In this document: positions 1 through 64,000 of the stretch, one piece after another
Layout: the number at the start of each line of letters is the position of its first letter
Position numbering within the stretch: position 1 is the stretch's first letter
Assembly: GCA_022571985.1 (NCBI GenBank)
Contig: JACZWU010000007.1
Coordinates: 89,986-153,985 of the forward strand
DNA: 64,000 nt
Origin: Candidatus Zixiibacteriota bacterium
Lineage (GTDB): Bacteria > Zixibacteria > MSB-5A5 > GN15 > FEB-12
Reading direction: 5' to 3'
Program-made: the position numbers and the translations under genes
Notes under the pieces: generated by a model
What the model was told of the DNA's origin: nothing
The model's input: the letters and a program-made list of their open reading frames with translations, nothing else
Database searches by the model: none

Positions 1-561
1 ATTGCAATTTTTCCGGGTTCGCGCGAAGTTGAAATCAAGAGACTATTGTCACCAATGATTGCTGCGACCAGCAGGTTTAATCAGATGTATGGTACCAGAG
101 CGGTTGTGGCTGGCATAAACGGGGCTTTTGACTACGAGTCTGTTTTAAACAAATATCCCGATAGTAATATAGAAATCGTATTTGATGATTCTAGAAACGT
201 TATTTTCGAAAGCAGTCTGGTGTTGACAAAATCTGGAACTACCACCCTTGAGGCAGCCATAATCGGACGTCCGATGGTAGTAGCATACAAGACCGGACTT
301 ATTACTTATTTGATAGCTAAAAATCTGGTAAAGCTTAACAATATAGCCCTAGTAAATTTGATCATGAATGAAACAGTGGTGCCGGAACTGATTCAGGGTC
401 AGGCGACTGAGGAGCGAATGTTTCTTGAACTGGAAAAACTTTACAATAACGAGAATCACTTTAATCTTATAAAAAGTAAGTTAGATTGCCTGCTGTCGGT
501 CCTCGGCGGTCGGGGAGCTTCGCAGCGAGCCGCAAAAATTATCGGAGAGTACCTGCAGTAA
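1..561 (+). CDS. lpxB: Lipid-A-disaccharide synthase, C-terminal part
   Basis: LpxB joins UDP-2,3-diacylglucosamine and lipid X to make the disaccharide core of lipid A at the inner membrane. The window opens inside the gene: frame 1 is open from base 1 and starts with the family's PGSR..E motif (IFPGSREVE), so only about the last 186 of roughly 380 residues are present. A second family block, KSGTTTLEAA near base 235, is the nucleotide-sugar binding region of this GT-B glycosyltransferase. The gene ends 6 bases before waaA and belongs to the same lipid A gene string. The true start lies upstream of the window. Confidence 0.9.
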   Translation: MAIFPGSREVEIKRLLSPMIAATSRFNQMYGTRAVVAGINGAFDYESVLNKYPDSNIEIVFDDSRNVIFESSLVLTKSGTTTLEAAIIGRPMVVAYKTGLITYLIAKNLVKLNNIALVNLIMNETVVPELIQGQATEERMFLELEKLYNNENHFNLIKSKLDCLLSVLGGRGASQRAAKIIGEYLQ

Positions 562-567
562 AAGTAA

Positions 568-1812
568 ATGAAATTTATATATCGCTTTATTACATCGCTT
601 ATTTATCTGTTTTGCAGAGTATATGGACATTCTCGCGCCAAAGCCGGCAGTGAACTCTGGCGCGGGCGGCTGGGCTTGTTTGAGTCCAGCAGCACGGTTG
701 ATATCTGGATACATGCTTCCTCGGTCGGCGAAACCAAGGTTGCCACATATTTGACAGACTATCTTTTGAGACATAAATTCGAACTGCGCATTTATCTTTC
801 GACAATGACTGAAGCCGGACAGAAAGTTGCCAGAACAATTGCAGGCAAGAATGTCATGACTGGTTTTCTGCCGCTCGACCATCCCTCACCGCTTAATCGC
901 ACGCTTGATGTACTCAAACCAAAGATGATGGTAATTACTGAAACGGAAATTTGGCCGAATTTAATCGGGCAGGTTTCGAAGCGTAATATCGAAATAGTTC
1001 TTGTAAACGGCCGCATGTCCGATGCTGCTTTCGGAAAATATAAACTGGCGCGAAAAATGTTCAGGAATATTTTGGGGTGCTATCAGAAACTATTTGTGAA
1101 AACCGCAGCTGACAAGAGCCGCTTCGGATTTTTTGGTGCAGGTACAAGAGACGAACAAGTTATTGTCGCCGGCGATATGAAATTTGATGCCCCGCTGCTG
1201 CCGCGCAGCGCAGGTCGCGTTCAGGAGATTCGCAGCCGAATAGGTGCCTCCCAAAGCGATTTTGTTTTTGTCTGCGGTTCTACTCGTCCGGGCGAAGAAC
1301 AACTTCTGCAGGAACTGGCCAGGACTCTCAAGACAAATTCAGTGCCAATTAAACTGGTGCTAGCGCCGCGCCATGTTGACCGGATTACACAGCTGCAGAA
1401 AGATTTGTCTGTTTCTGGCGATTCTGTTGACTTATATAGTGAGGGAAACTTAAATAGTTCGCTTATTCTGGTAGATAAAATGGGCTGTTTAAATGATTTG
1501 TATCTGGCCGCAAACTTAGCTTTTGTGGGGGGGACCTTAGTTGATATCGGCGGCCACAATCTGCTGGAACCGGTCTGGGCCGGAACACCGGTTTTGTTTG
1601 GACAATCAACAGCTAACGTCAACGAAGCCAAAAAATATATTCTGGAAAACAATTATGGCGCTATGGTGGCTGACGTAACGGAAATGACAGAGCTGGTCAA
1701 AAACTTTATTAACGGTGAGAAAACTTTTTCAATTAAGAAGAGCGATGATTTGTCTCATAGTGCTACCTCGATCGCCGGTGATTATATTCTGCAGAGGTTG
1801 AGCGATGTTTGA
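568..1812 (+). CDS. waaA: 3-deoxy-D-manno-octulosonic acid (KDO) transferase
   Basis: WaaA moves KDO from CMP-KDO onto lipid IVA, building the inner core of LPS on the inner membrane face. The 414 residues match the usual family length. The N-terminus is a hydrophobic anchor (IYRFITSLIYLFCRVYG). The acceptor half contains WIHASSVGE and the segment TETEIWPNL, both typical of the family. The C-terminal half holds GGHNLLEP, the CMP-KDO binding loop of GT30 enzymes. The gene starts 6 bases after lpxB and its last 8 bases overlap lpxK, so translation is probably coupled. How many KDO units it adds cannot be read from the sequence. Confidence 0.93.
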   Translation: MKFIYRFITSLIYLFCRVYGHSRAKAGSELWRGRLGLFESSSTVDIWIHASSVGETKVATYLTDYLLRHKFELRIYLSTMTEAGQKVARTIAGKNVMTGFLPLDHPSPLNRTLDVLKPKMMVITETEIWPNLIGQVSKRNIEIVLVNGRMSDAAFGKYKLARKMFRNILGCYQKLFVKTAADKSRFGFFGAGTRDEQVIVAGDMKFDAPLLPRSAGRVQEIRSRIGASQSDFVFVCGSTRPGEEQLLQELARTLKTNSVPIKLVLAPRHVDRITQLQKDLSVSGDSVDLYSEGNLNSSLILVDKMGCLNDLYLAANLAFVGGTLVDIGGHNLLEPVWAGTPVLFGQSTANVNEAKKYILENNYGAMVADVTEMTELVKNFINGEKTFSIKKSDDLSHSATSIAGDYILQRLSDV

Positions 1813-2893
1813 GTCAATCTGGAAAAAAATTCTCAGACGAAAAGGAATGTCGCCGCTGGCAATTCCGGCACTGCTTTTGTGGATTGTCTCGCTGCTTTAC
1901 CGAATTGGTCTGGCGCTCAATAAAGCGACCAGAGGCAAAGTGGTCACAGTTGACATTCCGGTTGTCTCAATCGGCAATTTGTCTGTCGGCGGCACCGGTA
2001 AAACTCCAATCATTGCCACTCTGGCAGAGTTTTTACTGGAAGAAGGAGTGAAAGTAGGCATTGTCTCGTCGGCCTACGGCAGAAAAAATCAAATCTCTTT
2101 TGTCAAAGAAGCCAGACGGGTGGCGGAGATGTCTGTTGACGATACTGGCGATGAAGTAAAAATGCTGGCCGAACTTCTGCCGCAGGCAATAATTTCTGTG
2201 GACAAATCGAAATCACAGGCGGCTCTAAATGCCCGGAACTCTGACTACGACCTTGATATGCTTTTAATCGATGATGGCTTTCAGCATTTCAGATTAGACA
2301 GAGAGGTTGATATTGTAACCTATGACGGTTCCATTAAAGCCAGAGACTTAAAATTGTTTCCTTATGGAGTTTTGCGGGAGCCGCTCAGTTCGCTTAAGCG
2401 GGCCGATGTTATAATTATTACCCGCGCCAATTTTGCCAGAGATATCGGCACTCTTTGTGTGCGCTTGAAAAAAATTGCTCCAGAAGCAAAAATATATACG
2501 GCCAATTTTAAGCCGAAAGAGATTATCGGGCTTGAGCGGAAACTGCCGGTTAAGTATCTTGAAGATAAAGCTGTCTTTGCCTTTGCAGGCATAGGAAATT
2601 TCCGGGCCTTTGAAAAGCAGGTCCGCACTTTGACTTCGAATCTTGATTTTGCGCTCGAATTCTCAGACCATCAAAATTATACTGACAGGGAAATAGACAA
2701 AATAAGAGATGCAGCCGGGCGCTATGGTTCCGATCTGCTGCTGACTACTGCCAAAGACTGGGTAAAAATAAGAGATTTTGATTTTGGCCGCGAGATTTAC
2801 TATCTTGCTCAAGAGGTAGATTTAGATCCGGGAGAAGAAAAGCTGGTCAAGTATCTGCTCTCTTTTATTAAGACCGGGGAGAAACTGAATTGA
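1805..2893 (+). CDS. lpxK: Tetraacyldisaccharide 4'-kinase
   Basis: LpxK phosphorylates the 4' position of the tetraacyl disaccharide to give lipid IVA, the acceptor used by the neighbouring WaaA. The 362 residues start with a membrane-associating helix. They then show the Walker A loop in its usual family context (GNLSVGGTGKTP, about residues 57-68), followed by the family block LLIDDGFQHF. The gene overlaps waaA by 8 bases and nadB by 4, so it sits in the middle of a coupled operon. The ATG at 1805 is the only start that keeps the N-terminal helix. Confidence 0.93.
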   Translation: MFESIWKKILRRKGMSPLAIPALLLWIVSLLYRIGLALNKATRGKVVTVDIPVVSIGNLSVGGTGKTPIIATLAEFLLEEGVKVGIVSSAYGRKNQISFVKEARRVAEMSVDDTGDEVKMLAELLPQAIISVDKSKSQAALNARNSDYDLDMLLIDDGFQHFRLDREVDIVTYDGSIKARDLKLFPYGVLREPLSSLKRADVIIITRANFARDIGTLCVRLKKIAPEAKIYTANFKPKEIIGLERKLPVKYLEDKAVFAFAGIGNFRAFEKQVRTLTSNLDFALEFSDHQNYTDREIDKIRDAAGRYGSDLLLTTAKDWVKIRDFDFGREIYYLAQEVDLDPGEEKLVKYLLSFIKTGEKLN

Positions 2894-4515
2894 GAGAAAG
2901 GCATTTTGATTTTGTGGTAGTCGGCAGTGGAATCGCCGGGCTGTTCTATGCGCTGGAAGTTGTCTCTCTTAAGCCCGACGCCAAAGTTGCTATCGTTACC
3001 AAAAAGTCCGCCGCAGAGTCCAGCACCAACCGTGCCCAGGGAGGCATTGCGGCAGTTCTTTCCAAAACAGATTCATTTGAACTGCATATTAAAGATACTC
3101 TTGATTGTGGCGGCGGCCTTTGCGATGAAAAAGTAGTGCGGCAAGTTGTCGAGCATGGCCCACGCGTCATCGATGAACTTATTGGTTACGGCGTAAAATT
3201 CAGCAGACATGACGACAGTCTTGATCTGACTCGCGAGGGAGGGCATTCGGTCCAGCGGGTAGTTCATGCCGGTGATTTAACCGGCAAAGAAATAGACAGA
3301 GCGCTTCTTAACGCCTGCAGCTTGTCGGGTTGTATAGAAATGTTTAAAAACAGCATTGTACTCGATTTGATAACAGCATCAGATGACGGAAAAACAGTTT
3401 GCTCAGGTATTTCGGTTCTCAGGGATAACGCCAGTGACAATAGTGAAGAAATCGAGTTATTCCTGTCGCCAGTCACTCTCCTTTCAACTGGTGGATTGTG
3501 TCAGGTCTACCAGCACAATACAAATCCTTCGATCGCAACCGGAGATGGTATAGCCATGGCCTACAGGGCCGGAGCCAGTATTGCCAACCTGGAATTTGTA
3601 CAGTTTCATCCGACTGCCATGTATGCGCCCGGTCAAGCTACTTTCTTAATCTCCGAAGCAGTCCGGGGTGAAGGCGGCAGGCTCATGTCACTCGACGGCC
3701 GTTACCTTATGGAAGAAGCACACCAACTAAAAGACCTGGCTCCGCGCGATGTTGTGGCCAGAACAATTGACAAAGAATTAAAAGACACCCAGGCCGAGCA
3801 TGTCTTGCTTGATATCAGCCACAAAGATTCAGAATTTATAAAAGGGAGATTTCCACATATTTATGCGACCTGTCTCAAATACGGCACAGATATTACCAAA
3901 GAGCCGATACCGGTCGTGCCTTCGGCACACTATGCCTGTGGTGGTTTAAAAACGGACATGGACGGTCAGACAGAAATACGCGGACTGTTTGCCTCGGGCG
4001 AAGTAGCCATGACAGGCATGCATGGCGCCAACCGGCTGGCCTCGAATTCTCTCTTAGAAGCAGTAGTGGTCAGCAAGAACGCCGCACTCAAAACAGTTAG
4101 CGAATTTGAGAAATTAAAAGAGTATCAAATAAATAATTCTGTTACATTAGAACTCATAGACAAAAAAGCAAAGGTTTCTAATATTAATATTGAGAAAACA
4201 CGTGCCCAACTGACAAAAACAATGTCTGAACTGGTCGGGATTGTCCGTTCGGAAAAGAGGCTGCTGTCGGCCTTAGAAAAGATCGAATCACTCCGGCAGA
4301 TTACAGAACAAGAATATGCCAGCACAGCACCAAGTTATGAATTAGTTGAACTTAGAAACCTGGTGACTGTAGCCGAGCTGATTATAAAGTCAGGTTTATG
4401 GCGTAAAGAGTCGCGCGGCTTGCATTTTATGGAAGATTACCCGGCCGAATCAAAGAAATTTGCATTAGATTCCGGCCTTACCAGAAGAATTTCAAAAAGG
4501 AGTGCTCTTGTCTGA
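2890..4515 (+). CDS. nadB: L-aspartate oxidase
   Basis: NadB oxidises L-aspartate to iminoaspartate, the first step of de novo NAD synthesis, using FAD and passing electrons to oxygen or fumarate. The 541 residues show the FAD loop [10 protein letters not shown] near the N-terminus, the block [13 protein letters not shown], the substrate-site HPTAMY, and SAHYACGG followed by [13 protein letters not shown]. All are standard for the succinate dehydrogenase/NadB flavoprotein family. The TTG start overlaps the lpxK stop. No nadA or nadC is seen in the window, so the pathway partners lie elsewhere. The absence of a membrane partner argues against a fumarate reductase subunit. Confidence 0.92.
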
Positions 4516-6052
4516 TTCTCACCAGATGATTCTGATTCTTGATTTTGGTTCGCAGTACACTCAGCTGATCGCACGCCGGATTCGTGAGTCAAAAGTCTAC
4601 TGTGAAATCGTTCCGTTTAACAGTGACTTATCAAAATATGACAGTTCAAAGATTGCCGGATATATTCTTTCGGGCGGGCCGGCCTCGGTAACAGACCAAG
4701 ACGCTCCCCGGCTTGATAAGGGTTTTTTCAAAAATGGAACTCCCGTTCTTGGCATTTGCTATGGCATGCAGCTCCTGGCCGATCTGTTCGGAGGGCGACT
4801 GGTAAAATCTACCATGCGCGAATATGGCCGGGCATCTTTTAAAACTCTGAACTCAAGTTCTCTTCTTAAAGGTGTTGATAAAGACAGCCAGGTCTGGATG
4901 TCTCACGGTGATTCAATTGAATCTCTGCCGGAGGATTTCCATCTGATTGGTTCAACCGACTCACTTAAAACAGCCGCTATTGCCGACGAGAAAAGAAAAT
5001 TATTTGGTTTGCAGTTTCATCCTGAAGTTTATCATACAAAAGAGGGCAGCAAGATTCTTAATAATTTCCTGTTTGATATTTGCAAGCTCAAAGGTGACTG
5101 GACTACCGAGGCGTTCTTGGAAGAAACTGTCGGCAAAATTCGCAGACAGGTCGGCGACGGTCAGGTAGTAGTTGGCGTATCCGGCGGGGTAGACTCTACA
5201 GTGGCGGCAGTCCTGATATCACGCGCTATCGGGAAAAATCTGCATGCTGTATTTGTTAACAATGGTCTTTTGCGTAAGAATGAATTTGAAGAAGTCAAAG
5301 AACTCTTGAGCCATCTCAAACTCAGCCTGCACGCTGTTGATGCTTCAGAAATGTTTTTGACACGGCTCAAAGATGTAACCGATCCTGAAAAGAAAAGAAA
5401 AATTATCGGCAATACTTTTATCGATGTCTTCGAAGAGCAGGCCGACAAAATCGGAGGTATAGAATTTCTGGCCCAGGGGACTTTGTATCCGGATGTTATC
5501 GAATCGGTCTCTTTTAAGGGCGGACCTTCAGTATCAATTAAAAGTCATCACAATGTTGGCGGTTTAAAAGAGCGCATGAAACTTAAACTGGTCGAACCGC
5601 TAAGAGAACTATTCAAGGACGAAGTACGAGAGCTGGGGCGCTCGCTGGGGTTATCTGAAATGTTTATAGGGCGTCATCCTTTTCCGGGTCCGGGATTGGC
5701 GGTGCGGATATTGGGCGAGGTAACCGCGGAGAGGTGCGATATCTTAAAAGAAGCGGACGCCATTTTTATCGAGCAGCTGCACCATAGAAAAATATACGAT
5801 GATATCTGGCAGGCTTTTGCGGTGCTCCTGCCGATCAAAGCGGTTGGTGTCATGGGTGACAGCCGGACTTATGAAAATGTACTGGTTTTAAGAGCGGTGA
5901 CCTCTGTTGACGGCATGACCGCCGACTGGGCTCGTATTGATAATGAAATACTGGCAGATATTTCTGACAGGATTATTCGCCAGGTAAGCGGCGTTAACAG
6001 AGTCGTTTATGATATATCATCAAAACCTCCGGCGACAATAGAATGGGAATGA
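4508..6052 (+). CDS. guaA: GMP synthase (glutamine-hydrolysing)
   Basis: GuaA converts XMP to GMP with ATP and ammonia taken from glutamine. The N-terminal class I amidotransferase half has the nucleophile in GICYGMQLL and the His-Glu pair in QFHPEV. The middle is an ATP pyrophosphatase domain with the loop [10 protein letters not shown]. The C-terminal dimerisation domain ends in KPPATIEWE, the normal end of the family. I chose the TTG at 4508 because AGGAG at 4498-4502 then sits 5 bases upstream; the longer GTG at 4502 overlaps that ribosome site. An ATG at 4526 is a further option. The gene overlaps the end of nadB by 8 bases. Confidence 0.93.
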
Positions 6053-6177
6053 TAAATAGAATGGCGATAACCAGCAAGCTAATACTTCTGCGGTTCCTGC
6101 GCGGGCAGCAACCCAAAATTAAATCTGGTAGTCAAGGGACAGATGAGGACCAGTCTTGCGCTGGCCGCCCACAAAAT

Positions 6178-6204
6178 TGTCATTCTCGCGAAGGCGGGAA
6201 TCCA
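6178..6204. repeat. Small dispersed-type hairpin repeat
   Basis: ATTCTCGC at 6182-6189 pairs with GCGGGAAT at 6194-6201 across a 4-base loop, with one T-G wobble. The wording GTCATTCTCGCGAAGGCGGG resembles the very common 'cattcccgcgaaggcggga' elements scattered between genes in many bacterial genomes. It lies in the 171-base gap between guaA and the hydrolase gene and has no U-tract, so it is not a clear terminator. Only one copy is seen in this window. Confidence 0.5.
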
Positions 6205-6223
6205 TCCCTCTAACTACTAGAAA

Positions 6224-7066
6224 ATGAAACTGTTGCGTATGATCTGGATAGCCCTTGCTACAATTGTTGCCGTTTATGCCGCTGTTTGTGCGTACATTTA
6301 TATGGCGCAGGACAGGATGTTTTATTTTCCGACTAAAGATTTTGCTGTAAACCCAGACGACTATGATCTGAAATTCCAGGACATCTTTATAAATGTTGGT
6401 CAGGATGAGACTATTCACGGCTGGTATTTTCCGCAAGCCCGGAGCCAGGAATCTGCCAGAACCGTGTTGTTCTGTCATGGTAACGGCGGCAATATTTCCC
6501 ATCGGATGGAGACTGTCATATTTCTGCTGCAAAGAGGCGTCAACGTCATGATGTTTGACTACCGCGGCTATGGACGTTCATCCGGCAGACCGACAGAAAC
6601 CAATACATATGGCGATGTGAAAGCAGCTTATGACTGGTTGATTACTGAAAAAAGCGCTATACCAAATGACATTATTATTTTTGGACGTTCGTTAGGCGGG
6701 GCGGTGGCGGTTGATCTGGCCTCGAAAGTAAGTTGCGGCGGCCTGATAGTGGAATCTACCTTTGATTCGGCCATAGAAATGGCTAAAGGTTACTTTCCGC
6801 TTTTTCCGGCCGGACTCTTAATAAAATACAGTTATAATTCGATCAGCAAGATTTCGAAAGTTGATTGTCTTAAGCTTTTCACGCATTCGCCTGTGGATGA
6901 TCTGGTGCCGTTTGAGAGAGGCAAGAGACTTTTTGAGGCAGCACCGGAACCCAAAACGTTTTTCGAGATTTCCGGCGGACATAACGAACGCACTTATCTT
7001 GATGATCCGGGCTATATTACAGTAATTGACAACTTGCTTAAGCAAGATGGTGCCGGCAGAAACTAA
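6224..7066 (+). CDS. Membrane-anchored alpha/beta hydrolase
   Basis: A serine hydrolase of the alpha/beta fold, 280 residues, close in style to the BEM46/ABHD13 group; the substrate is unknown. A single N-terminal membrane helix (about residues 5-25) would hold it at the membrane with the catalytic domain outside the cytoplasm. FCHGNGGN supplies the oxyanion region and DYRGYGRSSG is a family hallmark. The nucleophile elbow is FGRSLGG (about residue 166). The acid is probably the Asp in HSPVDDLVP and the base the His in GGHNERTY. No good ribosome site precedes the ATG at 6224; an ATG at 6239 is possible. It stands alone between guaA and the next promoter. Confidence 0.8.
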   Translation: MKLLRMIWIALATIVAVYAAVCAYIYMAQDRMFYFPTKDFAVNPDDYDLKFQDIFINVGQDETIHGWYFPQARSQESARTVLFCHGNGGNISHRMETVIFLLQRGVNVMMFDYRGYGRSSGRPTETNTYGDVKAAYDWLITEKSAIPNDIIIFGRSLGGAVAVDLASKVSCGGLIVESTFDSAIEMAKGYFPLFPAGLLIKYSYNSISKISKVDCLKLFTHSPVDDLVPFERGKRLFEAAPEPKTFFEISGGHNERTYLDDPGYITVIDNLLKQDGAGRN

Positions 7067-7087
7067 AATCAGGCTTATGCTATTTGT

Positions 7088-7116
7088 TTGACAATCAGAG
7101 ACGGTGCCGTTATAAT
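7088..7116 (+). promoter_or_regulatory. Consensus sigma-70 promoter
   Basis: TTGACA at 7088-7093 and TATAAT at 7111-7116 are separated by exactly 17 bases, a perfect match to the housekeeping promoter consensus. Transcription should start near 7123, giving a leader of about 40 bases before the polyprenyl synthase ATG at 7165. Confidence 0.85.
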
Positions 7117-7164
7117 TTGCTCTTAACTTGTATTATATAAAGGCGATAGGACAGATAAGCTAAG

Positions 7165-8151
7165 ATGCTTGATATCAACAAGATGCTCGAATACACCAAA
7201 CCGGTCAGCGCCGATTTGGAGCGCTTTGACAAGCGACTTAGCGATTATCTCAGAGGTGACTCGCCTTTGATTTCTTCAATCGCCCGGCATCTGCTGCGTT
7301 CCCGCGGCAAAAGAATACGGCCGGCTTTTCTCTTTTTAACTTCCAGAGCCTCTGATAATTATTCTGAGTTTGCAGTCGAAGCATCGCTGGCTATTGAGCT
7401 GATTCACACTGCTACCTTGCTGCACGATGATGTGGTAGATGAATCGGATCTCCGCAGAGGTCAGTCATCGATAAACAAACAATGGACAAATCTCATCTCG
7501 GTTCTGATGGGAGATTATCTTTTTGCCAAGGCTTTTCGGATAATGGTGGAGTCGGAGTCAGTACAGCTTATGCGGGCGATTTCCAAAGCGACCGAAAGAG
7601 TTTCAGTCGGGGAACTTCGCCAGATAGAAGAAACCGGCAATTATGATATTTCCGAAGATGAATATGTCAGTATCATTGCTGATAAGACAGCTTCGCTTTT
7701 CAGCGTTTCTTGCGAGACAGGTCCGATTCTAAACAAGAGAACTGAAAAAGAACGCCGTCAGCTGGCCCAGTTCGGTGAAAAGATTGGCATTGCTTTTCAG
7801 ATTGCTGACGACCTGCTTGATTTTGTGGGAGAACTTGACGTTACCGGCAAAGAACCGGGCAACGACGTCATGACCGGCAAGGTTACTCTGCCGCTTATAT
7901 ATTCGTTAAAGAAATCAAACGACAGCAGCCGCCGGGAGATAATGAAATATCTTGATGACTCCGCGGAAAACAAGGATGCTTTTGATAAAGTATACAAGTT
8001 TGTTATCGAATCAGGAGGGATTGAATACGCTTATAATAAGGCGACTGAGTTAAGTCAGCAGGGGCTTGATGTTATTTCCGGAATGAATTCCTCGATCTAT
8101 CAGGAGAGCCTCAACGATATGGTTCGCTTTGCCATAAAGAGAGCTTCATAA
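7165..8151 (+). CDS. ispB: Polyprenyl diphosphate synthase (octaprenyl/heptaprenyl type)
   Basis: A trans-type prenyltransferase that extends farnesyl or geranylgeranyl diphosphate with isopentenyl diphosphate to make the side chain of quinones. The 328 residues carry the first aspartate-rich motif in LLHDDVVDE (about residues 89-97) and the second in FQIADDLLDF (about 211-220). SRGKRIRPAF supplies the substrate-binding Lys-Arg. The length and the gap between the two motifs fit long-chain synthases (C35-C50) better than IspA, but chain length cannot be read off directly. Its strong private promoter at 7088-7116 suggests steady expression. The product would feed the quinone pool used by ETF-QO further along. 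Confidence 0.88.
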   Translation: MLDINKMLEYTKPVSADLERFDKRLSDYLRGDSPLISSIARHLLRSRGKRIRPAFLFLTSRASDNYSEFAVEASLAIELIHTATLLHDDVVDESDLRRGQSSINKQWTNLISVLMGDYLFAKAFRIMVESESVQLMRAISKATERVSVGELRQIEETGNYDISEDEYVSIIADKTASLFSVSCETGPILNKRTEKERRQLAQFGEKIGIAFQIADDLLDFVGELDVTGKEPGNDVMTGKVTLPLIYSLKKSNDSSRREIMKYLDDSAENKDAFDKVYKFVIESGGIEYAYNKATELSQQGLDVISGMNSSIYQESLNDMVRFAIKRAS

Positions 8152-8228
8152 TTTTTCAATTGTCAAAAATAAACAGTTTTGGGCCGGCGTAAATTAAACT
8201 CTCTTAAGTCAATTCAGGTATAACATAA

Positions 8229-10400
8229 ATGTTCGGCTATGATGACTTATCAATAAATTTTCTGACAGCAAGCCCGCTGGCGGTCTGGCTGATGCTGCTG
8301 GTTCTGACAGCTCTGGCAGTTTTTACATACTACCGTACCAATCCGCCGCTGCCCCGTTATTTGAAAATTATTTTAGGCAGCCTGCGTCTTCTGGCAATAG
8401 TCATGCTGATGCTGGCGCTGCTGGAACCGGTCATAAGTTTCAGCCGCAGCTATGAGCGTCCCCGGCGTATTTCTTTTCTGATCGACCGTTCAGATAGTAT
8501 GGAAAAAGTAGAAAATGGAAAAACCCGCCGGGCCAGAGTTGATTCACTTTTGTCATTATCTCTGTTTGAAAAACTACAGAGCGAGGCTTCTTTGGAAAAG
8601 TATTATTTTGCTGATATTATCTCTGCTGACGTTGCTGATATTTCCAGAGATAAGACTGCCATTGGTGATATTCTCTATGACATAGAAAGAATGGAGCTTT
8701 CTGAAGCTGTCGACTATCGTTTTATCTTAACAGATGGCAGTTCGAACTTTGGCAGGGATGTCTCGGCGGCGTCAGAGAATCTGTCCAGGCCTCTGTTTGC
8801 AATTGATATGGCCGCCGGCGGCAGTGAGTCGGACATTGCTATTAGTAAAATCGACTTTAATCCGGTTTTATTTGTCGGGCAGATTTCTTCAGTAAAGGTC
8901 AGCCTGAGCTGGCAGGGGCAGCTGCCGGAGAAAGTAATTGTGCGGCTGTCTGATTCCAGCAAAGTCTTAAAAGAGGCAAGTTTCCGGGCGACTCAGGAAA
9001 ATGGTCTGGCAGAGATAAGTCTTAAATACATTCCCGCAGGTCCCGGTCATAAAATTCTTAAAGTCAGCATTCCTCAGCTTAAAGGGGAGAGAAACAAACA
9101 GAACAATTCCCGTTCGTTTGCAGTCAAAGTATTAAAAAGTAAGATGTCAGTTCTGCTGGTGTCATCAAGACCGGATTACGAAGTTGGTTTTTTTAAAAGG
9201 TTATTTGAAAAATCAGACCGCTACGATATAAAGCTGCTTCAGACAGGCCAGAAAGCGCCCGCCCAAAAACTGAACTTTCCCGCTAAGCAGACAGAAATAA
9301 ACCGGTACGACCTGATTATTTTGCACGACCCCGACCCTCGCAGCTTACAGCAGTGGCGGCAGGTTATTGTCTCGTATCTTAACGACCGCGGCGGTTCTCT
9401 CTGGCTGTTATTGGGTGAGCAGTTTGCAGCGCGCGGTCCTGTTGGCTGGTTTAACGAATTGATGCCGTTTTATCAGAGTGCAAAATCGAATCTGCAATAC
9501 CGGGAGTTTCACGCCGAGCCTGTCGAGGGCAGTTTACTGCACCCGGCCAATCGGCTGGCCGCTGACCAGACTTCGATAAGACTGGCCTGGTCTGAGATTC
9601 CTCCGTTTAAATCTCTGGTCGTCATGGATGAACTTGACCCGGACGGCATAATTCTCTCAGAAACGGCCGATCTGAAGCAACCATCAAAGCGCCTGCCGGT
9701 AAGTGGCTATAAACGTCACGGTCCGGGGCGTGTTTTTGTCAGCGCCGCTTTACCATTCTGGTCCTGGGAGTTTGACAGCTACAGTTTTGAGTCGGGCGAA
9801 AAGTTTTTTGAAAAATTTGTCGAGGGCACGGCCAGTTGGTTAACTGTCAAAGAAGACCTGGAGCCGCTGCGAATCAGTCCGGTCAGAAAAGTTTTCAGCC
9901 GGGGCGAGGCTGTCAGGTTCGAAGGTTTCGCTTTCGACCTCGGTTTCAGACCTCTGCCGGGTGTCTCGGGAAATATCGAGCTGACCGGGCAGCAGGGACA
10001 AGAAACGGTTCTCTCAGACCTGATCCCTTATAAAGAAGGTGAGTTTAGAGCGGAGATTTTTAATCTGTCATCGGGCAATTACAGCTGGACGGGCAAATTT
10101 GAAAAAGACGGCCGTATCATACAGGAAGAAACTGGAAAGATTCTGGTGGAATCTTTCACACTCGAAGAGTTTGACTTAAGCGGCCATATAACCGAGATGA
10201 CAGCCATGGCCGCCCGGACAGGCGGCAAGTACTTTAAGTTCGACAAATTTGATGAAGCTATCGCGGCTCTGGATCTGCGGCCGGTCGAAGTATCCGAAAC
10301 CGGTGAAATAACTTTGTGGGGGAAACTCTGGCTGTTGCTTTTGTTTTTAAGTGCGCTTTCATTAGAATGGCTGTTGAGGAAAATATTTCAGTTAATCTGA
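8229..10400 (+). CDS. Membrane protein with von Willebrand A and glutamine-amidotransferase-like regions
   Basis: A 723-residue protein of unknown function. Two hydrophobic segments near residues 15-30 and 40-65 are followed by a VWA domain with the metal site LIDRSDSME (about residue 85). An Ig-like stretch comes next. A region around residues 355-410 (YDLIILHDPDP, then SLWLLLGEQ) resembles the ThuA/class I amidotransferase-like fold without a visible catalytic cysteine. The last 25 residues form another membrane helix. This layout matches BatA-type and 'VWA plus GATase-like' membrane proteins common in Planctomycetes and Bacteroidetes relatives. It is followed 21 bases later by the dehydrogenase gene, but no functional link is obvious. 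Confidence 0.7.
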   Translation: MFGYDDLSINFLTASPLAVWLMLLVLTALAVFTYYRTNPPLPRYLKIILGSLRLLAIVMLMLALLEPVISFSRSYERPRRISFLIDRSDSMEKVENGKTRRARVDSLLSLSLFEKLQSEASLEKYYFADIISADVADISRDKTAIGDILYDIERMELSEAVDYRFILTDGSSNFGRDVSAASENLSRPLFAIDMAAGGSESDIAISKIDFNPVLFVGQISSVKVSLSWQGQLPEKVIVRLSDSSKVLKEASFRATQENGLAEISLKYIPAGPGHKILKVSIPQLKGERNKQNNSRSFAVKVLKSKMSVLLVSSRPDYEVGFFKRLFEKSDRYDIKLLQTGQKAPAQKLNFPAKQTEINRYDLIILHDPDPRSLQQWRQVIVSYLNDRGGSLWLLLGEQFAARGPVGWFNELMPFYQSAKSNLQYREFHAEPVEGSLLHPANRLAADQTSIRLAWSEIPPFKSLVVMDELDPDGIILSETADLKQPSKRLPVSGYKRHGPGRVFVSAALPFWSWEFDSYSFESGEKFFEKFVEGTASWLTVKEDLEPLRISPVRKVFSRGEAVRFEGFAFDLGFRPLPGVSGNIELTGQQGQETVLSDLIPYKEGEFRAEIFNLSSGNYSWTGKFEKDGRIIQEETGKILVESFTLEEFDLSGHITEMTAMAARTGGKYFKFDKFDEAIAALDLRPVEVSETGEITLWGKLWLLLLFLSALSLEWLLRKIFQLI

Positions 10401-10421
10401 CTAAAGAAATAAAAGGGAAAA

Positions 10422-11561
10422 ATGAAAATTGCAGTTTTAGGCGCCGGGCTTATGGGACGCGCGGCCGTTTATGATTTGTCCCGTGCCGAAGGTGTCACGG
10501 CTGTCGGTGTTTTTGATATTGACGAAAAATTAGCGAACGAAGTTGCCCAAAGATATGGTAATAATATTGCAATAGCGGCTGCTCTTGATGCCGGCGATGC
10601 CGCGGCTGTAACTTCAGTCTTAAGAGATTACGATGCGGCTCTCTCGTGCGTGACTTACAAATTTAATTCGGGTCTGACCAAAGCCGCCATCAGCGCCAAG
10701 TGTCACCTGGTTGATTTGGGCGGCAACAACGATACGGTGGCCGAGCAGCTGGCCATGAATGATGAAGCTGAAAAAAATAATGTAATAATTATTCCCGACT
10801 GCGGCCTGGCGCCGGGGATGGTGGCGGTTTTGTGCGCCGATGCTTTCACTAAGTTTGACAAAATTTCTTCGGTCAAAATCAGAGTAGGCGGACTTCCGCA
10901 AAATCCGAGGCCGCCACTGAACTACCAGATGGTTTTTTCCGCCGAGGGTCTCATAAACGAATACTGGGAGCCCTGTGTTATACTTGAAAACGGCCGGAAA
11001 AAAACTGTCGAGCCGATGAGCGCAATTGAAGAGCTGGAATTTGAAACAATCGGAAAACTCGAAGCTTTTTATACTTCGGGAGGGACTTCAACGCTGCCGG
11101 ATAGTTATTTAAACAAGATTGATTTTTTAGATTACAAAACTATCCGCTACCCCGGTCATTGTGAACTGTTTAAAACTATGCTCGAAATCGGACTGGCCTC
11201 AAGAGAAGAAATCGATGTAAACGGCCAGAATGTAATTCCCAGAGAGCTTCTTAAGACGGTGCTAAATAAAAACCTTTCCTTTGATGAACCAGACTTAGTA
11301 TTGGTACGTCTTACTGCCGAAGGGAAACTAAACGGTAGAGACCATAAAGTAGTCTATGAGCTAGTAGACAGATTTGACCAAGAGACCGGCCTGACAGCCA
11401 TGATGCGCTCAACCTCGTTTCCGGCTGCGATAGTAACCTGGATGGCAGCCTCTGGCAAAATCAGCCGGCGTGGCTGCCAACCGCAGGAGTTAGTGGTTGA
11501 TTCAAAAGTATTTATAGAAGAATTAAGAAAACGCGGGCTTAATCTAACGATAAGAGAATAG
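10422..11561 (+). CDS. Saccharopine dehydrogenase family protein, probably lysine 6-dehydrogenase
   Basis: An NAD(P)-dependent enzyme of the saccharopine dehydrogenase-like family, 379 residues. The Rossmann loop is VLGAGLMGRA at residues 4-13. The central part contains LVDLGGNNDT and IIPDCGLAPGM, then the substrate domain with the RYPGHCELF stretch. The overall wording matches the lysine 6-dehydrogenase subgroup, which makes allysine from L-lysine. Saccharopine reductase or carboxynorspermidine dehydrogenase activity cannot be excluded. No other lysine genes are nearby. A ribosome site (AAGGG) precedes the ATG closely. It converges on the pseudopilin operon. Confidence 0.75.
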   Translation: MKIAVLGAGLMGRAAVYDLSRAEGVTAVGVFDIDEKLANEVAQRYGNNIAIAAALDAGDAAAVTSVLRDYDAALSCVTYKFNSGLTKAAISAKCHLVDLGGNNDTVAEQLAMNDEAEKNNVIIIPDCGLAPGMVAVLCADAFTKFDKISSVKIRVGGLPQNPRPPLNYQMVFSAEGLINEYWEPCVILENGRKKTVEPMSAIEELEFETIGKLEAFYTSGGTSTLPDSYLNKIDFLDYKTIRYPGHCELFKTMLEIGLASREEIDVNGQNVIPRELLKTVLNKNLSFDEPDLVLVRLTAEGKLNGRDHKVVYELVDRFDQETGLTAMMRSTSFPAAIVTWMAASGKISRRGCQPQELVVDSKVFIEELRKRGLNLTIRE

Positions 11562-11569
11562 AAATCTTA

Positions 11570-11589
11570 TTCAGAAAAATCTGAAAAGT
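11570..11589. terminator. Weak convergent hairpin
   Basis: TTCAGA at 11570-11575 pairs with TCTGAA at 11580-11585 across AAAA, followed by AAGTTTT. It sits in the 29 bases between the convergent dehydrogenase gene and the last pseudopilin gene. The stem is short and AT-rich, so this is a weak terminator candidate. Confidence 0.35.
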
Positions 11590-11590
11590 T

Positions 11591-12322
11591 TTACCAGAGG
11601 TCATGGGGAAAGACGATATCAATTTTTGTAACAGAAGCCGGCGTTATCGAGACAGAAATCGTGGTCGAATCATTGTCCGGCAGATATACCGCCGTCAGCC
11701 GATGATTTCCTATGGGAATTCCTGAAAAGGAAAAATTTCCTTTGGCATCAACCATGGTAACAGCGGTTGTCATGGCGCCGGTTCCGTCAGGGAATGTCAG
11801 ACGCAGCGCCAGCGAATCTTTATAGACAGCGCCCGGCATAGTTGAACTGGCATCAACGAGGTAGCCTGTCAAAGAATTTGAAAGCAGCGACAACGAACTG
11901 GCTGCCACCATTTTGTCGATATTGGCGCCGGAGCCGCTTGAGCGAATCAAGGTGCCGCTGTAAATGTAGTTAGCTCCCCAGCCATCCTGATTGTAGCCGG
12001 ATCCGCTTTCCAGATAGGGACCGTTCCAGGTGGCGTAACTGCCCGGGTTTGAAACCAGGGCGCTTAAGTCCGGAGGTAAGCTGCCAATATCGCCGACATA
12101 TCCAAAATCAGAACGGGCGCCGTTTGAGTAAAGCGCCGGATTGCCCACTATCGCAAAGGCCAGGGCGTCGAGCTCGGCTTTAGTATGCTCATGTTTGGCG
12201 GTGTCAAAAGATGAGGTCATGTTGACCATGGCGACTGCGGTGATAATACCGATGATAATGATTATTATGACCAGCTCTATCATAGTAAAACCGGAGTTCG
12301 AATTTAGTTTTCGCCTAATCAT
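11591..12322 (-). CDS. GspG-like pseudopilin with transthyretin-like domain (copy D)
   Basis: The last of four tandem paralogs, 243 residues. The N-terminus NSG/FTMIELVIIIIIIGI is a type IV prepilin signal, cut before Phe by prepilin peptidase, with Glu at mature position 5. The soluble part has the GspG-type signature: DFGYVGDIGSLPPDLSAL, then WNGPYL, then DGWGANYIY. A second domain (about residues 150-240) has the pattern of carboxypeptidase-regulatory/transthyretin-like folds: DSLALRLTFPDGTGA, then IPIGNHRLTAVY. It starts 6 bases after copy C. The family role would be an extracellular or periplasmic pilus-like filament of a type II secretion or type IV pilus machine; no ATPase or secretin gene is nearby. 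Confidence 0.8.
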   Translation of the reverse strand: MIRRKLNSNSGFTMIELVIIIIIIGIITAVAMVNMTSSFDTAKHEHTKAELDALAFAIVGNPALYSNGARSDFGYVGDIGSLPPDLSALVSNPGSYATWNGPYLESGSGYNQDGWGANYIYSGTLIRSSGSGANIDKMVAASSLSLLSNSLTGYLVDASSTMPGAVYKDSLALRLTFPDGTGAMTTAVTMVDAKGNFSFSGIPIGNHRLTAVYLPDNDSTTISVSITPASVTKIDIVFPHDLW

Positions 12323-12328
12323 ATTTTC

Positions 12329-13087
12329 TTAACTTCCGGTTGTGTCATACCAGACATTTTGTGACAGGAAATATTCGCCGTAGTGCCTTGATCTGGGGAC
12401 TATCGACACGAATCTTCTTATAGTATCATTAGTTGGTCCGTAGACGATTTCGATATCGTGGTTGCCTATCGGAACAGATTCAAATGAGAAAAAACCGCCG
12501 ATATCGGGCTGAGCAAGAAGCGAAGAGTAGCCGCCTGAGCCGTTGGGAAAAATCAGACGGACCGTTATTGAGTCACGATAAATTGGTCCCGGGGGAGTGC
12601 CGTCTAAATCAAGCAGAACTCCATCAACTCCATTTACTAAAAAATCGTTTAAGCTGGTCCCAAACTCCCTGACTATGTTAGAGCCGGAACCGCTTGAGGT
12701 AATAGAATTACCAGCGTAGCTGTAGACCGCGCCCCAGGCATCTTTCTTGTAGCCATCAGGGTCCTGCTCGAAGCGTCTCTTGATATAGGGACCGTTCCAG
12801 GTGGCATAGCCTCCGGGATTGGCAAAGAGAGCATCAAGATTGGGCGGCATAGAGCCAACATCGCCAACATAGCCAAAATCTGATCTGGTATTGTCGTTAT
12901 ACAAAAGGGGATTGCCGACAATGGCAAACTGCAGCATTTCAAGTTCCTGCTTGGTCTCTTCTTCTTTGGTAGTTTCAGAAATGAAAAAGGCAGAGCGCAT
13001 GGCCACAGTTGCCAGAATCGCAGAGATAACCAGCACGATGACAATTTCGATGAGTGTAAAGCCTTTTGTATTCATTTTATTTTTCAT
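12329..13087 (-). CDS. GspG-like pseudopilin with transthyretin-like domain (copy C)
   Basis: Third in the four-gene operon, 252 residues from the ATG at 13087. I prefer this start over the ATG at 13108 because it forms a TGATG overlap with the stop of copy B. The prepilin signal is NTKG/FTLIEIVIVLV. The GspG core shows DFGYVGDVGSMPPNLDAL, WNGPYI and KDAWGAVYSY. The second domain shows TPPGPIYRDSITVRLIFPNG followed by VPIGNHDIEIVY. Like copy D, it stops after this domain. The residues before the cleavage site are positively charged, as in all prepilins. Confidence 0.8.
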   Translation of the reverse strand: MKNKMNTKGFTLIEIVIVLVISAILATVAMRSAFFISETTKEEETKQELEMLQFAIVGNPLLYNDNTRSDFGYVGDVGSMPPNLDALFANPGGYATWNGPYIKRRFEQDPDGYKKDAWGAVYSYAGNSITSSGSGSNIVREFGTSLNDFLVNGVDGVLLDLDGTPPGPIYRDSITVRLIFPNGSGGYSSLLAQPDIGGFFSFESVPIGNHDIEIVYGPTNDTIRRFVSIVPRSRHYGEYFLSQNVWYDTTGS

Positions 13088-14346
13088 CAGTACTCTATCT
13101 CCAGCCATACTTGGGTAACGTAAGCAGGGGAACTTGCGTTTTGACCTTTAAGCGCCAGACCGGCTTCGAGATTAATAATGTCCGACCAGCTCCAGGCGCT
13201 GCCGCTGTTCGGATTGGAATTCCACTGGTAGCTGTAGTTACTGTATAAATTTGTCAAAGAAGATTCAGTGCCCTGGTACTCCACACTTCCGACATAGATA
13301 ACCGGCATAGCCGCTCCTGTATTTTTTTCTTTGCGTGCTCTGTAAAAAACAGTTACCCGTAAGATATCGCAGTCGGTGAAAGGAATATCTTCGATGGCGT
13401 AAACGTCGGTTGCATACAAATTGACTCCTCTTTCCAGACGGGTAGCGTCTTCATCTGAAGTTATTTCGCTGACGCACTGCCAGTTACTAACGCAGCCTGC
13501 TGTGGTTAAATTTGTGATAGAGCCGCTGCCGTTCGGACGCAAGATTAATACGCCGCTGGAGTCGCAGCCGCCGCCACCGCCTCCACCACCGCCACCAGAG
13601 AAGTAGCTCCCAAAAAACCTATAAGACTTGCTGTCTTTGTGGCGGGGATAGACAGTCAGGTATCTAAAAATTGTATCGACATTCGGGGTATAGATAATTC
13701 TCAAGGGATGTCTTCCTACCGGCAGTGAATCAAGAGTGAAATTACCGATCGAATCGGGATGGTAAAGTTTTGTCTGCGTGCCGCCGGCTCCGTTGGGAAT
13801 CGTTATCACAATATCAACAGAATCCTGATAGCTGCTGCCGGGTGGAAAGTTGGAGTTGTCTTTGATATCTCCGTAGACAGTGTTAAGCAGGTAATCCGAA
13901 GTTGCTCTGGCTATCTGTTTGCTTATTGTGGTGCCGTTGCCGGTAGATGAAATTATTACTCCGCCGGAATAATTATAGGCGGCTCCCCATTCGTCTGTTT
14001 TTAAACCCGTAGAATCCTGCACAAAGCCGACCGGCAGATACGGTCCGTCCCAGCTGGCATAACCGCCGGGGTTTGTATAAAGCGCGTTGATATTGGGCGG
14101 GAAACTGCCGACATCTCCGACATAGCCAAAATCTGTGCGGCCGCTGTTTCCGGTCAGGTCGGGGTTTCCAACTATCGAATTTGCCAGTATTTTCATTTCG
14201 CGCTCTGTTTTGATCTGGCGGCTGTCGTTAATGACCGAGGTCATCTGCTGCAGCGCCACGCCTATCAAAATTGAAATGATAATCAGCGCAATAGTTAGCT
14301 CAATAAGAGAAAAACCGGCTTGATTATTAAAAATATGTTTTTTCAT
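13087..14346 (-). CDS. Long GspG-like pseudopilin with poly-glycine linker and C-terminal beta domain (copy B)
   Basis: Second in the operon, 419 residues. The prepilin signal is NQAG/FSLIELTIALIII. The GspG core has DFGYVGDVGSFPPNINAL, WDGPYL and DEWGAAYNYS. The transthyretin-like domain has PPGSSYQDSVDIVITIPNG and LPVGRHPLRIIY. A run of ten glycines (around 13568-13600) then links to a third domain of about 150 residues with GCVSNWQCVSEITSDED and ending TQVWLEIEY. That pattern is seen in many jelly-roll-like surface modules. Only copies A and B have this third domain. It lies 19 bases after copy A and overlaps copy C in TGATG. Confidence 0.8.
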   Translation of the reverse strand: MKKHIFNNQAGFSLIELTIALIIISILIGVALQQMTSVINDSRQIKTEREMKILANSIVGNPDLTGNSGRTDFGYVGDVGSFPPNINALYTNPGGYASWDGPYLPVGFVQDSTGLKTDEWGAAYNYSGGVIISSTGNGTTISKQIARATSDYLLNTVYGDIKDNSNFPPGSSYQDSVDIVITIPNGAGGTQTKLYHPDSIGNFTLDSLPVGRHPLRIIYTPNVDTIFRYLTVYPRHKDSKSYRFFGSYFSGGGGGGGGGGCDSSGVLILRPNGSGSITNLTTAGCVSNWQCVSEITSDEDATRLERGVNLYATDVYAIEDIPFTDCDILRVTVFYRARKEKNTGAAMPVIYVGSVEYQGTESSLTNLYSNYSYQWNSNPNSGSAWSWSDIINLEAGLALKGQNASSPAYVTQVWLEIEY

Positions 14347-14365
14347 TAGTTCTATTTAACTGGTA

Positions 14366-15622
14366 TCAAAAAATTTCTGCCCAGACCTGCGAGCATCTGG
14401 CTTGATCTTTTAGTCCTACACCAATTTGAATATCGTTTAGTTCAGCCCAGGTCCATGGGGAAGATGTATCCGGGTTTGTTACATAGGTTGTTGAAAAAAC
14501 TGTGTAGGTTGGTGAGCTATTAAGGTTGTTATTGCCGCCGGTGTAGAGATTGCCATTGACCACAATCGTAGTTCGTGCTAACTGACCGTTGTCAGTAGAG
14601 CGTACCATTATGAAAATAACGATACTATCAATAGTGCCGCTGCCGACCGGGTCTTCTGCCTGATAGGTATCTTGAGCCCACGGTCCTGATCCGATTATTA
14701 CATAGGAACCGTCGCCGTCTGAGGTAACGTCGTTGACGCATTGCCAGTTACTGCTGCAGCCGTTACTGGTATGCTCGGTATAATCTCCAATTCCGTCAGG
14801 TCTGATAATAACCAAACCGGGACCAGCACCGCCTCCAGAACCCCAGGGATTGCTGAACAGCTGAACATCGACTAAGGCCAGCTCTCCCGGGTTAACTGCA
14901 ACTTTCCGTTTCAGGGTGTCATTGTCAGGCAGATAAACTGTTCTTAGGGTTTGAAGTCCAATCGGGACAGAATCGATCTGAACAAAACCATCGGAAGCGG
15001 GTGCTCTGGCTATGGTAACTGTTCCGCCGGTTCCGTCAGGATAAGTCAACAGGACATTTACAGAGTCTTTGTAGATTGGTCCGGGAGGGTTCTGGTTTAT
15101 GTCGGTTACGGTAACAGCCACGCTGTTGTAAAGTAAGTCGCTTACAGAGTTTGCAATTTTTCTGGTGATTGCCTGTCCGCTGCCGGTCGAAGTTATGGTT
15201 ACTCCGGATGAATAGACATATCCGGTACCCCAGTCATCGATTTTGAATTCAGAATTCGCGCCTCCTGAAGCAGCCAGGTAGTCGTCTTTCAAGTATGGCC
15301 CTTTCCAGGTGGCGAATCCGCCCGGGTTTATAACCAGCGCATCAAGGTTCACCGGCATAGAGCCGACATCACCGACGTATCCAAAGTCTGTTCTTGTTCC
15401 CCCTGAGACCAGTTCAGGGTTACCGGCTACTGCAAAGGCCAGTTCGTCCATTTCATCTTTGGAGCGTTCTGTGCGGACGGTATCGCTGGCGGTCATTAAA
15501 GTTTTTACAGACACGGCTGCAATAATCGAAATGATGATTATGACAACCATCAGTTCAATCAAAGAATAGCCTTTTTTCGAATATGAAATATGCAATCGCA
15601 TGCACTCCCGGCGTTTCGTCAT
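14366..15622 (-). CDS. Long GspG-like pseudopilin with C-terminal beta domain (copy A)
   Basis: First gene of the four-pseudopilin operon, 418 residues. The prepilin signal is SKKG/YSLIELMVVIIII, with Tyr rather than Phe at mature position 1. The GspG core has DFGYVGDVGSMPVNLDAL, WKGPYL and DDWGTGYVYS. The transthyretin-like domain shows PPGPIYKDSVNVLLTYPDG and VPIGLQTLRTVYLPDND. A short Gly-rich linker (GSGGGAGPG) leads to the third domain with GCSSNWQCVNDVTSDGD, ending CSQVWAEIF. An ATG at 15601 preceded by GGGAG is an alternative start that trims 7 residues. It heads the cluster, so the operon promoter should lie at 15623-15720; I found no convincing one there. Confidence 0.8.
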   Translation of the reverse strand: MTKRRECMRLHISYSKKGYSLIELMVVIIIISIIAAVSVKTLMTASDTVRTERSKDEMDELAFAVAGNPELVSGGTRTDFGYVGDVGSMPVNLDALVINPGGFATWKGPYLKDDYLAASGGANSEFKIDDWGTGYVYSSGVTITSTGSGQAITRKIANSVSDLLYNSVAVTVTDINQNPPGPIYKDSVNVLLTYPDGTGGTVTIARAPASDGFVQIDSVPIGLQTLRTVYLPDNDTLKRKVAVNPGELALVDVQLFSNPWGSGGGAGPGLVIIRPDGIGDYTEHTSNGCSSNWQCVNDVTSDGDGSYVIIGSGPWAQDTYQAEDPVGSGTIDSIVIFIMVRSTDNGQLARTTIVVNGNLYTGGNNNLNSSPTYTVFSTTYVTNPDTSSPWTWAELNDIQIGVGLKDQARCSQVWAEIF

Positions 15623-15720
15623 CTATCTTTATATTATCGGCTGTTTTGCGGCCCAAATTTACTTTTTGGGCATGGTTGATTTCCATCTGAGAAGAAGAAA
15701 AGAGGCAATAATTTACGCTC

Positions 15721-15749
15721 ACAAAAAAACCGCCTCAAAATAAGGCGGC
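15721..15749 (-). terminator. Rho-independent terminator of the iscA-ferredoxin operon
   Basis: Read on the minus strand, CCGCCT and AGGCGG (15743-15748 and 15730-15735) form a GC-rich stem with a 7-base loop, followed directly by a run of seven T. It lies 27 bases beyond the ferredoxin stop and is in the right orientation. Confidence 0.85.
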
Positions 15750-15775
15750 TTTGGACAATTTAGCTGATATAATGC

Positions 15776-16102
15776 CTAAAAAGGGTCATTTTCCCAGTCT
15801 GACTCCTTGGGAGGAATTTTTACGACCAGATTAGCTCTGGTTTCGCACTGGCAGGCCAGACGTGAGGTCTCGGTCAGGCCTTCGGCTTCGTCCAGCATAT
15901 CCTGCTCGTCTTCGGTCATTTCATTAAGAGTATCAAAGCCCTCTACCACAATTATGTGGCAGGTGGAGCAGGCGCAGTTGCCGCCGCAATTATGGTCTAT
16001 GTGAACATCATTATCTAAGGCCGCGTCCAAAATGGGCGTCCCTGCTTCGACCTCAACTTCAACTTCAGAAGGCAAAAACTTTATCTTAGGCATCAAACTC
16101 AT
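15776..16102 (-). CDS. fdx: [2Fe-2S] ferredoxin, Isc type
   Basis: A small electron carrier with a plant-type [2Fe-2S] centre, 108 residues. The cluster cysteines are in HNCGGNCACSTCHIIV (C-x5-C-x2-C) with the fourth in RLACQC, the arrangement of adrenodoxin/Isc ferredoxins that feed electrons to iron-sulfur cluster assembly. The MTEDEQDMLDEAEGL segment is the usual acidic partner-binding helix. A clean ribosome site (GAAGG, 6 bases away) supports the ATG at 16102. It is the last gene of the iscA operon, 38 bases after the DUF2480-like gene, and is followed by a strong terminator. No iscS or hscA/B is present here. Confidence 0.9.
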   Translation of the reverse strand: MSLMPKIKFLPSEVEVEVEAGTPILDAALDNDVHIDHNCGGNCACSTCHIIVVEGFDTLNEMTEDEQDMLDEAEGLTETSRLACQCETRANLVVKIPPKESDWENDPF

Positions 16103-16140
16103 CCATATCCTTCGCTTCTACAAATTTTAAGAAGACAATC

Positions 16141-16398
16141 TTAATCCTTTTTTTTCCTGAACACAACCAGATTATCATGTTCATTTCCGAAGCGTACATT
16201 TTTGGCCAGATGTGCCAATTTCCCGGTTATGAGCATAAATGCCCAGGGGGGCATCAGAGCAGAGCTGCAGCCACGGACCAAGACTAGCTTGTTTTCAAAC
16301 TGCAACCAGTCAAATTTTTCCACTTTTTCAAGGAAAGCCACTTCTTTGAAAACACCGTTTTCGAGCAAATCTTCGGGATCCAGAACAGAAAAAGGCAT
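16141..16398 (-). CDS. DUF2480-like small protein
   Basis: An 85-residue protein of unknown function. The run FDWLQFENKLVLVRGCSS, then MPPWAFMLITGKLAHLAKNV and VRFGNEHDN, matches my recollection of the C-terminal half of DUF2480 proteins of Bacteroidetes (W.Y.gk.vai.Cs.dai.PtWAymLv), which are usually about twice as long. The conserved cysteine sits in RGCSSA. It lies 3 bases after iscA and ahead of the ferredoxin, so the operon suggests a role in iron-sulfur assembly or trafficking. That is inference only. The ATG at 16398 is followed by a plausible start (MPFSVLDPEDLLENG). Confidence 0.65.
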   Translation of the reverse strand: MPFSVLDPEDLLENGVFKEVAFLEKVEKFDWLQFENKLVLVRGCSSALMPPWAFMLITGKLAHLAKNVRFGNEHDNLVVFRKKKD

Positions 16399-16401
16399 AT
16401 T

Positions 16402-16761
16402 TTAGCAGCTAAATGAGGAGCCGCAGCCGCAGGAACGGCGGGCATTGGGATTAGAAAACGAAAAACCGGCGCCCATCAGGCCGCTTTTATAGTCCAGAAT
16501 TGTTCCGTTTAGTTGTACCAGTGCCTTTTCGGCAACCAGCACTTTGATGCCCCCAAAGTCGTATTCGCTGTCATTAGGCGTTTTTTCCGTATCAAATGCC
16601 ATTGTATATGACATTCCTGAGCAGCCTCCGGCAGCAACACCGATTCTCAAATATAGATTTTCATCTTTTTCCTGAGAAATCAGTCGTTTGACTTCCACCA
16701 TGGCATCCGGAGTTATTGTAATAGACATCTGCTGGACAGATTCTTTTATGTTTTCGGTCAT
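16402..16761 (-). CDS. iscA: A-type iron-sulfur carrier, IscA/ErpA family
   Basis: A small carrier that holds and delivers [Fe-S] clusters or iron to target proteins. The 119 residues end in the diagnostic NARRSCGCGSSFSC, giving the C-terminal Cys-Gly-Cys pair. The third ligand is in AAGGCSGMSYT. SITITPDAMVEVKRLI is the usual N-terminal start of the HesB fold. It could be ErpA, IscA or SufA; sequence alone does not decide. It is first in a minus-strand operon with the DUF2480-like gene and ferredoxin. A ribosome site (AAGGGAG, 7 bases away) and a promoter at 16790-16817 precede it. It faces an Rrf2 regulator gene. Confidence 0.88.
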   Translation of the reverse strand: MTENIKESVQQMSITITPDAMVEVKRLISQEKDENLYLRIGVAAGGCSGMSYTMAFDTEKTPNDSEYDFGGIKVLVAEKALVQLNGTILDYKSGLMGAGFSFSNPNARRSCGCGSSFSC

Positions 16762-16789
16762 TAAAAGGCTCCCTTATTCATTTCTCTAC

Positions 16790-16817
16790 AATCTATATCA
16801 ATTGTTTGCTCTGTCAA
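16790..16817 (-). promoter_or_regulatory. Sigma-70-type promoter for iscA
   Basis: On the minus strand, TTGACA (16817-16812) is followed after 16 bases by TAGATT (16795-16790, 4 of 6 to consensus). Start would fall near 16783, about 20 bases before the iscA ATG. Confidence 0.55.
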
Positions 16818-16953
16818 CCAGTTATAACAGACAATATAGTTGTCGGTTCCGGGATAATGACTCGTTAATCAAGTTAGCGATAGAAGATTTATGACAATTC
16901 TGTGACAGGAGTTAAATTAAGAAAAAATAATTCACAAATCGACAATAAATAGA

Positions 16954-16982
16954 TGGACAAATTGAATCTTTTTTCTTATAAT
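16954..16982 (+). promoter_or_regulatory. Sigma-70-type promoter for the rrf2 gene, with leader
   Basis: TGGACA at 16954-16959 and a perfect TATAAT at 16977-16982 are spaced 17 bases apart. Transcription should start near 16989, leaving about 94 bases before the ATG at 17083. The leader contains GGGA...TCCC and AGTC...GACT short stems (17007-17047). The 321-base gap 16762-17082 holds this promoter and the divergent iscA promoter; I see no gene in it. Confidence 0.7.
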
Positions 16983-17082
16983 CCCAATCAATATTAGGCA
17001 GAAAAGGGAACGCTTGCTCCCTGTTTGGCAGTCTTATGTGGACTGTAACGAATGACAACATGAAGAAAAGAAAGGTTTATCA

Positions 17083-17511
17083 ATGAGATTATCGCGGAAA
17101 TCGGATTATGCTTTGAGGGCTGTACGACATCTCTCCACACTTCCCAAGGACAGACTGGGTTCTATTAATTCAATATCGCAGGCCGAAAAGGTACCGCGTG
17201 AGTTTTTGGCCAAGATACTAAAGGACCTGACCCGCGGGGGAATACTTCGTTCTTTCCAGGGAGTAACCGGCGGCTACAGACTGTCCAAAGCAGCCAAAGA
17301 TGTTTCGTTTTTGAATGTAATCGAAATAATCGATGGTCCGCTTCGTATTAGTCTGGCTACTGATGGCAAGTCGAGAGCATTTTCCGGCGAGGGTAAAGCT
17401 GATAGCAGTTTCGAAAAATTCTGGAAAGACCAGGAAAAAACACTCAAGAACACTTTCAGCAGACAGACTTTTGGAAAGTACGCGCTTAAGGCCAAGAAAA
17501 AATCGAAATAA
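17083..17511 (+). CDS. Rrf2-family transcription regulator without cluster cysteines
   Basis: A 142-residue winged-helix regulator. MRLSRKSDYALRAVRHL, VPREFLAKILKDL and GVTGGYRLSK are the standard Rrf2 landmarks, covering most of residues 1-75. IscR, NsrR and RsrR bind their clusters with three cysteines between about residues 90 and 110. Here that stretch contains no cysteine, and indeed the whole protein has none. So a cluster-sensing role like IscR is unlikely unless other ligands are used, as in RsrR or cysteine-free CymR-type members. The C-terminus is Lys-rich. Divergence from the iscA-ferredoxin operon makes that operon a plausible target. A good ribosome site (AAAGG, 7 bases away) precedes the ATG. 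Confidence 0.85.
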   Translation: MRLSRKSDYALRAVRHLSTLPKDRLGSINSISQAEKVPREFLAKILKDLTRGGILRSFQGVTGGYRLSKAAKDVSFLNVIEIIDGPLRISLATDGKSRAFSGEGKADSSFEKFWKDQEKTLKNTFSRQTFGKYALKAKKKSK

Positions 17512-17529
17512 ATTCTCTTGACTAAAATC

Positions 17530-17570
17530 TAGCCGCAATGCTCTATTCTATTAGTATTGCGGCTATTTTT
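17530..17570 (+). terminator. Rho-independent terminator after rrf2
   Basis: TAGCCGCAAT at 17530-17539 pairs perfectly with ATTGCGGCTA at 17556-17565, followed by TTTTT. The loop is 16 bases. It ends the rrf2 transcript just before pdxS. Confidence 0.85.
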
Positions 17571-17617
17571 ATGGGCGCAATCTGCAAATATATTAACTAT
17601 AACGGCAGGTAATTAAT

Positions 17618-18502
17618 ATGCTGAAATTTGATGATAAACAGTACAAACTGAAAGTTGGTCTGGCAGAGATGCTCAAAGGCGGCGTAATCATGGATGTGAT
17701 CAATGCCGAGCAGGCCAAGATTGCCGAAGATGCCGGCGCTGCAGCTGTTATGGCTTTAGAGAGAGTGCCCTCGGATATCCGGGCCGATGGCGGTGTGGCG
17801 CGAATGTCTGACCCGGATATTATTGAAGATATAAAGCGCATGGTCACTATTCCGGTCATGGCCAAGTGCCGCATAGGGCATTTTGTCGAGGCTCAGGTGC
17901 TGGAAGCACTCGAAGTTGATTTTGTCGATGAGTCCGAAGTCTTAACCCCGGCAGATAACAAGTACCATATAAACAAATGGCAATTTAAAATCCCTTTTGT
18001 CTGTGGCTGCCGCAACTTAGGTGAGGCGCTCAGAAGAATTTCCGAAGGCGCTGCAATGATTCGCACGAAAGGGGAGGCCGGTACGGGTGATGTCTCCGAA
18101 GCGGTCAAACATTTACGTGAAATCAATTCGGCCATGAAAGCTCTGACTATTATGTCCGACGAAGAACTTTTTGGCGCTGCCAAAGAAAATCAAGTTTCTG
18201 TTGAGCTGATAAAGATTGTTTCCAAAACCGGCAAACTGCCGGTACCGAATTTTGCCGCCGGCGGTGTAGCCACTCCGGCCGACGCGGCACTGTGTATGCA
18301 GCTTGGCGCCGAGGCTGTTTTTGTCGGCTCTGGTATATTTAAAGCCGACAATCCTGAAAAACGCGCCAAAGCGATAGTCGATGCCACTACGCATTACAAA
18401 AATGCCCGTCAGATTACCGAAAGCTCCCGCGGACTGGGCCAGGCCATGAAAGGCATCCAGGTGGCATCTATAGCCGACGAGGAACTGCTGCACACGCGGT
18501 AA
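17618..18502 (+). CDS. pdxS: Pyridoxal 5'-phosphate synthase lyase subunit
   Basis: PdxS builds PLP from ribose 5-phosphate, glyceraldehyde 3-phosphate and ammonia, as the twelve-subunit core of the glutamine-dependent PLP synthase. The 294 residues are full length. The N-terminal [14 protein letters not shown], the active lysine region [13 protein letters not shown] (about residue 86) and [20 protein letters not shown] with VFVGSGIFK (phosphate loop) are all present. Its usual partner pdxT is not adjacent: it lies 1.8 kb downstream at 20278, with two unrelated genes between. The DNA is GC-richer than that insert. Confidence 0.95.
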
Positions 18503-18608
18503 GTTGTTGGTAGAAATTCTCTTGTCTCTTCAATATCATAGAATTATGTGATGTTGAGCTTTAATGAATCTAGTATCTTTCGCTTAAGAGTTATCAGATT
18601 GGGGGAAA

Positions 18609-19481
18609 ATGGATTCTTTAGAGGAATTGCTTAATACACCAATAGATAAACTTCCACATGTGGACAAAATCGGTCGATGGACGCTTATCAAATTGGAAAT
18701 TATTAATGAATATGCAAAGGCGTATTCTCTTATTCTAAATAAGCAACCAAGGATTTCTCATGTCTATATAGACGCATTCTCTGGAGCAGGAATCGCGATA
18801 GCAAGAGAGTCGGGGAAGAATGTCCTTGGAAGTGCTTTAAATGCGATTAGAATTGTTCCGCCTTTTAAAAAGTACTACTTTATTGATACCGATGAGGACA
18901 AAGTTCAGTTTCTCAGAGAAGCCACAAAGAACAGAACTGACGTTGAAGTAATACATGGAGACAGCAACAAGATTCTTATTGATAGTGTGTTCTCAGAGGT
19001 AGGCTATACAGAATACAAAAGAGGACTGTGTGTATTTGACCCTTATGGTTTACATCTACATTGGCAAACGGTTCAGGCCGCTGCAGAAAACAAAGCCATT
19101 GAAATTTTCTTGAATTTTCCACTAATGGATATGAATATGAATGTATTGTGGAGGAAGAATCCTGAAGGTCAAGATCCATTACAAATTGAAAGAATGAATC
19201 GGTTCTGGGGTGATGAATCTTGGCGTGACGAAGTTTATGACACAATAGGTGATTTATTTGGCTATCCTTCAAAAGTCTTTGATGCAAATAAAAAGATTGC
19301 GGAAGCGTTCCGAAAACGGTTAAATGAAGTTGCCGGATTTGAGTTCGTCCCTGAACCTATCGTAATGCGAAATACTTCGGGAGGAGAATTATACTATTTG
19401 TTTTTTGCATCCCACAACAAGACAGGTGAGAAAATAGCGAAGCATGTCTTAAAAAAATATAGGGAACTTGGAAGAAACTGA
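18609..19481 (+). CDS. tcmP: Three-Cys-motif partner protein TcmP
   Basis: A 290-residue protein matching the TcmP family, which is found beside three-Cys-motif (phage Gp37/Gp68-type, DUF5131) genes. The biochemical role is unknown. It looks like a Rossmann-fold methyltransferase: YIDAFSGAGIA (about residues 53-63) is a motif I-like loop, YYFIDTDEDKVQFL is motif II-like, VIHGDSN follows, and CVFDPYGLHL is a DPxx-type catalytic region. Its DNA is visibly more AT-rich than pdxS or pdxT. The stop and the next start share TGATG, so the two proteins are made together. Together they form a cassette between pdxS and pdxT. Confidence 0.8.
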   Translation: MDSLEELLNTPIDKLPHVDKIGRWTLIKLEIINEYAKAYSLILNKQPRISHVYIDAFSGAGIAIARESGKNVLGSALNAIRIVPPFKKYYFIDTDEDKVQFLREATKNRTDVEVIHGDSNKILIDSVFSEVGYTEYKRGLCVFDPYGLHLHWQTVQAAAENKAIEIFLNFPLMDMNMNVLWRKNPEGQDPLQIERMNRFWGDESWRDEVYDTIGDLFGYPSKVFDANKKIAEAFRKRLNEVAGFEFVPEPIVMRNTSGGELYYLFFASHNKTGEKIAKHVLKKYRELGRN

Positions 19482-20239
19482 TGTCGACTAAATCAAGAAT
19501 AGAATGGACTCATACAACCTGGAATCCGGTTACGGGTTGTGATAAAGTTAGTGCCGGTTGTGATCACTGCTACGCCGACCGTATGTCCAAGCGTTTGAAA
19601 GCTATGGGGGTCTATAAATATCGCAACGGATTTGATCTTACTATTCACCCCGATGTTCTGGATGCGCCATCAAAATGGACAACACCTCAAATTGTATTTG
19701 TGAACTCTATGAGTGATTTGTTTCATGAAAAAGTACCGTTTGAGTTTCTTCAGGAAATATTCAAGGTAATGGAGCATTACCCTCAGCATACTTTTCAGGT
19801 CCTTACCAAGAGGTCAAAACAGTTAATTCGCTTGGGAAAGAAATTGAAATGGTCTGATAATATCTGGATGGGGGTAACTGTTGAAAACAAGCATTACAGA
19901 TATCGTATAAAAGACCTGAGAAAAACAGATGCTAAAGTTAAGTTTCTTTCTCTGGAGCCGCTCATCGGGCCGTTGCCGGACATGGACTTAACGGAAATTG
20001 ACTGGGCCATAGTCGGAGGCGAATCCGGCCCCGGCGCCCGCCCAATGAAAGAAGAATGGGTCTGGGAAATCAAAGAGCAGTGTGATAAGCAAAAGGTGTC
20101 CTTTTTCTTCAAACAATGGGGCGGAGTTAACAAAAAGAGAACCGGCAGAATCTTAGGTAACAGGACCTGGGATGAAATGCCGAATAAAAATCCCTTTGCT
20201 AAGGATCAGCTTAGTCTCACGACTAATTTTTCCGTTTAA
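19481..20239 (+). CDS. Three-Cys-motif protein, phage Gp37/Gp68 (DUF5131) family
   Basis: A 252-residue member of the DUF5131 family. The start SRIEWTHTTWNPVTGC is the family hallmark. The three cysteines lie in GCDKVSAGCDHCYAD (C-x6-C-x2-C, about residues 20-30). They resemble a metal or Fe-S binding site, and the fold is thought to be radical-SAM-like. Further family blocks are VFVNSMSDLFHE, WMGVTVEN, LSLEPLIGPLP and WAIVGGESGPGARP. The C-terminal FFKQWGG is also typical. The start overlaps the TcmP stop. The family is frequent on phages and mobile islands; its substrate, perhaps an RNA or DNA base, is unknown. Confidence 0.82.
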   Translation: MSTKSRIEWTHTTWNPVTGCDKVSAGCDHCYADRMSKRLKAMGVYKYRNGFDLTIHPDVLDAPSKWTTPQIVFVNSMSDLFHEKVPFEFLQEIFKVMEHYPQHTFQVLTKRSKQLIRLGKKLKWSDNIWMGVTVENKHYRYRIKDLRKTDAKVKFLSLEPLIGPLPDMDLTEIDWAIVGGESGPGARPMKEEWVWEIKEQCDKQKVSFFFKQWGGVNKKRTGRILGNRTWDEMPNKNPFAKDQLSLTTNFSV

Positions 20240-20277
20240 CTTTGGCACTCTATCTTTCTTCAACTGTTTAAGAAGCT

Positions 20278-20874
20278 ATGAGTCTCTTTGGTAACATAAC
20301 TGTCGGTGTTTTAGCGCTGCAAGGGGATTACGAAGCGCACAAAAAACAACTGGAGTCTCTCGCTGTAAAAGCTCGAGAAGTTCGTCTGGCGGGCGACCTC
20401 AAAAATTTGGACGCCCTGATAATCCCCGGCGGGGAGACAACCACTATGGACAAGCTGATAAACAGGTTCAAACTGCGTCAGCCGTTAATAAATTTCTGCC
20501 GGAGTAAGCCTGTTTTTGGCACCTGTGCCGGTCTGATACTGCTTTCAAAAAAAATTGAAGATAACCAATCCGGCGTGGAGCCGTTTGGGTTGATAGATAT
20601 TGATGTTCTGCGCAACGGCTATGGCCGGCAGATCTTTTCGTTTGAAGAAGATATAAATCTGAATCTGAATAATGGTAAATCGCAAATGGCGGCCACTTTT
20701 ATCAGGGCACCCAAAATCACCAGAATAGGCCGGGGCGTCAAAGTGCTCGGAAAGTTCAAAAATGAGCCTGTTTTAATCTCTCAGAACAAGGTTCTGGCCA
20801 GCTCCTTTCATGCCGAATTAGGCCAGGATACCACGCTACTACGCTATTTTTTGAAGACTTTTGCATCAGGTTGA
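20278..20874 (+). CDS. pdxT: Pyridoxal 5'-phosphate synthase glutaminase subunit
   Basis: PdxT splits glutamine and channels ammonia to PdxS for PLP synthesis. The 198 residues show VGVLALQGDYEAH at the N-terminus, the oxyanion loop IPGGETTTMDKL, the nucleophile in FGTCAGLILL (about residue 82) and the His-x-Glu pair in SSFHAELGQD. All catalytic parts are intact, so the protein should work although it is separated from pdxS by the TcmP cassette. It precedes lipA by 37 bases. Confidence 0.93.
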   Translation: MSLFGNITVGVLALQGDYEAHKKQLESLAVKAREVRLAGDLKNLDALIIPGGETTTMDKLINRFKLRQPLINFCRSKPVFGTCAGLILLSKKIEDNQSGVEPFGLIDIDVLRNGYGRQIFSFEEDINLNLNNGKSQMAATFIRAPKITRIGRGVKVLGKFKNEPVLISQNKVLASSFHAELGQDTTLLRYFLKTFASG

Positions 20875-20911
20875 CTTAGACTAAAATTATGCCTTAATTG
20901 GACACAGAACG

Positions 20912-21874
20912 ATGCAGAAAGTTATTTTCACACAGTCATTTGGCGAAAATTCGGCCCACTCTGAAAAGCCCAAGGCCCCACCGGTCAGAGACCGGGTGCA
21001 GGTACCTCGTTCCAGGATTCCCAGGTGGCTGAAAGTCAGCCCCAGATTCGGCCCCGGCTACCAAAGAGTACGCTCGATTTTAAAAGAGCATGGACTTCAC
21101 TCGGTCTGCCAGGAAGCATCCTGTCCGAACATCAGGGAATGTTTTGATGAAGGTACGGCCACGTTTATGATACTGGGGAAACACTGCACCCGCGGCTGTA
21201 ATTTCTGTGATGTAATAAAAGCCAAACCTGAAGGTCTCGATCTTGAAGAGCCAAAAAGATTAGCTATAACAGTCGCCGAACTGGGCTTAAAACAGGTCGT
21301 GATTACATCGGTGACGCGAGACGACTTACCCGATGGTGGCGCCCAGATATTTGTCAAAACAATGCAGGAATTACGTGAGCGGGACAAAGCAGTAAAAGTT
21401 GAGTTTTTGATTCCCGACATGCGCGGCAATGCTGAGGCATTGGGTTATATACTTGAATCGGGTGTTGATGTGCTGGCACATAATGTTGAAACAGTCGGCC
21501 GTCTTCAAAAACGTGTCCGCGGCGGTGCGCCCAAACTTAAGCGCTCGCTCTGGGTCTTAAACTATGCCCATAAATACCGGCCTCGTCCGGTAGTCAAAAG
21601 CGGTATGATGGCCGGACTTGGCGAAACCAAAGAAGAAATTATTGAATTGATGAAGCAGGTTTGCGATGCCGGAGCTGATATCTTTACGATTGGTCAGTAC
21701 CTGCGGCCGTCGCCGGCGCACCTGCCGGTAGAAAGATATTACCGTCCCGAAGAATACCAGGAATTAGCCCGAGTAGGCAAGGAAATAGGATTTGGCCATG
21801 TCGAAGCCGGTCCTTTGGTGCGGAGTTCTTATAAAGCGTTCAACCAATCAAAGGATTTATTGGAGGCACGATGA
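20912..21874 (+). CDS. lipA: Lipoyl synthase
   Basis: LipA inserts two sulfurs into protein-bound octanoyl groups to make lipoyl cofactors, using two [4Fe-4S] clusters and SAM. The 320 residues contain the auxiliary-cluster cysteines in CQEASCPNIRECF and the radical-SAM motif in HCTRGCNFCDV (C-x3-C-x2-C). The C-terminal VRSSYKA supplies the serine ligand of the auxiliary cluster. An N-terminal extension of about 40 residues precedes the catalytic core. The last 4 bases overlap ispH. Only this step of the lipoyl pathway is in the window; lipB or lplA must be elsewhere. Confidence 0.95.
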   Translation: MQKVIFTQSFGENSAHSEKPKAPPVRDRVQVPRSRIPRWLKVSPRFGPGYQRVRSILKEHGLHSVCQEASCPNIRECFDEGTATFMILGKHCTRGCNFCDVIKAKPEGLDLEEPKRLAITVAELGLKQVVITSVTRDDLPDGGAQIFVKTMQELRERDKAVKVEFLIPDMRGNAEALGYILESGVDVLAHNVETVGRLQKRVRGGAPKLKRSLWVLNYAHKYRPRPVVKSGMMAGLGETKEEIIELMKQVCDAGADIFTIGQYLRPSPAHLPVERYYRPEEYQELARVGKEIGFGHVEAGPLVRSSYKAFNQSKDLLEAR

Positions 21875-22782
21875 TTAAAGAGATTATTATGGCTAAACAT
21901 CACGGTTTCTGTATGGGAGTCAAGAGAGCGATCAACATTGCCGAAGAAACCGCCGAAAAGAGCGATGAAAGAGTCACAATACTCAATGAAATTGTTCACA
22001 ACGAATCGGTTGTGGAGAAATTCCGTGAACAGGGAGTACAGCAGGCTTTTTCCGTTGAAGATGTAGAAGGCGGCACCTTAATAATTTCCGCACACGGTAT
22101 TGCTCCAGATGTAATTAAAAAAGCCGAGGCACAGGGCTTAAAAGTAATTGATGCTACCTGTCCGCTGGTAACCCGCATCTATGACATCATTGTCAAAGCT
22201 GTCGAGCAGGGATTCCATATTATCCACTATGGAGAAGCCGACCATGATGAAACTTACGGCGTAGTAGGTTATGCACCGGACAAGATTACCGTAGTCTCTG
22301 ATCACGAGTCGCTACTAGCGCTGCCCGACTGGAAAGAGCGCAAACTCGGCTTGACTGTACAGACGACTGCCCATGAAAAGGAATTCGAAGAGGCCGAAAA
22401 ATTAGCAATAGAGAAGTGGCCGCAAATAAAAATTTTCAACACGATATGTAACGCAACCACTAAGAGACAGCAGGCAATTTTAGAGCTGGCTCCAAATGTT
22501 GATATGGTACTGGTGGTCGGCTCAGAAACATCGGCCAATTCAAACCGTCTGGCACAAATATCAGATGGCATCTGCGGACGGGGCATTCTTATTAGCTCCG
22601 TAGATGATATTAAAGATGAATGGTTTGAAGATAAATATGAAAAGATAGGCATCTCAGCCGGAGCTTCGACACCGGATTATCTGGTTGAGGCTGTTATTGA
22701 GAAGTTAGTAGCATTATCAGGCGGCACAGCTAATGTTGTGCTGCCGGAGAAGAGAACAAAAATTGCTCGAGTGGCAAGGTAG
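21871..22782 (+). CDS. ispH: 4-hydroxy-3-methylbut-2-enyl diphosphate reductase
   Basis: IspH makes isopentenyl and dimethylallyl diphosphate in the last step of the MEP pathway, using a [4Fe-4S] cluster. The three cluster cysteines are in HHGFCMGVKRA, DATCPLVTRI and NTICNATTKRQ. The substrate residues follow in VGSETSANSNRL and GISAGASTPDYL. The 303-residue length is normal, with no fused S1 domain. It overlaps lipA by 4 bases. Its product feeds the polyprenyl synthase at 7165. Confidence 0.95.
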   Translation: MIKEIIMAKHHGFCMGVKRAINIAEETAEKSDERVTILNEIVHNESVVEKFREQGVQQAFSVEDVEGGTLIISAHGIAPDVIKKAEAQGLKVIDATCPLVTRIYDIIVKAVEQGFHIIHYGEADHDETYGVVGYAPDKITVVSDHESLLALPDWKERKLGLTVQTTAHEKEFEEAEKLAIEKWPQIKIFNTICNATTKRQQAILELAPNVDMVLVVGSETSANSNRLAQISDGICGRGILISSVDDIKDEWFEDKYEKIGISAGASTPDYLVEAVIEKLVALSGGTANVVLPEKRTKIARVAR

Positions 22783-22833
22783 TTCAAAGTTTAGCTCCAT
22801 TATAACGGAGCGGAAGATTTTCAGGGGCTAAAG

Positions 22834-25071
22834 TTGGCATATTTAGGAAATTATTTCATTGTTGCGGCTACGGGCTGCACGATATTTTCTATGCTCCTGT
22901 ATTTCTTAGTCTGGAGAGGGGATGAGGGCAAGCGTTATATCGCCCGTCTGTTCTATAAATTCGCTACAACTTTTGCTGCTCTGGCAATAGCAACTCTGCT
23001 TTACCTGATAATATCTCACGATTTTACTGTCGCTTATGTTCATTCATATTCTTCGACTGACCTGCCGCTCGGTTATTTGATATCTACGTTGTGGGGAGGA
23101 CAGCAGGGGACTTTCCTGCTCTGGCTGTTTTATACTTCTGTAATGGGCCTGGTGATGATCTACACCGCCAAAAAATTCGAGTCGGGTAATATGATGTTTC
23201 TTAATCTGTTTAATTTGTCACTGCTTGCAATCCTCTTGAAAAAATCACCCTTTGAGCTTATGACGGTTTTCCAGATAGAAGGCGCCGGTTTAAATCCGCT
23301 GCTGCAGAATTACTGGATGCAAATACACCCGCCCATTATGTTCATTGGCTTTTCGGCCATAGTTTTTCCTTTCTGCTTTGCCATGACAGCTCTGATAGAC
23401 AAAAAATATAGTGTCTGGGCAGAGTCCGCCCGCAAATGGACGCTCTTTGCCTGGGTGACGCTGGGTACGGCTTTAATCATGGGCGGCTACTGGGCTTATG
23501 AAACTCTGGGCTGGGGAGGATTCTGGGCTTGGGATCCGGTAGAGAACTCTTCACTTATTCCCTGGATTTTCCTGACAGCTCAAGTACACTCCCTTTTTAT
23601 CAAAAGGCAGCGGCGGGGACTTTTGCGCTTCTCTTTATTTGTGGTCTGTTTAAGTTTCTGGTCTGTTTTGTATGGCACCTTTTTAACCAGGTCAGGAGTG
23701 CTGGCCGATTTTTCAGTGCATTCTTTCGTCGACCTCGGTATAAACTCATTTTTGGTTGTAGGTCTTTTAATGTTTGTTGGCATCAGCACTTTTCTTCTTA
23801 TCTGGCGCTGGCGGGATATCAAAACCGAGGCATCTTATTCAAGCGTCAATTCCCGTTCTTATTTGGTAACAATAGGCGTTATTATTATCTTTTTGGGCGG
23901 CGTTTTAACTCTGCTGGGAACTTCGACTCCGTTATTAACTCGATTCACCGATAGCCCCTCAAACGTCGGCATTGAATATTATTTCGCTACCATGACACCT
24001 ATAGCTGTTGCCATACTATTTTTGATAGCTCTATTCCCCTGCTTTAAGTGGAACAAAGGAATGTACCGGAAATGGTTATTGATATCAGGTTCATCTGCCG
24101 GACTTGTAACGGTCCTTATTTTAGTTATTACCGGTTTTACCAGAGAAATAATCTATCTGCTTCTATTTGGAGCGGCCACCTGGGCATTTGTCTCAAACTC
24201 CACGGTTGTCATCGGCGGACTGTTAAACAAGAAATTTTCGCCCGGCTATCTGGCGCATGTAGGTTTGTCAATCGCCCTGACAGGCGCTGCCGCCTCGGCA
24301 GGCTTTGATAACACTATGAATGTTACTCTGCCTATGGGTGAGACCGTATCTGCTATGGGCTACGATATGACATTTACGCATATGGTTGAAACCGATAAAG
24401 GTTTCGACTGCCATGTTGATTTTGTCTCCGAAGGTGAACACTTTGTGGCCGTTTTGCCCCACGAATTTCCCAAAAATTCCGAGGGAGTAATGCGTAAACC
24501 TCACGTCAAAAATTACCTGAGCCATGACCTTTACGTAGCTCCGGTAGCCATGAACAATACCGAGCAGCGCGACCCGGGTACGCTAAGTTTTCGAAGCGGA
24601 GAATCAAGGTGGCTTGATAAGTATAAGATAACTTTCCTGAAATTTGAGTTTGACGATCCGGAAGCCATTACCCCCAAAGCTGTGGCCTCAGTCTTGAGCA
24701 TTGAGTACGGCGGCCGGACCGAGGAGATCAGGCCTAGTCTTGACCTGACCGGTCAAAAGATCGTAAGTAACCAGGTTACATTTGATGATGGCAGCGCCAG
24801 CGTCAAAATAGCCGGAATAAATCCCGAAGATGGCAGCGTGGTGCTCAAATTCAAGGCCGACTTTTTGCCGGATATCCCTAAGCAAACGACTGCCTTGATT
24901 ATAGACATCTCAGAAAAACCTTTAATTATACTTTTCTGGGCGGGTTCGTTCCTGGTATTCTTGGCCGGTTCACTGGCGATAGTTGACCGCAAGAAACTGA
25001 TGAAAACTATATCATTATCATTGTCACGGACCGACAAGAAAACAGAACCAGCGCATGAAGCCGCAGCATAG
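22834..25071 (+). CDS. ccmF: Cytochrome c maturation heme lyase subunit CcmF
   Basis: A 745-residue multi-spanning inner membrane protein that attaches heme to apocytochrome c in the system I pathway. The tryptophan-rich heme-handling motif is WGGFWAWDPVENSSLIPW (about residues 229-246). LPLGYLISTLWGGQQGTFLLW and NPLLQNYWMQIHPPIMF are further family landmarks. The C-terminal third is a large soluble loop followed by a final membrane helix. The TTG start at 22834 is supported by AGGGG 6 bases upstream. No ccmA-E or ccmH/I is next to it, so the rest of the system is elsewhere or reduced. Confidence 0.93.
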   Translation: MAYLGNYFIVAATGCTIFSMLLYFLVWRGDEGKRYIARLFYKFATTFAALAIATLLYLIISHDFTVAYVHSYSSTDLPLGYLISTLWGGQQGTFLLWLFYTSVMGLVMIYTAKKFESGNMMFLNLFNLSLLAILLKKSPFELMTVFQIEGAGLNPLLQNYWMQIHPPIMFIGFSAIVFPFCFAMTALIDKKYSVWAESARKWTLFAWVTLGTALIMGGYWAYETLGWGGFWAWDPVENSSLIPWIFLTAQVHSLFIKRQRRGLLRFSLFVVCLSFWSVLYGTFLTRSGVLADFSVHSFVDLGINSFLVVGLLMFVGISTFLLIWRWRDIKTEASYSSVNSRSYLVTIGVIIIFLGGVLTLLGTSTPLLTRFTDSPSNVGIEYYFATMTPIAVAILFLIALFPCFKWNKGMYRKWLLISGSSAGLVTVLILVITGFTREIIYLLLFGAATWAFVSNSTVVIGGLLNKKFSPGYLAHVGLSIALTGAAASAGFDNTMNVTLPMGETVSAMGYDMTFTHMVETDKGFDCHVDFVSEGEHFVAVLPHEFPKNSEGVMRKPHVKNYLSHDLYVAPVAMNNTEQRDPGTLSFRSGESRWLDKYKITFLKFEFDDPEAITPKAVASVLSIEYGGRTEEIRPSLDLTGQKIVSNQVTFDDGSASVKIAGINPEDGSVVLKFKADFLPDIPKQTTALIIDISEKPLIILFWAGSFLVFLAGSLAIVDRKKLMKTISLSLSRTDKKTEPAHEAAA

Positions 25072-25132
25072 ATTCTCATTTTAACAGTCAAAGTTAGTAA
25101 TTATCAAATTTTGAATATTAAGAAAAGACTAA

Positions 25133-25435
25133 ATGCAGCGAATCAAAATGGGTAAAATTTCTGAACTTCCCCCGGGCAGTTCTTTGGAAAAAAGAATCCT
25201 GGCGAGACGCGTGGCGGTTTTCAATGTCGATGGCGAACTGTTTGGGATAGAGTCCGATTGTAAACATATGAAGGCATCTCTTAAGAAAGGGAAAGTAGAA
25301 GGGCTGGTAGTCACCTGCCCCTGGCACAGCTGGAAATACAACCTCAAGACCGGCCGGTGCCTGACAGTTGACAAGTTTAAACTCAAGACCTACCAGGTGG
25401 AGGTCGAAAACGGCGATATTTTTATTAAAATTTAA
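25133..25435 (+). CDS. Rieske-type [2Fe-2S] ferredoxin
   Basis: A 100-residue soluble protein made of a single Rieske domain. Ligands are C-x-H in SDCKHMKASL and C-x2-H in CPWHSWKYN, 17 residues apart, as in ferredoxin subunits of dioxygenases and nitrite-reductase small subunits. It has no membrane helix or twin-arginine signal, so it is cytoplasmic. An internal ATG at 25148 (MGKISELPPG) is an alternative start. It stands between ccmF and an O-methyltransferase with only 2 bases before the latter's longest frame. Its redox partner is unknown. Confidence 0.85.
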   Translation: MQRIKMGKISELPPGSSLEKRILARRVAVFNVDGELFGIESDCKHMKASLKKGKVEGLVVTCPWHSWKYNLKTGRCLTVDKFKLKTYQVEVENGDIFIKI

Positions 25436-25449
25436 GATTGGTTGGAAGA

Positions 25450-26073
25450 ATGGGAATGTTTGAAGACGTACATAAGCATCTGTTAAATGTTACTCCGGAA
25501 CGCCCGCAAGTTCTAAGAGAGATGGAAAACTTCGCTGAAGAGATCGATTTCCCTATTGTAGGCCCTCTGGTCGGAAGATTGCTGTATCAGCTGACAATTT
25601 TGACCAAGGCTCGCAAAATACTCGAACTTGGCTCCGGCTATGGTTATTCGGCCTTCTGGTTCTCTATGGCCTCAGGCGGCCGCGGACAGATTACCATGAC
25701 TGACAATAATATCAAAAATAAGAAGCTGGCCATGGATTTTTTCAAACGAGCCGGGCTGCGCAGCCATTTTGACTATAAAGTCGGCGACAGTCTCAAAATA
25801 GCAAAAAGACTAACGGGGCCGTTTGATATTATTTTCAACGACGTCGCCAAAAAAGATTACCCCGCTATTATTGATTTGGTTGCGCCGCTACTCAAAAAAG
25901 GAGGCTTGTTCATAACAGACAACCTGCTGGTGGAAGGCAAAGTATATGCAAAAACTACTGAAAAATCGCCGAAAGCAGTAAAGGAGTTTACGGAGAGTTT
26001 ATACAAAGACAGCAGATTTTTCACAACCATAATGCCCTTAAGAGACGGCGTAAGTATTGCGGTGAGGCTATAG
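25450..26073 (+). CDS. SAM-dependent O-methyltransferase, caffeoyl-CoA OMT-like
   Basis: A class I methyltransferase of the O-MT family 3 (COMT/catechol type), about 207 residues. SAM binding is shown by ILELGSGYGYSAFWFS. The catalytic metal region is FDIIFNDVAKKDYP, and GGLFITDNLLVEGKV follows. In this family a divalent metal is usually held by two Asp and an Asn; here the first reads FND, and TDN is present. The frame is open from a TTG at 25438. ATG codons at 25450 and 25456 are better starts, and GGAAG at 25444-25448 best fits the second. The substrate is unknown. Confidence 0.8.
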   Translation: MGMFEDVHKHLLNVTPERPQVLREMENFAEEIDFPIVGPLVGRLLYQLTILTKARKILELGSGYGYSAFWFSMASGGRGQITMTDNNIKNKKLAMDFFKRAGLRSHFDYKVGDSLKIAKRLTGPFDIIFNDVAKKDYPAIIDLVAPLLKKGGLFITDNLLVEGKVYAKTTEKSPKAVKEFTESLYKDSRFFTTIMPLRDGVSIAVRL

Positions 26074-26440
26074 TCTGAAGCAAAGTTTTTTTATTTGAAA
26101 CTTTTTAATTACGAAAATGTTGTTATATTAGTGTAGGTCACATTAAAGACGAGGCTCTTTTTTCCCGATAATATTAATGGGGCTTTTTGGATTGTTTTTT
26201 TAAGCGAACAATCCGGACTTTATAACGTAGAAAGAATAGGAATCTGCTGGTTTTATTTTTGATGGAGTTCACTATAAGCATTTTTAAAAGTCATAGGCTC
26301 ATTTTTTAGTTGCTATAACAGCTAAGTTATAGCCTGTTAGTAATTCGATTAAGTACAAACATAGAAATTTTCAATTTGAACTTTGAAACTTATTTGAGCG
26401 AATAAAATTTGCCATACAGAAAACAGATTTAGGAGGAAGA
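26074..26440. other. AT-rich 367-base gap with two perfect hairpins, no gene seen
   Basis: No credible coding frame is present on either strand. GGATTGTT (26189-26196) pairs with AACAATCC (26207-26214), and GCTATAAC (26312-26319) pairs with GTTATAGC (26326-26333) across a 6-base loop. Several T-runs follow stems, as in 'ggctcttttttcc' near 26153-26165. The gap probably holds the end of the previous transcript and the promoter of the ArsC-like gene; a small RNA is possible but not shown. Confidence 0.4.
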
Positions 26441-26896
26441 ATGGCACCCAAACGTGCAATATATTTAACTTACGGAAACGATGAGGGCTGTGCCCAAACC
26501 AGGCAGTTTTTAGAAGAAGCCGGAGTTGTGCTTGATATACGTGATTTAGGAAAAAACCCAATGAGCGCCTATGAGCTAATGGGTATTTTGGGCCATCTGG
26601 ATGCCAAACATTTTATAAATCCCATGTCCGAGTCTTATGCCAAGCATAATTTAGGTGAAAAGATTCCTCCAAGAGAACAGCTGGTTGAGCTTATAGCCGA
26701 GGACATTACTCTGCTGAAGCGCCCGATAATCAAGACTACCCGCCTGTTGACCGTGGGTTGTGACAAGGATAAGATATCAGAGATGCTCAGGCTTAACGGC
26801 GAGCCGTCTTCCCGCGAATTTAGCGGTAATATCAGAAGACATCAAAATGGCAGTAATAGAATTTATTCCAAGAGGTCTTCATCGACCAACCGCTGA
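26441..26896 (+). CDS. ArsC/Spx-like thioredoxin-fold protein
   Basis: A 151-residue protein with the arsenate reductase/Spx fold. RAIYLTYGNDEGCAQTRQFL holds the single active-type cysteine near residue 17 (family form C-x2-T/C-R). IRDLGKNPMSAYEL and KRPIIKTTRLLTVGCDKDKI match the rest of the family. Known members reduce arsenate or act as regulators; this one lacks the CxxC of Spx and could be a thiol protein of other function. After about residue 120 the sequence turns Ser/Arg/Asn-rich and unlike the family. A perfect AGGAGG ribosome site precedes the ATG closely. The next gene, ETF-QO, starts 86 bases later. Confidence 0.7.
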   Translation: MAPKRAIYLTYGNDEGCAQTRQFLEEAGVVLDIRDLGKNPMSAYELMGILGHLDAKHFINPMSESYAKHNLGEKIPPREQLVELIAEDITLLKRPIIKTTRLLTVGCDKDKISEMLRLNGEPSSREFSGNIRRHQNGSNRIYSKRSSSTNR

Positions 26897-26982
26897 CCTA
26901 ATTTCTTCTGACCTCGAACTTTCTTTTCCATATTTTCCCAGTTATATTCAAGGGAAATGACTATTCTTTTTAGAGGAATGTT

Positions 26983-28659
26983 ATGCCCGTTGAACGTGAA
27001 ATTCTTGAAACAGATATACTAATTGTCGGAGCCGGACCGGCCGGCCTTTCTTTGGCCTATAAACTGGCAAAATTGGCCGAAGCTGACCCGGATTTAGAAT
27101 TACCAGAAATTCTCCTGATGGAGAAAGGCTCTTATGTCGGAGCGCACTGCTTATCAGGGGCTGTTATGGACCCTCGAGGCATAGAAGAACTCATTCCCGA
27201 CTATAAAGAACTTGGTGCACCCCTTGAAGCTGCGGTAAGCTCTGATTCGATGTATTTTTTGGGAAAGAAAAGCGCCGTAAAATTCCCTGTCACGCCGCCT
27301 TCTATAAACAATCACGGAAACTACGTTATTTCGTTAAACAAATTTGCCGGCTGGCTGGGTGAGCAGGTCGAAAAAGCCGGAGTTGATATTTATTGCGGTC
27401 TGGCCGGATATGAACTGCTTTTTGAAGATGGTAAAGTCGTGGGTGTGCAAACTGTCGATATGGGTGTCGACAAGGAAGGAAACCAAAAGCCGAATTTTGA
27501 GCCGGGCTCTATTATCAAAGCAAAAGTTACTATTTTGTGCGAAGGGGTACATGGCTCGCTTATGCGGCAGGCCTTTGAAATGATTCCTGAGCTGACCAAA
27601 GGAAAACTTCCGCAGGCATATCTGACTGGTGTCAAGGAAGTCTGGGAAGTGCCGGACGGACGTATCAAAGCCGGGGATGTAATTCATACCATCGGTTTTC
27701 CTCAAAACTCCAAAGAATACGGCGGCGGCTGGATTTATGGCATGTCTGACAATATGGTTTCTCTGGGGATTGCAATCGGCCTTGATTCTCCTGATCCAAA
27801 AAATGACTCGCACCGGAAATTTCAATCTTACAAAACTCACCCTAAAGTCAGAAAGATTCTTGATGGCGGCAAGATGCTCCACTATGGCGCCAAAGCGATT
27901 CCGGTGCTGGGCTATTTCGCAGTTCCCAAACTTTATCATGAGGGCCTCATGATCTGCGGGGACAGCGCTGGTATGCTCAATCCTGCCCGGTTCAAAGGTA
28001 TTCACCTGGCCATAAAGTCAGGAATGATGGCTGCCGAGACTCTGGCTGCGTGCTTTAAAGCTTCGGATTTTGGAGCAGAAAAGCTTGCTGCCTATCAAGA
28101 TAGATTCGAACAAAGCTGGGTAAAAAAAGAACTTTACCAAACCAGGAATTTTCACGCTGGATTTAAAGGCGGACTCTTAAGCGGACTATTTCACGGCGCC
28201 ATTCAGATAATTACCGGCGGCAGAGGATTATTTAATCGCAGAGAAAACTCTCGTGATCACAAATACATGCTGAAGAAGTCAGACTATAAAATTAGATTCG
28301 GAGCAGAGCCGGTAAAAGAAAAGCTGAAATTTGACAATGAATTTTTGTACGACAAGTTATCAGATGTTTACAAATCAGGCACCATGCACGAAGAAGAACA
28401 GCCATCACATCTTGTCATTGCCGACAGAGATATCTGCAACACTCGCTGCACAGAAGAGTACGGCAACCCCTGCCAGCATTTCTGCCCGGCCAATGTCTAT
28501 AACATGGTTGAAGACTCTGGAAATCCGGGTAAGAAGAAACTCGAGCTGACCCCGTCAAACTGCGTCCATTGCAAGACTTGTGATATTGCCGACCCCTATC
28601 AGATAATCCGCTGGGTTACTCCTCAAGGGGGAGAGGGGCCCAATTATACCAATCTGTAG
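26983..28659 (+). CDS. Electron-transfer flavoprotein:quinone oxidoreductase
   Basis: A 558-residue FAD and [4Fe-4S] enzyme that takes electrons from ETF, mainly from fatty acid or amino acid oxidation, and gives them to the quinone pool at the membrane. The FAD loop is VGAGPAGLSLAYKL near residue 15. The quinone-side and FAD-contact blocks include GDSAGMLNPARFKGIHLA. The C-terminal cluster cysteines lie in CPANVY and CVHCKTCDIADP. The end GGEGPNYTNL is the classic end of the long ETF-QO form rather than FixC. No etfA or etfB genes are in the window. It converges with the PPIase gene 13 bases on. Confidence 0.9.
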   Translation: MPVEREILETDILIVGAGPAGLSLAYKLAKLAEADPDLELPEILLMEKGSYVGAHCLSGAVMDPRGIEELIPDYKELGAPLEAAVSSDSMYFLGKKSAVKFPVTPPSINNHGNYVISLNKFAGWLGEQVEKAGVDIYCGLAGYELLFEDGKVVGVQTVDMGVDKEGNQKPNFEPGSIIKAKVTILCEGVHGSLMRQAFEMIPELTKGKLPQAYLTGVKEVWEVPDGRIKAGDVIHTIGFPQNSKEYGGGWIYGMSDNMVSLGIAIGLDSPDPKNDSHRKFQSYKTHPKVRKILDGGKMLHYGAKAIPVLGYFAVPKLYHEGLMICGDSAGMLNPARFKGIHLAIKSGMMAAETLAACFKASDFGAEKLAAYQDRFEQSWVKKELYQTRNFHAGFKGGLLSGLFHGAIQIITGGRGLFNRRENSRDHKYMLKKSDYKIRFGAEPVKEKLKFDNEFLYDKLSDVYKSGTMHEEEQPSHLVIADRDICNTRCTEEYGNPCQHFCPANVYNMVEDSGNPGKKKLELTPSNCVHCKTCDIADPYQIIRWVTPQGGEGPNYTNL

Positions 28660-28672
28660 TAAAAAAAAGCCT

Positions 28673-30526
28673 CTATAGAAAATCAGGATTTTCAATTAGT
28701 GTTTTTTCAACATTATTAACAACTTCTGCTGAGCTAATCAGCGCTTCGAACCAAATCTGATATATATTCTGCTGCTTATAACTTAGAATTGCCGAATATA
28801 TCGAATCTCTTTTGCTGTTATAATCGGTCAAGTCGGGCGTAGTTCTGTTGATCAGCTTAAAAATAGCAACCCCCTGGCCGAATTTCACTGGCGGAGTCAT
28901 ATCACCTACCGATTCCATGCTGAAGGCGGCTCCGATTAATTCTGGATCCCGGCGAAGCTGTGGCACCCAGCCAGTACGTGATACTGATTCTAAAATTTCA
29001 ATAGTCTCGTCATGATTTTCGGCAGCTTTTTCAATTGGCGTTCCAGCCTTAAATTCATTCCAGATGGCATTGGCTGTATCCATGCATAATGCCAGGACTT
29101 TATGTCGGACGATGTCGATCTGTACTTTTTCTTTTGCATCTTCGAAATCAGCCGGCCCGGCTGAATCAATTTCGGCCAGCTGAACCACAAAAAATGAAGA
29201 GTTATTTTCAATCAATTCAGATATTGCGTTCAAGTCACTTTCAAAGGCAAAATCACTCACCTGCGGATTGCTGCCAATGAACTGGATGTTTTTCCCGCGT
29301 AAGAAAGTGCTGGTTCTTCTTGCCGGCATCTTCAAATCACGGGCGGCTTTTTCAAAACCTGTGCTGGTTGCTTCGGCATAGAATCGTTCAAGTCTATTGT
29401 ACAGTTCATCTAAGGTTTCTTTAGAAACATCAGTTTTAATCAAGACATGCGAAGCACGTGCTTTTTTTACCAATACAGCTTCGTCTTTCCCGGCAGGGGT
29501 TTCATTGACTTCTTTTCTTTCATGAACTTTGATTATGTGCCAGCCGAATTGTGTTCGTACTGGTTCGCTTATATCATCTGGCTGCATACTGAAAACTATC
29601 TTGTCAAACTCGGGGACCATCTGGCCGGCCGGGAACCAGCCCAGGTCACCGCCATCTTCGGAAGTGACATCATCGGAGTACTTTCCAGCCATTTCTGCAA
29701 AATCAGAACCGGCTTTAATTGAGTCGTAAATGGCTATGGCCAGATTGTAAGAAATTTCCCAGTCGTAGGGTTTGGGAGCTTTTTCTAATATGGCAATATT
29801 TAAGCCTCTTTTTTCATCTAAATAATAATCGTCCCGGCGTTCATCGTAAAAAGCACGCATTTCGTCGTCGGTGCTTTTAGGAGGAGGTTTGGAAAATCTT
29901 GCAAAAGAGACGTTAACAAGTCCCAGGTCTACTTCTTCAAACTTTTCTATGTAAGCGCGCTTGACTTCGTCCTCACTTACATTCGCAGCCTGAATGACCA
30001 ATTCCTGTATTTTTAATTTTTTAATTTCGCTTCTTATGATTGGCTCAATTGAAGCCCAAAAAGCTTCGGCCTGCGGGTCCGCCATGGCGTTGATATATTT
30101 CTGGTAATCAAAGGTGCCATTGGTCTGGAAGCTGGCTGCGGCTTGAAGCTCAGGCGGCGGGCTGAATTTCAAGAAAGAATATATTTCCTCAGCAGAAACA
30201 ATAATTTCGAAATTCTCTACCTGCTGCATTATGAGCCGGTCATGCACTATCTGCTGCCAGGCGTTCAAATGAAGCTGTTTTTTCTGATTATCAGAGAGTT
30301 CCTGGTCAGGGGCTTTTTGAATTTCAGCCTGTACTAAGTTGTTGTATGTCCGATTGTACTCTTGCCAGGTGATTTCTTCCCCGTTTATGATGGCTGCAAG
30401 ATTCGTATTTTGAAAGGTCTGGCGGCTGGAAAGACCCATGCCCCATTCCAGGACAATCATACCTGCAAAAAAGAACAGAACTATTATGATGATCGGAACA
30501 ATCATTCTGCGAAGTGCCTTAAACAT
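28673..30526 (-). CDS. Membrane-anchored periplasmic peptidyl-prolyl isomerase, PpiD/SurA-like
   Basis: A 617-residue periplasmic folding factor. An N-terminal membrane helix (PIIIIVLFFFAGMIVLEWGM) follows a basic start, as in PpiD. A SurA-N-like chaperone region follows (NGEEITWQEYNRTYN). A parvulin domain is clear around residues 250-350: YSDDVTSEDGGDLGWFPAG, then MVPEFDKIVFSM and FGWHIIKVHE. A second, degenerate parvulin-like segment begins at ASHVLIKTDVS near residue 360. It would assist outer membrane and exported protein folding, fitting the many barrels nearby. The ATG is backed by AAAGGAG 8 bases upstream, and a promoter lies at 30595-30622. Confidence 0.85.
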   Translation of the reverse strand: MFKALRRMIVPIIIIVLFFFAGMIVLEWGMGLSSRQTFQNTNLAAIINGEEITWQEYNRTYNNLVQAEIQKAPDQELSDNQKKQLHLNAWQQIVHDRLIMQQVENFEIIVSAEEIYSFLKFSPPPELQAAASFQTNGTFDYQKYINAMADPQAEAFWASIEPIIRSEIKKLKIQELVIQAANVSEDEVKRAYIEKFEEVDLGLVNVSFARFSKPPPKSTDDEMRAFYDERRDDYYLDEKRGLNIAILEKAPKPYDWEISYNLAIAIYDSIKAGSDFAEMAGKYSDDVTSEDGGDLGWFPAGQMVPEFDKIVFSMQPDDISEPVRTQFGWHIIKVHERKEVNETPAGKDEAVLVKKARASHVLIKTDVSKETLDELYNRLERFYAEATSTGFEKAARDLKMPARRTSTFLRGKNIQFIGSNPQVSDFAFESDLNAISELIENNSSFFVVQLAEIDSAGPADFEDAKEKVQIDIVRHKVLALCMDTANAIWNEFKAGTPIEKAAENHDETIEILESVSRTGWVPQLRRDPELIGAAFSMESVGDMTPPVKFGQGVAIFKLINRTTPDLTDYNSKRDSIYSAILSYKQQNIYQIWFEALISSAEVVNNVEKTLIENPDFL

Positions 30527-30594
30527 CTAAAAAACTCCTTTAAGTAAAATCCAAAAATTTACCGGCTGCTATTGATATCGACAGGCGGGCAGTT

Positions 30595-30622
30595 AATATA
30601 CTTTAACTGTTCAATTTGGCAA
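30595..30622 (-). promoter_or_regulatory. Sigma-70-type promoter for the PpiD-like gene
   Basis: On the minus strand, TTGCCA (30622-30617) and TATATT (30600-30595) are 16 bases apart, each 5 of 6 to consensus. It lies about 70 bases before the gene's start. Confidence 0.5.
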
Positions 30623-30720
30623 TACCGATAAACTGTCAATTATACAAAATTGTTGCTTTATATTAGCGGATTGACCATAGAATTGTACAATATGCAAGAT
30701 ATTTGGATATAAGGATTAAT

Positions 30721-33012
30721 ATGAATCAAATTTTCTCAATTGTACTGCTCCTTCTGATGCTCTCTGTATCAGGCAATGCTCAATCTCTTGACTGGCCGGT
30801 GAAGAGAAAAATAGATCTGGCCTCGGGATTTGGGGATATGAGAGCTAACCGGTTTCACAGCGGGGTCGATATCAGAACCGGCGGAGCAGTCGGAGAAGCT
30901 GTTTTTTCTCCGGTAGAAGGCTATGTCTGGCGAGTAAGAACCGCATATGAGGGTTACGGCAAAGTCATCTATTTAATGGGAAATGACGGCTATTATTATG
31001 TGTTTGCTCATCTGGCCAAGTTTATCCCTTCCATAGATAACTATGTTAAAACAGCTCAGCTAAGTTCAAAACGTTACTTTGTTGACCTCTATCCTCCGGC
31101 TGGCAGCCTGAAAATCAGAAAAGGCCAGTTAATAGCCCAAAGCGGACAAACCGGCGCCGGAGCACCTCATCTTCATTTTGAAAAACGAAGCCCGGACAAT
31201 CAACCGATTAATCCGCTTACTCATGGCTTCAGTCTGAGTGACAATGTCCGGCCAATGTTTACCAGAGTTGGTTTTAAGATTATGGATGACACTTCGATGT
31301 TTGAAAGCGGAGTCAGAAAGATGTTCTACGACGTTAGAAAAACGGAGTCAGCCGGCCAGTATGTTCTCGACACAGTTCTGCATTTTAACCGGCCGTTCGG
31401 CATAATGACAGACTGCTATGACCTGATGAGGCCCAGCGGTATGAAAAGGACAGTGCGAAAATTATCTCTTTACGTAGATGACCAGCTTTACTACGAATCA
31501 CTATTTGACACTCTGGAATATGAGACCGAACAGTCTGTCAATTTCGAATATGATTATGGCGAGTTTGTTGAGGATAGTCCAAAAGTTCGGCGCTTGTTTG
31601 ATGACAGATGGAATAAATTTAAGGGCAGCAAATCCCCAAACGGCTCTCAAGGACAAATCGGTAGAAAAGGAACAGATAATCCCGGAATTCGCTCTGCCAG
31701 AGTTGTGGCCGAAGATTGCTGCGGCAATGTTTCAGAACTTGGTTTTAAGTTCATTTATGGTCCGGCTGAAAATATTTTCCGTCTGGATTCTACAATTGTT
31801 ACAGATTCGGGCAGCGCTCTTTTCTATTTCAAACCAATAAGAGAATACAAGCTCTTTGGGATTGATTCAGTTATTGCTTTTAAGGCATCAAAAAATAGTT
31901 GGGTCGCTTCAAAGAAAATCAAGACAGAGTATAGTGATGACGGCAACCTGATATGCAGAGCCGATTCCAGGATCCACCCGGGACTGGTTTTAAGGCTATT
32001 CATCTATACAAAAAGCGGCGGTCTCATCCGCGATAATCTCTTTCACGGAATTATGGACAGGCTTTCTAAATCTGCAAGAGAAATTGTGGCAAAAGTTGAC
32101 GACGAAGGTCTCTGGGTTGATATTATTTCAACTAACAAAGGAGCCAGTAAAGCCTGGGTAAAGCTGTACAATGACACCACCTTGCTGGGCAACTGGCAGG
32201 CCAGAATGCTTAATCTGAAAAAATACCGTTGTTTCATTCCTCCTTCTCCAAAACTCGCAACAATTACTAAAATCGAAGTTGTTCTCAACGCCTCTCCTGA
32301 TTACGAGGGCGTTACTGCCAAATCATTCCGCGCCTACGCTGTCGGCTACGGCCGGCGAACTATCAAAGCCGGTGACAAGTTTGAAGTTTCATTTGAAGAA
32401 AACAGTCTGTACGCTCCGTTGTTTATTCAAATTAAGACGAACATAATACATAGAAAATCTGTACTGCGGTTAAACTCGGATCATTATGAAATTCTGCCGG
32501 AAGTGTTTCTCTGCCGGGAGGAATTTGAAATTTCTATTGAGATGATTGGAGAATTCCCCAAAAACGATCTAAGCGGAATCTGCTGGCTGGACAAAAAAGA
32601 AAACAAATGGGTCTGGCTTGAGAATGAAAGAGACGGTAACAGTAACAGACTGCGGACAAAATCTCTTGGCGGCGGATCATTTGCCGTGGTAATAGATTAT
32701 GAACCACCTTCAATCAAAAATTTGAATGTCAGAGCAAATAAAAAATATAGAAATGCCAATATGCCTATTAGGTTTGAACTATCTGACTCTTTATCCGGTT
32801 TTGAAGATGACAGAAATATTTTGATAAAGCTCGACGGCAACTGGATGATTCCCGAATATGACCCGGAAACTTTTATCTGCCAGACCGCGCCGATAAAGTC
32901 TCTGGAGCCAGGCGAGCATCATCTGGCCATTATAGTTACCGATAGAGTAGGTAATAAAGTTGAGAAGTATCTTAAATTCCGGATCAGAGCAAAGTCTCAA
33001 AAACGGCGATGA
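30721..33012 (+). CDS. Secreted M23-family metallopeptidase with large C-terminal region
   Basis: A 763-residue exported protein. The ATG at 30721 has AAGGA 5 bases upstream and begins a signal peptide cut near SGNAQS; the longer TTG form starting at 30703 would spoil it. The M23 (lysostaphin/LytM) domain occupies about residues 20-170. RFHSGVDIRTGG gives the H-x3-D zinc ligands and APHLHFEKR the H-x-H pair, so the site is intact. It would cut peptidoglycan cross-links or act as an amidase activator. The remaining 590 residues look like beta-sandwich repeats, including DYEPPSIKNLNVRANKKY near the end, and probably bind wall or surface partners. Confidence 0.85.
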   Translation: MNQIFSIVLLLLMLSVSGNAQSLDWPVKRKIDLASGFGDMRANRFHSGVDIRTGGAVGEAVFSPVEGYVWRVRTAYEGYGKVIYLMGNDGYYYVFAHLAKFIPSIDNYVKTAQLSSKRYFVDLYPPAGSLKIRKGQLIAQSGQTGAGAPHLHFEKRSPDNQPINPLTHGFSLSDNVRPMFTRVGFKIMDDTSMFESGVRKMFYDVRKTESAGQYVLDTVLHFNRPFGIMTDCYDLMRPSGMKRTVRKLSLYVDDQLYYESLFDTLEYETEQSVNFEYDYGEFVEDSPKVRRLFDDRWNKFKGSKSPNGSQGQIGRKGTDNPGIRSARVVAEDCCGNVSELGFKFIYGPAENIFRLDSTIVTDSGSALFYFKPIREYKLFGIDSVIAFKASKNSWVASKKIKTEYSDDGNLICRADSRIHPGLVLRLFIYTKSGGLIRDNLFHGIMDRLSKSAREIVAKVDDEGLWVDIISTNKGASKAWVKLYNDTTLLGNWQARMLNLKKYRCFIPPSPKLATITKIEVVLNASPDYEGVTAKSFRAYAVGYGRRTIKAGDKFEVSFEENSLYAPLFIQIKTNIIHRKSVLRLNSDHYEILPEVFLCREEFEISIEMIGEFPKNDLSGICWLDKKENKWVWLENERDGNSNRLRTKSLGGGSFAVVIDYEPPSIKNLNVRANKKYRNANMPIRFELSDSLSGFEDDRNILIKLDGNWMIPEYDPETFICQTAPIKSLEPGEHHLAIIVTDRVGNKVEKYLKFRIRAKSQKRR

Positions 33013-33037
33013 TCTTAAAAATTAACGGAGCAGTTAT

Positions 33038-33760
33038 TTGTTTATACCAATAAAAGATGATGTCCCGACAGTCAAAAAGCCGGTAATTACCATTGCTCTA
33101 ATTGTAATTAACTCGGTCGTCTTTTTGTTCAGCATTCTTTTAGGTTCAAAAGGATTTTTAGAATTTACTTATAAATTCGCTTACATACCGGTAGAGCTGG
33201 TTCATTCTGTCGAGCTGACACCCGAACTGGCATTTTCGACTTACCTGACTCCGTTTACCTCTATGTTTATGCATGGCGGCTGGCTGCATTTGATTGGCAA
33301 TATGTTGTTTCTCTGGATTTATGGAAATAATGTCGAGGACTATTTTGGGGGTATTAAATTTGTTTTCTTTTATCTTTTGTCCGGCTTGGCTGCCATCGCC
33401 TTATATACTTTGTTTGGTGCCGGTTCCGAAATTCCACTGGTCGGGGCCTCTGGGGCTATCGCCGGAATAATGGGCGCTTATATTGTTTTGCACCCCAAGG
33501 CGCGCATAACGGTGCTTATAATATTTTTCTTTATCCAGTTTATCAAAATTCCAGCCCGGATTGTACTGGGTATCTGGTTTTTTATGCAGCTATTCATGTC
33601 GTTACGTGATAGCTCTACCGGCGGCGGGGTTGCCTGGATGGCTCATGTAGGCGGCTTTTTGTTCGGATTTGTGCTGCTTAAAGTTTTGACCAAGCTCTAT
33701 GGTCGCCGCGGTCCCAGGCGGTCATCGGGACAGAGAATTTATCGCATGGACTGGAATTGA
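33038..33760 (+). CDS. Rhomboid-family intramembrane serine protease
   Basis: A 240-residue membrane protease with about six helices. The start FIPIKDDVPT is the usual rhomboid N-terminus of this bacterial subgroup. HGGWLHLIGNMLFLWIYGNNVED is the second-helix block, split by its conserved Asn and His. The nucleophile is in VGASGAIAGIMGAY and the catalytic His in WMAHVGGFLFGF. It would cut membrane-anchored proteins; the substrate is unknown. The TTG start at 33038 has GGAG 7 bases upstream. It follows the M23 gene by 25 bases, suggesting co-transcription. Confidence 0.9.
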   Translation: MFIPIKDDVPTVKKPVITIALIVINSVVFLFSILLGSKGFLEFTYKFAYIPVELVHSVELTPELAFSTYLTPFTSMFMHGGWLHLIGNMLFLWIYGNNVEDYFGGIKFVFFYLLSGLAAIALYTLFGAGSEIPLVGASGAIAGIMGAYIVLHPKARITVLIIFFFIQFIKIPARIVLGIWFFMQLFMSLRDSSTGGGVAWMAHVGGFLFGFVLLKVLTKLYGRRGPRRSSGQRIYRMDWN

Positions 33761-33771
33761 GTGTTAATACT

Positions 33772-33890
33772 TGTTGAAAAAGGTCAATATCAGTCATTGC
33801 GAGCGCAGCGCGGCAATCTCAATCGTTGAGGCACAAGGAGATTGCTTCGTCACTCCGCTCCTCGCAATGACGTAACGGGGTTTTTCAACA
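33772..33890. repeat. MITE-like inverted-repeat element
   Basis: TGTTGAAAAA (33772-33781) and TTTTTCAACA (33881-33890) form perfect 10-base outer inverted repeats. Inside them GTCATTGCGAG (33793-33803) pairs with CTCGCAATGAC (33861-33871), and GCAATCTC with GAGATTGC further in. The inner wording, GTCATTGCGAG..GCAATCTC, is a widely dispersed non-coding repeat type in environmental bacteria. No coding frame and no obvious target-site duplication are seen. It fills most of the gap between the rhomboid gene and the IscU-like gene. Confidence 0.75.
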
Positions 33891-33949
33891 GACCCCTTAG
33901 TAAGCGTATAAACGTTTTACAAATAGCAATTAATCAGTATCTTTAAGAT

Positions 33950-34363
33950 ATGCCTTGTAAAGATATAACAGACCACTTAAGAATCAGGCTCGACGCAGAT
34001 GACCGTGTCAGCCGCTACGCTCTGCGCAAACTAAGCTGCGGCGGTGCCGTCGGAAATCAATCAATGATTATCGACTGGCTTGAAAATAAGCAAATAGAAG
34101 ATATCTTAAGTGCCGATATCGGCCAGTTTTTGGATAAGCACCAGGTCGATGATGAGATTGAAGAGTATCTGCTGATAAAGCATTTCTTAGCTGTCAGAGC
34201 CGGCTTAGCGATGTACATCGGTCAGGAGTCGGGCGCGGTAAAAAATTATTGTCAGGTAGAAGCTATCCGCTCCAGTGATTCCGGCACCGAGATACTGGTG
34301 CATATTGCAGTCGAAGGCATGACCGACGAAATCAGCGCCTGCGGCCGCTGCGGGAAGAATTAA
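33950..34363 (+). CDS. IscU/NifU-N-like scaffold-type protein missing the third cysteine
   Basis: A 137-residue protein that I read as a distant IscU/NifU-N relative. PCKDITDHLRIRL resembles the first cysteine block of IscU (ACGDVMKLQI). LSCGGAVGNQSMIIDWLENK resembles the second (GCGSAIASSSLLTEWVKGK). The third block (HCSMLAEDAI in IscU) corresponds to IKHFLAVRAGLA, with no cysteine. A new pair, CGRC, lies at the C-terminal end (ISACGRCGKN), and one more cysteine is in NYCQV. It could hold or pass on iron-sulfur clusters in a different way, or be a regulator. It stands alone after the MITE-like element. Confidence 0.55.
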   Translation: MPCKDITDHLRIRLDADDRVSRYALRKLSCGGAVGNQSMIIDWLENKQIEDILSADIGQFLDKHQVDDEIEEYLLIKHFLAVRAGLAMYIGQESGAVKNYCQVEAIRSSDSGTEILVHIAVEGMTDEISACGRCGKN

Positions 34364-34541
34364 TAGAGCTAAGCAATCCATAGACTTCCCCAATTGTCCA
34401 AAAACACCTTGACAAAAGACCCCATTTATCGCAAATTGGATTGTCAAGACAAATATCTCTAATCTATAGCGCCTCTGAGAATTCATCAAGGCTTGCTCCA
34501 GGAGGCAAGCTATAGAATTTCAGAAAGTACAGAGGTGAAGA

Positions 34542-36362
34542 ATGAAAAATTTCTTAACAATTCTGATAGCCATGAGCGCAGTTGTATTCCTTGCTTCTCT
34601 CTCAAACGCGTCTAATATCAATATTTCTTCAGACCAACCTGCTGACCAGACGCATATCGACCTCACTATTACCGGCAATACCAAAATTATGTCCGCTGCA
34701 CCGGACTCTGCATATCTTGATTCTTTAATTCAGGATAGAATGGCTCTCAATAACGTTCCGGGACTGTCTGCTTGTGTAATACTAAATGACCAGATTGTTT
34801 GGCAGGGCGCTTTTGGATATGCCAACCTTGAAGATAGCATAGAAGTGACTGACACTACCTTGTTTCAAATTGCATCAATTAGTAAGTCTTTCACAAGTGC
34901 TGCCTTGATGCAATTATATGAGGATAGTTTATTTGATCTGGACGATGACATTAATGATTACCTTCCTTTTCAGGTTATTAATCCGTTGAGGCCGAGAGTA
35001 ATAACATTCAGAACAATTTTGGCACATGTCTCTACTATACGTGATGATTTTGGAATTTTACTTTCCGTAGTAGAGTCTGGTTCAGACTCTCCGATTCAAT
35101 TGGGTGATTTTATGGAACAGTATTTGGTCTCTGGTGGAACATATTATAGTACTTCAAACTATTATAACACTGTCCCAGGAAACATATATTATTATTCAAA
35201 CGCCGCTTTTGCACTTGCAGGTCATCTTGTAGAAGTTATTTCCGGTGATTCACTTGAACAATATTGTCAACAGAATATATTTGATTCTCTCGGTATGACA
35301 GAGACATCCTGGTTTCTTTCCAATCTGGATACAAACAATATTGCCGTTCCATACGGGTACGATGGTGTGAACCATTCTCGCCTTTCCTATATGGGTATGC
35401 CATGGTATCCTGCTGCACAATTAAAAACGAGTCCATTGCAGATGGCAAGATTTCTGATTTCTATTATGCAAAAAGGACAAAACGACACACTTAACATTCT
35501 TGATAGTACTACTATTGAATTGATGACCACTGTGCAGTACCCCGGAATTACCTACGGTGGTGTAGGTGTGGACGCAGAGCACGGTTTAGGTTTGTTTAAG
35601 AGAGAAATACTTGGCAGGACTGTCTGGGGCCACGGAGGACGCTGGCCCGGCGTTACTGCCTTGATGTTCTTCATTCCTGAGGAAAATATCGGCGCTATTG
35701 TGTTAGTAAATTTGAGGTTCAGTACTCTAACTCTACATCAAGCCGTGATGTTTGGATTCGCGGATGATATGTTTAATTTTGCGGCTACTTTTGACTCCGA
35801 TTCGGATAGTGTCCATGATGGCTGGGATAACTGCCCAGATATTCCCAACACAGACCAGACAGATACTGACAGTGATGGCTTGGGTGATGTCTGTGATGAT
35901 GACGACGATAATGATGGATTCTTAGATAGCCTGGATAATTGTCCCCTTATTGCAAGTATGGACACGACAGATACAGATGGCGATGATGTCGGAGACATCT
36001 GCGATAACTGCCCGAGTGACGTCAATACGGACCAGGCTGACAACGACGGTGATGATGTCGGAGACATATGCGATAACTGTCCGACAGTGTCTAATCCGGG
36101 TCAGGAAGACTTAGATGGTAACGGAGTCGGTGATGCCTGTTGCTGCATTGGGAACAGGGGTGATGCGAATGGCGATGGTACCGACACCAATATTCTTGAT
36201 TTAACTTATCTGGTTGATAGAATATTTCGCAGCGGATCTCCAGTTGGTTGTCCAAAAGAGGGTGACGTCAATTCCGATGGTGATTCAGCAAATATTCTTG
36301 ATCTTACCTATCTAGTAGATTGGATCTTCCGCTTTGGGCCACCTCCAGGACCGTGTTTATGA
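34542..36362 (+). CDS. Secreted serine hydrolase (beta-lactamase/DD-peptidase family) with TSP3 repeats and dockerin
   Basis: A 606-residue exported protein. A signal peptide (to about SLSNAS, residue 24) is followed by a class C beta-lactamase-like domain to about residue 410. SISKSF carries the nucleophile S-x-x-K near residue 114, YYYSNAAF the Tyr-x-Asn near 218, and GHGGRWPG the third motif near 363. Thrombospondin type 3 calcium repeats fill about residues 417-535 (such as DTDSDGLGDVCDD and DNDGDDVGDICDNCP). The last 70 residues are a dockerin-like pair (GDANGDGTDTNILDLTYLVD and GDVNSDGDSANILDLTYLVD). The hydrolase may cut peptides, esters or peptidoglycan stems; the tail should bind calcium and a cohesin-type partner. 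Confidence 0.88.
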   Translation: MKNFLTILIAMSAVVFLASLSNASNINISSDQPADQTHIDLTITGNTKIMSAAPDSAYLDSLIQDRMALNNVPGLSACVILNDQIVWQGAFGYANLEDSIEVTDTTLFQIASISKSFTSAALMQLYEDSLFDLDDDINDYLPFQVINPLRPRVITFRTILAHVSTIRDDFGILLSVVESGSDSPIQLGDFMEQYLVSGGTYYSTSNYYNTVPGNIYYYSNAAFALAGHLVEVISGDSLEQYCQQNIFDSLGMTETSWFLSNLDTNNIAVPYGYDGVNHSRLSYMGMPWYPAAQLKTSPLQMARFLISIMQKGQNDTLNILDSTTIELMTTVQYPGITYGGVGVDAEHGLGLFKREILGRTVWGHGGRWPGVTALMFFIPEENIGAIVLVNLRFSTLTLHQAVMFGFADDMFNFAATFDSDSDSVHDGWDNCPDIPNTDQTDTDSDGLGDVCDDDDDNDGFLDSLDNCPLIASMDTTDTDGDDVGDICDNCPSDVNTDQADNDGDDVGDICDNCPTVSNPGQEDLDGNGVGDACCCIGNRGDANGDGTDTNILDLTYLVDRIFRSGSPVGCPKEGDVNSDGDSANILDLTYLVDWIFRFGPPPGPCL

Positions 36363-36370
36363 TATAATTG

Positions 36371-36388
36371 TAGGTCACTCCTGACCTA
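36371..36388. terminator. Hairpin after the serine hydrolase gene
   Basis: TAGGTCA (36371-36377) and TGACCTA (36382-36388) form a perfect 7-base stem with loop CTCC, 9 bases past the stop codon. No U-tract follows, so factor-independent termination is uncertain. Confidence 0.4.
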
Positions 36389-36412
36389 TAAACCAGAGAA
36401 CTGTAAGGGCTG

Positions 36413-36440
36413 AATATATTCAGCCCCTACGAATGCACGT
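36413..36440. repeat. 28-base near-palindrome of dispersed-repeat type
   Basis: GTAAGGGCTGAATA and TATTCAGCCCCTAC are inverted copies with one mismatch and no loop. 'Gtaggggc...gcccctac' palindromes are common dispersed repeats in many genomes. It lies between the hydrolase and the malic enzyme gene. Confidence 0.55.
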
Positions 36441-36558
36441 TCGAGTCTCAATTATCGAATATCATAATCGATTTCAAATTTGATTAAATACGTCTGTAAC
36501 CTTATCCTATTACTGTTGTTCTTCCAGAATTAAAAATAGGTCTTAAGGAGCAGATAGA

Positions 36559-38802
36559 ATGATTTCGAAAAAAGATGCTTTAGAATATCACAGCCGCGAC
36601 AGACGCGGAAAAATTGAAATAAACCCCACCAAACCATGCAGCACTCAGTACGATCTGTCGCTGGCCTATACGCCGGGAGTAGCAGAGCCATGTATGGAGA
36701 TATACCGCAACCCTTCGGATGTTTACAAATATACTGCCAAAGGCAACTTAGTTGCTGTAGTTTCAAACGGAACTGCTGTATTAGGTTTGGGAGACATTGG
36801 TCCTGCTGCCAGTAAGCCGGTAATGGAAGGCAAGGCTATTCTCTTTAAGAGATTTGCAGACATTGATGTTTTCGATATCGAACTCGACACCAAAGACCCG
36901 GATGAGATAATCAAATGCTGTCAGCTTATGGCGCCGACCTTTGGCGGTATAAATCTTGAAGATATTGGTTCACCGGATTGTTTCTATATCGAAGAGACCC
37001 TAAAAAATACGCTGAACATTCCGGTCTTCCATGACGACCAGCACGGTACTGCCATAATTTCCGCAGCAGCTTTGTTAAACGCCCTTGAAATTGTAAACAA
37101 AGATATAGACAAAATAAGAGTCGTCTTCAGCGGTGCCGGCGCGGCCGGTATCGCCTGCGCCAAATTGTATTGCTCGTTAGGTGTAAAACACGAAAATCTG
37201 CTGATGCTGGATTCTAATGGCGTCATTTACCAAGGCCGCGAATCCGGTCTGGACAAATACAAAGCTGAGTTCGCCAGAAAAACCGAGGCACGCACGCTTG
37301 ATGATGCGATGAAAGACGCCGATGTATTCGTGGGTGTTTCCGTTAAAGACTTGGTCACTCAAAAAATGGTCAAGTCCATGGCCAAAGACCCCATCGTCCT
37401 GGCCATGGCCAACCCGGATCCGGAAATCATGTACCCCGATGCTATGGCAGCCCGCAAAGATGTCATAGTTGCCACCGGCAGGAGCGACTTTCCTAATCAG
37501 GTTAACAATGTGCTGGGCTTTCCCTTTATATTTCGCGGTGCGCTCGACACCTGGTCTACGACCATAAACGAAGAGATGAAAATTGCCGCTGTCAAATCAT
37601 TGGCGGCACTTGCCAAAGAAGAAGTTCCGCCGGCAGTAGCCAAAGCCTATGGCGGAAAACGATTCAAATTCGGCCGTGAATATCTTATCCCCAAACCGTT
37701 CGATGCCCGCATCTTGACCTGGGAAGCAGCAGCCGTAGCCGATGCAGCAATGAAATCCGGCGTGGCCGGCAGGGAGCTGGATTTAGAAGAATATAAGCAT
37801 GAGTTGATGGAGAGAGTCGGCAGCGGCAGGACACTTATGAGATCGATTGCAGAAAAAGCAAAGTCTGAGCCGAAACGTATTGTATTTCCCGAGGGTGAGT
37901 CGCGACGGGTTCTGCGGGCTTGCCAGAATCTTCTTGATGAAGGCATTGCCAGGCCAATTCTCTTAGGGGACGAAAAGCGTATTGCCGAAGTTGCCAAAGA
38001 GTACCAGTTGGAATTAGTAGGAGCAGAAATAATCAATCCCAAAGAATCATCTAAACTTGCAGAATATGCTAAAAAATATTTTGAGTTAAGGGGCAGGCGC
38101 GGTATTACCATGGAGCGCGCTAACCGCAGAGTGACAATTCCTATTTACTACGGCCTGATGATGCTTATGTCGGGCGACTGCGATGCGGTTCTTTCAGGCA
38201 TACGCTCAGATTATCCGTCTACTATCCGTCCGGCACTTGAAATTGTGCCGCTGGCAGAGGGTGTTACCCGGGTATCGGGTCTGTTTGCCATGGTCAGTCA
38301 GGACAAAGTTTATATGTTTGCCGACACGACGGTTAATATTAACCCGACCGCCGAAGAACTGGCCGAGATCGCCATCAATGCGGCCAAAGTAGCCAGGAGT
38401 TATGATATTGAACCGCGAATAGCGATGCTTTCGTTTTCAAATTTTGGGTCGGTCCGGCTGGCCGAATCCAGTAAAGTGGCCAAGGCAGTAAAGATTCTTC
38501 ACCAGAAAGCGCCCGACCTGATAGTGGACGGCGAAATGCAGGCAGATACAGCTCTGATGCCAGAGTTTATGAAAGAACATTTTCCCTTCTCAAAGCTCAA
38601 GAGCAAGGCTAACGTGATGATATTCCCTGACTTAAATTCCGGCAATATCGCCTACAAGCTGATGCAGAGAATGGGCGGGCTTACTGCCATCGGACCAATT
38701 TTGATGGGGCTCTCTAAGCCCGTACATGTTTTACACCGGACGCTGGATGTGACCCAGATAGTTGATATGGCTTCGATTGCAGTTGTCGATGCCCAGAGCT
38801 AA
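36559..38802 (+). CDS. maeB: NADP-dependent malic enzyme with phosphotransacetylase-like domain
   Basis: A 747-residue MaeB-type fusion. The N-terminal malic enzyme half (about 1-420) decarboxylates malate to pyruvate. [23 protein letters not shown] and the Rossmann loop [14 protein letters not shown] (about residue 190) mark it. The C-terminal half (about 430-747) resembles phosphotransacetylase: [15 protein letters not shown], then [14 protein letters not shown] and [16 protein letters not shown]. In known MaeB enzymes this half is catalytically silent and binds acetyl-CoA as an allosteric regulator. A ribosome site (TAAGGAG) precedes the ATG. The gene stands between unrelated neighbours with its own leader. 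Confidence 0.93.
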
Positions 38803-38998
38803 AGAGTAGAATTGTCTGAAAACCGTTGAATTTACTGGATAAATCTTTGCCGCTTAGAGCTGAAAAGACACTATTTTATTGCAATTTCTTGGTTTTTAGA
38901 GTAAACTTGAAGCTAAATAATACGATATATGGTAGTGTAGGCTGCAGGCTTCTCTCGGCCTATGGACATAAATCTCTTTTATTTTAGGAAACAAGACA

Positions 38999-40027
38999 TT
39001 GGGATTATTTGACTGGCTTTCAAGCGACATCGGCATTGACCTGGGTACAGCCAATACGCTGGTATATGTCAGGAATCAGGGCATAGTACTAAACGAGCCA
39101 TCGGTGGTGGCAATAGAGCAATCTACCGGCAAAGTTCTGGCCATAGGTTCAGCCGCCAAAGAAATGACCGGTCGTACCCCGGCCGGAATTGCAGCAATTC
39201 GCCCTCTAAAAGACGGGGTTATTGCTGATTTTGAAATCTCCGAGAAACTTATATCAGACTTTATCCGGCGCGTGGTCAAGCATAAGTATCTGATGAAGCC
39301 CCGGGTAGTTGTTTCTGTCCCCTCTGGCATTACCGAAGTAGAAAAGCGCGCGGTTCGTGATTCGGCTGAAAATGCCGGTGCCCGCGAAGTTTACCTGCTG
39401 TCAGAGCCGATGGCAGCTGCTATTGGAGTGGGACTGCCGGTAGAGCAGCCTTCTGGTTGTATGGTCATTGATATCGGCGGCGGCACCACAGAAATCGCGG
39501 TGATAGCCTTAAACGGCATCGTCAACGATACTTCTATAAGAGTTGCCGGTGATGAGTTAAACGAAGCTATTATCATGTATCTCAAAAAGAACTACAATCT
39601 GCTTATCGGTGAATTGACCGCCGAAGACATAAAAATTAAGATTGGCTCGGCAACCGGGCTCGAAAAAGAGCTTTCGATGGATGTCAAAGGCCGGGATTTA
39701 GTGGCCGGAGTGCCAAAAACATTGAAACTTTCTTCAGTCCAGATTCGTGAAGCCTTATCAGAGACTATTGATATAATCGTTGAGGCGGTCAGACAGGCTC
39801 TGGAGCGTACTCCGCCTGAGCTGGCCTCTGATATTCTCGAAAGAGGTATCGTACTGACCGGCGGTGGCGCCTTGCTTCGCGGCTTGGATAAACGGCTGCG
39901 TGATGAAACCAACCTGCCGGTTAACATCGCCGAAGATCCGTTAACCTGTGTTGCCAGGGGTACTGGCAAGGTCCTGGAAAACTTCTCGGCCTACTCAAAA
40001 GTTCTCGAAAAAAGTCGCAAAGACTGA
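38999..40027 (+). CDS. mreB: Rod-shape actin homolog MreB
   Basis: MreB is a bacterial actin that guides side-wall peptidoglycan synthesis in rod-shaped cells. The 342 residues show [14 protein letters not shown] (phosphate 1), [31 protein letters not shown] (phosphate 2) and [13 protein letters not shown] (adenosine site). The TTG start gives [14 protein letters not shown] is a usual membrane-targeting N-terminus for these proteins. mreC and mreD do not follow, which is unusual for the main copy, so either they are elsewhere or this is an extra paralog. The 196-base upstream gap may hold its promoter. Confidence 0.93.
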
Positions 40028-40144
40028 TAAGTAAAACTCTAAACCGTAAGGGGGAGCGGACTAAATATCTGTCCATACCCCACTTGTATCACCCTTTCAC
40101 TCTGAAAAAGCGATTCTTTGCAAGTACTTGGTATGACAAGATAT

Positions 40145-40180
40145 GTGTTGACTTAACAACCACAAAGATTAAGTTAACAC
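40145..40180. promoter_or_regulatory. Long inverted repeat, possible operator
   Basis: GTGTTGACTTAA (40145-40156) and TTAAGTTAACAC (40169-40180) are 12-base arms with one mismatch and a 12-base spacer. The left arm includes TTGACT, a possible -35 box. It lies 30 bases before the lipoprotein gene and has no T-run, so an operator is more likely than a terminator. Confidence 0.45.
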
Positions 40181-40209
40181 AAATAACGTCTTGAAAGCAG
40201 GAGATCGTT

Positions 40210-41808
40210 ATGATGTTTATCAAATTTATAAACTGGCAACAAAGCTATACTTCCACTATATTGTATACTTCTGTTTTGTTGTGCTGCTGTATTTATCTTA
40301 ATGGGTGTGGTGTCCAGACCCAAAAACGACAACTCACTTCTCGTGAAAATGTCGGTAAACTTGTAAAGGATGCAGCTTACTTTAAGGCGGAATCTCCTTT
40401 TTTAAAAGTACATCTTCTCAACGGTCATGTTTACGTCCTTTCGGATTGGAATGTAGATGAGGATAAGAAGCTTGTTACTGGAACCGGGCGGCTCCTTGAT
40501 GTAAATCGTGAATTCCTCGAGAAAGATTTCTTCAGTATACCTTTGGATTCTGTCGCAATCTTTGAAACCAACGTTGTACATACCTCGGGGTCTGTGGCGG
40601 CTCTAGCTGTTATTACCGGTGCATCAGTTGCTTTAACTATATATTGTATTTCGAATCCAAAGGCATGTTTTGGTTCATGTCCAACATTCTATGTTGAAAA
40701 CGAGGGGGTGCCAATTTTGCAAGCGGAAGGGTTTTCCGCGAGCATTTCTCCTGCCCTTGAGGGAAGAGATATTGACGCCCTCTATCGCGTTAAACCGACG
40801 TCCCGAGACTTTGAACTGCATATGAAGAACGAAGCACTTGAGACTCATGTCGTGAGGTACGCAGACTTGCTGATTGCTCGACGAACTAAGGGAGGGAGAG
40901 TATTCGCTGCCTCCAACGATACCTTCTGGCAGGCTAGTAAGCTCATTAAACCAAGTCAATGTATAGGACCGGAGGGTGATTGTCTCAAAAAAGTGAAGAA
41001 CTTTGACGGTCTTCAACGTATTAGTGAAACTGACTCGACCTATCTGGGCGCAAAAGAGACAATCGACATAGAGTTCAGAAATGTACCAGACGCCAAATTG
41101 GGCTTGGTCATTGCCTGCAGACAGTCACTTCTCAGCACTTATCTGTTCTATCAAACCCTTTCATACATGGGCAACTCAGTTGGTAAATGGTTTGCTATGA
41201 TGGAACGAGGAGACGAAGTTACTCGAAAGAGGTCGGGTGGAATTGGTCGCCTGCTGGGCGGAATTGAAGTCTTGACCCTGAACAGCCAAGGCGAATGGGT
41301 TTCTGTAGGCGAAATTAATGAAACCGGACCACTTGCCACTGATGTTCATCTGGTGCCGCTTCCTCAAAATTTGCAGAGTCAGGCTAAAATTAGGCTTCGA
41401 CTTACAAAAGGACACTGGCGCATAGACTATGTTGCCCTTGCTGTTTTAGGAAAGAGGGTAGAACCTATCAGACTTAAACCTTCTCTTGTCAGGCGCAACG
41501 CGATTCGAGATGACACAGCCAGAGAAGCGCTACTGGACACTACCAAGCAACTTATTACACTTCCAGGGGATGTAGTCACTTTGATGTACCGCTTGCCGGA
41601 GGACTTTGTGGAATATGAACTGTTTTTGGAAAGTCGCGGTTACTATCTAGAATGGATTCGTGACGAATGGGTTGCTGATGAAGATTTAAGTCGAGCGACA
41701 ATGATATTCCTTAATCCTGAACTTGCCCTGCGCAAGCTGGCACCTGAATTCAAACAAGTTGAAGCTGAAATAGAAGAATTATTCTGGAACAGTCGCTATG
41801 CACAGTAA
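40210..41808 (+). CDS. Large lipoprotein of unknown function, GSCP-family
   Basis: A 532-residue lipoprotein. The signal ends in L-N-G-C with the lipid cysteine at residue 33. A hydrophobic stretch (SVAALAVITGASVALTIYCI, about residues 125-145) precedes FGSCPTFYVENEGVPILQAE. That GSCP-Y block and the following SISPALEGRDI are wording I recall from unnamed lipoprotein families of Bacteroidetes-like bacteria. No enzyme motif is visible. It overlaps the next lipoprotein gene by 11 bases and lies behind an inverted repeat at 40145-40180. The protein is probably surface or periplasm-facing in the outer membrane. Confidence 0.75.
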   Translation: MMFIKFINWQQSYTSTILYTSVLLCCCIYLNGCGVQTQKRQLTSRENVGKLVKDAAYFKAESPFLKVHLLNGHVYVLSDWNVDEDKKLVTGTGRLLDVNREFLEKDFFSIPLDSVAIFETNVVHTSGSVAALAVITGASVALTIYCISNPKACFGSCPTFYVENEGVPILQAEGFSASISPALEGRDIDALYRVKPTSRDFELHMKNEALETHVVRYADLLIARRTKGGRVFAASNDTFWQASKLIKPSQCIGPEGDCLKKVKNFDGLQRISETDSTYLGAKETIDIEFRNVPDAKLGLVIACRQSLLSTYLFYQTLSYMGNSVGKWFAMMERGDEVTRKRSGGIGRLLGGIEVLTLNSQGEWVSVGEINETGPLATDVHLVPLPQNLQSQAKIRLRLTKGHWRIDYVALAVLGKRVEPIRLKPSLVRRNAIRDDTAREALLDTTKQLITLPGDVVTLMYRLPEDFVEYELFLESRGYYLEWIRDEWVADEDLSRATMIFLNPELALRKLAPEFKQVEAEIEELFWNSRYAQ

Positions 41809-42334
41809 GACAAAGTTGTTGGCCATAGTAATAATTGTCGTCACGCCTCTTCTGGCAGGCTGTGCTGGCACGGGTGCTCCTCGAGGATGGCTCTCCACTG
41901 CTTCCGAAGCACAAAAGGAATCCAAAGGTGCATGGATCAAAATCGAATATTCCTCAGGGGCGAACAAATCAGTTGTCCAAGGAGAATTCATTGCAGTAAA
42001 TACAGAAACTGTATATGTCGATACCCTGACAGGCCTAATAGCTATATCTTTATCAGACATTAAAAGAGCTCGGTTAGCTACCTATGACTCCCAATATGGG
42101 AAACTTACTGTTTGGACCTTACTCGGGTTCCTATCAACTGCCTCCCATGGGATCGGCCTTATACTATCTGCGCCAGTTTGGATTATTGGTGGAAGTATTG
42201 CTGCAGCCGCTCAATCGCACAAGCCCATTGAGTCGTTTCCTGATTCAGATTGGAATGAGCTAAAGAAATTTGCTCGATTTCCACATGGATTGCCCGAGGG
42301 ATTTGAGCATAATGTCTCAAATTCAATGCGTTAA
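41798..42334 (+). CDS. Small lipoprotein of unknown function
   Basis: A 178-residue lipoprotein; the signal ends in L-A-G-C with the lipid cysteine at residue 22. The body has a stretch (VYVDTLTGLIAISLSDIKRA) like small beta-barrel folds seen in adhesion or chaperone domains. A hydrophobic Gly-rich stretch follows at about residues 110-135 (LLGFLSTASHGIGLILSAPV). It overlaps the larger lipoprotein gene by 11 bases, so the two are made together. The protein ends near SDWNELKKFARFPHGLPEGF. I do not recognise a family. Confidence 0.7.
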   Translation: MHSKTKLLAIVIIVVTPLLAGCAGTGAPRGWLSTASEAQKESKGAWIKIEYSSGANKSVVQGEFIAVNTETVYVDTLTGLIAISLSDIKRARLATYDSQYGKLTVWTLLGFLSTASHGIGLILSAPVWIIGGSIAAAAQSHKPIESFPDSDWNELKKFARFPHGLPEGFEHNVSNSMR

Positions 42335-42479
42335 GCGCTATTCCGACTTATAAAATTGCTATTGTGTTGCAAGTGATCAATGGAAACTCTCCCATAACAT
42401 TTCTACCCAGCTTTCAGAAAATGCTCGGCAAGGAGTTGAATAGTTCTAAGATCGTCCTACTCCTGTGTTAAAAATAGAG

Positions 42480-42506
42480 AACCCGCCTCTTGGAGGGTTT
42501 TTTTTT
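42480..42506 (+). terminator. Rho-independent terminator after the lipoprotein pair
   Basis: AACCC (42480-42484) pairs with GGGTT (42495-42499), and CC with GG inside it, around a TCTT loop; nine T follow (42498-42506). It ends the transcript of the two lipoproteins, upstream of rnr. Confidence 0.85.
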
Positions 42507-42552
42507 GCGAAGAAATCCAACTGCCAAAATGGCCGATTTTTGGCCGAATTTG

Positions 42553-42584
42553 TTGACAGCTGGCAGTCATATATCGTTTATTAT
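42553..42584 (+). promoter_or_regulatory. Possible sigma-70 promoter for rnr
   Basis: TTGACA at 42553-42558 is a perfect -35 box. The -10 is weaker: TTTATT at 42577 (18-base spacer) or TATTAT at 42579 (20-base spacer). Either would place the start very close to the rnr ATG at 42589, so the mRNA might be almost leaderless. Confidence 0.4.
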
Positions 42585-42588
42585 TAGC

Positions 42589-44796
42589 ATGAAGTTATCA
42601 GGACAGCATCTAATCAAAGCAGTTAAAAAACAAGCCGACCGGCCCATGAAATTAAAAGAGATGGCCAAAGCTCTTTCTGTCAAAAATACAGACTTTGCGG
42701 CTTTCAGGAACGAAGTAAAAAAACTTATAAGTTCAGGCCAGCTGGTCAAGCTCAAGAGAGGCAGAATCGGGCTGGCGGCTGAGCTTGAAATTCAGGTTGG
42801 CAAAATTGCCATTATCAAAAAAGGAATAGGTTTTCTGATTCGTGAAGATGACGTAGATATTTTAATTCCGTCGGCACACCTATTGACCGCTCTCGACGGT
42901 GACCAGGTGATGGTTCGTCTGACAGGAAAGTCAGAGGGGCGCGAAACCGGCACAGTAATCAAGATTGTGGAACGCTCCGCTAGGAATATGGTGGGGACGT
43001 TTAAGAGCGGCGGGCATTTCTCGGTAGTAGTTCCGGACAATCCCCGCATTCATCGCGATATGTATATTCCGCCCGATGAAACTCTCGAGGCACAGGACGG
43101 TGAAAAAGTTGTAGCGGTTCTCTTGCAATGGGATGATCCCCATCTTAATCCCGAAGCAAAGGTTATTGAGCGGCTGGGCCGCCCGGGAGAACCGGGCGTG
43201 GATATGCTGACAATAATCAAAAGCTATAACCTGCCTGAAGAATTCCCGGACGAGGTTATGTCAGAAGCCGAAGAAGCGGCGGCTTTTACAGAAGACAACT
43301 CCGCCGGCAGAATAGATTTGACTAAAGAGTGCATCTACACCATTGACCCCTTTGATGCCAAAGACCATGATGACGCCATCTCGGTGGTCGAAACAGAAAA
43401 AGGATTCAGCCTGGGAGTGCACATTGCAGATGTTTCTTTTTACGTGCGGCCGGGTGGTGCGCTTGACAGAGAAGCTTTCAGGCGCGGCAACTCGGTCTAT
43501 CTGCCGGGCATGGTAATTCCGATGCTGCCGGAAGTGCTCTCAAACGATGTCTGCTCGCTTCGTCCTGATTGCAAAAGAATGGCACACTCAATCTTCGTCG
43601 ATTTCGATAAAAAAGGCAAAATAATTAATTGGAAAATTGCTGATACGATTATTAATTCTAAGGCCAAACTCTCTTACGAGGAAGTTCAGGAATTCTTTGA
43701 CGACGGTAAAATTACTGATCAAATAAGAGGAGTTTCAGCTAACCTGAAGTCTGCCCGCCAACTGGCTTCGCTTTTATCACGAAAAAGGCTGGAAGCCGGT
43801 TCACTGGACTTTGACCTGCCTGAATCGAAAATTATTATGGATGACAAGGGTGAAGTCTTAGAACTCGGTCACCGGGTACGACTGGAAACTCACCGGCTGA
43901 TTGAAGAATTTATGCTGGTTGCAAATCAGGTCGTGGCTAAGGAAGCGAAAAATAAAAGAGTGCATTTTCTTCACCGGGTGCATGACACGCCGGACAAAGA
44001 GAAGATAGCGGAGTTTTCTGAAACGATGAAAAAACTGGGCTATTCTTTTCCTGTCTCCGGCAATTTGAAGCCGGTCCAGTTTTCAAGATTTTTGGAAAAA
44101 ATAAAAGAAAAACCGGAAGCTGATTTTATAAATGAACTGATGCTGCGTTCGATGAAAAAAGCTGTTTACCAGCGTGAAAATAACGGGCACTTTGGCCTGG
44201 CCTTTTCGCACTACGCTCATTTTACTTCGCCGATAAGACGCTACCCGGATCTGCTGGTGCATCGGTTGCTGCGTTCGCTGGGGAACGAGGGCTACAAAAA
44301 GAAATTTGCCTCTCAGGTAGTGTCGCTGATTGACAGGGTTGCCATTCGTTGCTCAGAAACCGAAAGAGTAGCCGAGTCGGCCGAGCGCGCCGCCATCAAG
44401 GTCAAGCAGGTTCAGTTTATGGCCAGACACGTCGGCGACGAGTTTGGGGGAGTGATTTCTGGAGTTGCCCGCTGGGGATTCTGGGTCCGCCTTGATAACC
44501 TGGGTGCCGAAGGCTTGGTCAGGATTTCTTCGATCGATGACGACTATTATCATTTTGACGAAAAGCAGTACCGCTTAGTCGGCCGCAGGAAGCGCCGGGT
44601 TTTTCGAATGGGAGACCGGGTCAAGGTTGGTATCGTTGCTGTCAATCAAACCACCAGCGAGATAGAACTTAATCTGGTCGACAATGAGGGACAAAAGAAA
44701 TCAAGAACTATCAGCAGCGCCAAAAAGGCCAAAGGACTTCGTCCGCCGAAAAGCCGTAATACGACGAAAACCAGACAAGGCAGAAGAGCGAGATAG
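42589..44796 (+). CDS. rnr: Ribonuclease R
   Basis: RNase R is a 3'-5' exoribonuclease that degrades structured RNA. The 735 residues run as follows: a winged helix (MKLKEMAKAL, about 20-60), two cold-shock-like domains, the catalytic RNB domain with the metal-binding aspartates in IDPFDAKDHDDAISV, and a C-terminal S1 domain (GGVISGVARWGFWVRLDN). The tail is basic (KSRNTTKTRQGRRAR). I use the ATG at 42589 (MKLSGQHLIK); the frame is open upstream to 42490, but that extension would run through the terminator and promoter. No Shine-Dalgarno site precedes it. It leads into the NtrC-like gene 9 bases later. Confidence 0.92.
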   Translation: MKLSGQHLIKAVKKQADRPMKLKEMAKALSVKNTDFAAFRNEVKKLISSGQLVKLKRGRIGLAAELEIQVGKIAIIKKGIGFLIREDDVDILIPSAHLLTALDGDQVMVRLTGKSEGRETGTVIKIVERSARNMVGTFKSGGHFSVVVPDNPRIHRDMYIPPDETLEAQDGEKVVAVLLQWDDPHLNPEAKVIERLGRPGEPGVDMLTIIKSYNLPEEFPDEVMSEAEEAAAFTEDNSAGRIDLTKECIYTIDPFDAKDHDDAISVVETEKGFSLGVHIADVSFYVRPGGALDREAFRRGNSVYLPGMVIPMLPEVLSNDVCSLRPDCKRMAHSIFVDFDKKGKIINWKIADTIINSKAKLSYEEVQEFFDDGKITDQIRGVSANLKSARQLASLLSRKRLEAGSLDFDLPESKIIMDDKGEVLELGHRVRLETHRLIEEFMLVANQVVAKEAKNKRVHFLHRVHDTPDKEKIAEFSETMKKLGYSFPVSGNLKPVQFSRFLEKIKEKPEADFINELMLRSMKKAVYQRENNGHFGLAFSHYAHFTSPIRRYPDLLVHRLLRSLGNEGYKKKFASQVVSLIDRVAIRCSETERVAESAERAAIKVKQVQFMARHVGDEFGGVISGVARWGFWVRLDNLGAEGLVRISSIDDDYYHFDEKQYRLVGRRKRRVFRMGDRVKVGIVAVNQTTSEIELNLVDNEGQKKSRTISSAKKAKGLRPPKSRNTTKTRQGRRAR

Positions 44797-44805
44797 CAGC
44801 CAGTT

Positions 44806-46233
44806 ATGCAGCAGGATAAAAGGACAGCAATTTTAATTAGCCGGGACAATTTGTCAGGTAGTTCTGTTAACTGGAACGACATCGGGATAATAGCCGAAGA
44901 ACTGCCGCAGCTATATCAACTTATTAAAGAGCGAGATATTTTATTAGTCATAGTTGACAGTGATAGTTTTAAGATCAGGCCGGCGGTTGCGTCAAGGATA
45001 AGGCGGGGTAACGGTCTGACCGAAATCTGGAAGCTTATCGACCATGAACCAAATGGCATTGAGCCGGCTGGTTACTTGGACGGCCTGATTTCGGGCGATG
45101 TCGGACATAAAACGATGTCTGACAAAATAAACCAAATTCTCTCTACCAAAGATTTACTGGACAGCTACGGCATGGTAGCGCGTTCGTCAAAGATGAAAGC
45201 AGTTGCCGAGACAATCAGAAGTATTGCACCGACAGATGTAGCTGTTTTGATTGTTGGTCCTTCCGGCTCAGGAAAAGAACTGGTTGCTGCGGCACTCCAC
45301 AAAGATTCCAACAGAAGCGACAAACCGTTTGTAGCCATTAACTGCGGGGCGCTGGCCGCAGGACTTCTGGAGTCAGAGCTTTTTGGGCATGAAAAGGGCG
45401 CTTTCACCGGTTCGGTCGGTAAACGGGAAGGGCTTTTTTCCAAAGCAGAAGGCGGTACACTTTTCTTAGACGAAATAAGTGAAACAACTCCGGAGATGCA
45501 GGTTAAGCTATTGCGCGTACTCGAAGACGGCACTTACTATCCGGTAGGTTCATCGGTCGTCAGAAAAGCCGATGTTCGCATTGTTGCGGCGACCAATCGA
45601 GATTTGACCGAAGCAATAAACGAGAAGCTTTTCCGTGAGGATTTATATTTCAGAATTAGCGCTGTCAAAATAATCGTGCCCCCGTTACTGGAACACAAAT
45701 GCGACATTCAGCCGCTGCTGCATCATTTTTGGCGGAATAAAAAGGGAATGTCATATACCGACTCAGCCTTAGAACTCTTAAATAAATTTGACTGGCCGGG
45801 GAATGTAAGGCAGCTCAAGAATTTCGCCGAGAGAATGAGCGCCCTGAAGCCGGGCGGCACAGTTGATAATAAAGACGTCGAAAAATTTATAACAGAGCAG
45901 CACTCCAGCGCCACTCATCTGCCGGTTTCGACCGGCAAATCTACCGAAGAGGCCGGTCAGGAACTTATCTACCGCGCCATTATTTCTTTAGGCAGCGAGG
46001 TGCGTCTGCTGCGTGACTTGATTACTTCAAACCTGCCCGGAGATGTAGATGAAAGTGAACTGTCCGGAATTCAGGGTAAATATAGTTATGACAGGACAGT
46101 CGAAGATATGGAGCGGCTGCTTATTGAGCAGACTCTGGATAAAACAGCCGGTAATAGAAAGGCAACAGCCCAGAGGCTGGGTATCGGCGAGCGGACTCTT
46201 TACAGGAAACTCAAAAAATATGGGCTGACTTAA
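44806..46233 (+). CDS. Sigma-54-dependent transcription activator with receiver-like N-terminus
   Basis: A 475-residue NtrC-family activator. About residues 1-115 look like a degenerate receiver: ILLVIVDSD could hold the acceptor Asp, but the usual acidic pair and Lys are not clear. The AAA+ domain follows with Walker A GPSGSGKELV, the sigma-54 contact loop reading GAFTGS rather than GAFTGA, Walker B GGTLFLDEIS, and WPGNVRQLKNF. The C-terminal Fis-type helix-turn-helix is NRKATAQRLGIGERTLYRKL. It lies 9 bases after rnr and 2 bases before the envelope trio, so it may regulate those genes. The flagellar-type sigma-54 promoter near 62380 is another possible target. Confidence 0.88.
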   Translation: MQQDKRTAILISRDNLSGSSVNWNDIGIIAEELPQLYQLIKERDILLVIVDSDSFKIRPAVASRIRRGNGLTEIWKLIDHEPNGIEPAGYLDGLISGDVGHKTMSDKINQILSTKDLLDSYGMVARSSKMKAVAETIRSIAPTDVAVLIVGPSGSGKELVAAALHKDSNRSDKPFVAINCGALAAGLLESELFGHEKGAFTGSVGKREGLFSKAEGGTLFLDEISETTPEMQVKLLRVLEDGTYYPVGSSVVRKADVRIVAATNRDLTEAINEKLFREDLYFRISAVKIIVPPLLEHKCDIQPLLHHFWRNKKGMSYTDSALELLNKFDWPGNVRQLKNFAERMSALKPGGTVDNKDVEKFITEQHSSATHLPVSTGKSTEEAGQELIYRAIISLGSEVRLLRDLITSNLPGDVDESELSGIQGKYSYDRTVEDMERLLIEQTLDKTAGNRKATAQRLGIGERTLYRKLKKYGLT

Positions 46234-46235
46234 GA

Positions 46236-47864
46236 ATGCGGCTGGCGGGGCTTGTAATATGTCTGATTGTTTTCAGCGCAGAGGCTTCAGCTCAACAGGA
46301 ATTGTCAACTTACGTATATACTTCGGAGGAAGATCTGGAGGAAGCTTTCAGAAACGGGGAGATAGATTTCAGTCAGCTGATAATTTTGCAGGAATTAATA
46401 CGTTTTGGCATTGACTCCAGCAACCTGTATCTTCTCGATGAAATTCCGAATCTTTCGCACTTTCTGAAATCCAAAAAACTCCCACAGCCGGAGCTGAAGA
46501 AAAATCAAAAGAATGCTTTTATTAAAAGAGCGGCGCCACCAAAACAGGTCTCAGCAATAGTTTCTCATTCTTTTTCAAAAAGGCTGACCGCCAGCCAGCA
46601 GAGCCGCTATCGGACTTCAATAAAATTGAATTTCAATAATTCTATAACAACTCTGTTGCGTCTTCATCGTGAGTATTCCGGGAGCGAAAGATTGGTATAT
46701 AGGTCTGTCAGATACAAAGCGAAGTTAGGTCTGCTCAGAAGCCTTATCGTGGGTAACTATTCAGACCGGCTGGGTCTGGGAACTTTGTTTGGTTACAGGG
46801 GTAAATTGTTTAGTTTTTCGAAAGATATTGATAGCGAGTCGCTGCTATATCCTGATTACGGCGGACACAACGGCTTTAGTATGCGGCTTAAATCTAAATC
46901 TTTTGGCTCAAATGTCGTTTTCTCTCACCAGAGAGATTCTATGCACAGCTTGACAATGTTAGCCGGCAGTGTTGAATATCTTGATAATGCCTTTAAGCCG
47001 ATGCTCTTGTTTAACGGTTCTGAGTTACAAAACAGGAACACAGAAGAGTCAATGCTTTTCTACAAGTTTGGAGTAGGCAGCCGTTATGAATATGAAAGCG
47101 GCTACAACAGATCAGAAGTAATAATGCAGACAGAGAAGAGCACTTCGTTTGCAGCGGCAGTGACCGAAGGACGGCATTTTTTTGGCTCAGCTGAGATAAA
47201 GTACGCGACTTGGATATACGGTGATAACTTTATAGATTTAAGCAGCGGCTCAAAGCGCGGAAATCTGTCATCGACTGTAGAAATAGAAAAGGTTGAGTTT
47301 CAATATTCAAACAGACGAAGCGGCCAGCGGGGAGTAATGTTAAAGCCAATTGTGCAGCCGGCAGCAGACATATTTTTGGTCAACTCCTTTGTTTTTGCAA
47401 AAAGTAGAAACGAAGAATATAATTTTGAATTTCTGACAGCTCTGACAAGGTCTTTTAGCAGCAGCCTGCGGCTGCGCTTCGATTTTTTGAGCAGAAGCAA
47501 GAGCAGAATCGAAAATGAAATCATAACCAGGCGGACAAGAGCAGAACTGAAATTTAAATCAGCACAAATTAGCATCAGGACATATTTGGCCTATAATACA
47601 AAAACAACTGAAGATGATTACATGTCGCTGTTTGCAAATCTCAGATTTGAGACTAAGGAGTTAGGGCGGATGAATTTTTGGGGAAATTTGAGAGAGTATA
47701 ACCATAACAGAAATCAGGTAGACTACTGGTACGTCTATATTGAAAATCGAAGTGATCTGTCTGAAAATCTGTCCGTCTCAACCAAATTCAGCCACAGTTA
47801 CCGGCGTGAAAATAAAGAACCGCACCTGTCAACTTTTTCAGTAGGCTTAAAAGCACAAATATGA
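46236..47864 (+). CDS. Outer-membrane beta-barrel protein, unknown function
   Basis: A 542-residue exported protein. The signal peptide ends near SAEASA (about residue 19). Residues 20-75 are a helical plug-like region (SEEDLEEAFRNGEIDFSQL, then LLDEIPNLSHFL). The remainder is rich in alternating polar and hydrophobic strands, as in a large barrel, with SLIVGNYSDRLGLGTLFGY resembling the 'GDY...G.GL..G..F' block of barrel proteins that carry an N-terminal helix-hairpin-helix in Bacteroidetes. The final residue pattern (STFSVGLKAQI) fits a last barrel strand. It is first of the envelope trio and overlaps the lamin-tail gene by 4 bases. Confidence 0.7.
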   Translation: MRLAGLVICLIVFSAEASAQQELSTYVYTSEEDLEEAFRNGEIDFSQLIILQELIRFGIDSSNLYLLDEIPNLSHFLKSKKLPQPELKKNQKNAFIKRAAPPKQVSAIVSHSFSKRLTASQQSRYRTSIKLNFNNSITTLLRLHREYSGSERLVYRSVRYKAKLGLLRSLIVGNYSDRLGLGTLFGYRGKLFSFSKDIDSESLLYPDYGGHNGFSMRLKSKSFGSNVVFSHQRDSMHSLTMLAGSVEYLDNAFKPMLLFNGSELQNRNTEESMLFYKFGVGSRYEYESGYNRSEVIMQTEKSTSFAAAVTEGRHFFGSAEIKYATWIYGDNFIDLSSGSKRGNLSSTVEIEKVEFQYSNRRSGQRGVMLKPIVQPAADIFLVNSFVFAKSRNEEYNFEFLTALTRSFSSSLRLRFDFLSRSKSRIENEIITRRTRAELKFKSAQISIRTYLAYNTKTTEDDYMSLFANLRFETKELGRMNFWGNLREYNHNRNQVDYWYVYIENRSDLSENLSVSTKFSHSYRRENKEPHLSTFSVGLKAQI

Positions 47865-49513
47865 AAAGCGGACGTCTGATATTTATTCTGTTTGTAGCGC
47901 TGCTAACGCTTCATATGGCGCCGTCTGTTTTTTCTACTATTGTAATTAACGAAGTTATGTCCAATGAACCGGGCTCAAGCAGAAGTCTGGAATGGATAGA
48001 GCTTTACAATAATTCTGCCAGTGTCGCTTTCATAAATAGTCACACTCTGATTGTCGGCAGTGATACCGTTCTGTTTTCGTCAAGTCTCCGACTGGAACCT
48101 TTTGAGTATTATATTATCTGCCGGAAACTTATAGGAGACGCATTCTCTCCGGGCTTTGAGACCAGATGGGGAGACAGTTCCGGTTTCTGGGGAGATACTC
48201 CCTTTGAAAGTTCAATTCAGATTCCACAAGCAGCATATTTCTCGTTACTAAATTCAGGCGGTACTATCAGGCTGTATGATTCATTTAATAATTTTTCAGA
48301 ATTTATCTGGAGCAGCTCCGGCCAGGACGGCACCTCCTGGGAGAGAACGTTCGTAGACTCAAGCCAGATAGAGCAGTCTGTTGACCCGTCGGGAAGCAGT
48401 CCCGCGCTGGTTAATTCGGTGTCACCTGTAGCCAACGATCTCTCTTTAGAAAAAATAGAAGTGCTTTCAATCGATAGCGCCACTTCGATTACAGTTCATA
48501 TTTTAAACAGGAGTTTCTCAACTATCAGCGGAGTCTCTCTCTACTTGTTCAGAGAAAGCGCTGATACCAGCCAACCGCTTGTTGACACAATCGATATTAT
48601 TAACTTACCCGATGCCCTGCCGGGATTTACTACGTTAATCAAGCGGACATATTTCTTGAGCGGGCTGTATGTAAACTTAAGAGTAAAACTCTCAGACGAC
48701 GATCGTCTTTACAACAACCAAATATTATTTGTCGCACCCGGCAGCGATTTCCCTCCGCTGGTGTTAAACGAATTTTTGCCGGACCCAAAAGCGCCGCTGG
48801 CGACTGAATGGGTGGAATTAAAAAACATTTCAAGTTTAGAGGTAGACTTAAACGGCTGGCAGATTGGTGACGCCAACTCTGTCAAACTTATTACTTCAAA
48901 TCAGATCTGGGTTTCTCCGGGAGAATATGTTGTTATAGCTCAGGACAGTTTTGAGTTTACAAGTTTCTATCCATTTTATTCCGGCCGGCTGATTCAACCT
49001 GCCGGCTGGTCGACGCTGAATAATTCCGGCGATGCTTTGAAACTATTGGACTCGTTTAATATACTGGCTGACAGTTTTAATTACGCTTCAGGTTACGGTG
49101 ATAATTTCAGCTGGTCACGGGTCGAAAGCGGCGTTGATGAAGGTAGCTGGGGGCGCTCAGAGAATAGCGGCGGCAGCCCGGGAGAGTTAAACCGGGTGGT
49201 GTTTTCACCAGACGGAGAATCGGTCAGTCTCAAAATTGAACCGAGCCACTTTTCGCCGGACGGGGACGGCTATCAGGATACGGTCATAATTTATATAGAG
49301 TCATCACAGGCAGAATCTTACAGCCTTAAGATTTTTGACAGGTATGGTCGGCAGGTTCGTACTATTTTTGATGACGAACTATTTATCGCTGAGTCATACG
49401 GCTGGAACGGAAAATTTGATGATGGCCGCCGGGCGCCGGTCGGAATTTATATGGTTTTGTTTGAAGCCCGCGGTGAACGCACTATAAAAAAAGCGGTGGT
49501 GGTAGCGCGATGA
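47861..49513 (+). CDS. Exported protein with two lamin-tail domains and FlgD-like C-terminus
   Basis: A 550-residue exported protein with a signal peptide of about 25 residues. Two lamin-tail (LTD) domains are visible: IVINEVMSNEPGSSRSLEWI near residue 27, and LVLNEFLPDPKAPLATEWVE near residue 303. An Ig-like region lies between them. The last 90 residues (FSPDGDGYQDTVIIYI, then LKIFDRYGRQVR and PVGIYMVLFEA) form the FlgD-Ig/CHU_C-like module that in the FCB group often serves as a type IX-type sorting or anchoring domain. Overlaps of 4 bases on both sides tie it to the two barrel genes, so it is likely carried by them to the surface. Confidence 0.8.
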   Translation: MKSGRLIFILFVALLTLHMAPSVFSTIVINEVMSNEPGSSRSLEWIELYNNSASVAFINSHTLIVGSDTVLFSSSLRLEPFEYYIICRKLIGDAFSPGFETRWGDSSGFWGDTPFESSIQIPQAAYFSLLNSGGTIRLYDSFNNFSEFIWSSSGQDGTSWERTFVDSSQIEQSVDPSGSSPALVNSVSPVANDLSLEKIEVLSIDSATSITVHILNRSFSTISGVSLYLFRESADTSQPLVDTIDIINLPDALPGFTTLIKRTYFLSGLYVNLRVKLSDDDRLYNNQILFVAPGSDFPPLVLNEFLPDPKAPLATEWVELKNISSLEVDLNGWQIGDANSVKLITSNQIWVSPGEYVVIAQDSFEFTSFYPFYSGRLIQPAGWSTLNNSGDALKLLDSFNILADSFNYASGYGDNFSWSRVESGVDEGSWGRSENSGGSPGELNRVVFSPDGESVSLKIEPSHFSPDGDGYQDTVIIYIESSQAESYSLKIFDRYGRQVRTIFDDELFIAESYGWNGKFDDGRRAPVGIYMVLFEARGERTIKKAVVVAR

Positions 49514-50364
49514 GAATCCGGCCGTACCTGAAGTGTTGCTTTTTTGTTTTTGCTTTGCTGTATTCGGCAGTCGGCTCACAAGCGTTTGAGTTTGTTACCA
49601 GCCGGGGTCTGGGCATGGCAGGGACGCTGCTGTTATCTGAAGCGTCAGCTTCAACGCTGCTTTTGCTGCCGACATCCGGCATCACCAAAAACGAATGGAT
49701 ATTTGAGGCCGGGGCTTTGAGAGAATTTGAAATCAAAGAACTTGACCGGGCCTATCTGGTGGCAGCGACCAGAGCAGGTCATTTTATATTTGCTGCCGGC
49801 ATTGCGCAGCTGGGGCAGAGAGACTTTTATGCAGAAAAAACTTTACGGGCAAGTGTTGGTTACTTGCAGCAGCATTTTGGTCTGTCATTAAATGTTTCGG
49901 GAATCGAATATGATTTTGGCGATTTCTATGGTTCACTGCGGGCGGCTGCTGTTGGCGCCGGATTTTCTTTTAAATTGCAGCGACTTTATCTGGCTGCTTC
50001 GTTTGACAATTTGAACTCGCCGACATTGCTTGAAAGTTCTCCAAAAATTAGACCTGATTATTCTTTCTACGGAGAACTAAAAGGTAAAGGGGCATATTCT
50101 ATTATGGGTCGGGTCACCTTTCAGAAAGACGAAGAAACTTCGCTGGCGCTTGCACAGAAAATAGTTGTTTCTGACAAAGGCAAGATCTTTTGGGGGATTT
50201 CAAGCGCACCCTTTCAAATTGGCGGCGGCATGGAACTGAAATTTGTCAAACGAGGCATGCTGTCATACGCCGGTTCATTTCATCCGGCTTTAGGATATTC
50301 TCACAATATTGCTCTGATATACAGACTTGGCTCGAAAGCGAAAGGCAAAGGCGATTTTGAATAG
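49510..50364 (+). CDS. PorV/PorQ-like outer-membrane barrel protein
   Basis: A 284-residue exported protein with a signal peptide to about GSQAFE (residue 25). SRGLGMAGTLLLSEAS follows directly, the usual opening of PorV/PorQ-type (FadL-like) barrels in which the first strands bear 'aRa.gMGgA'. The remaining sequence is Gly-, Tyr- and Phe-rich with strand-like periodicity. The end is LGYSHNIALIYRLG, a typical last strand. PorV and PorQ help type IX secretion cargo cross to the surface, so its place next to the LTD/FlgD-like protein is suggestive. It overlaps that gene by 4 bases and the next gene, dgt, by a few. Confidence 0.7.
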   Translation: MRIRPYLKCCFFVFALLYSAVGSQAFEFVTSRGLGMAGTLLLSEASASTLLLLPTSGITKNEWIFEAGALREFEIKELDRAYLVAATRAGHFIFAAGIAQLGQRDFYAEKTLRASVGYLQQHFGLSLNVSGIEYDFGDFYGSLRAAAVGAGFSFKLQRLYLAASFDNLNSPTLLESSPKIRPDYSFYGELKGKGAYSIMGRVTFQKDEETSLALAQKIVVSDKGKIFWGISSAPFQIGGGMELKFVKRGMLSYAGSFHPALGYSHNIALIYRLGSKAKGKGDFE

Positions 50365-51493
50365 TCTGGCAGACAGAAAAGAGATTGAAGAAAGAGAAAG
50401 GCAGATATTGGCGCCTTATGCCGCTCTGTCGGCGGAGTCTCGCGGCAGAGTATATCCGCAAGAAGAGCATGCGCTGAGGACTGCTTACCAGCGAGACCGC
50501 GACAGGATAATCCATTCGGCTGCCTTCAGACGCATGGAATACAAGACTCAGGTTTTTATTCCCCACGAGCGGGACCACTTTCGGACCAGACTTACTCATA
50601 CTGCCGAGGTTGCCCAGATAAGCCGCTCTATGGCACGGAATCTGAGACTCAACGAAGATCTGGCCGAAGCTATCGCGCTGGTTCATGATCTGGGGCATAC
50701 TCCCTTTGGCCACGCCGGTGAAGATGCTTTAGACGAACTGCTCAAAGATCATGGCGGCTTTAATCACAACCGGCAGTCGCTCCGAGTCGTGGACAAACTT
50801 GAACGGAGATATTTTGAACATCCCGGTTTAAATCTTACATACGAAGTTCGCGAAGGCATTGTAAAACATGAAACCACAGTTAAAATTGAACTGCCGGAGT
50901 TTAAGAGCGATGAACAGCCGACACTCGAAGCAGCCTTGGTAGACATAGCTGACGAATTGGCCTATAACGCCCACGACTTAGACGACGGTCTGAGTTCCGG
51001 GCTGATTAGTTTTGATGAAGTTATGTCGATCGGTGCAGACCAGATTATAGAAGCAACAGGTTTTGCCGAAGGAACAGACTTTGATAAAGACCGCTACGGC
51101 ATAATCCGTAATTTAATTAACAAAACGGTATTAGATGTCTTGGACGAAACCAGCAGGAGAATAGCTAAGCAGAATATCAAAGATTTGAAGTCAGTCAGAA
51201 ATTGCAAGAGCAAATTGTGCGATTACTCAGGCGAATTAAAAGAGAGTGTCAAAAAAGTAAAAGAGTTTTTGTTTACCAGACTCTACAGGCACCCTCGGCT
51301 CCTGGAGCATTCGGCGCGGGCGGCTCAGATAATAAATAAGATTTTCAGCTACTACTTGCAGACCCCGAAAAAACTTCCGGAACGGTTCAGAGAAATGCTG
51401 GCTGCAGAGAAAAAAGAAATTGTGGTGGCTGATTACATCGCCGGCATGACCGACAGGTTTGCAGAAATAAGTTATGATAAAATCGGCGAGTAA
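50357..51493 (+). CDS. dgt: dGTPase-like dNTP triphosphohydrolase
   Basis: A 378-residue HD-domain enzyme that cuts dGTP or other dNTPs to the nucleoside and triphosphate. The metal site is formed by RLTHTAEVAQ (His), ALVHDLGHTPFGHAGED (His-Asp) and DIADELAYNAHDLDDG (Asp). R-x4-Q-x2-F-type contacts appear in SAAFRRMEYKTQVF. I use the TTG at 50357, which has AAAGG 5 bases upstream and overlaps the PorV-like gene by 8; the frame is open to 50327. This subfamily (dGTPase-like type 2) is often annotated without knowing the preferred dNTP. It looks unrelated in function to the preceding envelope genes. Confidence 0.9.
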   Translation: MNSLADRKEIEERERQILAPYAALSAESRGRVYPQEEHALRTAYQRDRDRIIHSAAFRRMEYKTQVFIPHERDHFRTRLTHTAEVAQISRSMARNLRLNEDLAEAIALVHDLGHTPFGHAGEDALDELLKDHGGFNHNRQSLRVVDKLERRYFEHPGLNLTYEVREGIVKHETTVKIELPEFKSDEQPTLEAALVDIADELAYNAHDLDDGLSSGLISFDEVMSIGADQIIEATGFAEGTDFDKDRYGIIRNLINKTVLDVLDETSRRIAKQNIKDLKSVRNCKSKLCDYSGELKESVKKVKEFLFTRLYRHPRLLEHSARAAQIINKIFSYYLQTPKKLPERFREMLAAEKKEIVVADYIAGMTDRFAEISYDKIGE

Positions 51494-51506
51494 AGACGGC
51501 TATATG

Positions 51507-52169
51507 TCAGTCAAAGCCCGGGAAATTGTGGTCTACCAGAGTCCAGGTGGTGTCGCCGACAGACCGGTCGTGCACTTCGTGCAGATGAATTCTTATTGGT
51601 CCCAGATTGGGAACATACCAGATTGTAATCGTCCTTAAGTCAGTAGAAATTGTAGAACGTGTTTTATTCTCAAGAATAAATACATTTTCTAACAGCCTGC
51701 CCCGAACATTGGCTGATATGACATCTGTAACGGTGGTTTCATCCCCTGACAAAAATCCGCCGGTGCGCCATTTATCTCCTTTTTGGAATGGAAAAACCAG
51801 ACCTATTCTGTCACGGTTCTCCCAGTTCCAGTAGAAGTAGACTGTATCTCCGCTGAAGAATACAGGCCGGATTATGGAGAGGCCATTATTGATGTTATAG
51901 CGCCAGATGGTCGCTTCTTCGCCAGTATCCTGATCTGTCAGCCTTTCACTTATCGAGGCAAATACGGTATCAATTTTTATTTCAGGTTTGTTTGGATCGA
52001 TTATCTGTAAATTGTCAACCATGTGATATATCCACTGGCTGCCAAGTATGTCGGGAAAGGTTTCTATTGTCACCGGTTTGGCCGGAGCTAAGGGCACCTC
52101 TTTTTCACAGGACAAAGTCAGAAAAAGGACCATTAAAATCAGCAGTAATGTTGATATCTGTTTTCTCAT
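51507..52169 (-). CDS. Small lipoprotein of unknown function
   Basis: A 220-residue protein with a lipoprotein-type signal: a basic start, a long hydrophobic core and the lipid cysteine at residue 21 in LFLTLSCEKE. The Thr-Leu-Ser before the Cys is not canonical, but such forms occur in FCB-group lipoproteins. The body looks all-beta, with DILGSQWIYHMVDN, FQKGDKWRTGG and TIWYVPNLGPIRI, wording I associate with lipocalin-like lipoproteins of these phyla. It converges on dgt and has no neighbour in its own direction. Confidence 0.7.
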   Translation of the reverse strand: MRKQISTLLLILMVLFLTLSCEKEVPLAPAKPVTIETFPDILGSQWIYHMVDNLQIIDPNKPEIKIDTVFASISERLTDQDTGEEATIWRYNINNGLSIIRPVFFSGDTVYFYWNWENRDRIGLVFPFQKGDKWRTGGFLSGDETTVTDVISANVRGRLLENVFILENKTRSTISTDLRTITIWYVPNLGPIRIHLHEVHDRSVGDTTWTLVDHNFPGFD

Positions 52170-52355
52170 ATTAGTTTCTTTAAATACATCTCAATATAAT
52201 AAATTTTCTGCTCATGAGGAAAATCTATTAACACTCCATATTAAAACGCAAGCAGGGTTCTGAATGTTCAATTCTTTAATATAGCAGCTGTGTAGCTTAA
52301 AAAGTGAATCGGCTTGCAATTATAAAAAGTCCCTCCGATTAAAAAGAGACTTAAG

Positions 52356-52802
52356 TTGTTGCATGTCAGTCCGTTAAGCGCCGGCAGGGACAGGGGCACG
52401 TATCTTGCAATTAGGGCTGATATGGACTGTTTCTTTGGCTCATATAGTCTTCCGGAAGACAACGATTTCAGTAAATCAGGATTGGTGGTTTTTCATATTC
52501 CAGAGCTGGGTATTAGATTCAAGGCACCGTTTGACGGAATAGATGAATATCATACAGATTTCGCAGCTCTTTTGGCTCTTTTGGAATTTATCGATTCTAA
52601 TCAGAAGTTTATGAAAAGGTCTGCTTATCAGATTTTCTGTGCTAACAAGAGACTGGTAAACCAGTTTAACAATTTTGAACCACTGCCGGACAAATTTATG
52701 GGCCTATATCAAAAAGCGCGAGACTACAAAGAAAAATATCGCTTCTCTCTCAATTGGATCAAACCAGACAAGAATTCTGCCTTGGATAACCTTTATGATT
52801 GA
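52356..52802 (+). CDS. RNase H-fold-like small protein, uncertain
   Basis: A 148-residue protein of unknown function. Its order of parts recalls RNase HI: a first strand with an acidic residue (YLAIRADMDCFFG), a helix AALLALLEFI where RNase H keeps a Glu, a strand-helix YQIFCANKRLVNQF where the catalytic Asp is replaced (AN instead of SD), and a late WIKPDKNSALD. If real, it is a degenerate RNase H-like protein. The start is a TTG at 52356 or 52359, with a weak ribosome site. It precedes holA by 30 bases. Fairly sure it is a gene; unsure of the fold. Confidence 0.6.
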   Translation: MLHVSPLSAGRDRGTYLAIRADMDCFFGSYSLPEDNDFSKSGLVVFHIPELGIRFKAPFDGIDEYHTDFAALLALLEFIDSNQKFMKRSAYQIFCANKRLVNQFNNFEPLPDKFMGLYQKARDYKEKYRFSLNWIKPDKNSALDNLYD

Positions 52803-52832
52803 CCTCAGCCGCCTGTCGTTATTCATTGAGTT

Positions 52833-53810
52833 ATGGCAGGTCCGGCACAACTTTTAAAAGAAATAAAAGCTGGGAAATTCAAATCCCTTTATTATTTTTT
52901 TGGCCCCGAAGATTACCGGAGAACCGAGGCAGAAAAATATATAGGCAGCCGCTTTCTTCCTGATCTCCAGCGCTCCACCAATTACCACCGCCTTGATGCC
53001 AGTAAGATTTCGGCTCAAGAGCTGATAGCCCGGCTCTCGAACTATCCTATTTTAGGCGAAAAAGAAGTCTATATTGTAACGGGAATTGAATCGTTTAAGC
53101 CAACTGAGCAGGAGCAGATTTTCAATTTTCTTAAAGCTCCCGACGCCAACCGTATTATCATTTTCAGCACTCCCTCGAAAAAGACCCCTCAAAAAAAGTC
53201 AGCATTTTTTAAGAAAATTTCCGAAGCGGCCATGGCGGTAGAATTCCATAAACTGGATCAGTATGATACTCGCAGACACATTAATAAGACTTTGACAGCA
53301 AACAGCCTGAGTATCGAAAGCGAGGCTTTAAACCGTCTGGCAGGTTTAATCGATGGTGACCGGGGTGGCCTTGAAGGTGAGTTAAAAAAACTGATAGACT
53401 ACAAAGAATCCGGCGGCACAATTACAGTCGAGGATATCAAGCAGCTTTGTGCCGGTTACGAAGTTTTTAACATGTTTGAAGTAGGTGATGTTCTGGTTCA
53501 GGGAAGTCCCCGGAAAACTCTCAAAGTGATAAATAGGCTTTTGGGAAGCGGCGTTAGTATCGATATGCTGACAATACTTTTGATTCAGCATTTTATTTCA
53601 TTGTATCTGGTAAAAAACGGCAAAAATCCGGTCGGCAGGCGGGCTTTTCTGATTCCAAAATTTCGTGCTCAAGCCGGACAATTCGGCAATGCTCAATTAG
53701 AGAGTATTATAATAGCTCTGGCCGATGGAAATGCTCAGCTTCGTCAAAATAGACTGCCCAACCAGCTGATTCTGGAAACTCTGGCCCTGAGCCTTTCTGT
53801 CAAAAGCTAA
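52833..53810 (+). CDS. holA: DNA polymerase III delta subunit
   Basis: HolA opens the beta clamp within the clamp loader of the replisome. The 325 residues start with LKEIKAGKFKSLYYFFGPED, the family N-terminus with its degenerate P-loop. They continue through the AAA+-like lid, with LDGDRGGLEGELKKL-type wording (here LIDGDRGGLEGELKKLID) in the middle, and end in a helical collar. Weak conservation is normal in this family, but the order of motifs is clear. The start ATG lies about 30 bases after the RNase H-like gene. Confidence 0.88.
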   Translation: MAGPAQLLKEIKAGKFKSLYYFFGPEDYRRTEAEKYIGSRFLPDLQRSTNYHRLDASKISAQELIARLSNYPILGEKEVYIVTGIESFKPTEQEQIFNFLKAPDANRIIIFSTPSKKTPQKKSAFFKKISEAAMAVEFHKLDQYDTRRHINKTLTANSLSIESEALNRLAGLIDGDRGGLEGELKKLIDYKESGGTITVEDIKQLCAGYEVFNMFEVGDVLVQGSPRKTLKVINRLLGSGVSIDMLTILLIQHFISLYLVKNGKNPVGRRAFLIPKFRAQAGQFGNAQLESIIIALADGNAQLRQNRLPNQLILETLALSLSVKS

Positions 53811-53815
53811 TCTAA

Positions 53816-54421
53816 ATGCTCTGGCTTGCCCGGGAAGAAAACCAGCCCAAAACTGTAGATAAAAGTAGTAAGTGGCCAAACGAACGCAAGCTTCTGCAAG
53901 CTGCTCAAAACGGCAGCCAGGAAGCCTTTGGCATACTGGTGCGCAACCATCAAAAGAGGTTGTTTCGGTTCGTGTATTCGATTTTGCGAAATTTTGACTC
54001 TGCTGAGGATATTGTTCAGGAAAGTTTTGTCAAGGCCTGGCAGGCTATTAAGAGATTTCGTCCGGGTCATGATTTTTATCCCTGGCTGGCGACCATTGCC
54101 AGAAATTTGGCCTATAACTGGATTAGAAGAGAAGAAAGAAAAGAATCACTTGATAAATTACGAGAATCCGGTTTTGATCCGGAGTCGACGGATCTGGGAC
54201 CATTTGAAAAACTGCTGTCGGACGAAAGCTCGAAGAGACTATACAAAGCGGTGATGGCGCTGCCTTTTGAGTACAGGACAGTATTTGTGCTCAGGCAGTT
54301 TGAAGAAATGAGTTATGACCAGATTGCCAACTATTTGAAAATTCCCCCCGGTACGGTCGACTCCCGGCTGCATCGGGCCAGAAAACTTTTGATGGAGTCG
54401 CTCAAGGATTTATTAGATTAA
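53816..54421 (+). CDS. ECF-type RNA polymerase sigma factor
   Basis: A 201-residue sigma-70 family factor with regions 2 and 4 only. Region 2 is seen in RFVYSILRNFDSAEDIVQES and YPWLATIARNLAYNWIRRE. Region 4 is ALPFEYRTVFVLRQFEEMSY followed by IPPGTVDSRLHRARKLL, the DNA-binding helix-turn-helix. It starts 5 bases after holA and is followed 21 bases later by a zinc-finger anti-sigma gene, so the pair is a standard sigma/anti-sigma unit. The likely targets are the adjacent PspC and toastrack envelope genes and itself. Confidence 0.9.
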   Translation: MLWLAREENQPKTVDKSSKWPNERKLLQAAQNGSQEAFGILVRNHQKRLFRFVYSILRNFDSAEDIVQESFVKAWQAIKRFRPGHDFYPWLATIARNLAYNWIRREERKESLDKLRESGFDPESTDLGPFEKLLSDESSKRLYKAVMALPFEYRTVFVLRQFEEMSYDQIANYLKIPPGTVDSRLHRARKLLMESLKDLLD

Positions 54422-54442
54422 CTGACAGGTGTATAGTAAGTA

Positions 54443-55549
54443 GTGGAACATTCGTATTACAAAGACAAGCTCTCGGCATATTTTGACAACTCTCTGGAAG
54501 TTCAGGAGATGGAGCTGCTGCGCCGGCATCTGGAAAGCTGCGCCGAATGCAGAGAGTTACTTGAAAAGCTGTCATCTTTAAGTCAAAAGATAGAAGAGCT
54601 GAGCAGGCTAAATGAAAATGAATATTTTGACAGCTTAGCTGCCAAGATTGACGGAAAAATCGCAGACTCTGACAGCAAAATAGTCGAGCTTCCTCACAAA
54701 CAATCCCGCCGGTTTGGGTTTGACTGGAAAATTGGCGCAGTAGCAGCTTCGTTTATGTTGATAGCCACGGTAACTTACTACCAGTGGCAGGACCATGAGA
54801 GTATTCTTGAAGAAATCATAGAGCAGTCCGCCAAGCCGGCGCAGTCTGTCGAAGTGCTTTTAGATTCTGTAGTGGGTCCTGAAACTCAACCAGAGACAGC
54901 AATAGCAGCAGAAGAAAAAGCAGCTGACAAAGCTGCCACTAACGATATAAAAGAAATTGAAAAAGACAAGCCGGCAACTGTGCATGAGAGCAAAGTTAAA
55001 GCCTCGCCGAAAAAGATTGTCGATGCCAGAGAGCTTGAGGGGATATTAAAATTTGAAACGTCAAGTCAATCGATAATCAAGTCCGCTCCCGTTTTGAAAC
55101 AGGAACAGGCAAAGGAAAATGAGTCTTTGGGAGATATTGCACAGGGTTATGTCGCAGATAAAATAGTAATAGAATCTGAGGCTGCCGATAAGTCGCAATT
55201 AACAACTGCTCCCGTCATGGAAGTTTCTGCTCAGGCAACAGAAGAAGAACTTATTTCGCCGTCGATTCAGTACTGGCGGGATAAGAGGGACTCGATTTTG
55301 ATAGTAGAAGCTGAAGTTTACAAAGCTGTTTCGGGAGAAAGGTTCAAATCTGCATTAGTAGCTGATTCAGTTAAGTCTGGTTTTAGTTCCAGTGATTCTG
55401 CATTAGCATTAGCCTGGTACAATATTGGCCTTTTGACTATCGATTCTACTGAGAAAAAAGAGGCCATAGAGTTCTTAGAAGCACATTCTAAGAAAAGCAG
55501 AGTGGGTTCTGCTCTGATAAAAGAATATCTTGAAAAACTCAAAAATTAA
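54443..55549 (+). CDS. Membrane anti-sigma factor with zinc-finger-like N-terminus
   Basis: A 368-residue partner of the preceding sigma factor. The N-terminal zf-HC2 domain carries H-x3-C-x2-C in RRHLESCAECREL (about residues 28-40), with an upstream His in MEHSYYKD. A membrane helix (IGAVAASFMLIATVTYY) lies near residues 90-110. The long outer part is rich in Ala, Glu and Lys up to about residue 260, then ends in a helical region (SDSALALAWYNIGLLTI). The design fits regulated proteolysis, with the sigma factor held at the membrane until stress. The GTG start is 21 bases after the sigma stop. Confidence 0.85.
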   Translation: MEHSYYKDKLSAYFDNSLEVQEMELLRRHLESCAECRELLEKLSSLSQKIEELSRLNENEYFDSLAAKIDGKIADSDSKIVELPHKQSRRFGFDWKIGAVAASFMLIATVTYYQWQDHESILEEIIEQSAKPAQSVEVLLDSVVGPETQPETAIAAEEKAADKAATNDIKEIEKDKPATVHESKVKASPKKIVDARELEGILKFETSSQSIIKSAPVLKQEQAKENESLGDIAQGYVADKIVIESEAADKSQLTTAPVMEVSAQATEEELISPSIQYWRDKRDSILIVEAEVYKAVSGERFKSALVADSVKSGFSSSDSALALAWYNIGLLTIDSTEKKEAIEFLEAHSKKSRVGSALIKEYLEKLKN

Positions 55550-55624
55550 TATTATGGCAACCCGGGCTTTATTTTATCGTATAGAATCCTGTAACTTAAG
55601 TAATAGTAAACAGGAGGGAAGGTA

Positions 55625-56119
55625 ATGAACAAAAGATTATACCGGTCAAATAGAGAGAGGATGTTGGGAGGTATCTGCGGGGGTATGGGCGAATATTTTG
55701 ATGTCGACCCGACAGTAGTTAGAGTTATTGCTGTTATACTTGGACTTGCCTCTATGGGCTGGGCGGTCATAGCTTATATTATTGGCTGGGTAATAATTCC
55801 TGAAGAACTTCCGGGAGCAGTCAAAGAGAAGAAATTGTCAGAACCCGAAAATCAACCTAAGGTCTATCACGCTTCGGCCACCTGGACCAGATATTTCCCG
55901 GGTCTGGCGCTGATATTTTTTGGGGCACTAATATTGGTACGTGAACACTGGTACTGGATCGATTTTCATGAGGTCTGGCCGGTGATGTTAATCGGCATAG
56001 GTCTGGCTTTGATATTCTGGAGATCCAAATCTGTTCACTCAACTCATTCTGAGGAAACGAAAGTTGAGACGAATAGTAATGATGGCCGCAATGAAAGTAA
56101 CGAAAGTACAGTATCATGA
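55625..56119 (+). CDS. PspC-domain membrane protein
   Basis: A 164-residue membrane protein. The PspC domain covers residues 1-60: RLYRSNRERMLGGICGGMGE is its hallmark and DPTVVRVIAVILGLASMGW its first helix. Two more helices follow near residues 95-110 and 120-135 (LALIFFGALILV and WPVMLIGIGLAL), in the style of LiaI/DUF5668. PspC senses or answers envelope stress by contact with phage-shock partners. A perfect ribosome site (GGAGGGAAGGT region) precedes the ATG. It overlaps the toastrack-type gene by 4 bases. Confidence 0.88.
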   Translation: MNKRLYRSNRERMLGGICGGMGEYFDVDPTVVRVIAVILGLASMGWAVIAYIIGWVIIPEELPGAVKEKKLSEPENQPKVYHASATWTRYFPGLALIFFGALILVREHWYWIDFHEVWPVMLIGIGLALIFWRSKSVHSTHSEETKVETNSNDGRNESNESTVS

Positions 56120-57012
56120 CTCCGGCAAGATTCAGATGGGGCATAATTCTTATTCTGTTTGGTCTCTTGCTCTTGCTGCAGAATATAAATTTGATTTCTG
56201 ATTATTACTGGGATGATTTTGTAATATTTTTCTCAATCACGCTGATAGCCATAGGTATAGAGAAGATATTTACCCGTACCAAACTCCAGTTTCTGGCGTA
56301 TGCCAGTTCATTCCTGATTCTCTTCAGCGGGCTGGCTATCGCCTTTGTCGGCGGCTATAACGACCCCAGAGGAGATTTTTCTTCGGCATCATATTTTGAA
56401 AAGAAGCATGATGATTCGGTCAGACGAATCCTGGCTAATCTTGAAATCAATGGCACCGATTTGACAATTCGTGATTCCGGCGGTGAAATAGTCTATGCTT
56501 CTTTTGACCGTTTTACCCGTAAGCCGGAAATTGACTATGAGGTAGTGGATGATATTGCCGAAGTTAGTTTCATCAGTAGAGGTGGCTTATTGGGCGGCTT
56601 TATTAAACTGGAGTTTGATGAGTCACAAGGCTGGGATCTCAGTTTTTCTAAAGATATTCCGCTGGAATTGTATTGTAGGGGGAAAGATTCAGATATTCAT
56701 TTAAATCTGGCAACTACGCCATTGTACAAATTGTTTCTGGATTTGGACGAATCGGATATATATCTGAAACTTGGTGATCTGGTGCCAAATCTTTCTGTCG
56801 AAATTAACGGAATTGATACAAAGCTCAAACTTCGGGTTCCTGAACATGTCGGTATAAAAATAAACGGTGAAGGCTATGAAGCATATTTTGAAAAAGTTGG
56901 CATGACCCGCCAGAACGGCTGGTATATTTCGGAGGGATTCGACAGAGTTGATTCCAAAGTTGAAATAGACCTTGATGCTGATCTTCGTTCGTTTTCCATA
57001 GAATATTTCTAA
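56116..57012 (+). CDS. LiaF-like membrane protein with toastrack-type C-terminus
   Basis: A 298-residue membrane protein. Three or four helices occupy about residues 8-90 (WGIILILFGLLLLLQNINLI, then IIFFSITLIAIGI and FLILFSGLAIAFVGGY). The rest, about 95-298, is a repetitive beta region (LEINGTDLTIRDSGGEIVYA, then SFDRFTRKPEIDYEVVDD and VEINGIDTKLKLRVPEHVGI), matching the toastrack/DUF2154-like domain of LiaF and related envelope-stress proteins. It overlaps the PspC gene by 4 bases and ends before a strong terminator. Confidence 0.8.
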   Translation: MTPARFRWGIILILFGLLLLLQNINLISDYYWDDFVIFFSITLIAIGIEKIFTRTKLQFLAYASSFLILFSGLAIAFVGGYNDPRGDFSSASYFEKKHDDSVRRILANLEINGTDLTIRDSGGEIVYASFDRFTRKPEIDYEVVDDIAEVSFISRGGLLGGFIKLEFDESQGWDLSFSKDIPLELYCRGKDSDIHLNLATTPLYKLFLDLDESDIYLKLGDLVPNLSVEINGIDTKLKLRVPEHVGIKINGEGYEAYFEKVGMTRQNGWYISEGFDRVDSKVEIDLDADLRSFSIEYF

Positions 57013-57038
57013 CTGACAGAAAGAACGTTGTGACCGAT

Positions 57039-57070
57039 AAATGCTGCTTGTTCTATCAAGCGGCATTTTT
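57039..57070 (+). terminator. Rho-independent terminator ending the PspC/toastrack transcript
   Basis: AAATGCTGCTTG (57039-57050) pairs with CAAGCGGCATTT (57057-57068), with one wobble and a 6-base loop, followed by a T-rich tail. It separates the envelope-stress block from cmk. Confidence 0.85.
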
Positions 57071-57107
57071 CTTTGCCTTTATCCAAAAGTTGTGCTAACA
57101 TTTTCTG

Positions 57108-57806
57108 GTGAATAATTTAAGCCATAATAGCCCGATTGAAAGAGGAAAGGTCATTGCCATAGACGGACCGGCCGGGTCAGGTAAATCTACTACTGCCAAA
57201 ATAGTGGCCGAGCGGCTGGGCTATACTTATCTGGATACCGGGGCGATGTACCGGGCTCTGACTTACTACGCCCTCGAGAATAAGATAAATCCAGCCGATG
57301 AAAAAGAGCTGGCCGAAATAGCCGAGCAGCTGCCGCTGGAATTTCGCCGCAAAGACAGCGGGAATCTGGTCTTTTTAAACGGCCAGGATATCAGTTCGCA
57401 GATACGAACACCTGAGGTTACTAAGAATGTTTCCGAAATTTCGGCCCATTTTCTGGTCCGTCAGGCCATGGTTGCCAAACAAAAAGAGTTCGGAAAGAAC
57501 GGGTCGATTGTAGCCGAAGGCCGCGACACGACTACCGTTGTATTTCCGGATGCAGATTTAAAAATTTATATGGATGCTTCAGTAAAAGAGCGTGCCAAAA
57601 GGAGGCTGCTGGATCTGTCAAATATGGGCATAGAGTCGGACTTAAGTGAACAGGAACGGGACATTAACAGACGGGATAAATTTGATTCGCAGCGGGAGCA
57701 TTCCCCTTTGACCATAGCAGAAGATGCCGTGGTAATTGATACCACCAATCTCACTATTGAAAAGCAGGTCGACCGGATCGTTGAACTCTTTCAGGCTGCC
57801 GGGTAA
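57108..57806 (+). CDS. cmk: Cytidylate kinase
   Basis: Cmk phosphorylates CMP and dCMP, recycling pyrimidine nucleotides. The 232 residues start after the GTG with IAIDGPAGSGKSTTAKIVAE (P-loop) and YLDTGAMYRALTYYAL (CMP site). They contain VAEGRDTTTVVFPDADLKIY and RDINRRDKFDSQREHSPL, all standard for bacterial Cmk. In the second of these the usual GRDIGT reads GRDTTT. The gene is 2 bases before plsC, and cmk-plsC-rpsA is a common bacterial gene order. Confidence 0.93.
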   Translation: MNNLSHNSPIERGKVIAIDGPAGSGKSTTAKIVAERLGYTYLDTGAMYRALTYYALENKINPADEKELAEIAEQLPLEFRRKDSGNLVFLNGQDISSQIRTPEVTKNVSEISAHFLVRQAMVAKQKEFGKNGSIVAEGRDTTTVVFPDADLKIYMDASVKERAKRRLLDLSNMGIESDLSEQERDINRRDKFDSQREHSPLTIAEDAVVIDTTNLTIEKQVDRIVELFQAAG

Positions 57807-57808
57807 AA

Positions 57809-58426
57809 ATGAACTGGACCTATTGGATAAGCTGTCTGTTTTTTAAATTGATGTTCTATTTTTTCAGGGGCAAAGTAAGCGGGCGCCAGTTTCCGCCCCA
57901 ATCCGGTCCTTTCATTTTAGCTGCTAACCATATTGCGTATGTCGACCCGCCGCTGGTGGCTGCTTTTACCGGCCGTGAGATGTTCTTTTTTGCAAAAAAA
58001 GAACTTTTCAATAACAGGCTTTTTGGTGCCCTGATACGTAAAGTAAATGCCCGGCCAGTGCGAAGAGGCGTATTTGACAGAGGAGGTCTTGAGACAGCCG
58101 TCGGGCTTCTCGAAGAAGGGCAGGGATTAGTCATATTTCCCGAAGGTACCCGCTCACTTACTGATGAATTTCTTTCAGCCAAACCCGGAATCGGCATGAT
58201 TGCCTGCCAGGCTAAGGTTTCTATCGTTCCGGTATATATCCACGGCTCCAATGCTTTATGGAAGTGTTTTTTTGGCTCGGCCAAACTTCGGATCAGATAC
58301 GGCGAACCCCTCTCAAGAGAATATGTAATCTCTTTTGAAGCGGGCAAAAAGAGCTACATAGCTATTTCTGAAGAGATTATGAGACGAATTAAAGCCTTAA
58401 AAGAGAAAACACTGTCGGCAATTTAA
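57809..58426 (+). CDS. plsC: 1-acyl-sn-glycerol-3-phosphate acyltransferase
   Basis: PlsC adds the second acyl chain to make phosphatidic acid at the inner membrane. The 205 residues begin with a membrane helix, then show NHIAYVDPPLVA (H-x4-D catalytic motif), RRGVFDRGG and FPEGTRSLTDEF (substrate block), and IVPVYIHGS. The gene follows cmk by 2 bases and precedes rpsA, a widespread arrangement. The short length is typical. Confidence 0.9.
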   Translation: MNWTYWISCLFFKLMFYFFRGKVSGRQFPPQSGPFILAANHIAYVDPPLVAAFTGREMFFFAKKELFNNRLFGALIRKVNARPVRRGVFDRGGLETAVGLLEEGQGLVIFPEGTRSLTDEFLSAKPGIGMIACQAKVSIVPVYIHGSNALWKCFFGSAKLRIRYGEPLSREYVISFEAGKKSYIAISEEIMRRIKALKEKTLSAI

Positions 58427-58501
58427 AGTCTGAAAAATGGTAAAAAAAGCCAGATAATGCTAAAAAATACTTGGCAAAGTACGAAAATGTATTAGTATGA
58501 A

Positions 58502-58614
58502 AGCCGTTGCCGGGTAAGCCCGGCAGCAGCTTTACTGTGATACCTGTTAGAACCCCGGTTTCGGGGAAATTCCAAACTAATCAGGGCAGTAGTTAAGGAG
58601 GTTTTCTTAAGTAA
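58502..58614 (+). promoter_or_regulatory. Structured rpsA leader with distant ribosome site
   Basis: Two stable hairpins precede rpsA: TGCCGGG/CCCGGCA (58508-58525, loop TAAG) and CCCCG/CGGGG (58553-58566, loop GTTT). A perfect AAGGAGG lies at 58595-58601 but 13 bases before the ATG, longer than the usual 5-9. The layout recalls translationally regulated ribosomal protein leaders; autoregulation by S1 is only a suggestion. Confidence 0.5.
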
Positions 58615-60777
58615 ATGGCAGTAGCCGAAAAGAAGACAAAGTCTATAACAACTAAACCGTCGAAACGAAAAGCCACCACGGCTAAGAAGACGACGAAGAC
58701 CAAGACCAAAAAGGTCACCAAAACATCCACAACAGCTGAATCGATTTCTACAGCAGCAAAGAAGACGACTGAGATAGCAGAAAAAGTTGTCACCTCGCGT
58801 CAGCGCCGGGTACTCGAAAGAGCAGAAGTAAAAACTACTGCTGTGGTATCGGTGGCATCAGCGATTGCCGAAGAGCCGGCTGAAATTCTGGCTGTTAAAG
58901 TTACCGATGTCGCCGGTGTTGTTTATGATGAAGCTGAATATCAGCAGATGATTGAAATGTACGAAAGTACTCTGAAGTCAATCAAAGAGGGTGAAATCGT
59001 AACGGGAACAATTTTAGATGTTACCCGCGACGATGTTATTGTTGATGTCGGATTTAAGTCGGAGGGAATAATTCCTATAGATGAATTCCCTAAACCGGTG
59101 AACATTTCTGTAGGAGATGAAATCGATGTCTATCTGGAGCAGATTGAAGATTCCAACGGGCAGTTAATTTTATCGAAGCAAAAAGCCGATTTTATGCGCG
59201 TTTGGGACAAAATTCGCGACATATTTGATTCCGGTCAGACCGTAGAAGGACGCGTAGTCCGCCGTATTAAAGGAGGACTGGTGGTTGATGTGCTTGGTGT
59301 CGATGCATTTTTGCCCGGCTCGCAAGTAGCGCTCAGGCAGGTTCCGGATTTTGATGCCCTTATTAACAACGGGCTCGATGTAAAAATCATCAAGATTAAC
59401 AAGAACCGCCGAAATATCGTTGTCTCCAGGCGCGTTGTTTTAGAAGAAGAGCGTGAAGAGATGCGCGGCAAACTTCTTGATGAAATTGATGTCGAACAGG
59501 TTCGCCCCGGTCTGGTCAAAAACATTACTGATTTTGGTGTGTTTGTTGATTTGGGCGGAGTTGACGGACTTCTTCACATTACTGATATGTCGTGGGGACG
59601 TATCCGCCATCCATCCGAAATGGTCTCGCTGGGTGAAACAATCGACGTCAAGATTCTTGATATTGACGAGAAAACCGGCCGTATCTCTCTGGGGCTGAAG
59701 CAGATGACACCTTATCCCTGGGAGAATGTCGAAGAGAAATTCCCTGTCGGCGACAAAGTTAAAGGCAGAGTTGTTTCAATTACCGATTACGGTGCTTTCG
59801 TTGAGCTGGAAAAAGGAATCGAGGGACTTATTCATATTTCCGAGATGTCCTGGACACAGCATATAAAGCATCCCTCGAAAATCATGTCGGCCAATGACCA
59901 GGTTGAAGCTGTAATTCTCTCGGTTGATAAAGAGAATGAAAAGATTTCCCTGGGAATTAAGCAGATGGAGCCGGATCCCTGGCAGACAATTGAAGAGAAA
60001 TATCCTGTCGGCAAAGATGTCACTGGCAACGTTCGTAATCTGACCGCCTTTGGAGCATTTGTCGAACTGGAAGAAGGCATAGACGGCCTGGTGCATATTT
60101 CAGATATGTCCTGGACAAGACGAATCCAGCACCCTTCGGAAATAATGAAGAAAGGCGACGATGTTGACATCAGGATTCTTAAAGTTGACCATGACAATCG
60201 CCGTATCTCGCTTGGTTATAAGCAGCTTACCGAAGATCCCTGGCCTGTTATTGCTCAGGAGCATTCTGTAGGTTCTGAATGCCTGGGTAAGGTCATCAAA
60301 GTTCTGGACAGGGGCGTGGTAGTCAGCCTGGACGATGAAGTTGAGGGGTTTATTCCATCGGCGCAGCTCTCTCTTCAGGAGATAAAAGACCCGTCATCAG
60401 CTTTCAATCAGGGAGATGAGATTCCCTTGCAGGTTATTGAGATTGATCCTAACCAGCGCAAGATTGTGCTGTCTGTGAACGCTTATTTTAAAAAGCGCGA
60501 ACAAGCAGAGCTTGATGAGTTCCTGACCAAGCATCCTACTTTGTCGACTCAGACTATTGGTGATGCTATGCCGAAAGAGTTAAAAACTAAGGCGAAGCCA
60601 AAGGAACAGGAAGTCTCTGAAGCCGAAACTAAAGCCGATAGTGAAGAAGTTCCGGTTGAAGCCTCAGAGGCCGAGACTGAAGCCTCAGAGACCGAGACTG
60701 AAGCAAAAGCAGAGTCTGAATCTGAGCCGGAAGCTGATAGCGATGCCGATGATTCAGAATCTAAAGAGCAATTATAG
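58615..60777 (+). CDS. rpsA: 30S ribosomal protein S1 with extended charged tails
   Basis: S1 binds mRNA and helps load it on the 30S subunit. The 720 residues hold six S1 repeats at about 125-195, 206-275, 297-365, 379-450, 465-535 and 552-620; for example VKNITDFGVFVDLGGVDGLL in the third. The N-terminal 100 residues are basic and Thr/Lys-rich (TTAKKTTKTKTKK), like histone H1 or SPBB tails. The last 90 are acidic and Ala/Ser/Glu-rich (SEAETEASETETEAKAESES). Such tails go beyond the usual 550-600 residue form. It follows plsC in the common cmk-plsC-rpsA order and ends at a strong terminator. Confidence 0.92.
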   Translation: MAVAEKKTKSITTKPSKRKATTAKKTTKTKTKKVTKTSTTAESISTAAKKTTEIAEKVVTSRQRRVLERAEVKTTAVVSVASAIAEEPAEILAVKVTDVAGVVYDEAEYQQMIEMYESTLKSIKEGEIVTGTILDVTRDDVIVDVGFKSEGIIPIDEFPKPVNISVGDEIDVYLEQIEDSNGQLILSKQKADFMRVWDKIRDIFDSGQTVEGRVVRRIKGGLVVDVLGVDAFLPGSQVALRQVPDFDALINNGLDVKIIKINKNRRNIVVSRRVVLEEEREEMRGKLLDEIDVEQVRPGLVKNITDFGVFVDLGGVDGLLHITDMSWGRIRHPSEMVSLGETIDVKILDIDEKTGRISLGLKQMTPYPWENVEEKFPVGDKVKGRVVSITDYGAFVELEKGIEGLIHISEMSWTQHIKHPSKIMSANDQVEAVILSVDKENEKISLGIKQMEPDPWQTIEEKYPVGKDVTGNVRNLTAFGAFVELEEGIDGLVHISDMSWTRRIQHPSEIMKKGDDVDIRILKVDHDNRRISLGYKQLTEDPWPVIAQEHSVGSECLGKVIKVLDRGVVVSLDDEVEGFIPSAQLSLQEIKDPSSAFNQGDEIPLQVIEIDPNQRKIVLSVNAYFKKREQAELDEFLTKHPTLSTQTIGDAMPKELKTKAKPKEQEVSEAETKADSEEVPVEASEAETEASETETEAKAESESEPEADSDADDSESKEQL

Positions 60778-60810
60778 AATTATCTTATACTTATAATAGA
60801 TAACAGTATA

Positions 60811-60843
60811 GCGGCAGGTTGATTATTGACCTGCCGCTTTTTT
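60811..60843 (+). terminator. Rho-independent terminator after rpsA
   Basis: GCGGCAGGT (60811-60819) pairs perfectly with ACCTGCCGC (60829-60837) around a 9-base loop, followed by six T. It lies 33 bases past the rpsA stop. Confidence 0.92.
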
Positions 60844-60896
60844 ATCGAAAATAGCCATATCTTTGCTGGACTTTACCAAGCGAGGTTATAATTTGA

Positions 60897-62219
60897 GTGA
60901 GAATGAAAACTACAGTTTCAGAAAAAAAAGTAGCCTGTCATACTTTTGGCTGTCGTTTGAATCAATACGAAACAGAAAAAATGGCCGCAAGTCTGCGTCC
61001 GTTCGGTTTTGTACGGACTTCAGATAATAAAGATGAAGCGGCTGATCTATACCTGATTAATACCTGTACGGTAACCCATCGGGCCGACAGAGACTGCCGC
61101 AGTTATATAAGAAGAGTAGCCCGTCATAACCCTGAGGCACGTATAGTAGTTGCCGGCTGCTTTGTTGACTATGACCCTGATACGGTTAAAGCCATTGACG
61201 GTGTCGATGTTGTCATTCTTAATTCAGAAAAAGAGTCACTTAGTGACATTCTTAGAGTCAAACTACCCGAGTTATTTGATACCGAGCCGGACAAAAACTG
61301 TTCGACATTGGTTTCAGATTTTTTTGAGCGCAACCGCGCCTGGCTGAAAATATCCGATGGCTGCAATCAATGGTGTTCGTTTTGTATTATTCCAACTGTC
61401 AGGGGAAGATTAAAACATAAGCCGGTCAGGGAAATTATTCAAGAGATTAACAATCTGGTAGAAAACGGCTACAAAGAGGTAGTTCTGACCGGTGTCAATA
61501 TCGGCTATTACAAAGATGAAGAATCTGAATTTGCCGCCAAAAATCTGGCCGCTCTTTGCCGTCATATACTAAAGCAGACAAACTTGCACAGACTGCGTTT
61601 GTCATCAATTGAGTCCCAGACACTTGGGCCTGATTTAGTTGAACTATATCGAGAATACGGCAGAAGAATCTGCAGGCACTGGCATCTGCCGCTGCAATCA
61701 GGCTCGTCGCGAATCTTAAAACTCATGCAGAGACCTTATGACAGAGAAGCCTACATCCAAAGAGCAGAGCAAATCAAAGCTGTACAGCCGAATACTATTA
61801 TAGGGGCGGATGTGATTGTTGGCTTTCCGGGCGAAACCGATGAAGATTTTAATCTGACCAAAAAACTGGCAGAATCGGGACTTTTGGACTATTTACATGT
61901 TTTTAGCTACTCAGACAGAGCCGGTACCAAAGCTACTGCTATTAACGATAAAGTAGAGAGTAAAGTCATCAGAAAACGTAATATAGAGCTGTCTGAAATT
62001 TCAAAACGGCTTAAACATGATTCTCTTAAAAGACAGCTGGGACAAGTTCTGGAAGTCATTCCGCAGCATAAATCAAACGGAAACGGCCTGCTCTGGGGAA
62101 TTACTGACAACTTTCTGAAAGCAAAACTTCCGGCTGATACCAGCAGGAATAAATCTATACTGAGTCTCAAAGTGACCTCATCAACCAGCGAGTATCTTGA
62201 GGGAACAATTCAGAGTTAA
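60897..62219 (+). CDS. mtaB: tRNA t6A37 methylthiotransferase MtaB
   Basis: MtaB adds a methylthio group to t6A at position 37 of ANN-decoding tRNAs, using two [4Fe-4S] clusters and SAM. The 440 residues show the N-terminal UPF0004 cysteines in CHTFGCRLNQYETE, INTCTVTHRAD and VAGCFV. The radical-SAM motif is SDGCNQWCSFCIIP (C-x3-C-x2-C). The C-terminal TRAM-like region is short. MtaB and not MiaB is favoured by the THRADRDCR wording and GCRLNQ rather than GCQMN. The GTG at 60897 is the ORF start; an ATG at 60903 is a near alternative. Confidence 0.9.
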   Translation: MRMKTTVSEKKVACHTFGCRLNQYETEKMAASLRPFGFVRTSDNKDEAADLYLINTCTVTHRADRDCRSYIRRVARHNPEARIVVAGCFVDYDPDTVKAIDGVDVVILNSEKESLSDILRVKLPELFDTEPDKNCSTLVSDFFERNRAWLKISDGCNQWCSFCIIPTVRGRLKHKPVREIIQEINNLVENGYKEVVLTGVNIGYYKDEESEFAAKNLAALCRHILKQTNLHRLRLSSIESQTLGPDLVELYREYGRRICRHWHLPLQSGSSRILKLMQRPYDREAYIQRAEQIKAVQPNTIIGADVIVGFPGETDEDFNLTKKLAESGLLDYLHVFSYSDRAGTKATAINDKVESKVIRKRNIELSEISKRLKHDSLKRQLGQVLEVIPQHKSNGNGLLWGITDNFLKAKLPADTSRNKSILSLKVTSSTSEYLEGTIQS

Positions 62220-62379
62220 ATTAATTTCAGCAAACTTCTGAATTTTTTACCAAAAGCTCACTTTTTTCCATTCTTTCTGGAAAACATTTCTTTTAAGCGT
62301 AACCCATATAGAAATTCAGGGCTGTCGTTTGTCAGCTTAACTTTCATACTGTCAATAACTTAACTGGCATTGGCGCTGA

Positions 62380-62396
62380 TTGGCACGGCTGCTGCT
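62380..62396 (+). promoter_or_regulatory. Sigma-54-type promoter before motE
   Basis: TTGGCACGGCTGCTGCT fits the -24/-12 consensus TGGCACG-N4-TTGC, with the GG (62382-62383) and GC (62394-62395) separated by the required 10 bases and one mismatch in TTGC. Start would fall near 62407, 27 bases before the leader ORF. An NtrC-family activator is encoded at 44806. Confidence 0.65.
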
Positions 62397-62433
62397 ATAT
62401 CAATGCTCGGCGAACTATCGCCAAGGACTATTT

Positions 62434-62496
62434 ATGTCAGAAAACGGAATGCGAAAACAAACGGGTTTAATGAAGCCAGACAGGCAGCCGCAATGA
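62434..62496 (+). CDS. 20-residue leader ORF coupled to motE
   Basis: A short frame encodes MSENGMRKQTGLMKPDRQPQ. It has AAGGA (62423-62427) exactly 6 bases upstream, the best ribosome site in this region. Its TGA stop overlaps the ATG of motE as ATGA, the usual sign of coupled translation. It could be a leader peptide that controls motE translation. No homolog is known to me, and it is too short for any domain call. Confidence 0.5.
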   Translation: MSENGMRKQTGLMKPDRQPQ

Positions 62497-63146
62497 AGTG
62501 GCTGATTTTAGGAGTTGGCTTTGTTGTTGTCATGGCTTTAGTGGCTTTTGGCACACTTATGATGCTTGGCGGCGATAATGCGTCAGTCAGCGAATCTGAA
62601 ACAACGCATGAGTCGGAAAAAGTAAAGAAAGATGCGAAGAAAGAAACTAAGCCGAAAATGTCAGCCGACCGGGCAGCAACTGCAGAGGAAGAATACGAAT
62701 CGATGCTGTCAAAAATGATGGAAAACCTGGCAGTACTCGATTATGTGCCGGGACCTGATGAAATGATGACCCAGGACGGGTCAATGTCCATTCAGGATTC
62801 CACCGATGGCGCCAACTGGCTCGAAAAAGAAAAACATAAGCTGGCTAAGCGTGAAAGATCTCTGGATTTGAAACAAAGAGAATTAGAAAAAGTTGACCGC
62901 AAAGTTTCTCAGAAACTTCTTAGAATAGAACAAGCAGAGTCGTCCAGAATAAATCAACTGGCCAAGCTCTACGATAGTATGGATCCCCAGGCTGTTGCCC
63001 AACTGATGCGCAATCTGGAAGATGAAATAGTTGTCGAACTTTTACCCCGCATGAAGAGCAAGAATGCAGCAATAGTCTTGTCGCTTTTACCTCCCAAACG
63101 TGCCGCGAATCTGTCTAAACAGATGATTACATTGGCGGAGAAATAG
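62493..63146 (+). CDS. motE: MotE-like flagellar motor chaperone with MgtE-N-like C-terminus
   Basis: A 217-residue protein with one N-terminal membrane helix (KWLILGVGFVVVMALVAFG), then an acidic and basic stretch, a coiled coil from about residues 110-150 (LAKRERSLDLKQRELEKVDR) and a C-terminal domain reading YDSMDPQAVAQLMRNLEDE, then VVELLPRMKSKNAAIVLSLL. That end matches the MgtE intracellular N domain found in MotE, which stabilises the flagellar stator protein MotC/MotB partners. I use the ATG at 62493, which overlaps the leader ORF stop; the frame is open to 62370 but that reaches into the sigma-54 promoter. The FliK-like gene follows by 1 base. Confidence 0.8.
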   Translation: MKWLILGVGFVVVMALVAFGTLMMLGGDNASVSESETTHESEKVKKDAKKETKPKMSADRAATAEEEYESMLSKMMENLAVLDYVPGPDEMMTQDGSMSIQDSTDGANWLEKEKHKLAKRERSLDLKQRELEKVDRKVSQKLLRIEQAESSRINQLAKLYDSMDPQAVAQLMRNLEDEIVVELLPRMKSKNAAIVLSLLPPKRAANLSKQMITLAEK

Positions 63147-63147
63147 A

Positions 63148-64000
63148 ATGGAGTCGAAAGCGATGAATATATTTGACAGCCTGATACCAGCAACTAATGG
63201 GACTGCATCTATGAAGGGGGCTTCGCTTTCGATTGAGCCCGAAAATCTTGAGTTTGCATCTTTAATGGGGCATTCAATGCAAGTTCAGGAAGGCGAGCTC
63301 ATTTCAAAACTTCCAAATCAGGAGAATTTGAATTTTTTCGTAGATGGTGCTGACGACGCTGACAACGCGGTTCAAGTTTTCGCTGGGAACAAAGAACGAA
63401 TATTCACAGGAATGGAGAATAACGATCTCCCTGCCGGTAATGTGCGTTCGAATAAATTTGCACAATTGACAGCAGAAACCGAGTTACTGCTCTTTCCGAC
63501 TAAAAACAAACTCTTTGTTGGTAATGTGCGTTCGAACGAATTTGCACAATTGACAGCAGATACCGAGTTATTGCTCTTTCCGACGGAAAATAAGGAGATG
63601 CCTCTGGTCAATTTTAGTCAGGAAGAAGATTCAGAAATAGTTGAAAATCTACTGCAATCAAAGTCCGGAGATAAGAAACAGGCCATTGCAATAAAGGTCG
63701 ATGATAGCGTGAAGCTGTCAACTCCTAAAACGGTTCTCAACCAATCGCGGTCAGAGCTTCTGCCGGGATTGTCCGATGTTGATTTTCAGAAAGACCCGCA
63801 CAGGCAGCTTACCGCATATTTAAAGAATCTCAACGCCAAAGAAGTACTGATAACAGATAAGCTACAGCCTGAGAAAACAGGAACTGAATCAGTTGTCCCG
63901 CTTTTAGAGAGTGATCAGATGCAAAGTTTTGTACGCTCAAATATTAAAAGAGGAAGTGTTGAAAATCGGGGTACTGTATCAAATGTTAATGAAAGCGTAC
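63148..64000 (+). CDS. Flagellar hook-length control protein FliK-like, N-terminal part
   Basis: The frame is open from the ATG at 63148 (GGAG 7 bases upstream) to the window edge, at least 284 residues; an ATG at 63163 is an alternative start. No catalytic motif is expected. The sequence is low in Cys and rich in Asn, Ser, Leu and Glu, as in the long N-terminal part of FliK, which measures hook length in the flagellar export system. The call rests mainly on position after motE, where fliK or fliJ usually comes. Residues 97-152 contain a 28-residue tandem duplication (63436-63603). Confidence 0.5.
   Translation, partial: MESKAMNIFDSLIPATNGTASMKGASLSIEPENLEFASLMGHSMQVQEGELISKLPNQENLNFFVDGADDADNAVQVFAGNKERIFTGMENNDLPAGNVRSNKFAQLTAETELLLFPTKNKLFVGNVRSNEFAQLTADTELLLFPTENKEMPLVNFSQEEDSEIVENLLQSKSGDKKQAIAIKVDDSVKLSTPKTVLNQSRSELLPGLSDVDFQKDPHRQLTAYLKNLNAKEVLITDKLQPEKTGTESVVPLLESDQMQSFVRSNIKRGSVENRGTVSNVNESV
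63436..63603 (+). repeat. Two 84-base tandem repeats within the fliK-like gene
   Basis: Units 63436-63519 and 63520-63603 both encode GNVRSN-x-FAQLTA-x-TELLLFPT plus 6 less conserved residues. The first 69 bases differ at only about four positions, so the duplication is recent. The period is a multiple of three and keeps the frame. Confidence 0.9.

Follow-up and report, generated by a model that had tools for sequence, protein, structure and literature searches.

The window, a stretch of 64,000 nucleotides (C6:89986-153985 of a source genome of 2.93 Mb in 17 contigs), carries on its minus strand an array of four tightly spaced open reading frames, here called A, B, C and D. The array and its nearest neighbours are laid out as follows.

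10422..11561, plus strand, saccharopine dehydrogenase-like gene, convergent downstream neighbour of the array, kept in relatives
11591..12322, minus strand, array position 4 (D), ORF of 243 aa
12329..13108, minus strand, array position 3 (C), ORF of 259 aa
13087..14346, minus strand, array position 2 (B), ORF of 419 aa
13567..13596, minus strand, ten-glycine linker of B, in mixed GGN codons
14366..15622, minus strand, array position 1 (A), ORF of 418 aa
15776..16102, minus strand, 2Fe-2S ferredoxin, upstream neighbour of the array, kept in related genomes

Transcription runs from A to D, and the intergenic gaps A/B, B/C and C/D measure 19, -22 (an overlap) and 6 bp, so that A–D form an operon-like block; the ferredoxin gene lies on the same strand, 153 bp from A. 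An earlier reading of the sequence alone (the sequence-only reading) had described a four-gene operon of prepilins, and this description is borne out by the N_methyl profile PF07963, which scores above its curated cut-off in all four proteins (Pfam profile search). Comparison with three congeners yields dN/dS values of 0.03–0.16 for all domains of A–D; every domain is under purifying selection, and these values rule out pseudogenes or chance ORFs. A recent tandem duplication in the source genome was likewise rejected, the four genes being old paralogues whose positions have been kept across many genera. Promoter and terminator scans of the locus gave results close to the shuffled expectation and were left unused. 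Upstream of the array, genes for HesB/IscA, a DUF2480 protein and the 2Fe-2S ferredoxin share its strand (window 15776-17511), and a divergent gene for an Rrf2-family regulator lies near this stretch. Downstream, past the saccharopine dehydrogenase-like gene, lie a gene for a protein of 723 aa and one for a polyprenyl synthetase; the 723-aa protein (window 8229-10400) is conserved, and searches of Pfam and NCBIfam at the thresholds applied gave no match to it.

The four proteins share a prepilin signal, a GspG-like core and a transthyretin-like domain. In A, the core spans residues ~19–160 and the transthyretin-like domain ~166–254, followed by a flexible linker (258–270) and a jelly-roll module, J (271–417). 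B has the same order, with the ten-glycine linker before its J module, and both C and D end without an extra module. In the AlphaFold2 model of A, which has a mean pLDDT of 82.5, a long N-terminal helix (21–66) is followed by the GspG-like region, a confident beta-sandwich at ~166–254, a low-confidence linker (262–268) and a jelly-roll-like domain (271–417). The transthyretin-like domain recognized in the sequence-only reading is thus supported by the sandwich in A, by a CarboxypepD_reg match in D (E 4e-5, below the cut-off) and in 15 of 42 relatives. The third domain, also claimed there, is indeed common to A and B (~150 aa), and the linker of B has exactly ten glycines; a phase-variable poly-G linker is ruled out, since the mixed GGN codons form no homopolymer tract.

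The prepilin signal of A reads KGYSLIE, with Tyr as the mature N-terminus, a residue found there in position 1 of all 28 complete arrays that we compared. Among the 112 members of these arrays, Gly precedes the cleavage site (-1) in 109 and Glu5 of the mature protein is present in every one (28/28 at each of the four positions). With Gly at -1, a hydrophobic N-terminal helix and PF07963, the array proteins carry a class III signal. The motifs DFGYVGDxGS, W.GPY and D.WG..Y.Y are almost wholly invariant in the alignment of A–D, and the cores of B, C and D are 40–44% identical to that of A, the four being mutual paralogues. PF08334 (T2SSG, gathering score 21) is passed by D (23.1), with C (19.0), B (13.1) and A (12.3) below it. 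The GspG-like character proposed from the sequence alone therefore holds for the signature and, in D, for the T2SSG profile, but not at the level of the NCBIfam GspG equivalog TIGR01710, for which D, C, B and A score 44.1, 30.1, 20.5 and 27.2 bits against a cut-off of 88.85. A–D are GspG-like, yet fall short of this cut-off; 27 of 31 family members give a TIGR01710 match, at scores below it. In sequence searches of the PDB, the N-terminal pilin helix was the sole region matched.

In the family as a whole, the C-terminal module is the phage-virion-like jelly roll (J), a second sandwich (Y), a LamG lectin, another type, or none. The module classes come from single-linkage BLAST, in which class J also includes a few long proteins with LamG. 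Laminin_G_3 scores above its cut-off in three proteins from two relatives. In a PDB fold search, the hits of the J-containing model of A include rhamnogalacturonan lyase and several enzymes that contain carbohydrate-binding modules; Foldseek TM-scores of whole multi-domain models are low (0.2–0.3), as is expected because the domains are flexibly linked, and no type IV pilin appears among the top PDB hits of these whole-model searches. The same model matches a 173-aa phage protein (best TMt 0.77, 162 columns) and many other phage virion proteins, in agreement with weak PHROG matches. The dN/dS of J is about 0.09–0.16. The Y model finds generic Ig-like and transthyretin-like folds. PF01917 (Arch_flagellin) matches 6 of 42 members in module Y, with a best E of 7e-9 and those viewed individually below the cut-off; L058:9555-10688 and L036:9159-10307, members of alignment A3, are examples of this similarity. 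The module types are binding-type folds, and, as in modular type IV pilins, a linker joins the pilin module to an unrelated module.

A tree of 219 cores resolves the 112 members of the 28 complete arrays into four clades that correspond to the gene positions (best-split F1 of 1.0, 0.98, 0.98 and 0.98), and the gene order is kept in these arrays. The arrays are thus orthologous position by position. The modules are distributed differently. Position 1 is bare in 19 arrays and carries J in six, Y in two and another module in one; position 2 carries J in 17, Y in seven and other modules in two, and is bare in two; position 3 carries Y in 18 and J in five, and is bare in five; position 4 is bare in all 28. 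The commonest arrangement is bare-J-Y-bare, and that of the window's genus is J-J-bare-bare. The tree and the module classes show that modules have been exchanged within position clades independently of the orthologous cores, so that carrier and cargo evolve separately in the array. This provides a natural experiment, in which positions 1–3 tolerate large modules and position 4 never does. Of the two roles imagined in the sequence-only reading, a decorated filament or a set of alternative tips, the first is strengthened and made more specific, since the exchange of modules on orthologous cores supports well the idea of pilin subunits with alternative C-terminal modules. Alternative tips are at most a candidate role: as the four subunits are kept together in a fixed order, all with Glu5, co-assembly fits at least as well.

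The sequence-only reading had also noted that no secretion machine accompanies the array. This is true of the 64-kb window but not of the genome. A scan of the source genome, family by family, ruled out the absence of a machine: it detected four PF00437 ATPases, two GspF/PilC-type platform proteins, eleven N_methyl prepilins and a single prepilin peptidase (Peptidase A24, C1:218.7 kb). The sequence-only reading had named the lack of a prepilin peptidase or of an assembly ATPase as a finding that would speak against it, and the genome has both. One set of these genes forms a T2SS-like operon with the order E-F-pilin-GspG-like-L-M-C-D (L125).

C1, about 183.9-191.7 kb, T2SS-like operon genes: ATPase, platform protein, 144-aa pilin, 155-aa GspG-like pseudopilin
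The same operon, continued: GspL/PilM-like protein, 192-aa protein, 149-aa GspC-like protein, secretin

ATPase, platform, pseudopilin, GspL-, GspM-, GspC- and secretin-type genes are hence all present, the GspM-type assignment of the 192-aa protein, which has no family match, coming from its position (GspM/PilO) and size. All three components compared with NCBIfam T2SS equivalogs stay below the cut-offs (GspE 537 bits against 630, GspF 312 against 424, GspD 177 against 351), while PilB and PilQ give the ATPase and the secretin slightly higher scores; as the scores lie between T2SS and T4P, below both sets of equivalog cut-offs, we call the operon T2SS-like. Its 155-aa pseudopilin matches the array core with an E of 2e-34 over model positions 9–143, beyond the helix. 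The GspH-K set was not found in this operon.

The genome also encodes a separate T4P machine, with PilB, PilC, two PilT-like ATPases, PilMNO, a second secretin, PilA copies and PilV/PilW-like minor pilins. This machine could assemble A–D too, which counts against assembly by the T2SS-like system, and the array proteins might then be minor pilins that act as adhesins of the type IVa pilus and have no connection with the T2SS-like machine. In favour of this, PilB and PilC, the modular pilins already known, are T4P subunits (PMC8179133, PMC9934059). We nevertheless find this improbable: the GspG-like region of the cores is shared in full with the pseudopilin of the T2SS-like operon, related members lie inside that operon and not in T4P clusters, and the T4P already has a minor-pilin cluster of its own. 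Co-occurrence with T4P cannot tell the two machines apart, since GspL-type and PilM-type genes occur together in almost every relative (a GspL-type gene gives a strong match in 58 of 60). At L126:5449-10160, PilV- and PilW-like minor pilins precede a tandem of three PilX-like proteins (387–395 aa) whose C-terminal regions are long.

Two conserved peptide patterns, searched across 84,980 species genomes, picked out 77 distinct loci. Most bear the label Zixibacteria or candidate division GN15; several are named no further than bacterium or FCB group, and two are labelled Calditrichota/Calditrichaeota. The family is matched in all 60 relatives searched, at a threshold that lets in ordinary pilins too; at a strict E of 1e-60, a member is found in 67 of 83 phylum genomes that are at least 90% complete and none is detected in 16, so not every genome requires these subunits. 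In many loci the array stands alone in the order HesB, ferredoxin, array, convergent saccharopine dehydrogenase, 723-aa protein, polyprenyl synthetase, and related Zixibacteria have the array as a constant feature. The recurrence of HesB and ferredoxin in many array loci makes iron-sulfur or redox control of the array possible.

At 19 other loci, proteins of the same kind are encoded next to gspF, gspG or gspL. In this second home, found in other Zixibacteria, one to three transthyretin-fused members lie inside a T2SS-like operon, typically between gspG and gspL; many lineages have a single such gene. Classified by the positions of GspL-type genes and family members, 55 relatives comprise 41 with the array only, 14 with the operon form only and none with both, among the matches listed (down to about E 1e-89). 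For 15 operon-type genomes, the full hit lists contain no separate array; some of these genomes are of the same species as operon-only relatives among the 14, so the sets are not independent. Three array genomes contain no operon copy. The two homes are mutually exclusive in the genomes checked. As they follow families closely, the independent events behind this exclusivity may be few.

We therefore regard A–D as probably modular pseudopilins of a T2SS-like machine, displaying predicted carbohydrate- or surface-binding modules. The GspG-like core and transthyretin-like domain would serve as carrier, and the swappable C-terminal binding-type modules as cargo. The prepilins would be cleaved by the single prepilin peptidase detected and assembled, most likely by the T2SS-like system on C1 instead of the T4P, into a putative heteromer of all four subunits, with filament contacts made by the pilin cores and by position 4, the subunit that bears no module. 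The modules of positions 1–3 would be presented at or beyond the outer membrane, where their presumed ligands may be polysaccharide, surfaces or secreted enzymes. The presence of Glu5 in all array members allows shaft positions for these subunits. Against this reading count the T4P machine of the genome, the sub-cut-off scores of the T2SS-like operon, the perhaps few events behind the exclusivity of the two homes, the 16 phylum genomes with no detected member, and the low whole-model TM-scores with no type IV pilin among the top PDB hits.

The array might instead replace the GspH-I-J-K tip complex and prime pseudopilus assembly, its modules being a secondary elaboration; this account overlaps with the preferred one, from which it departs in the placement of the subunits. 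It draws on the lack of a GspH-K set in the T2SS-like operon and on the four subunits in fixed order. It also draws on three operon-embedded loci of one lineage (L038, L074, L093), in which the last transthyretin-fused pseudopilin has Gly, Thr or Asp in place of Glu5, a substitution that may mark a tip subunit there; GspK and S. sanguinis PilA have been reported without Glu5 (PMC9934059). However, a Glu5-less capping subunit is found in none of the complete arrays, the cores are close paralogues of one another, unlike H, I, J and K, and many lineages have a single gene of this kind. We accordingly give this account little credence.

Even less probable, in our opinion, is that the modules hold secreted enzymes and the filament is a cargo-retaining surface scaffold, not an adhesin. 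Carbohydrate-binding-type folds often work alongside enzymes, and the machine is secretion-like. However, no consistent enzyme or partner gene lies beside the arrays in the loci read, where the genes conserved nearby are of iron-sulfur, dehydrogenase and polyprenyl type, and no cargo signal was identified.

Display by pseudopilins, the preferred reading, has precedents in T4P, to whose minor pilins the experimentally studied modular pilins belong. In S. sanguinis, PilB bears a vWA module grafted C-terminally, and PilC a concanavalin A-like module, placed after an Ig-like domain, that binds glycans; PF13385 and PF13620 are listed among the domains of known modular pilins (PMC8179133, PMC9934059). 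The array proteins resemble PilB and PilC in their prepilin signal, pilin module, linker and grafted C-terminal binding-type module, and in the grouping of several subunits. They differ from them in a GspG-like carrier with an invariant transthyretin-like domain, in forming four paralogues in fixed order with a link to a T2SS-like operon, and in having modules swapped among orthologues across related genera while one position is always bare. With T2SS GspG (TIGR01710, PF08334) they share the prepilin helix, the D.WG..Y.Y region and Glu5, but they lie below the equivalog cut-off, have extra transthyretin-like and third domains, and occur as four copies outside the operon. Like the GspH-I-J-K and PilVWX-FimT tip sets, they are four co-encoded type IV filament subunits; unlike these, their cores are close paralogues, all with Glu5, and their extra modules are C-terminal. 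The grafting logic of modular pilins thus recurs here in a T2SS-linked four-subunit set whose order is conserved across related genera, which suggests that some T2SS-like machines display proteins, beyond secretion alone. Our literature search found no paper combining ‘Zixibacteria’ and ‘type II secretion’. More tentatively, and with some doubt on our part, the arrays could represent a lineage-wide T2SS-like display platform, a hetero-filament of four paralogues in which positions 1–3 dock exchangeable lectin, phage-virion-like or other beta modules and the fourth is invariantly bare.

In a family that is otherwise of the operon type, two genomes of a single genus carry the array, with a clean operon in the one that was read. 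In the core tree, the array genes of this latter genome (L056) group inside the array clades, a placement that suggests horizontal transfer or an older origin, though it may reflect mis-binning. In two complete genomes (L055 and L070; L048 and L094), the family occupies two separate clusters, which gives the impression of a split or duplicated array.
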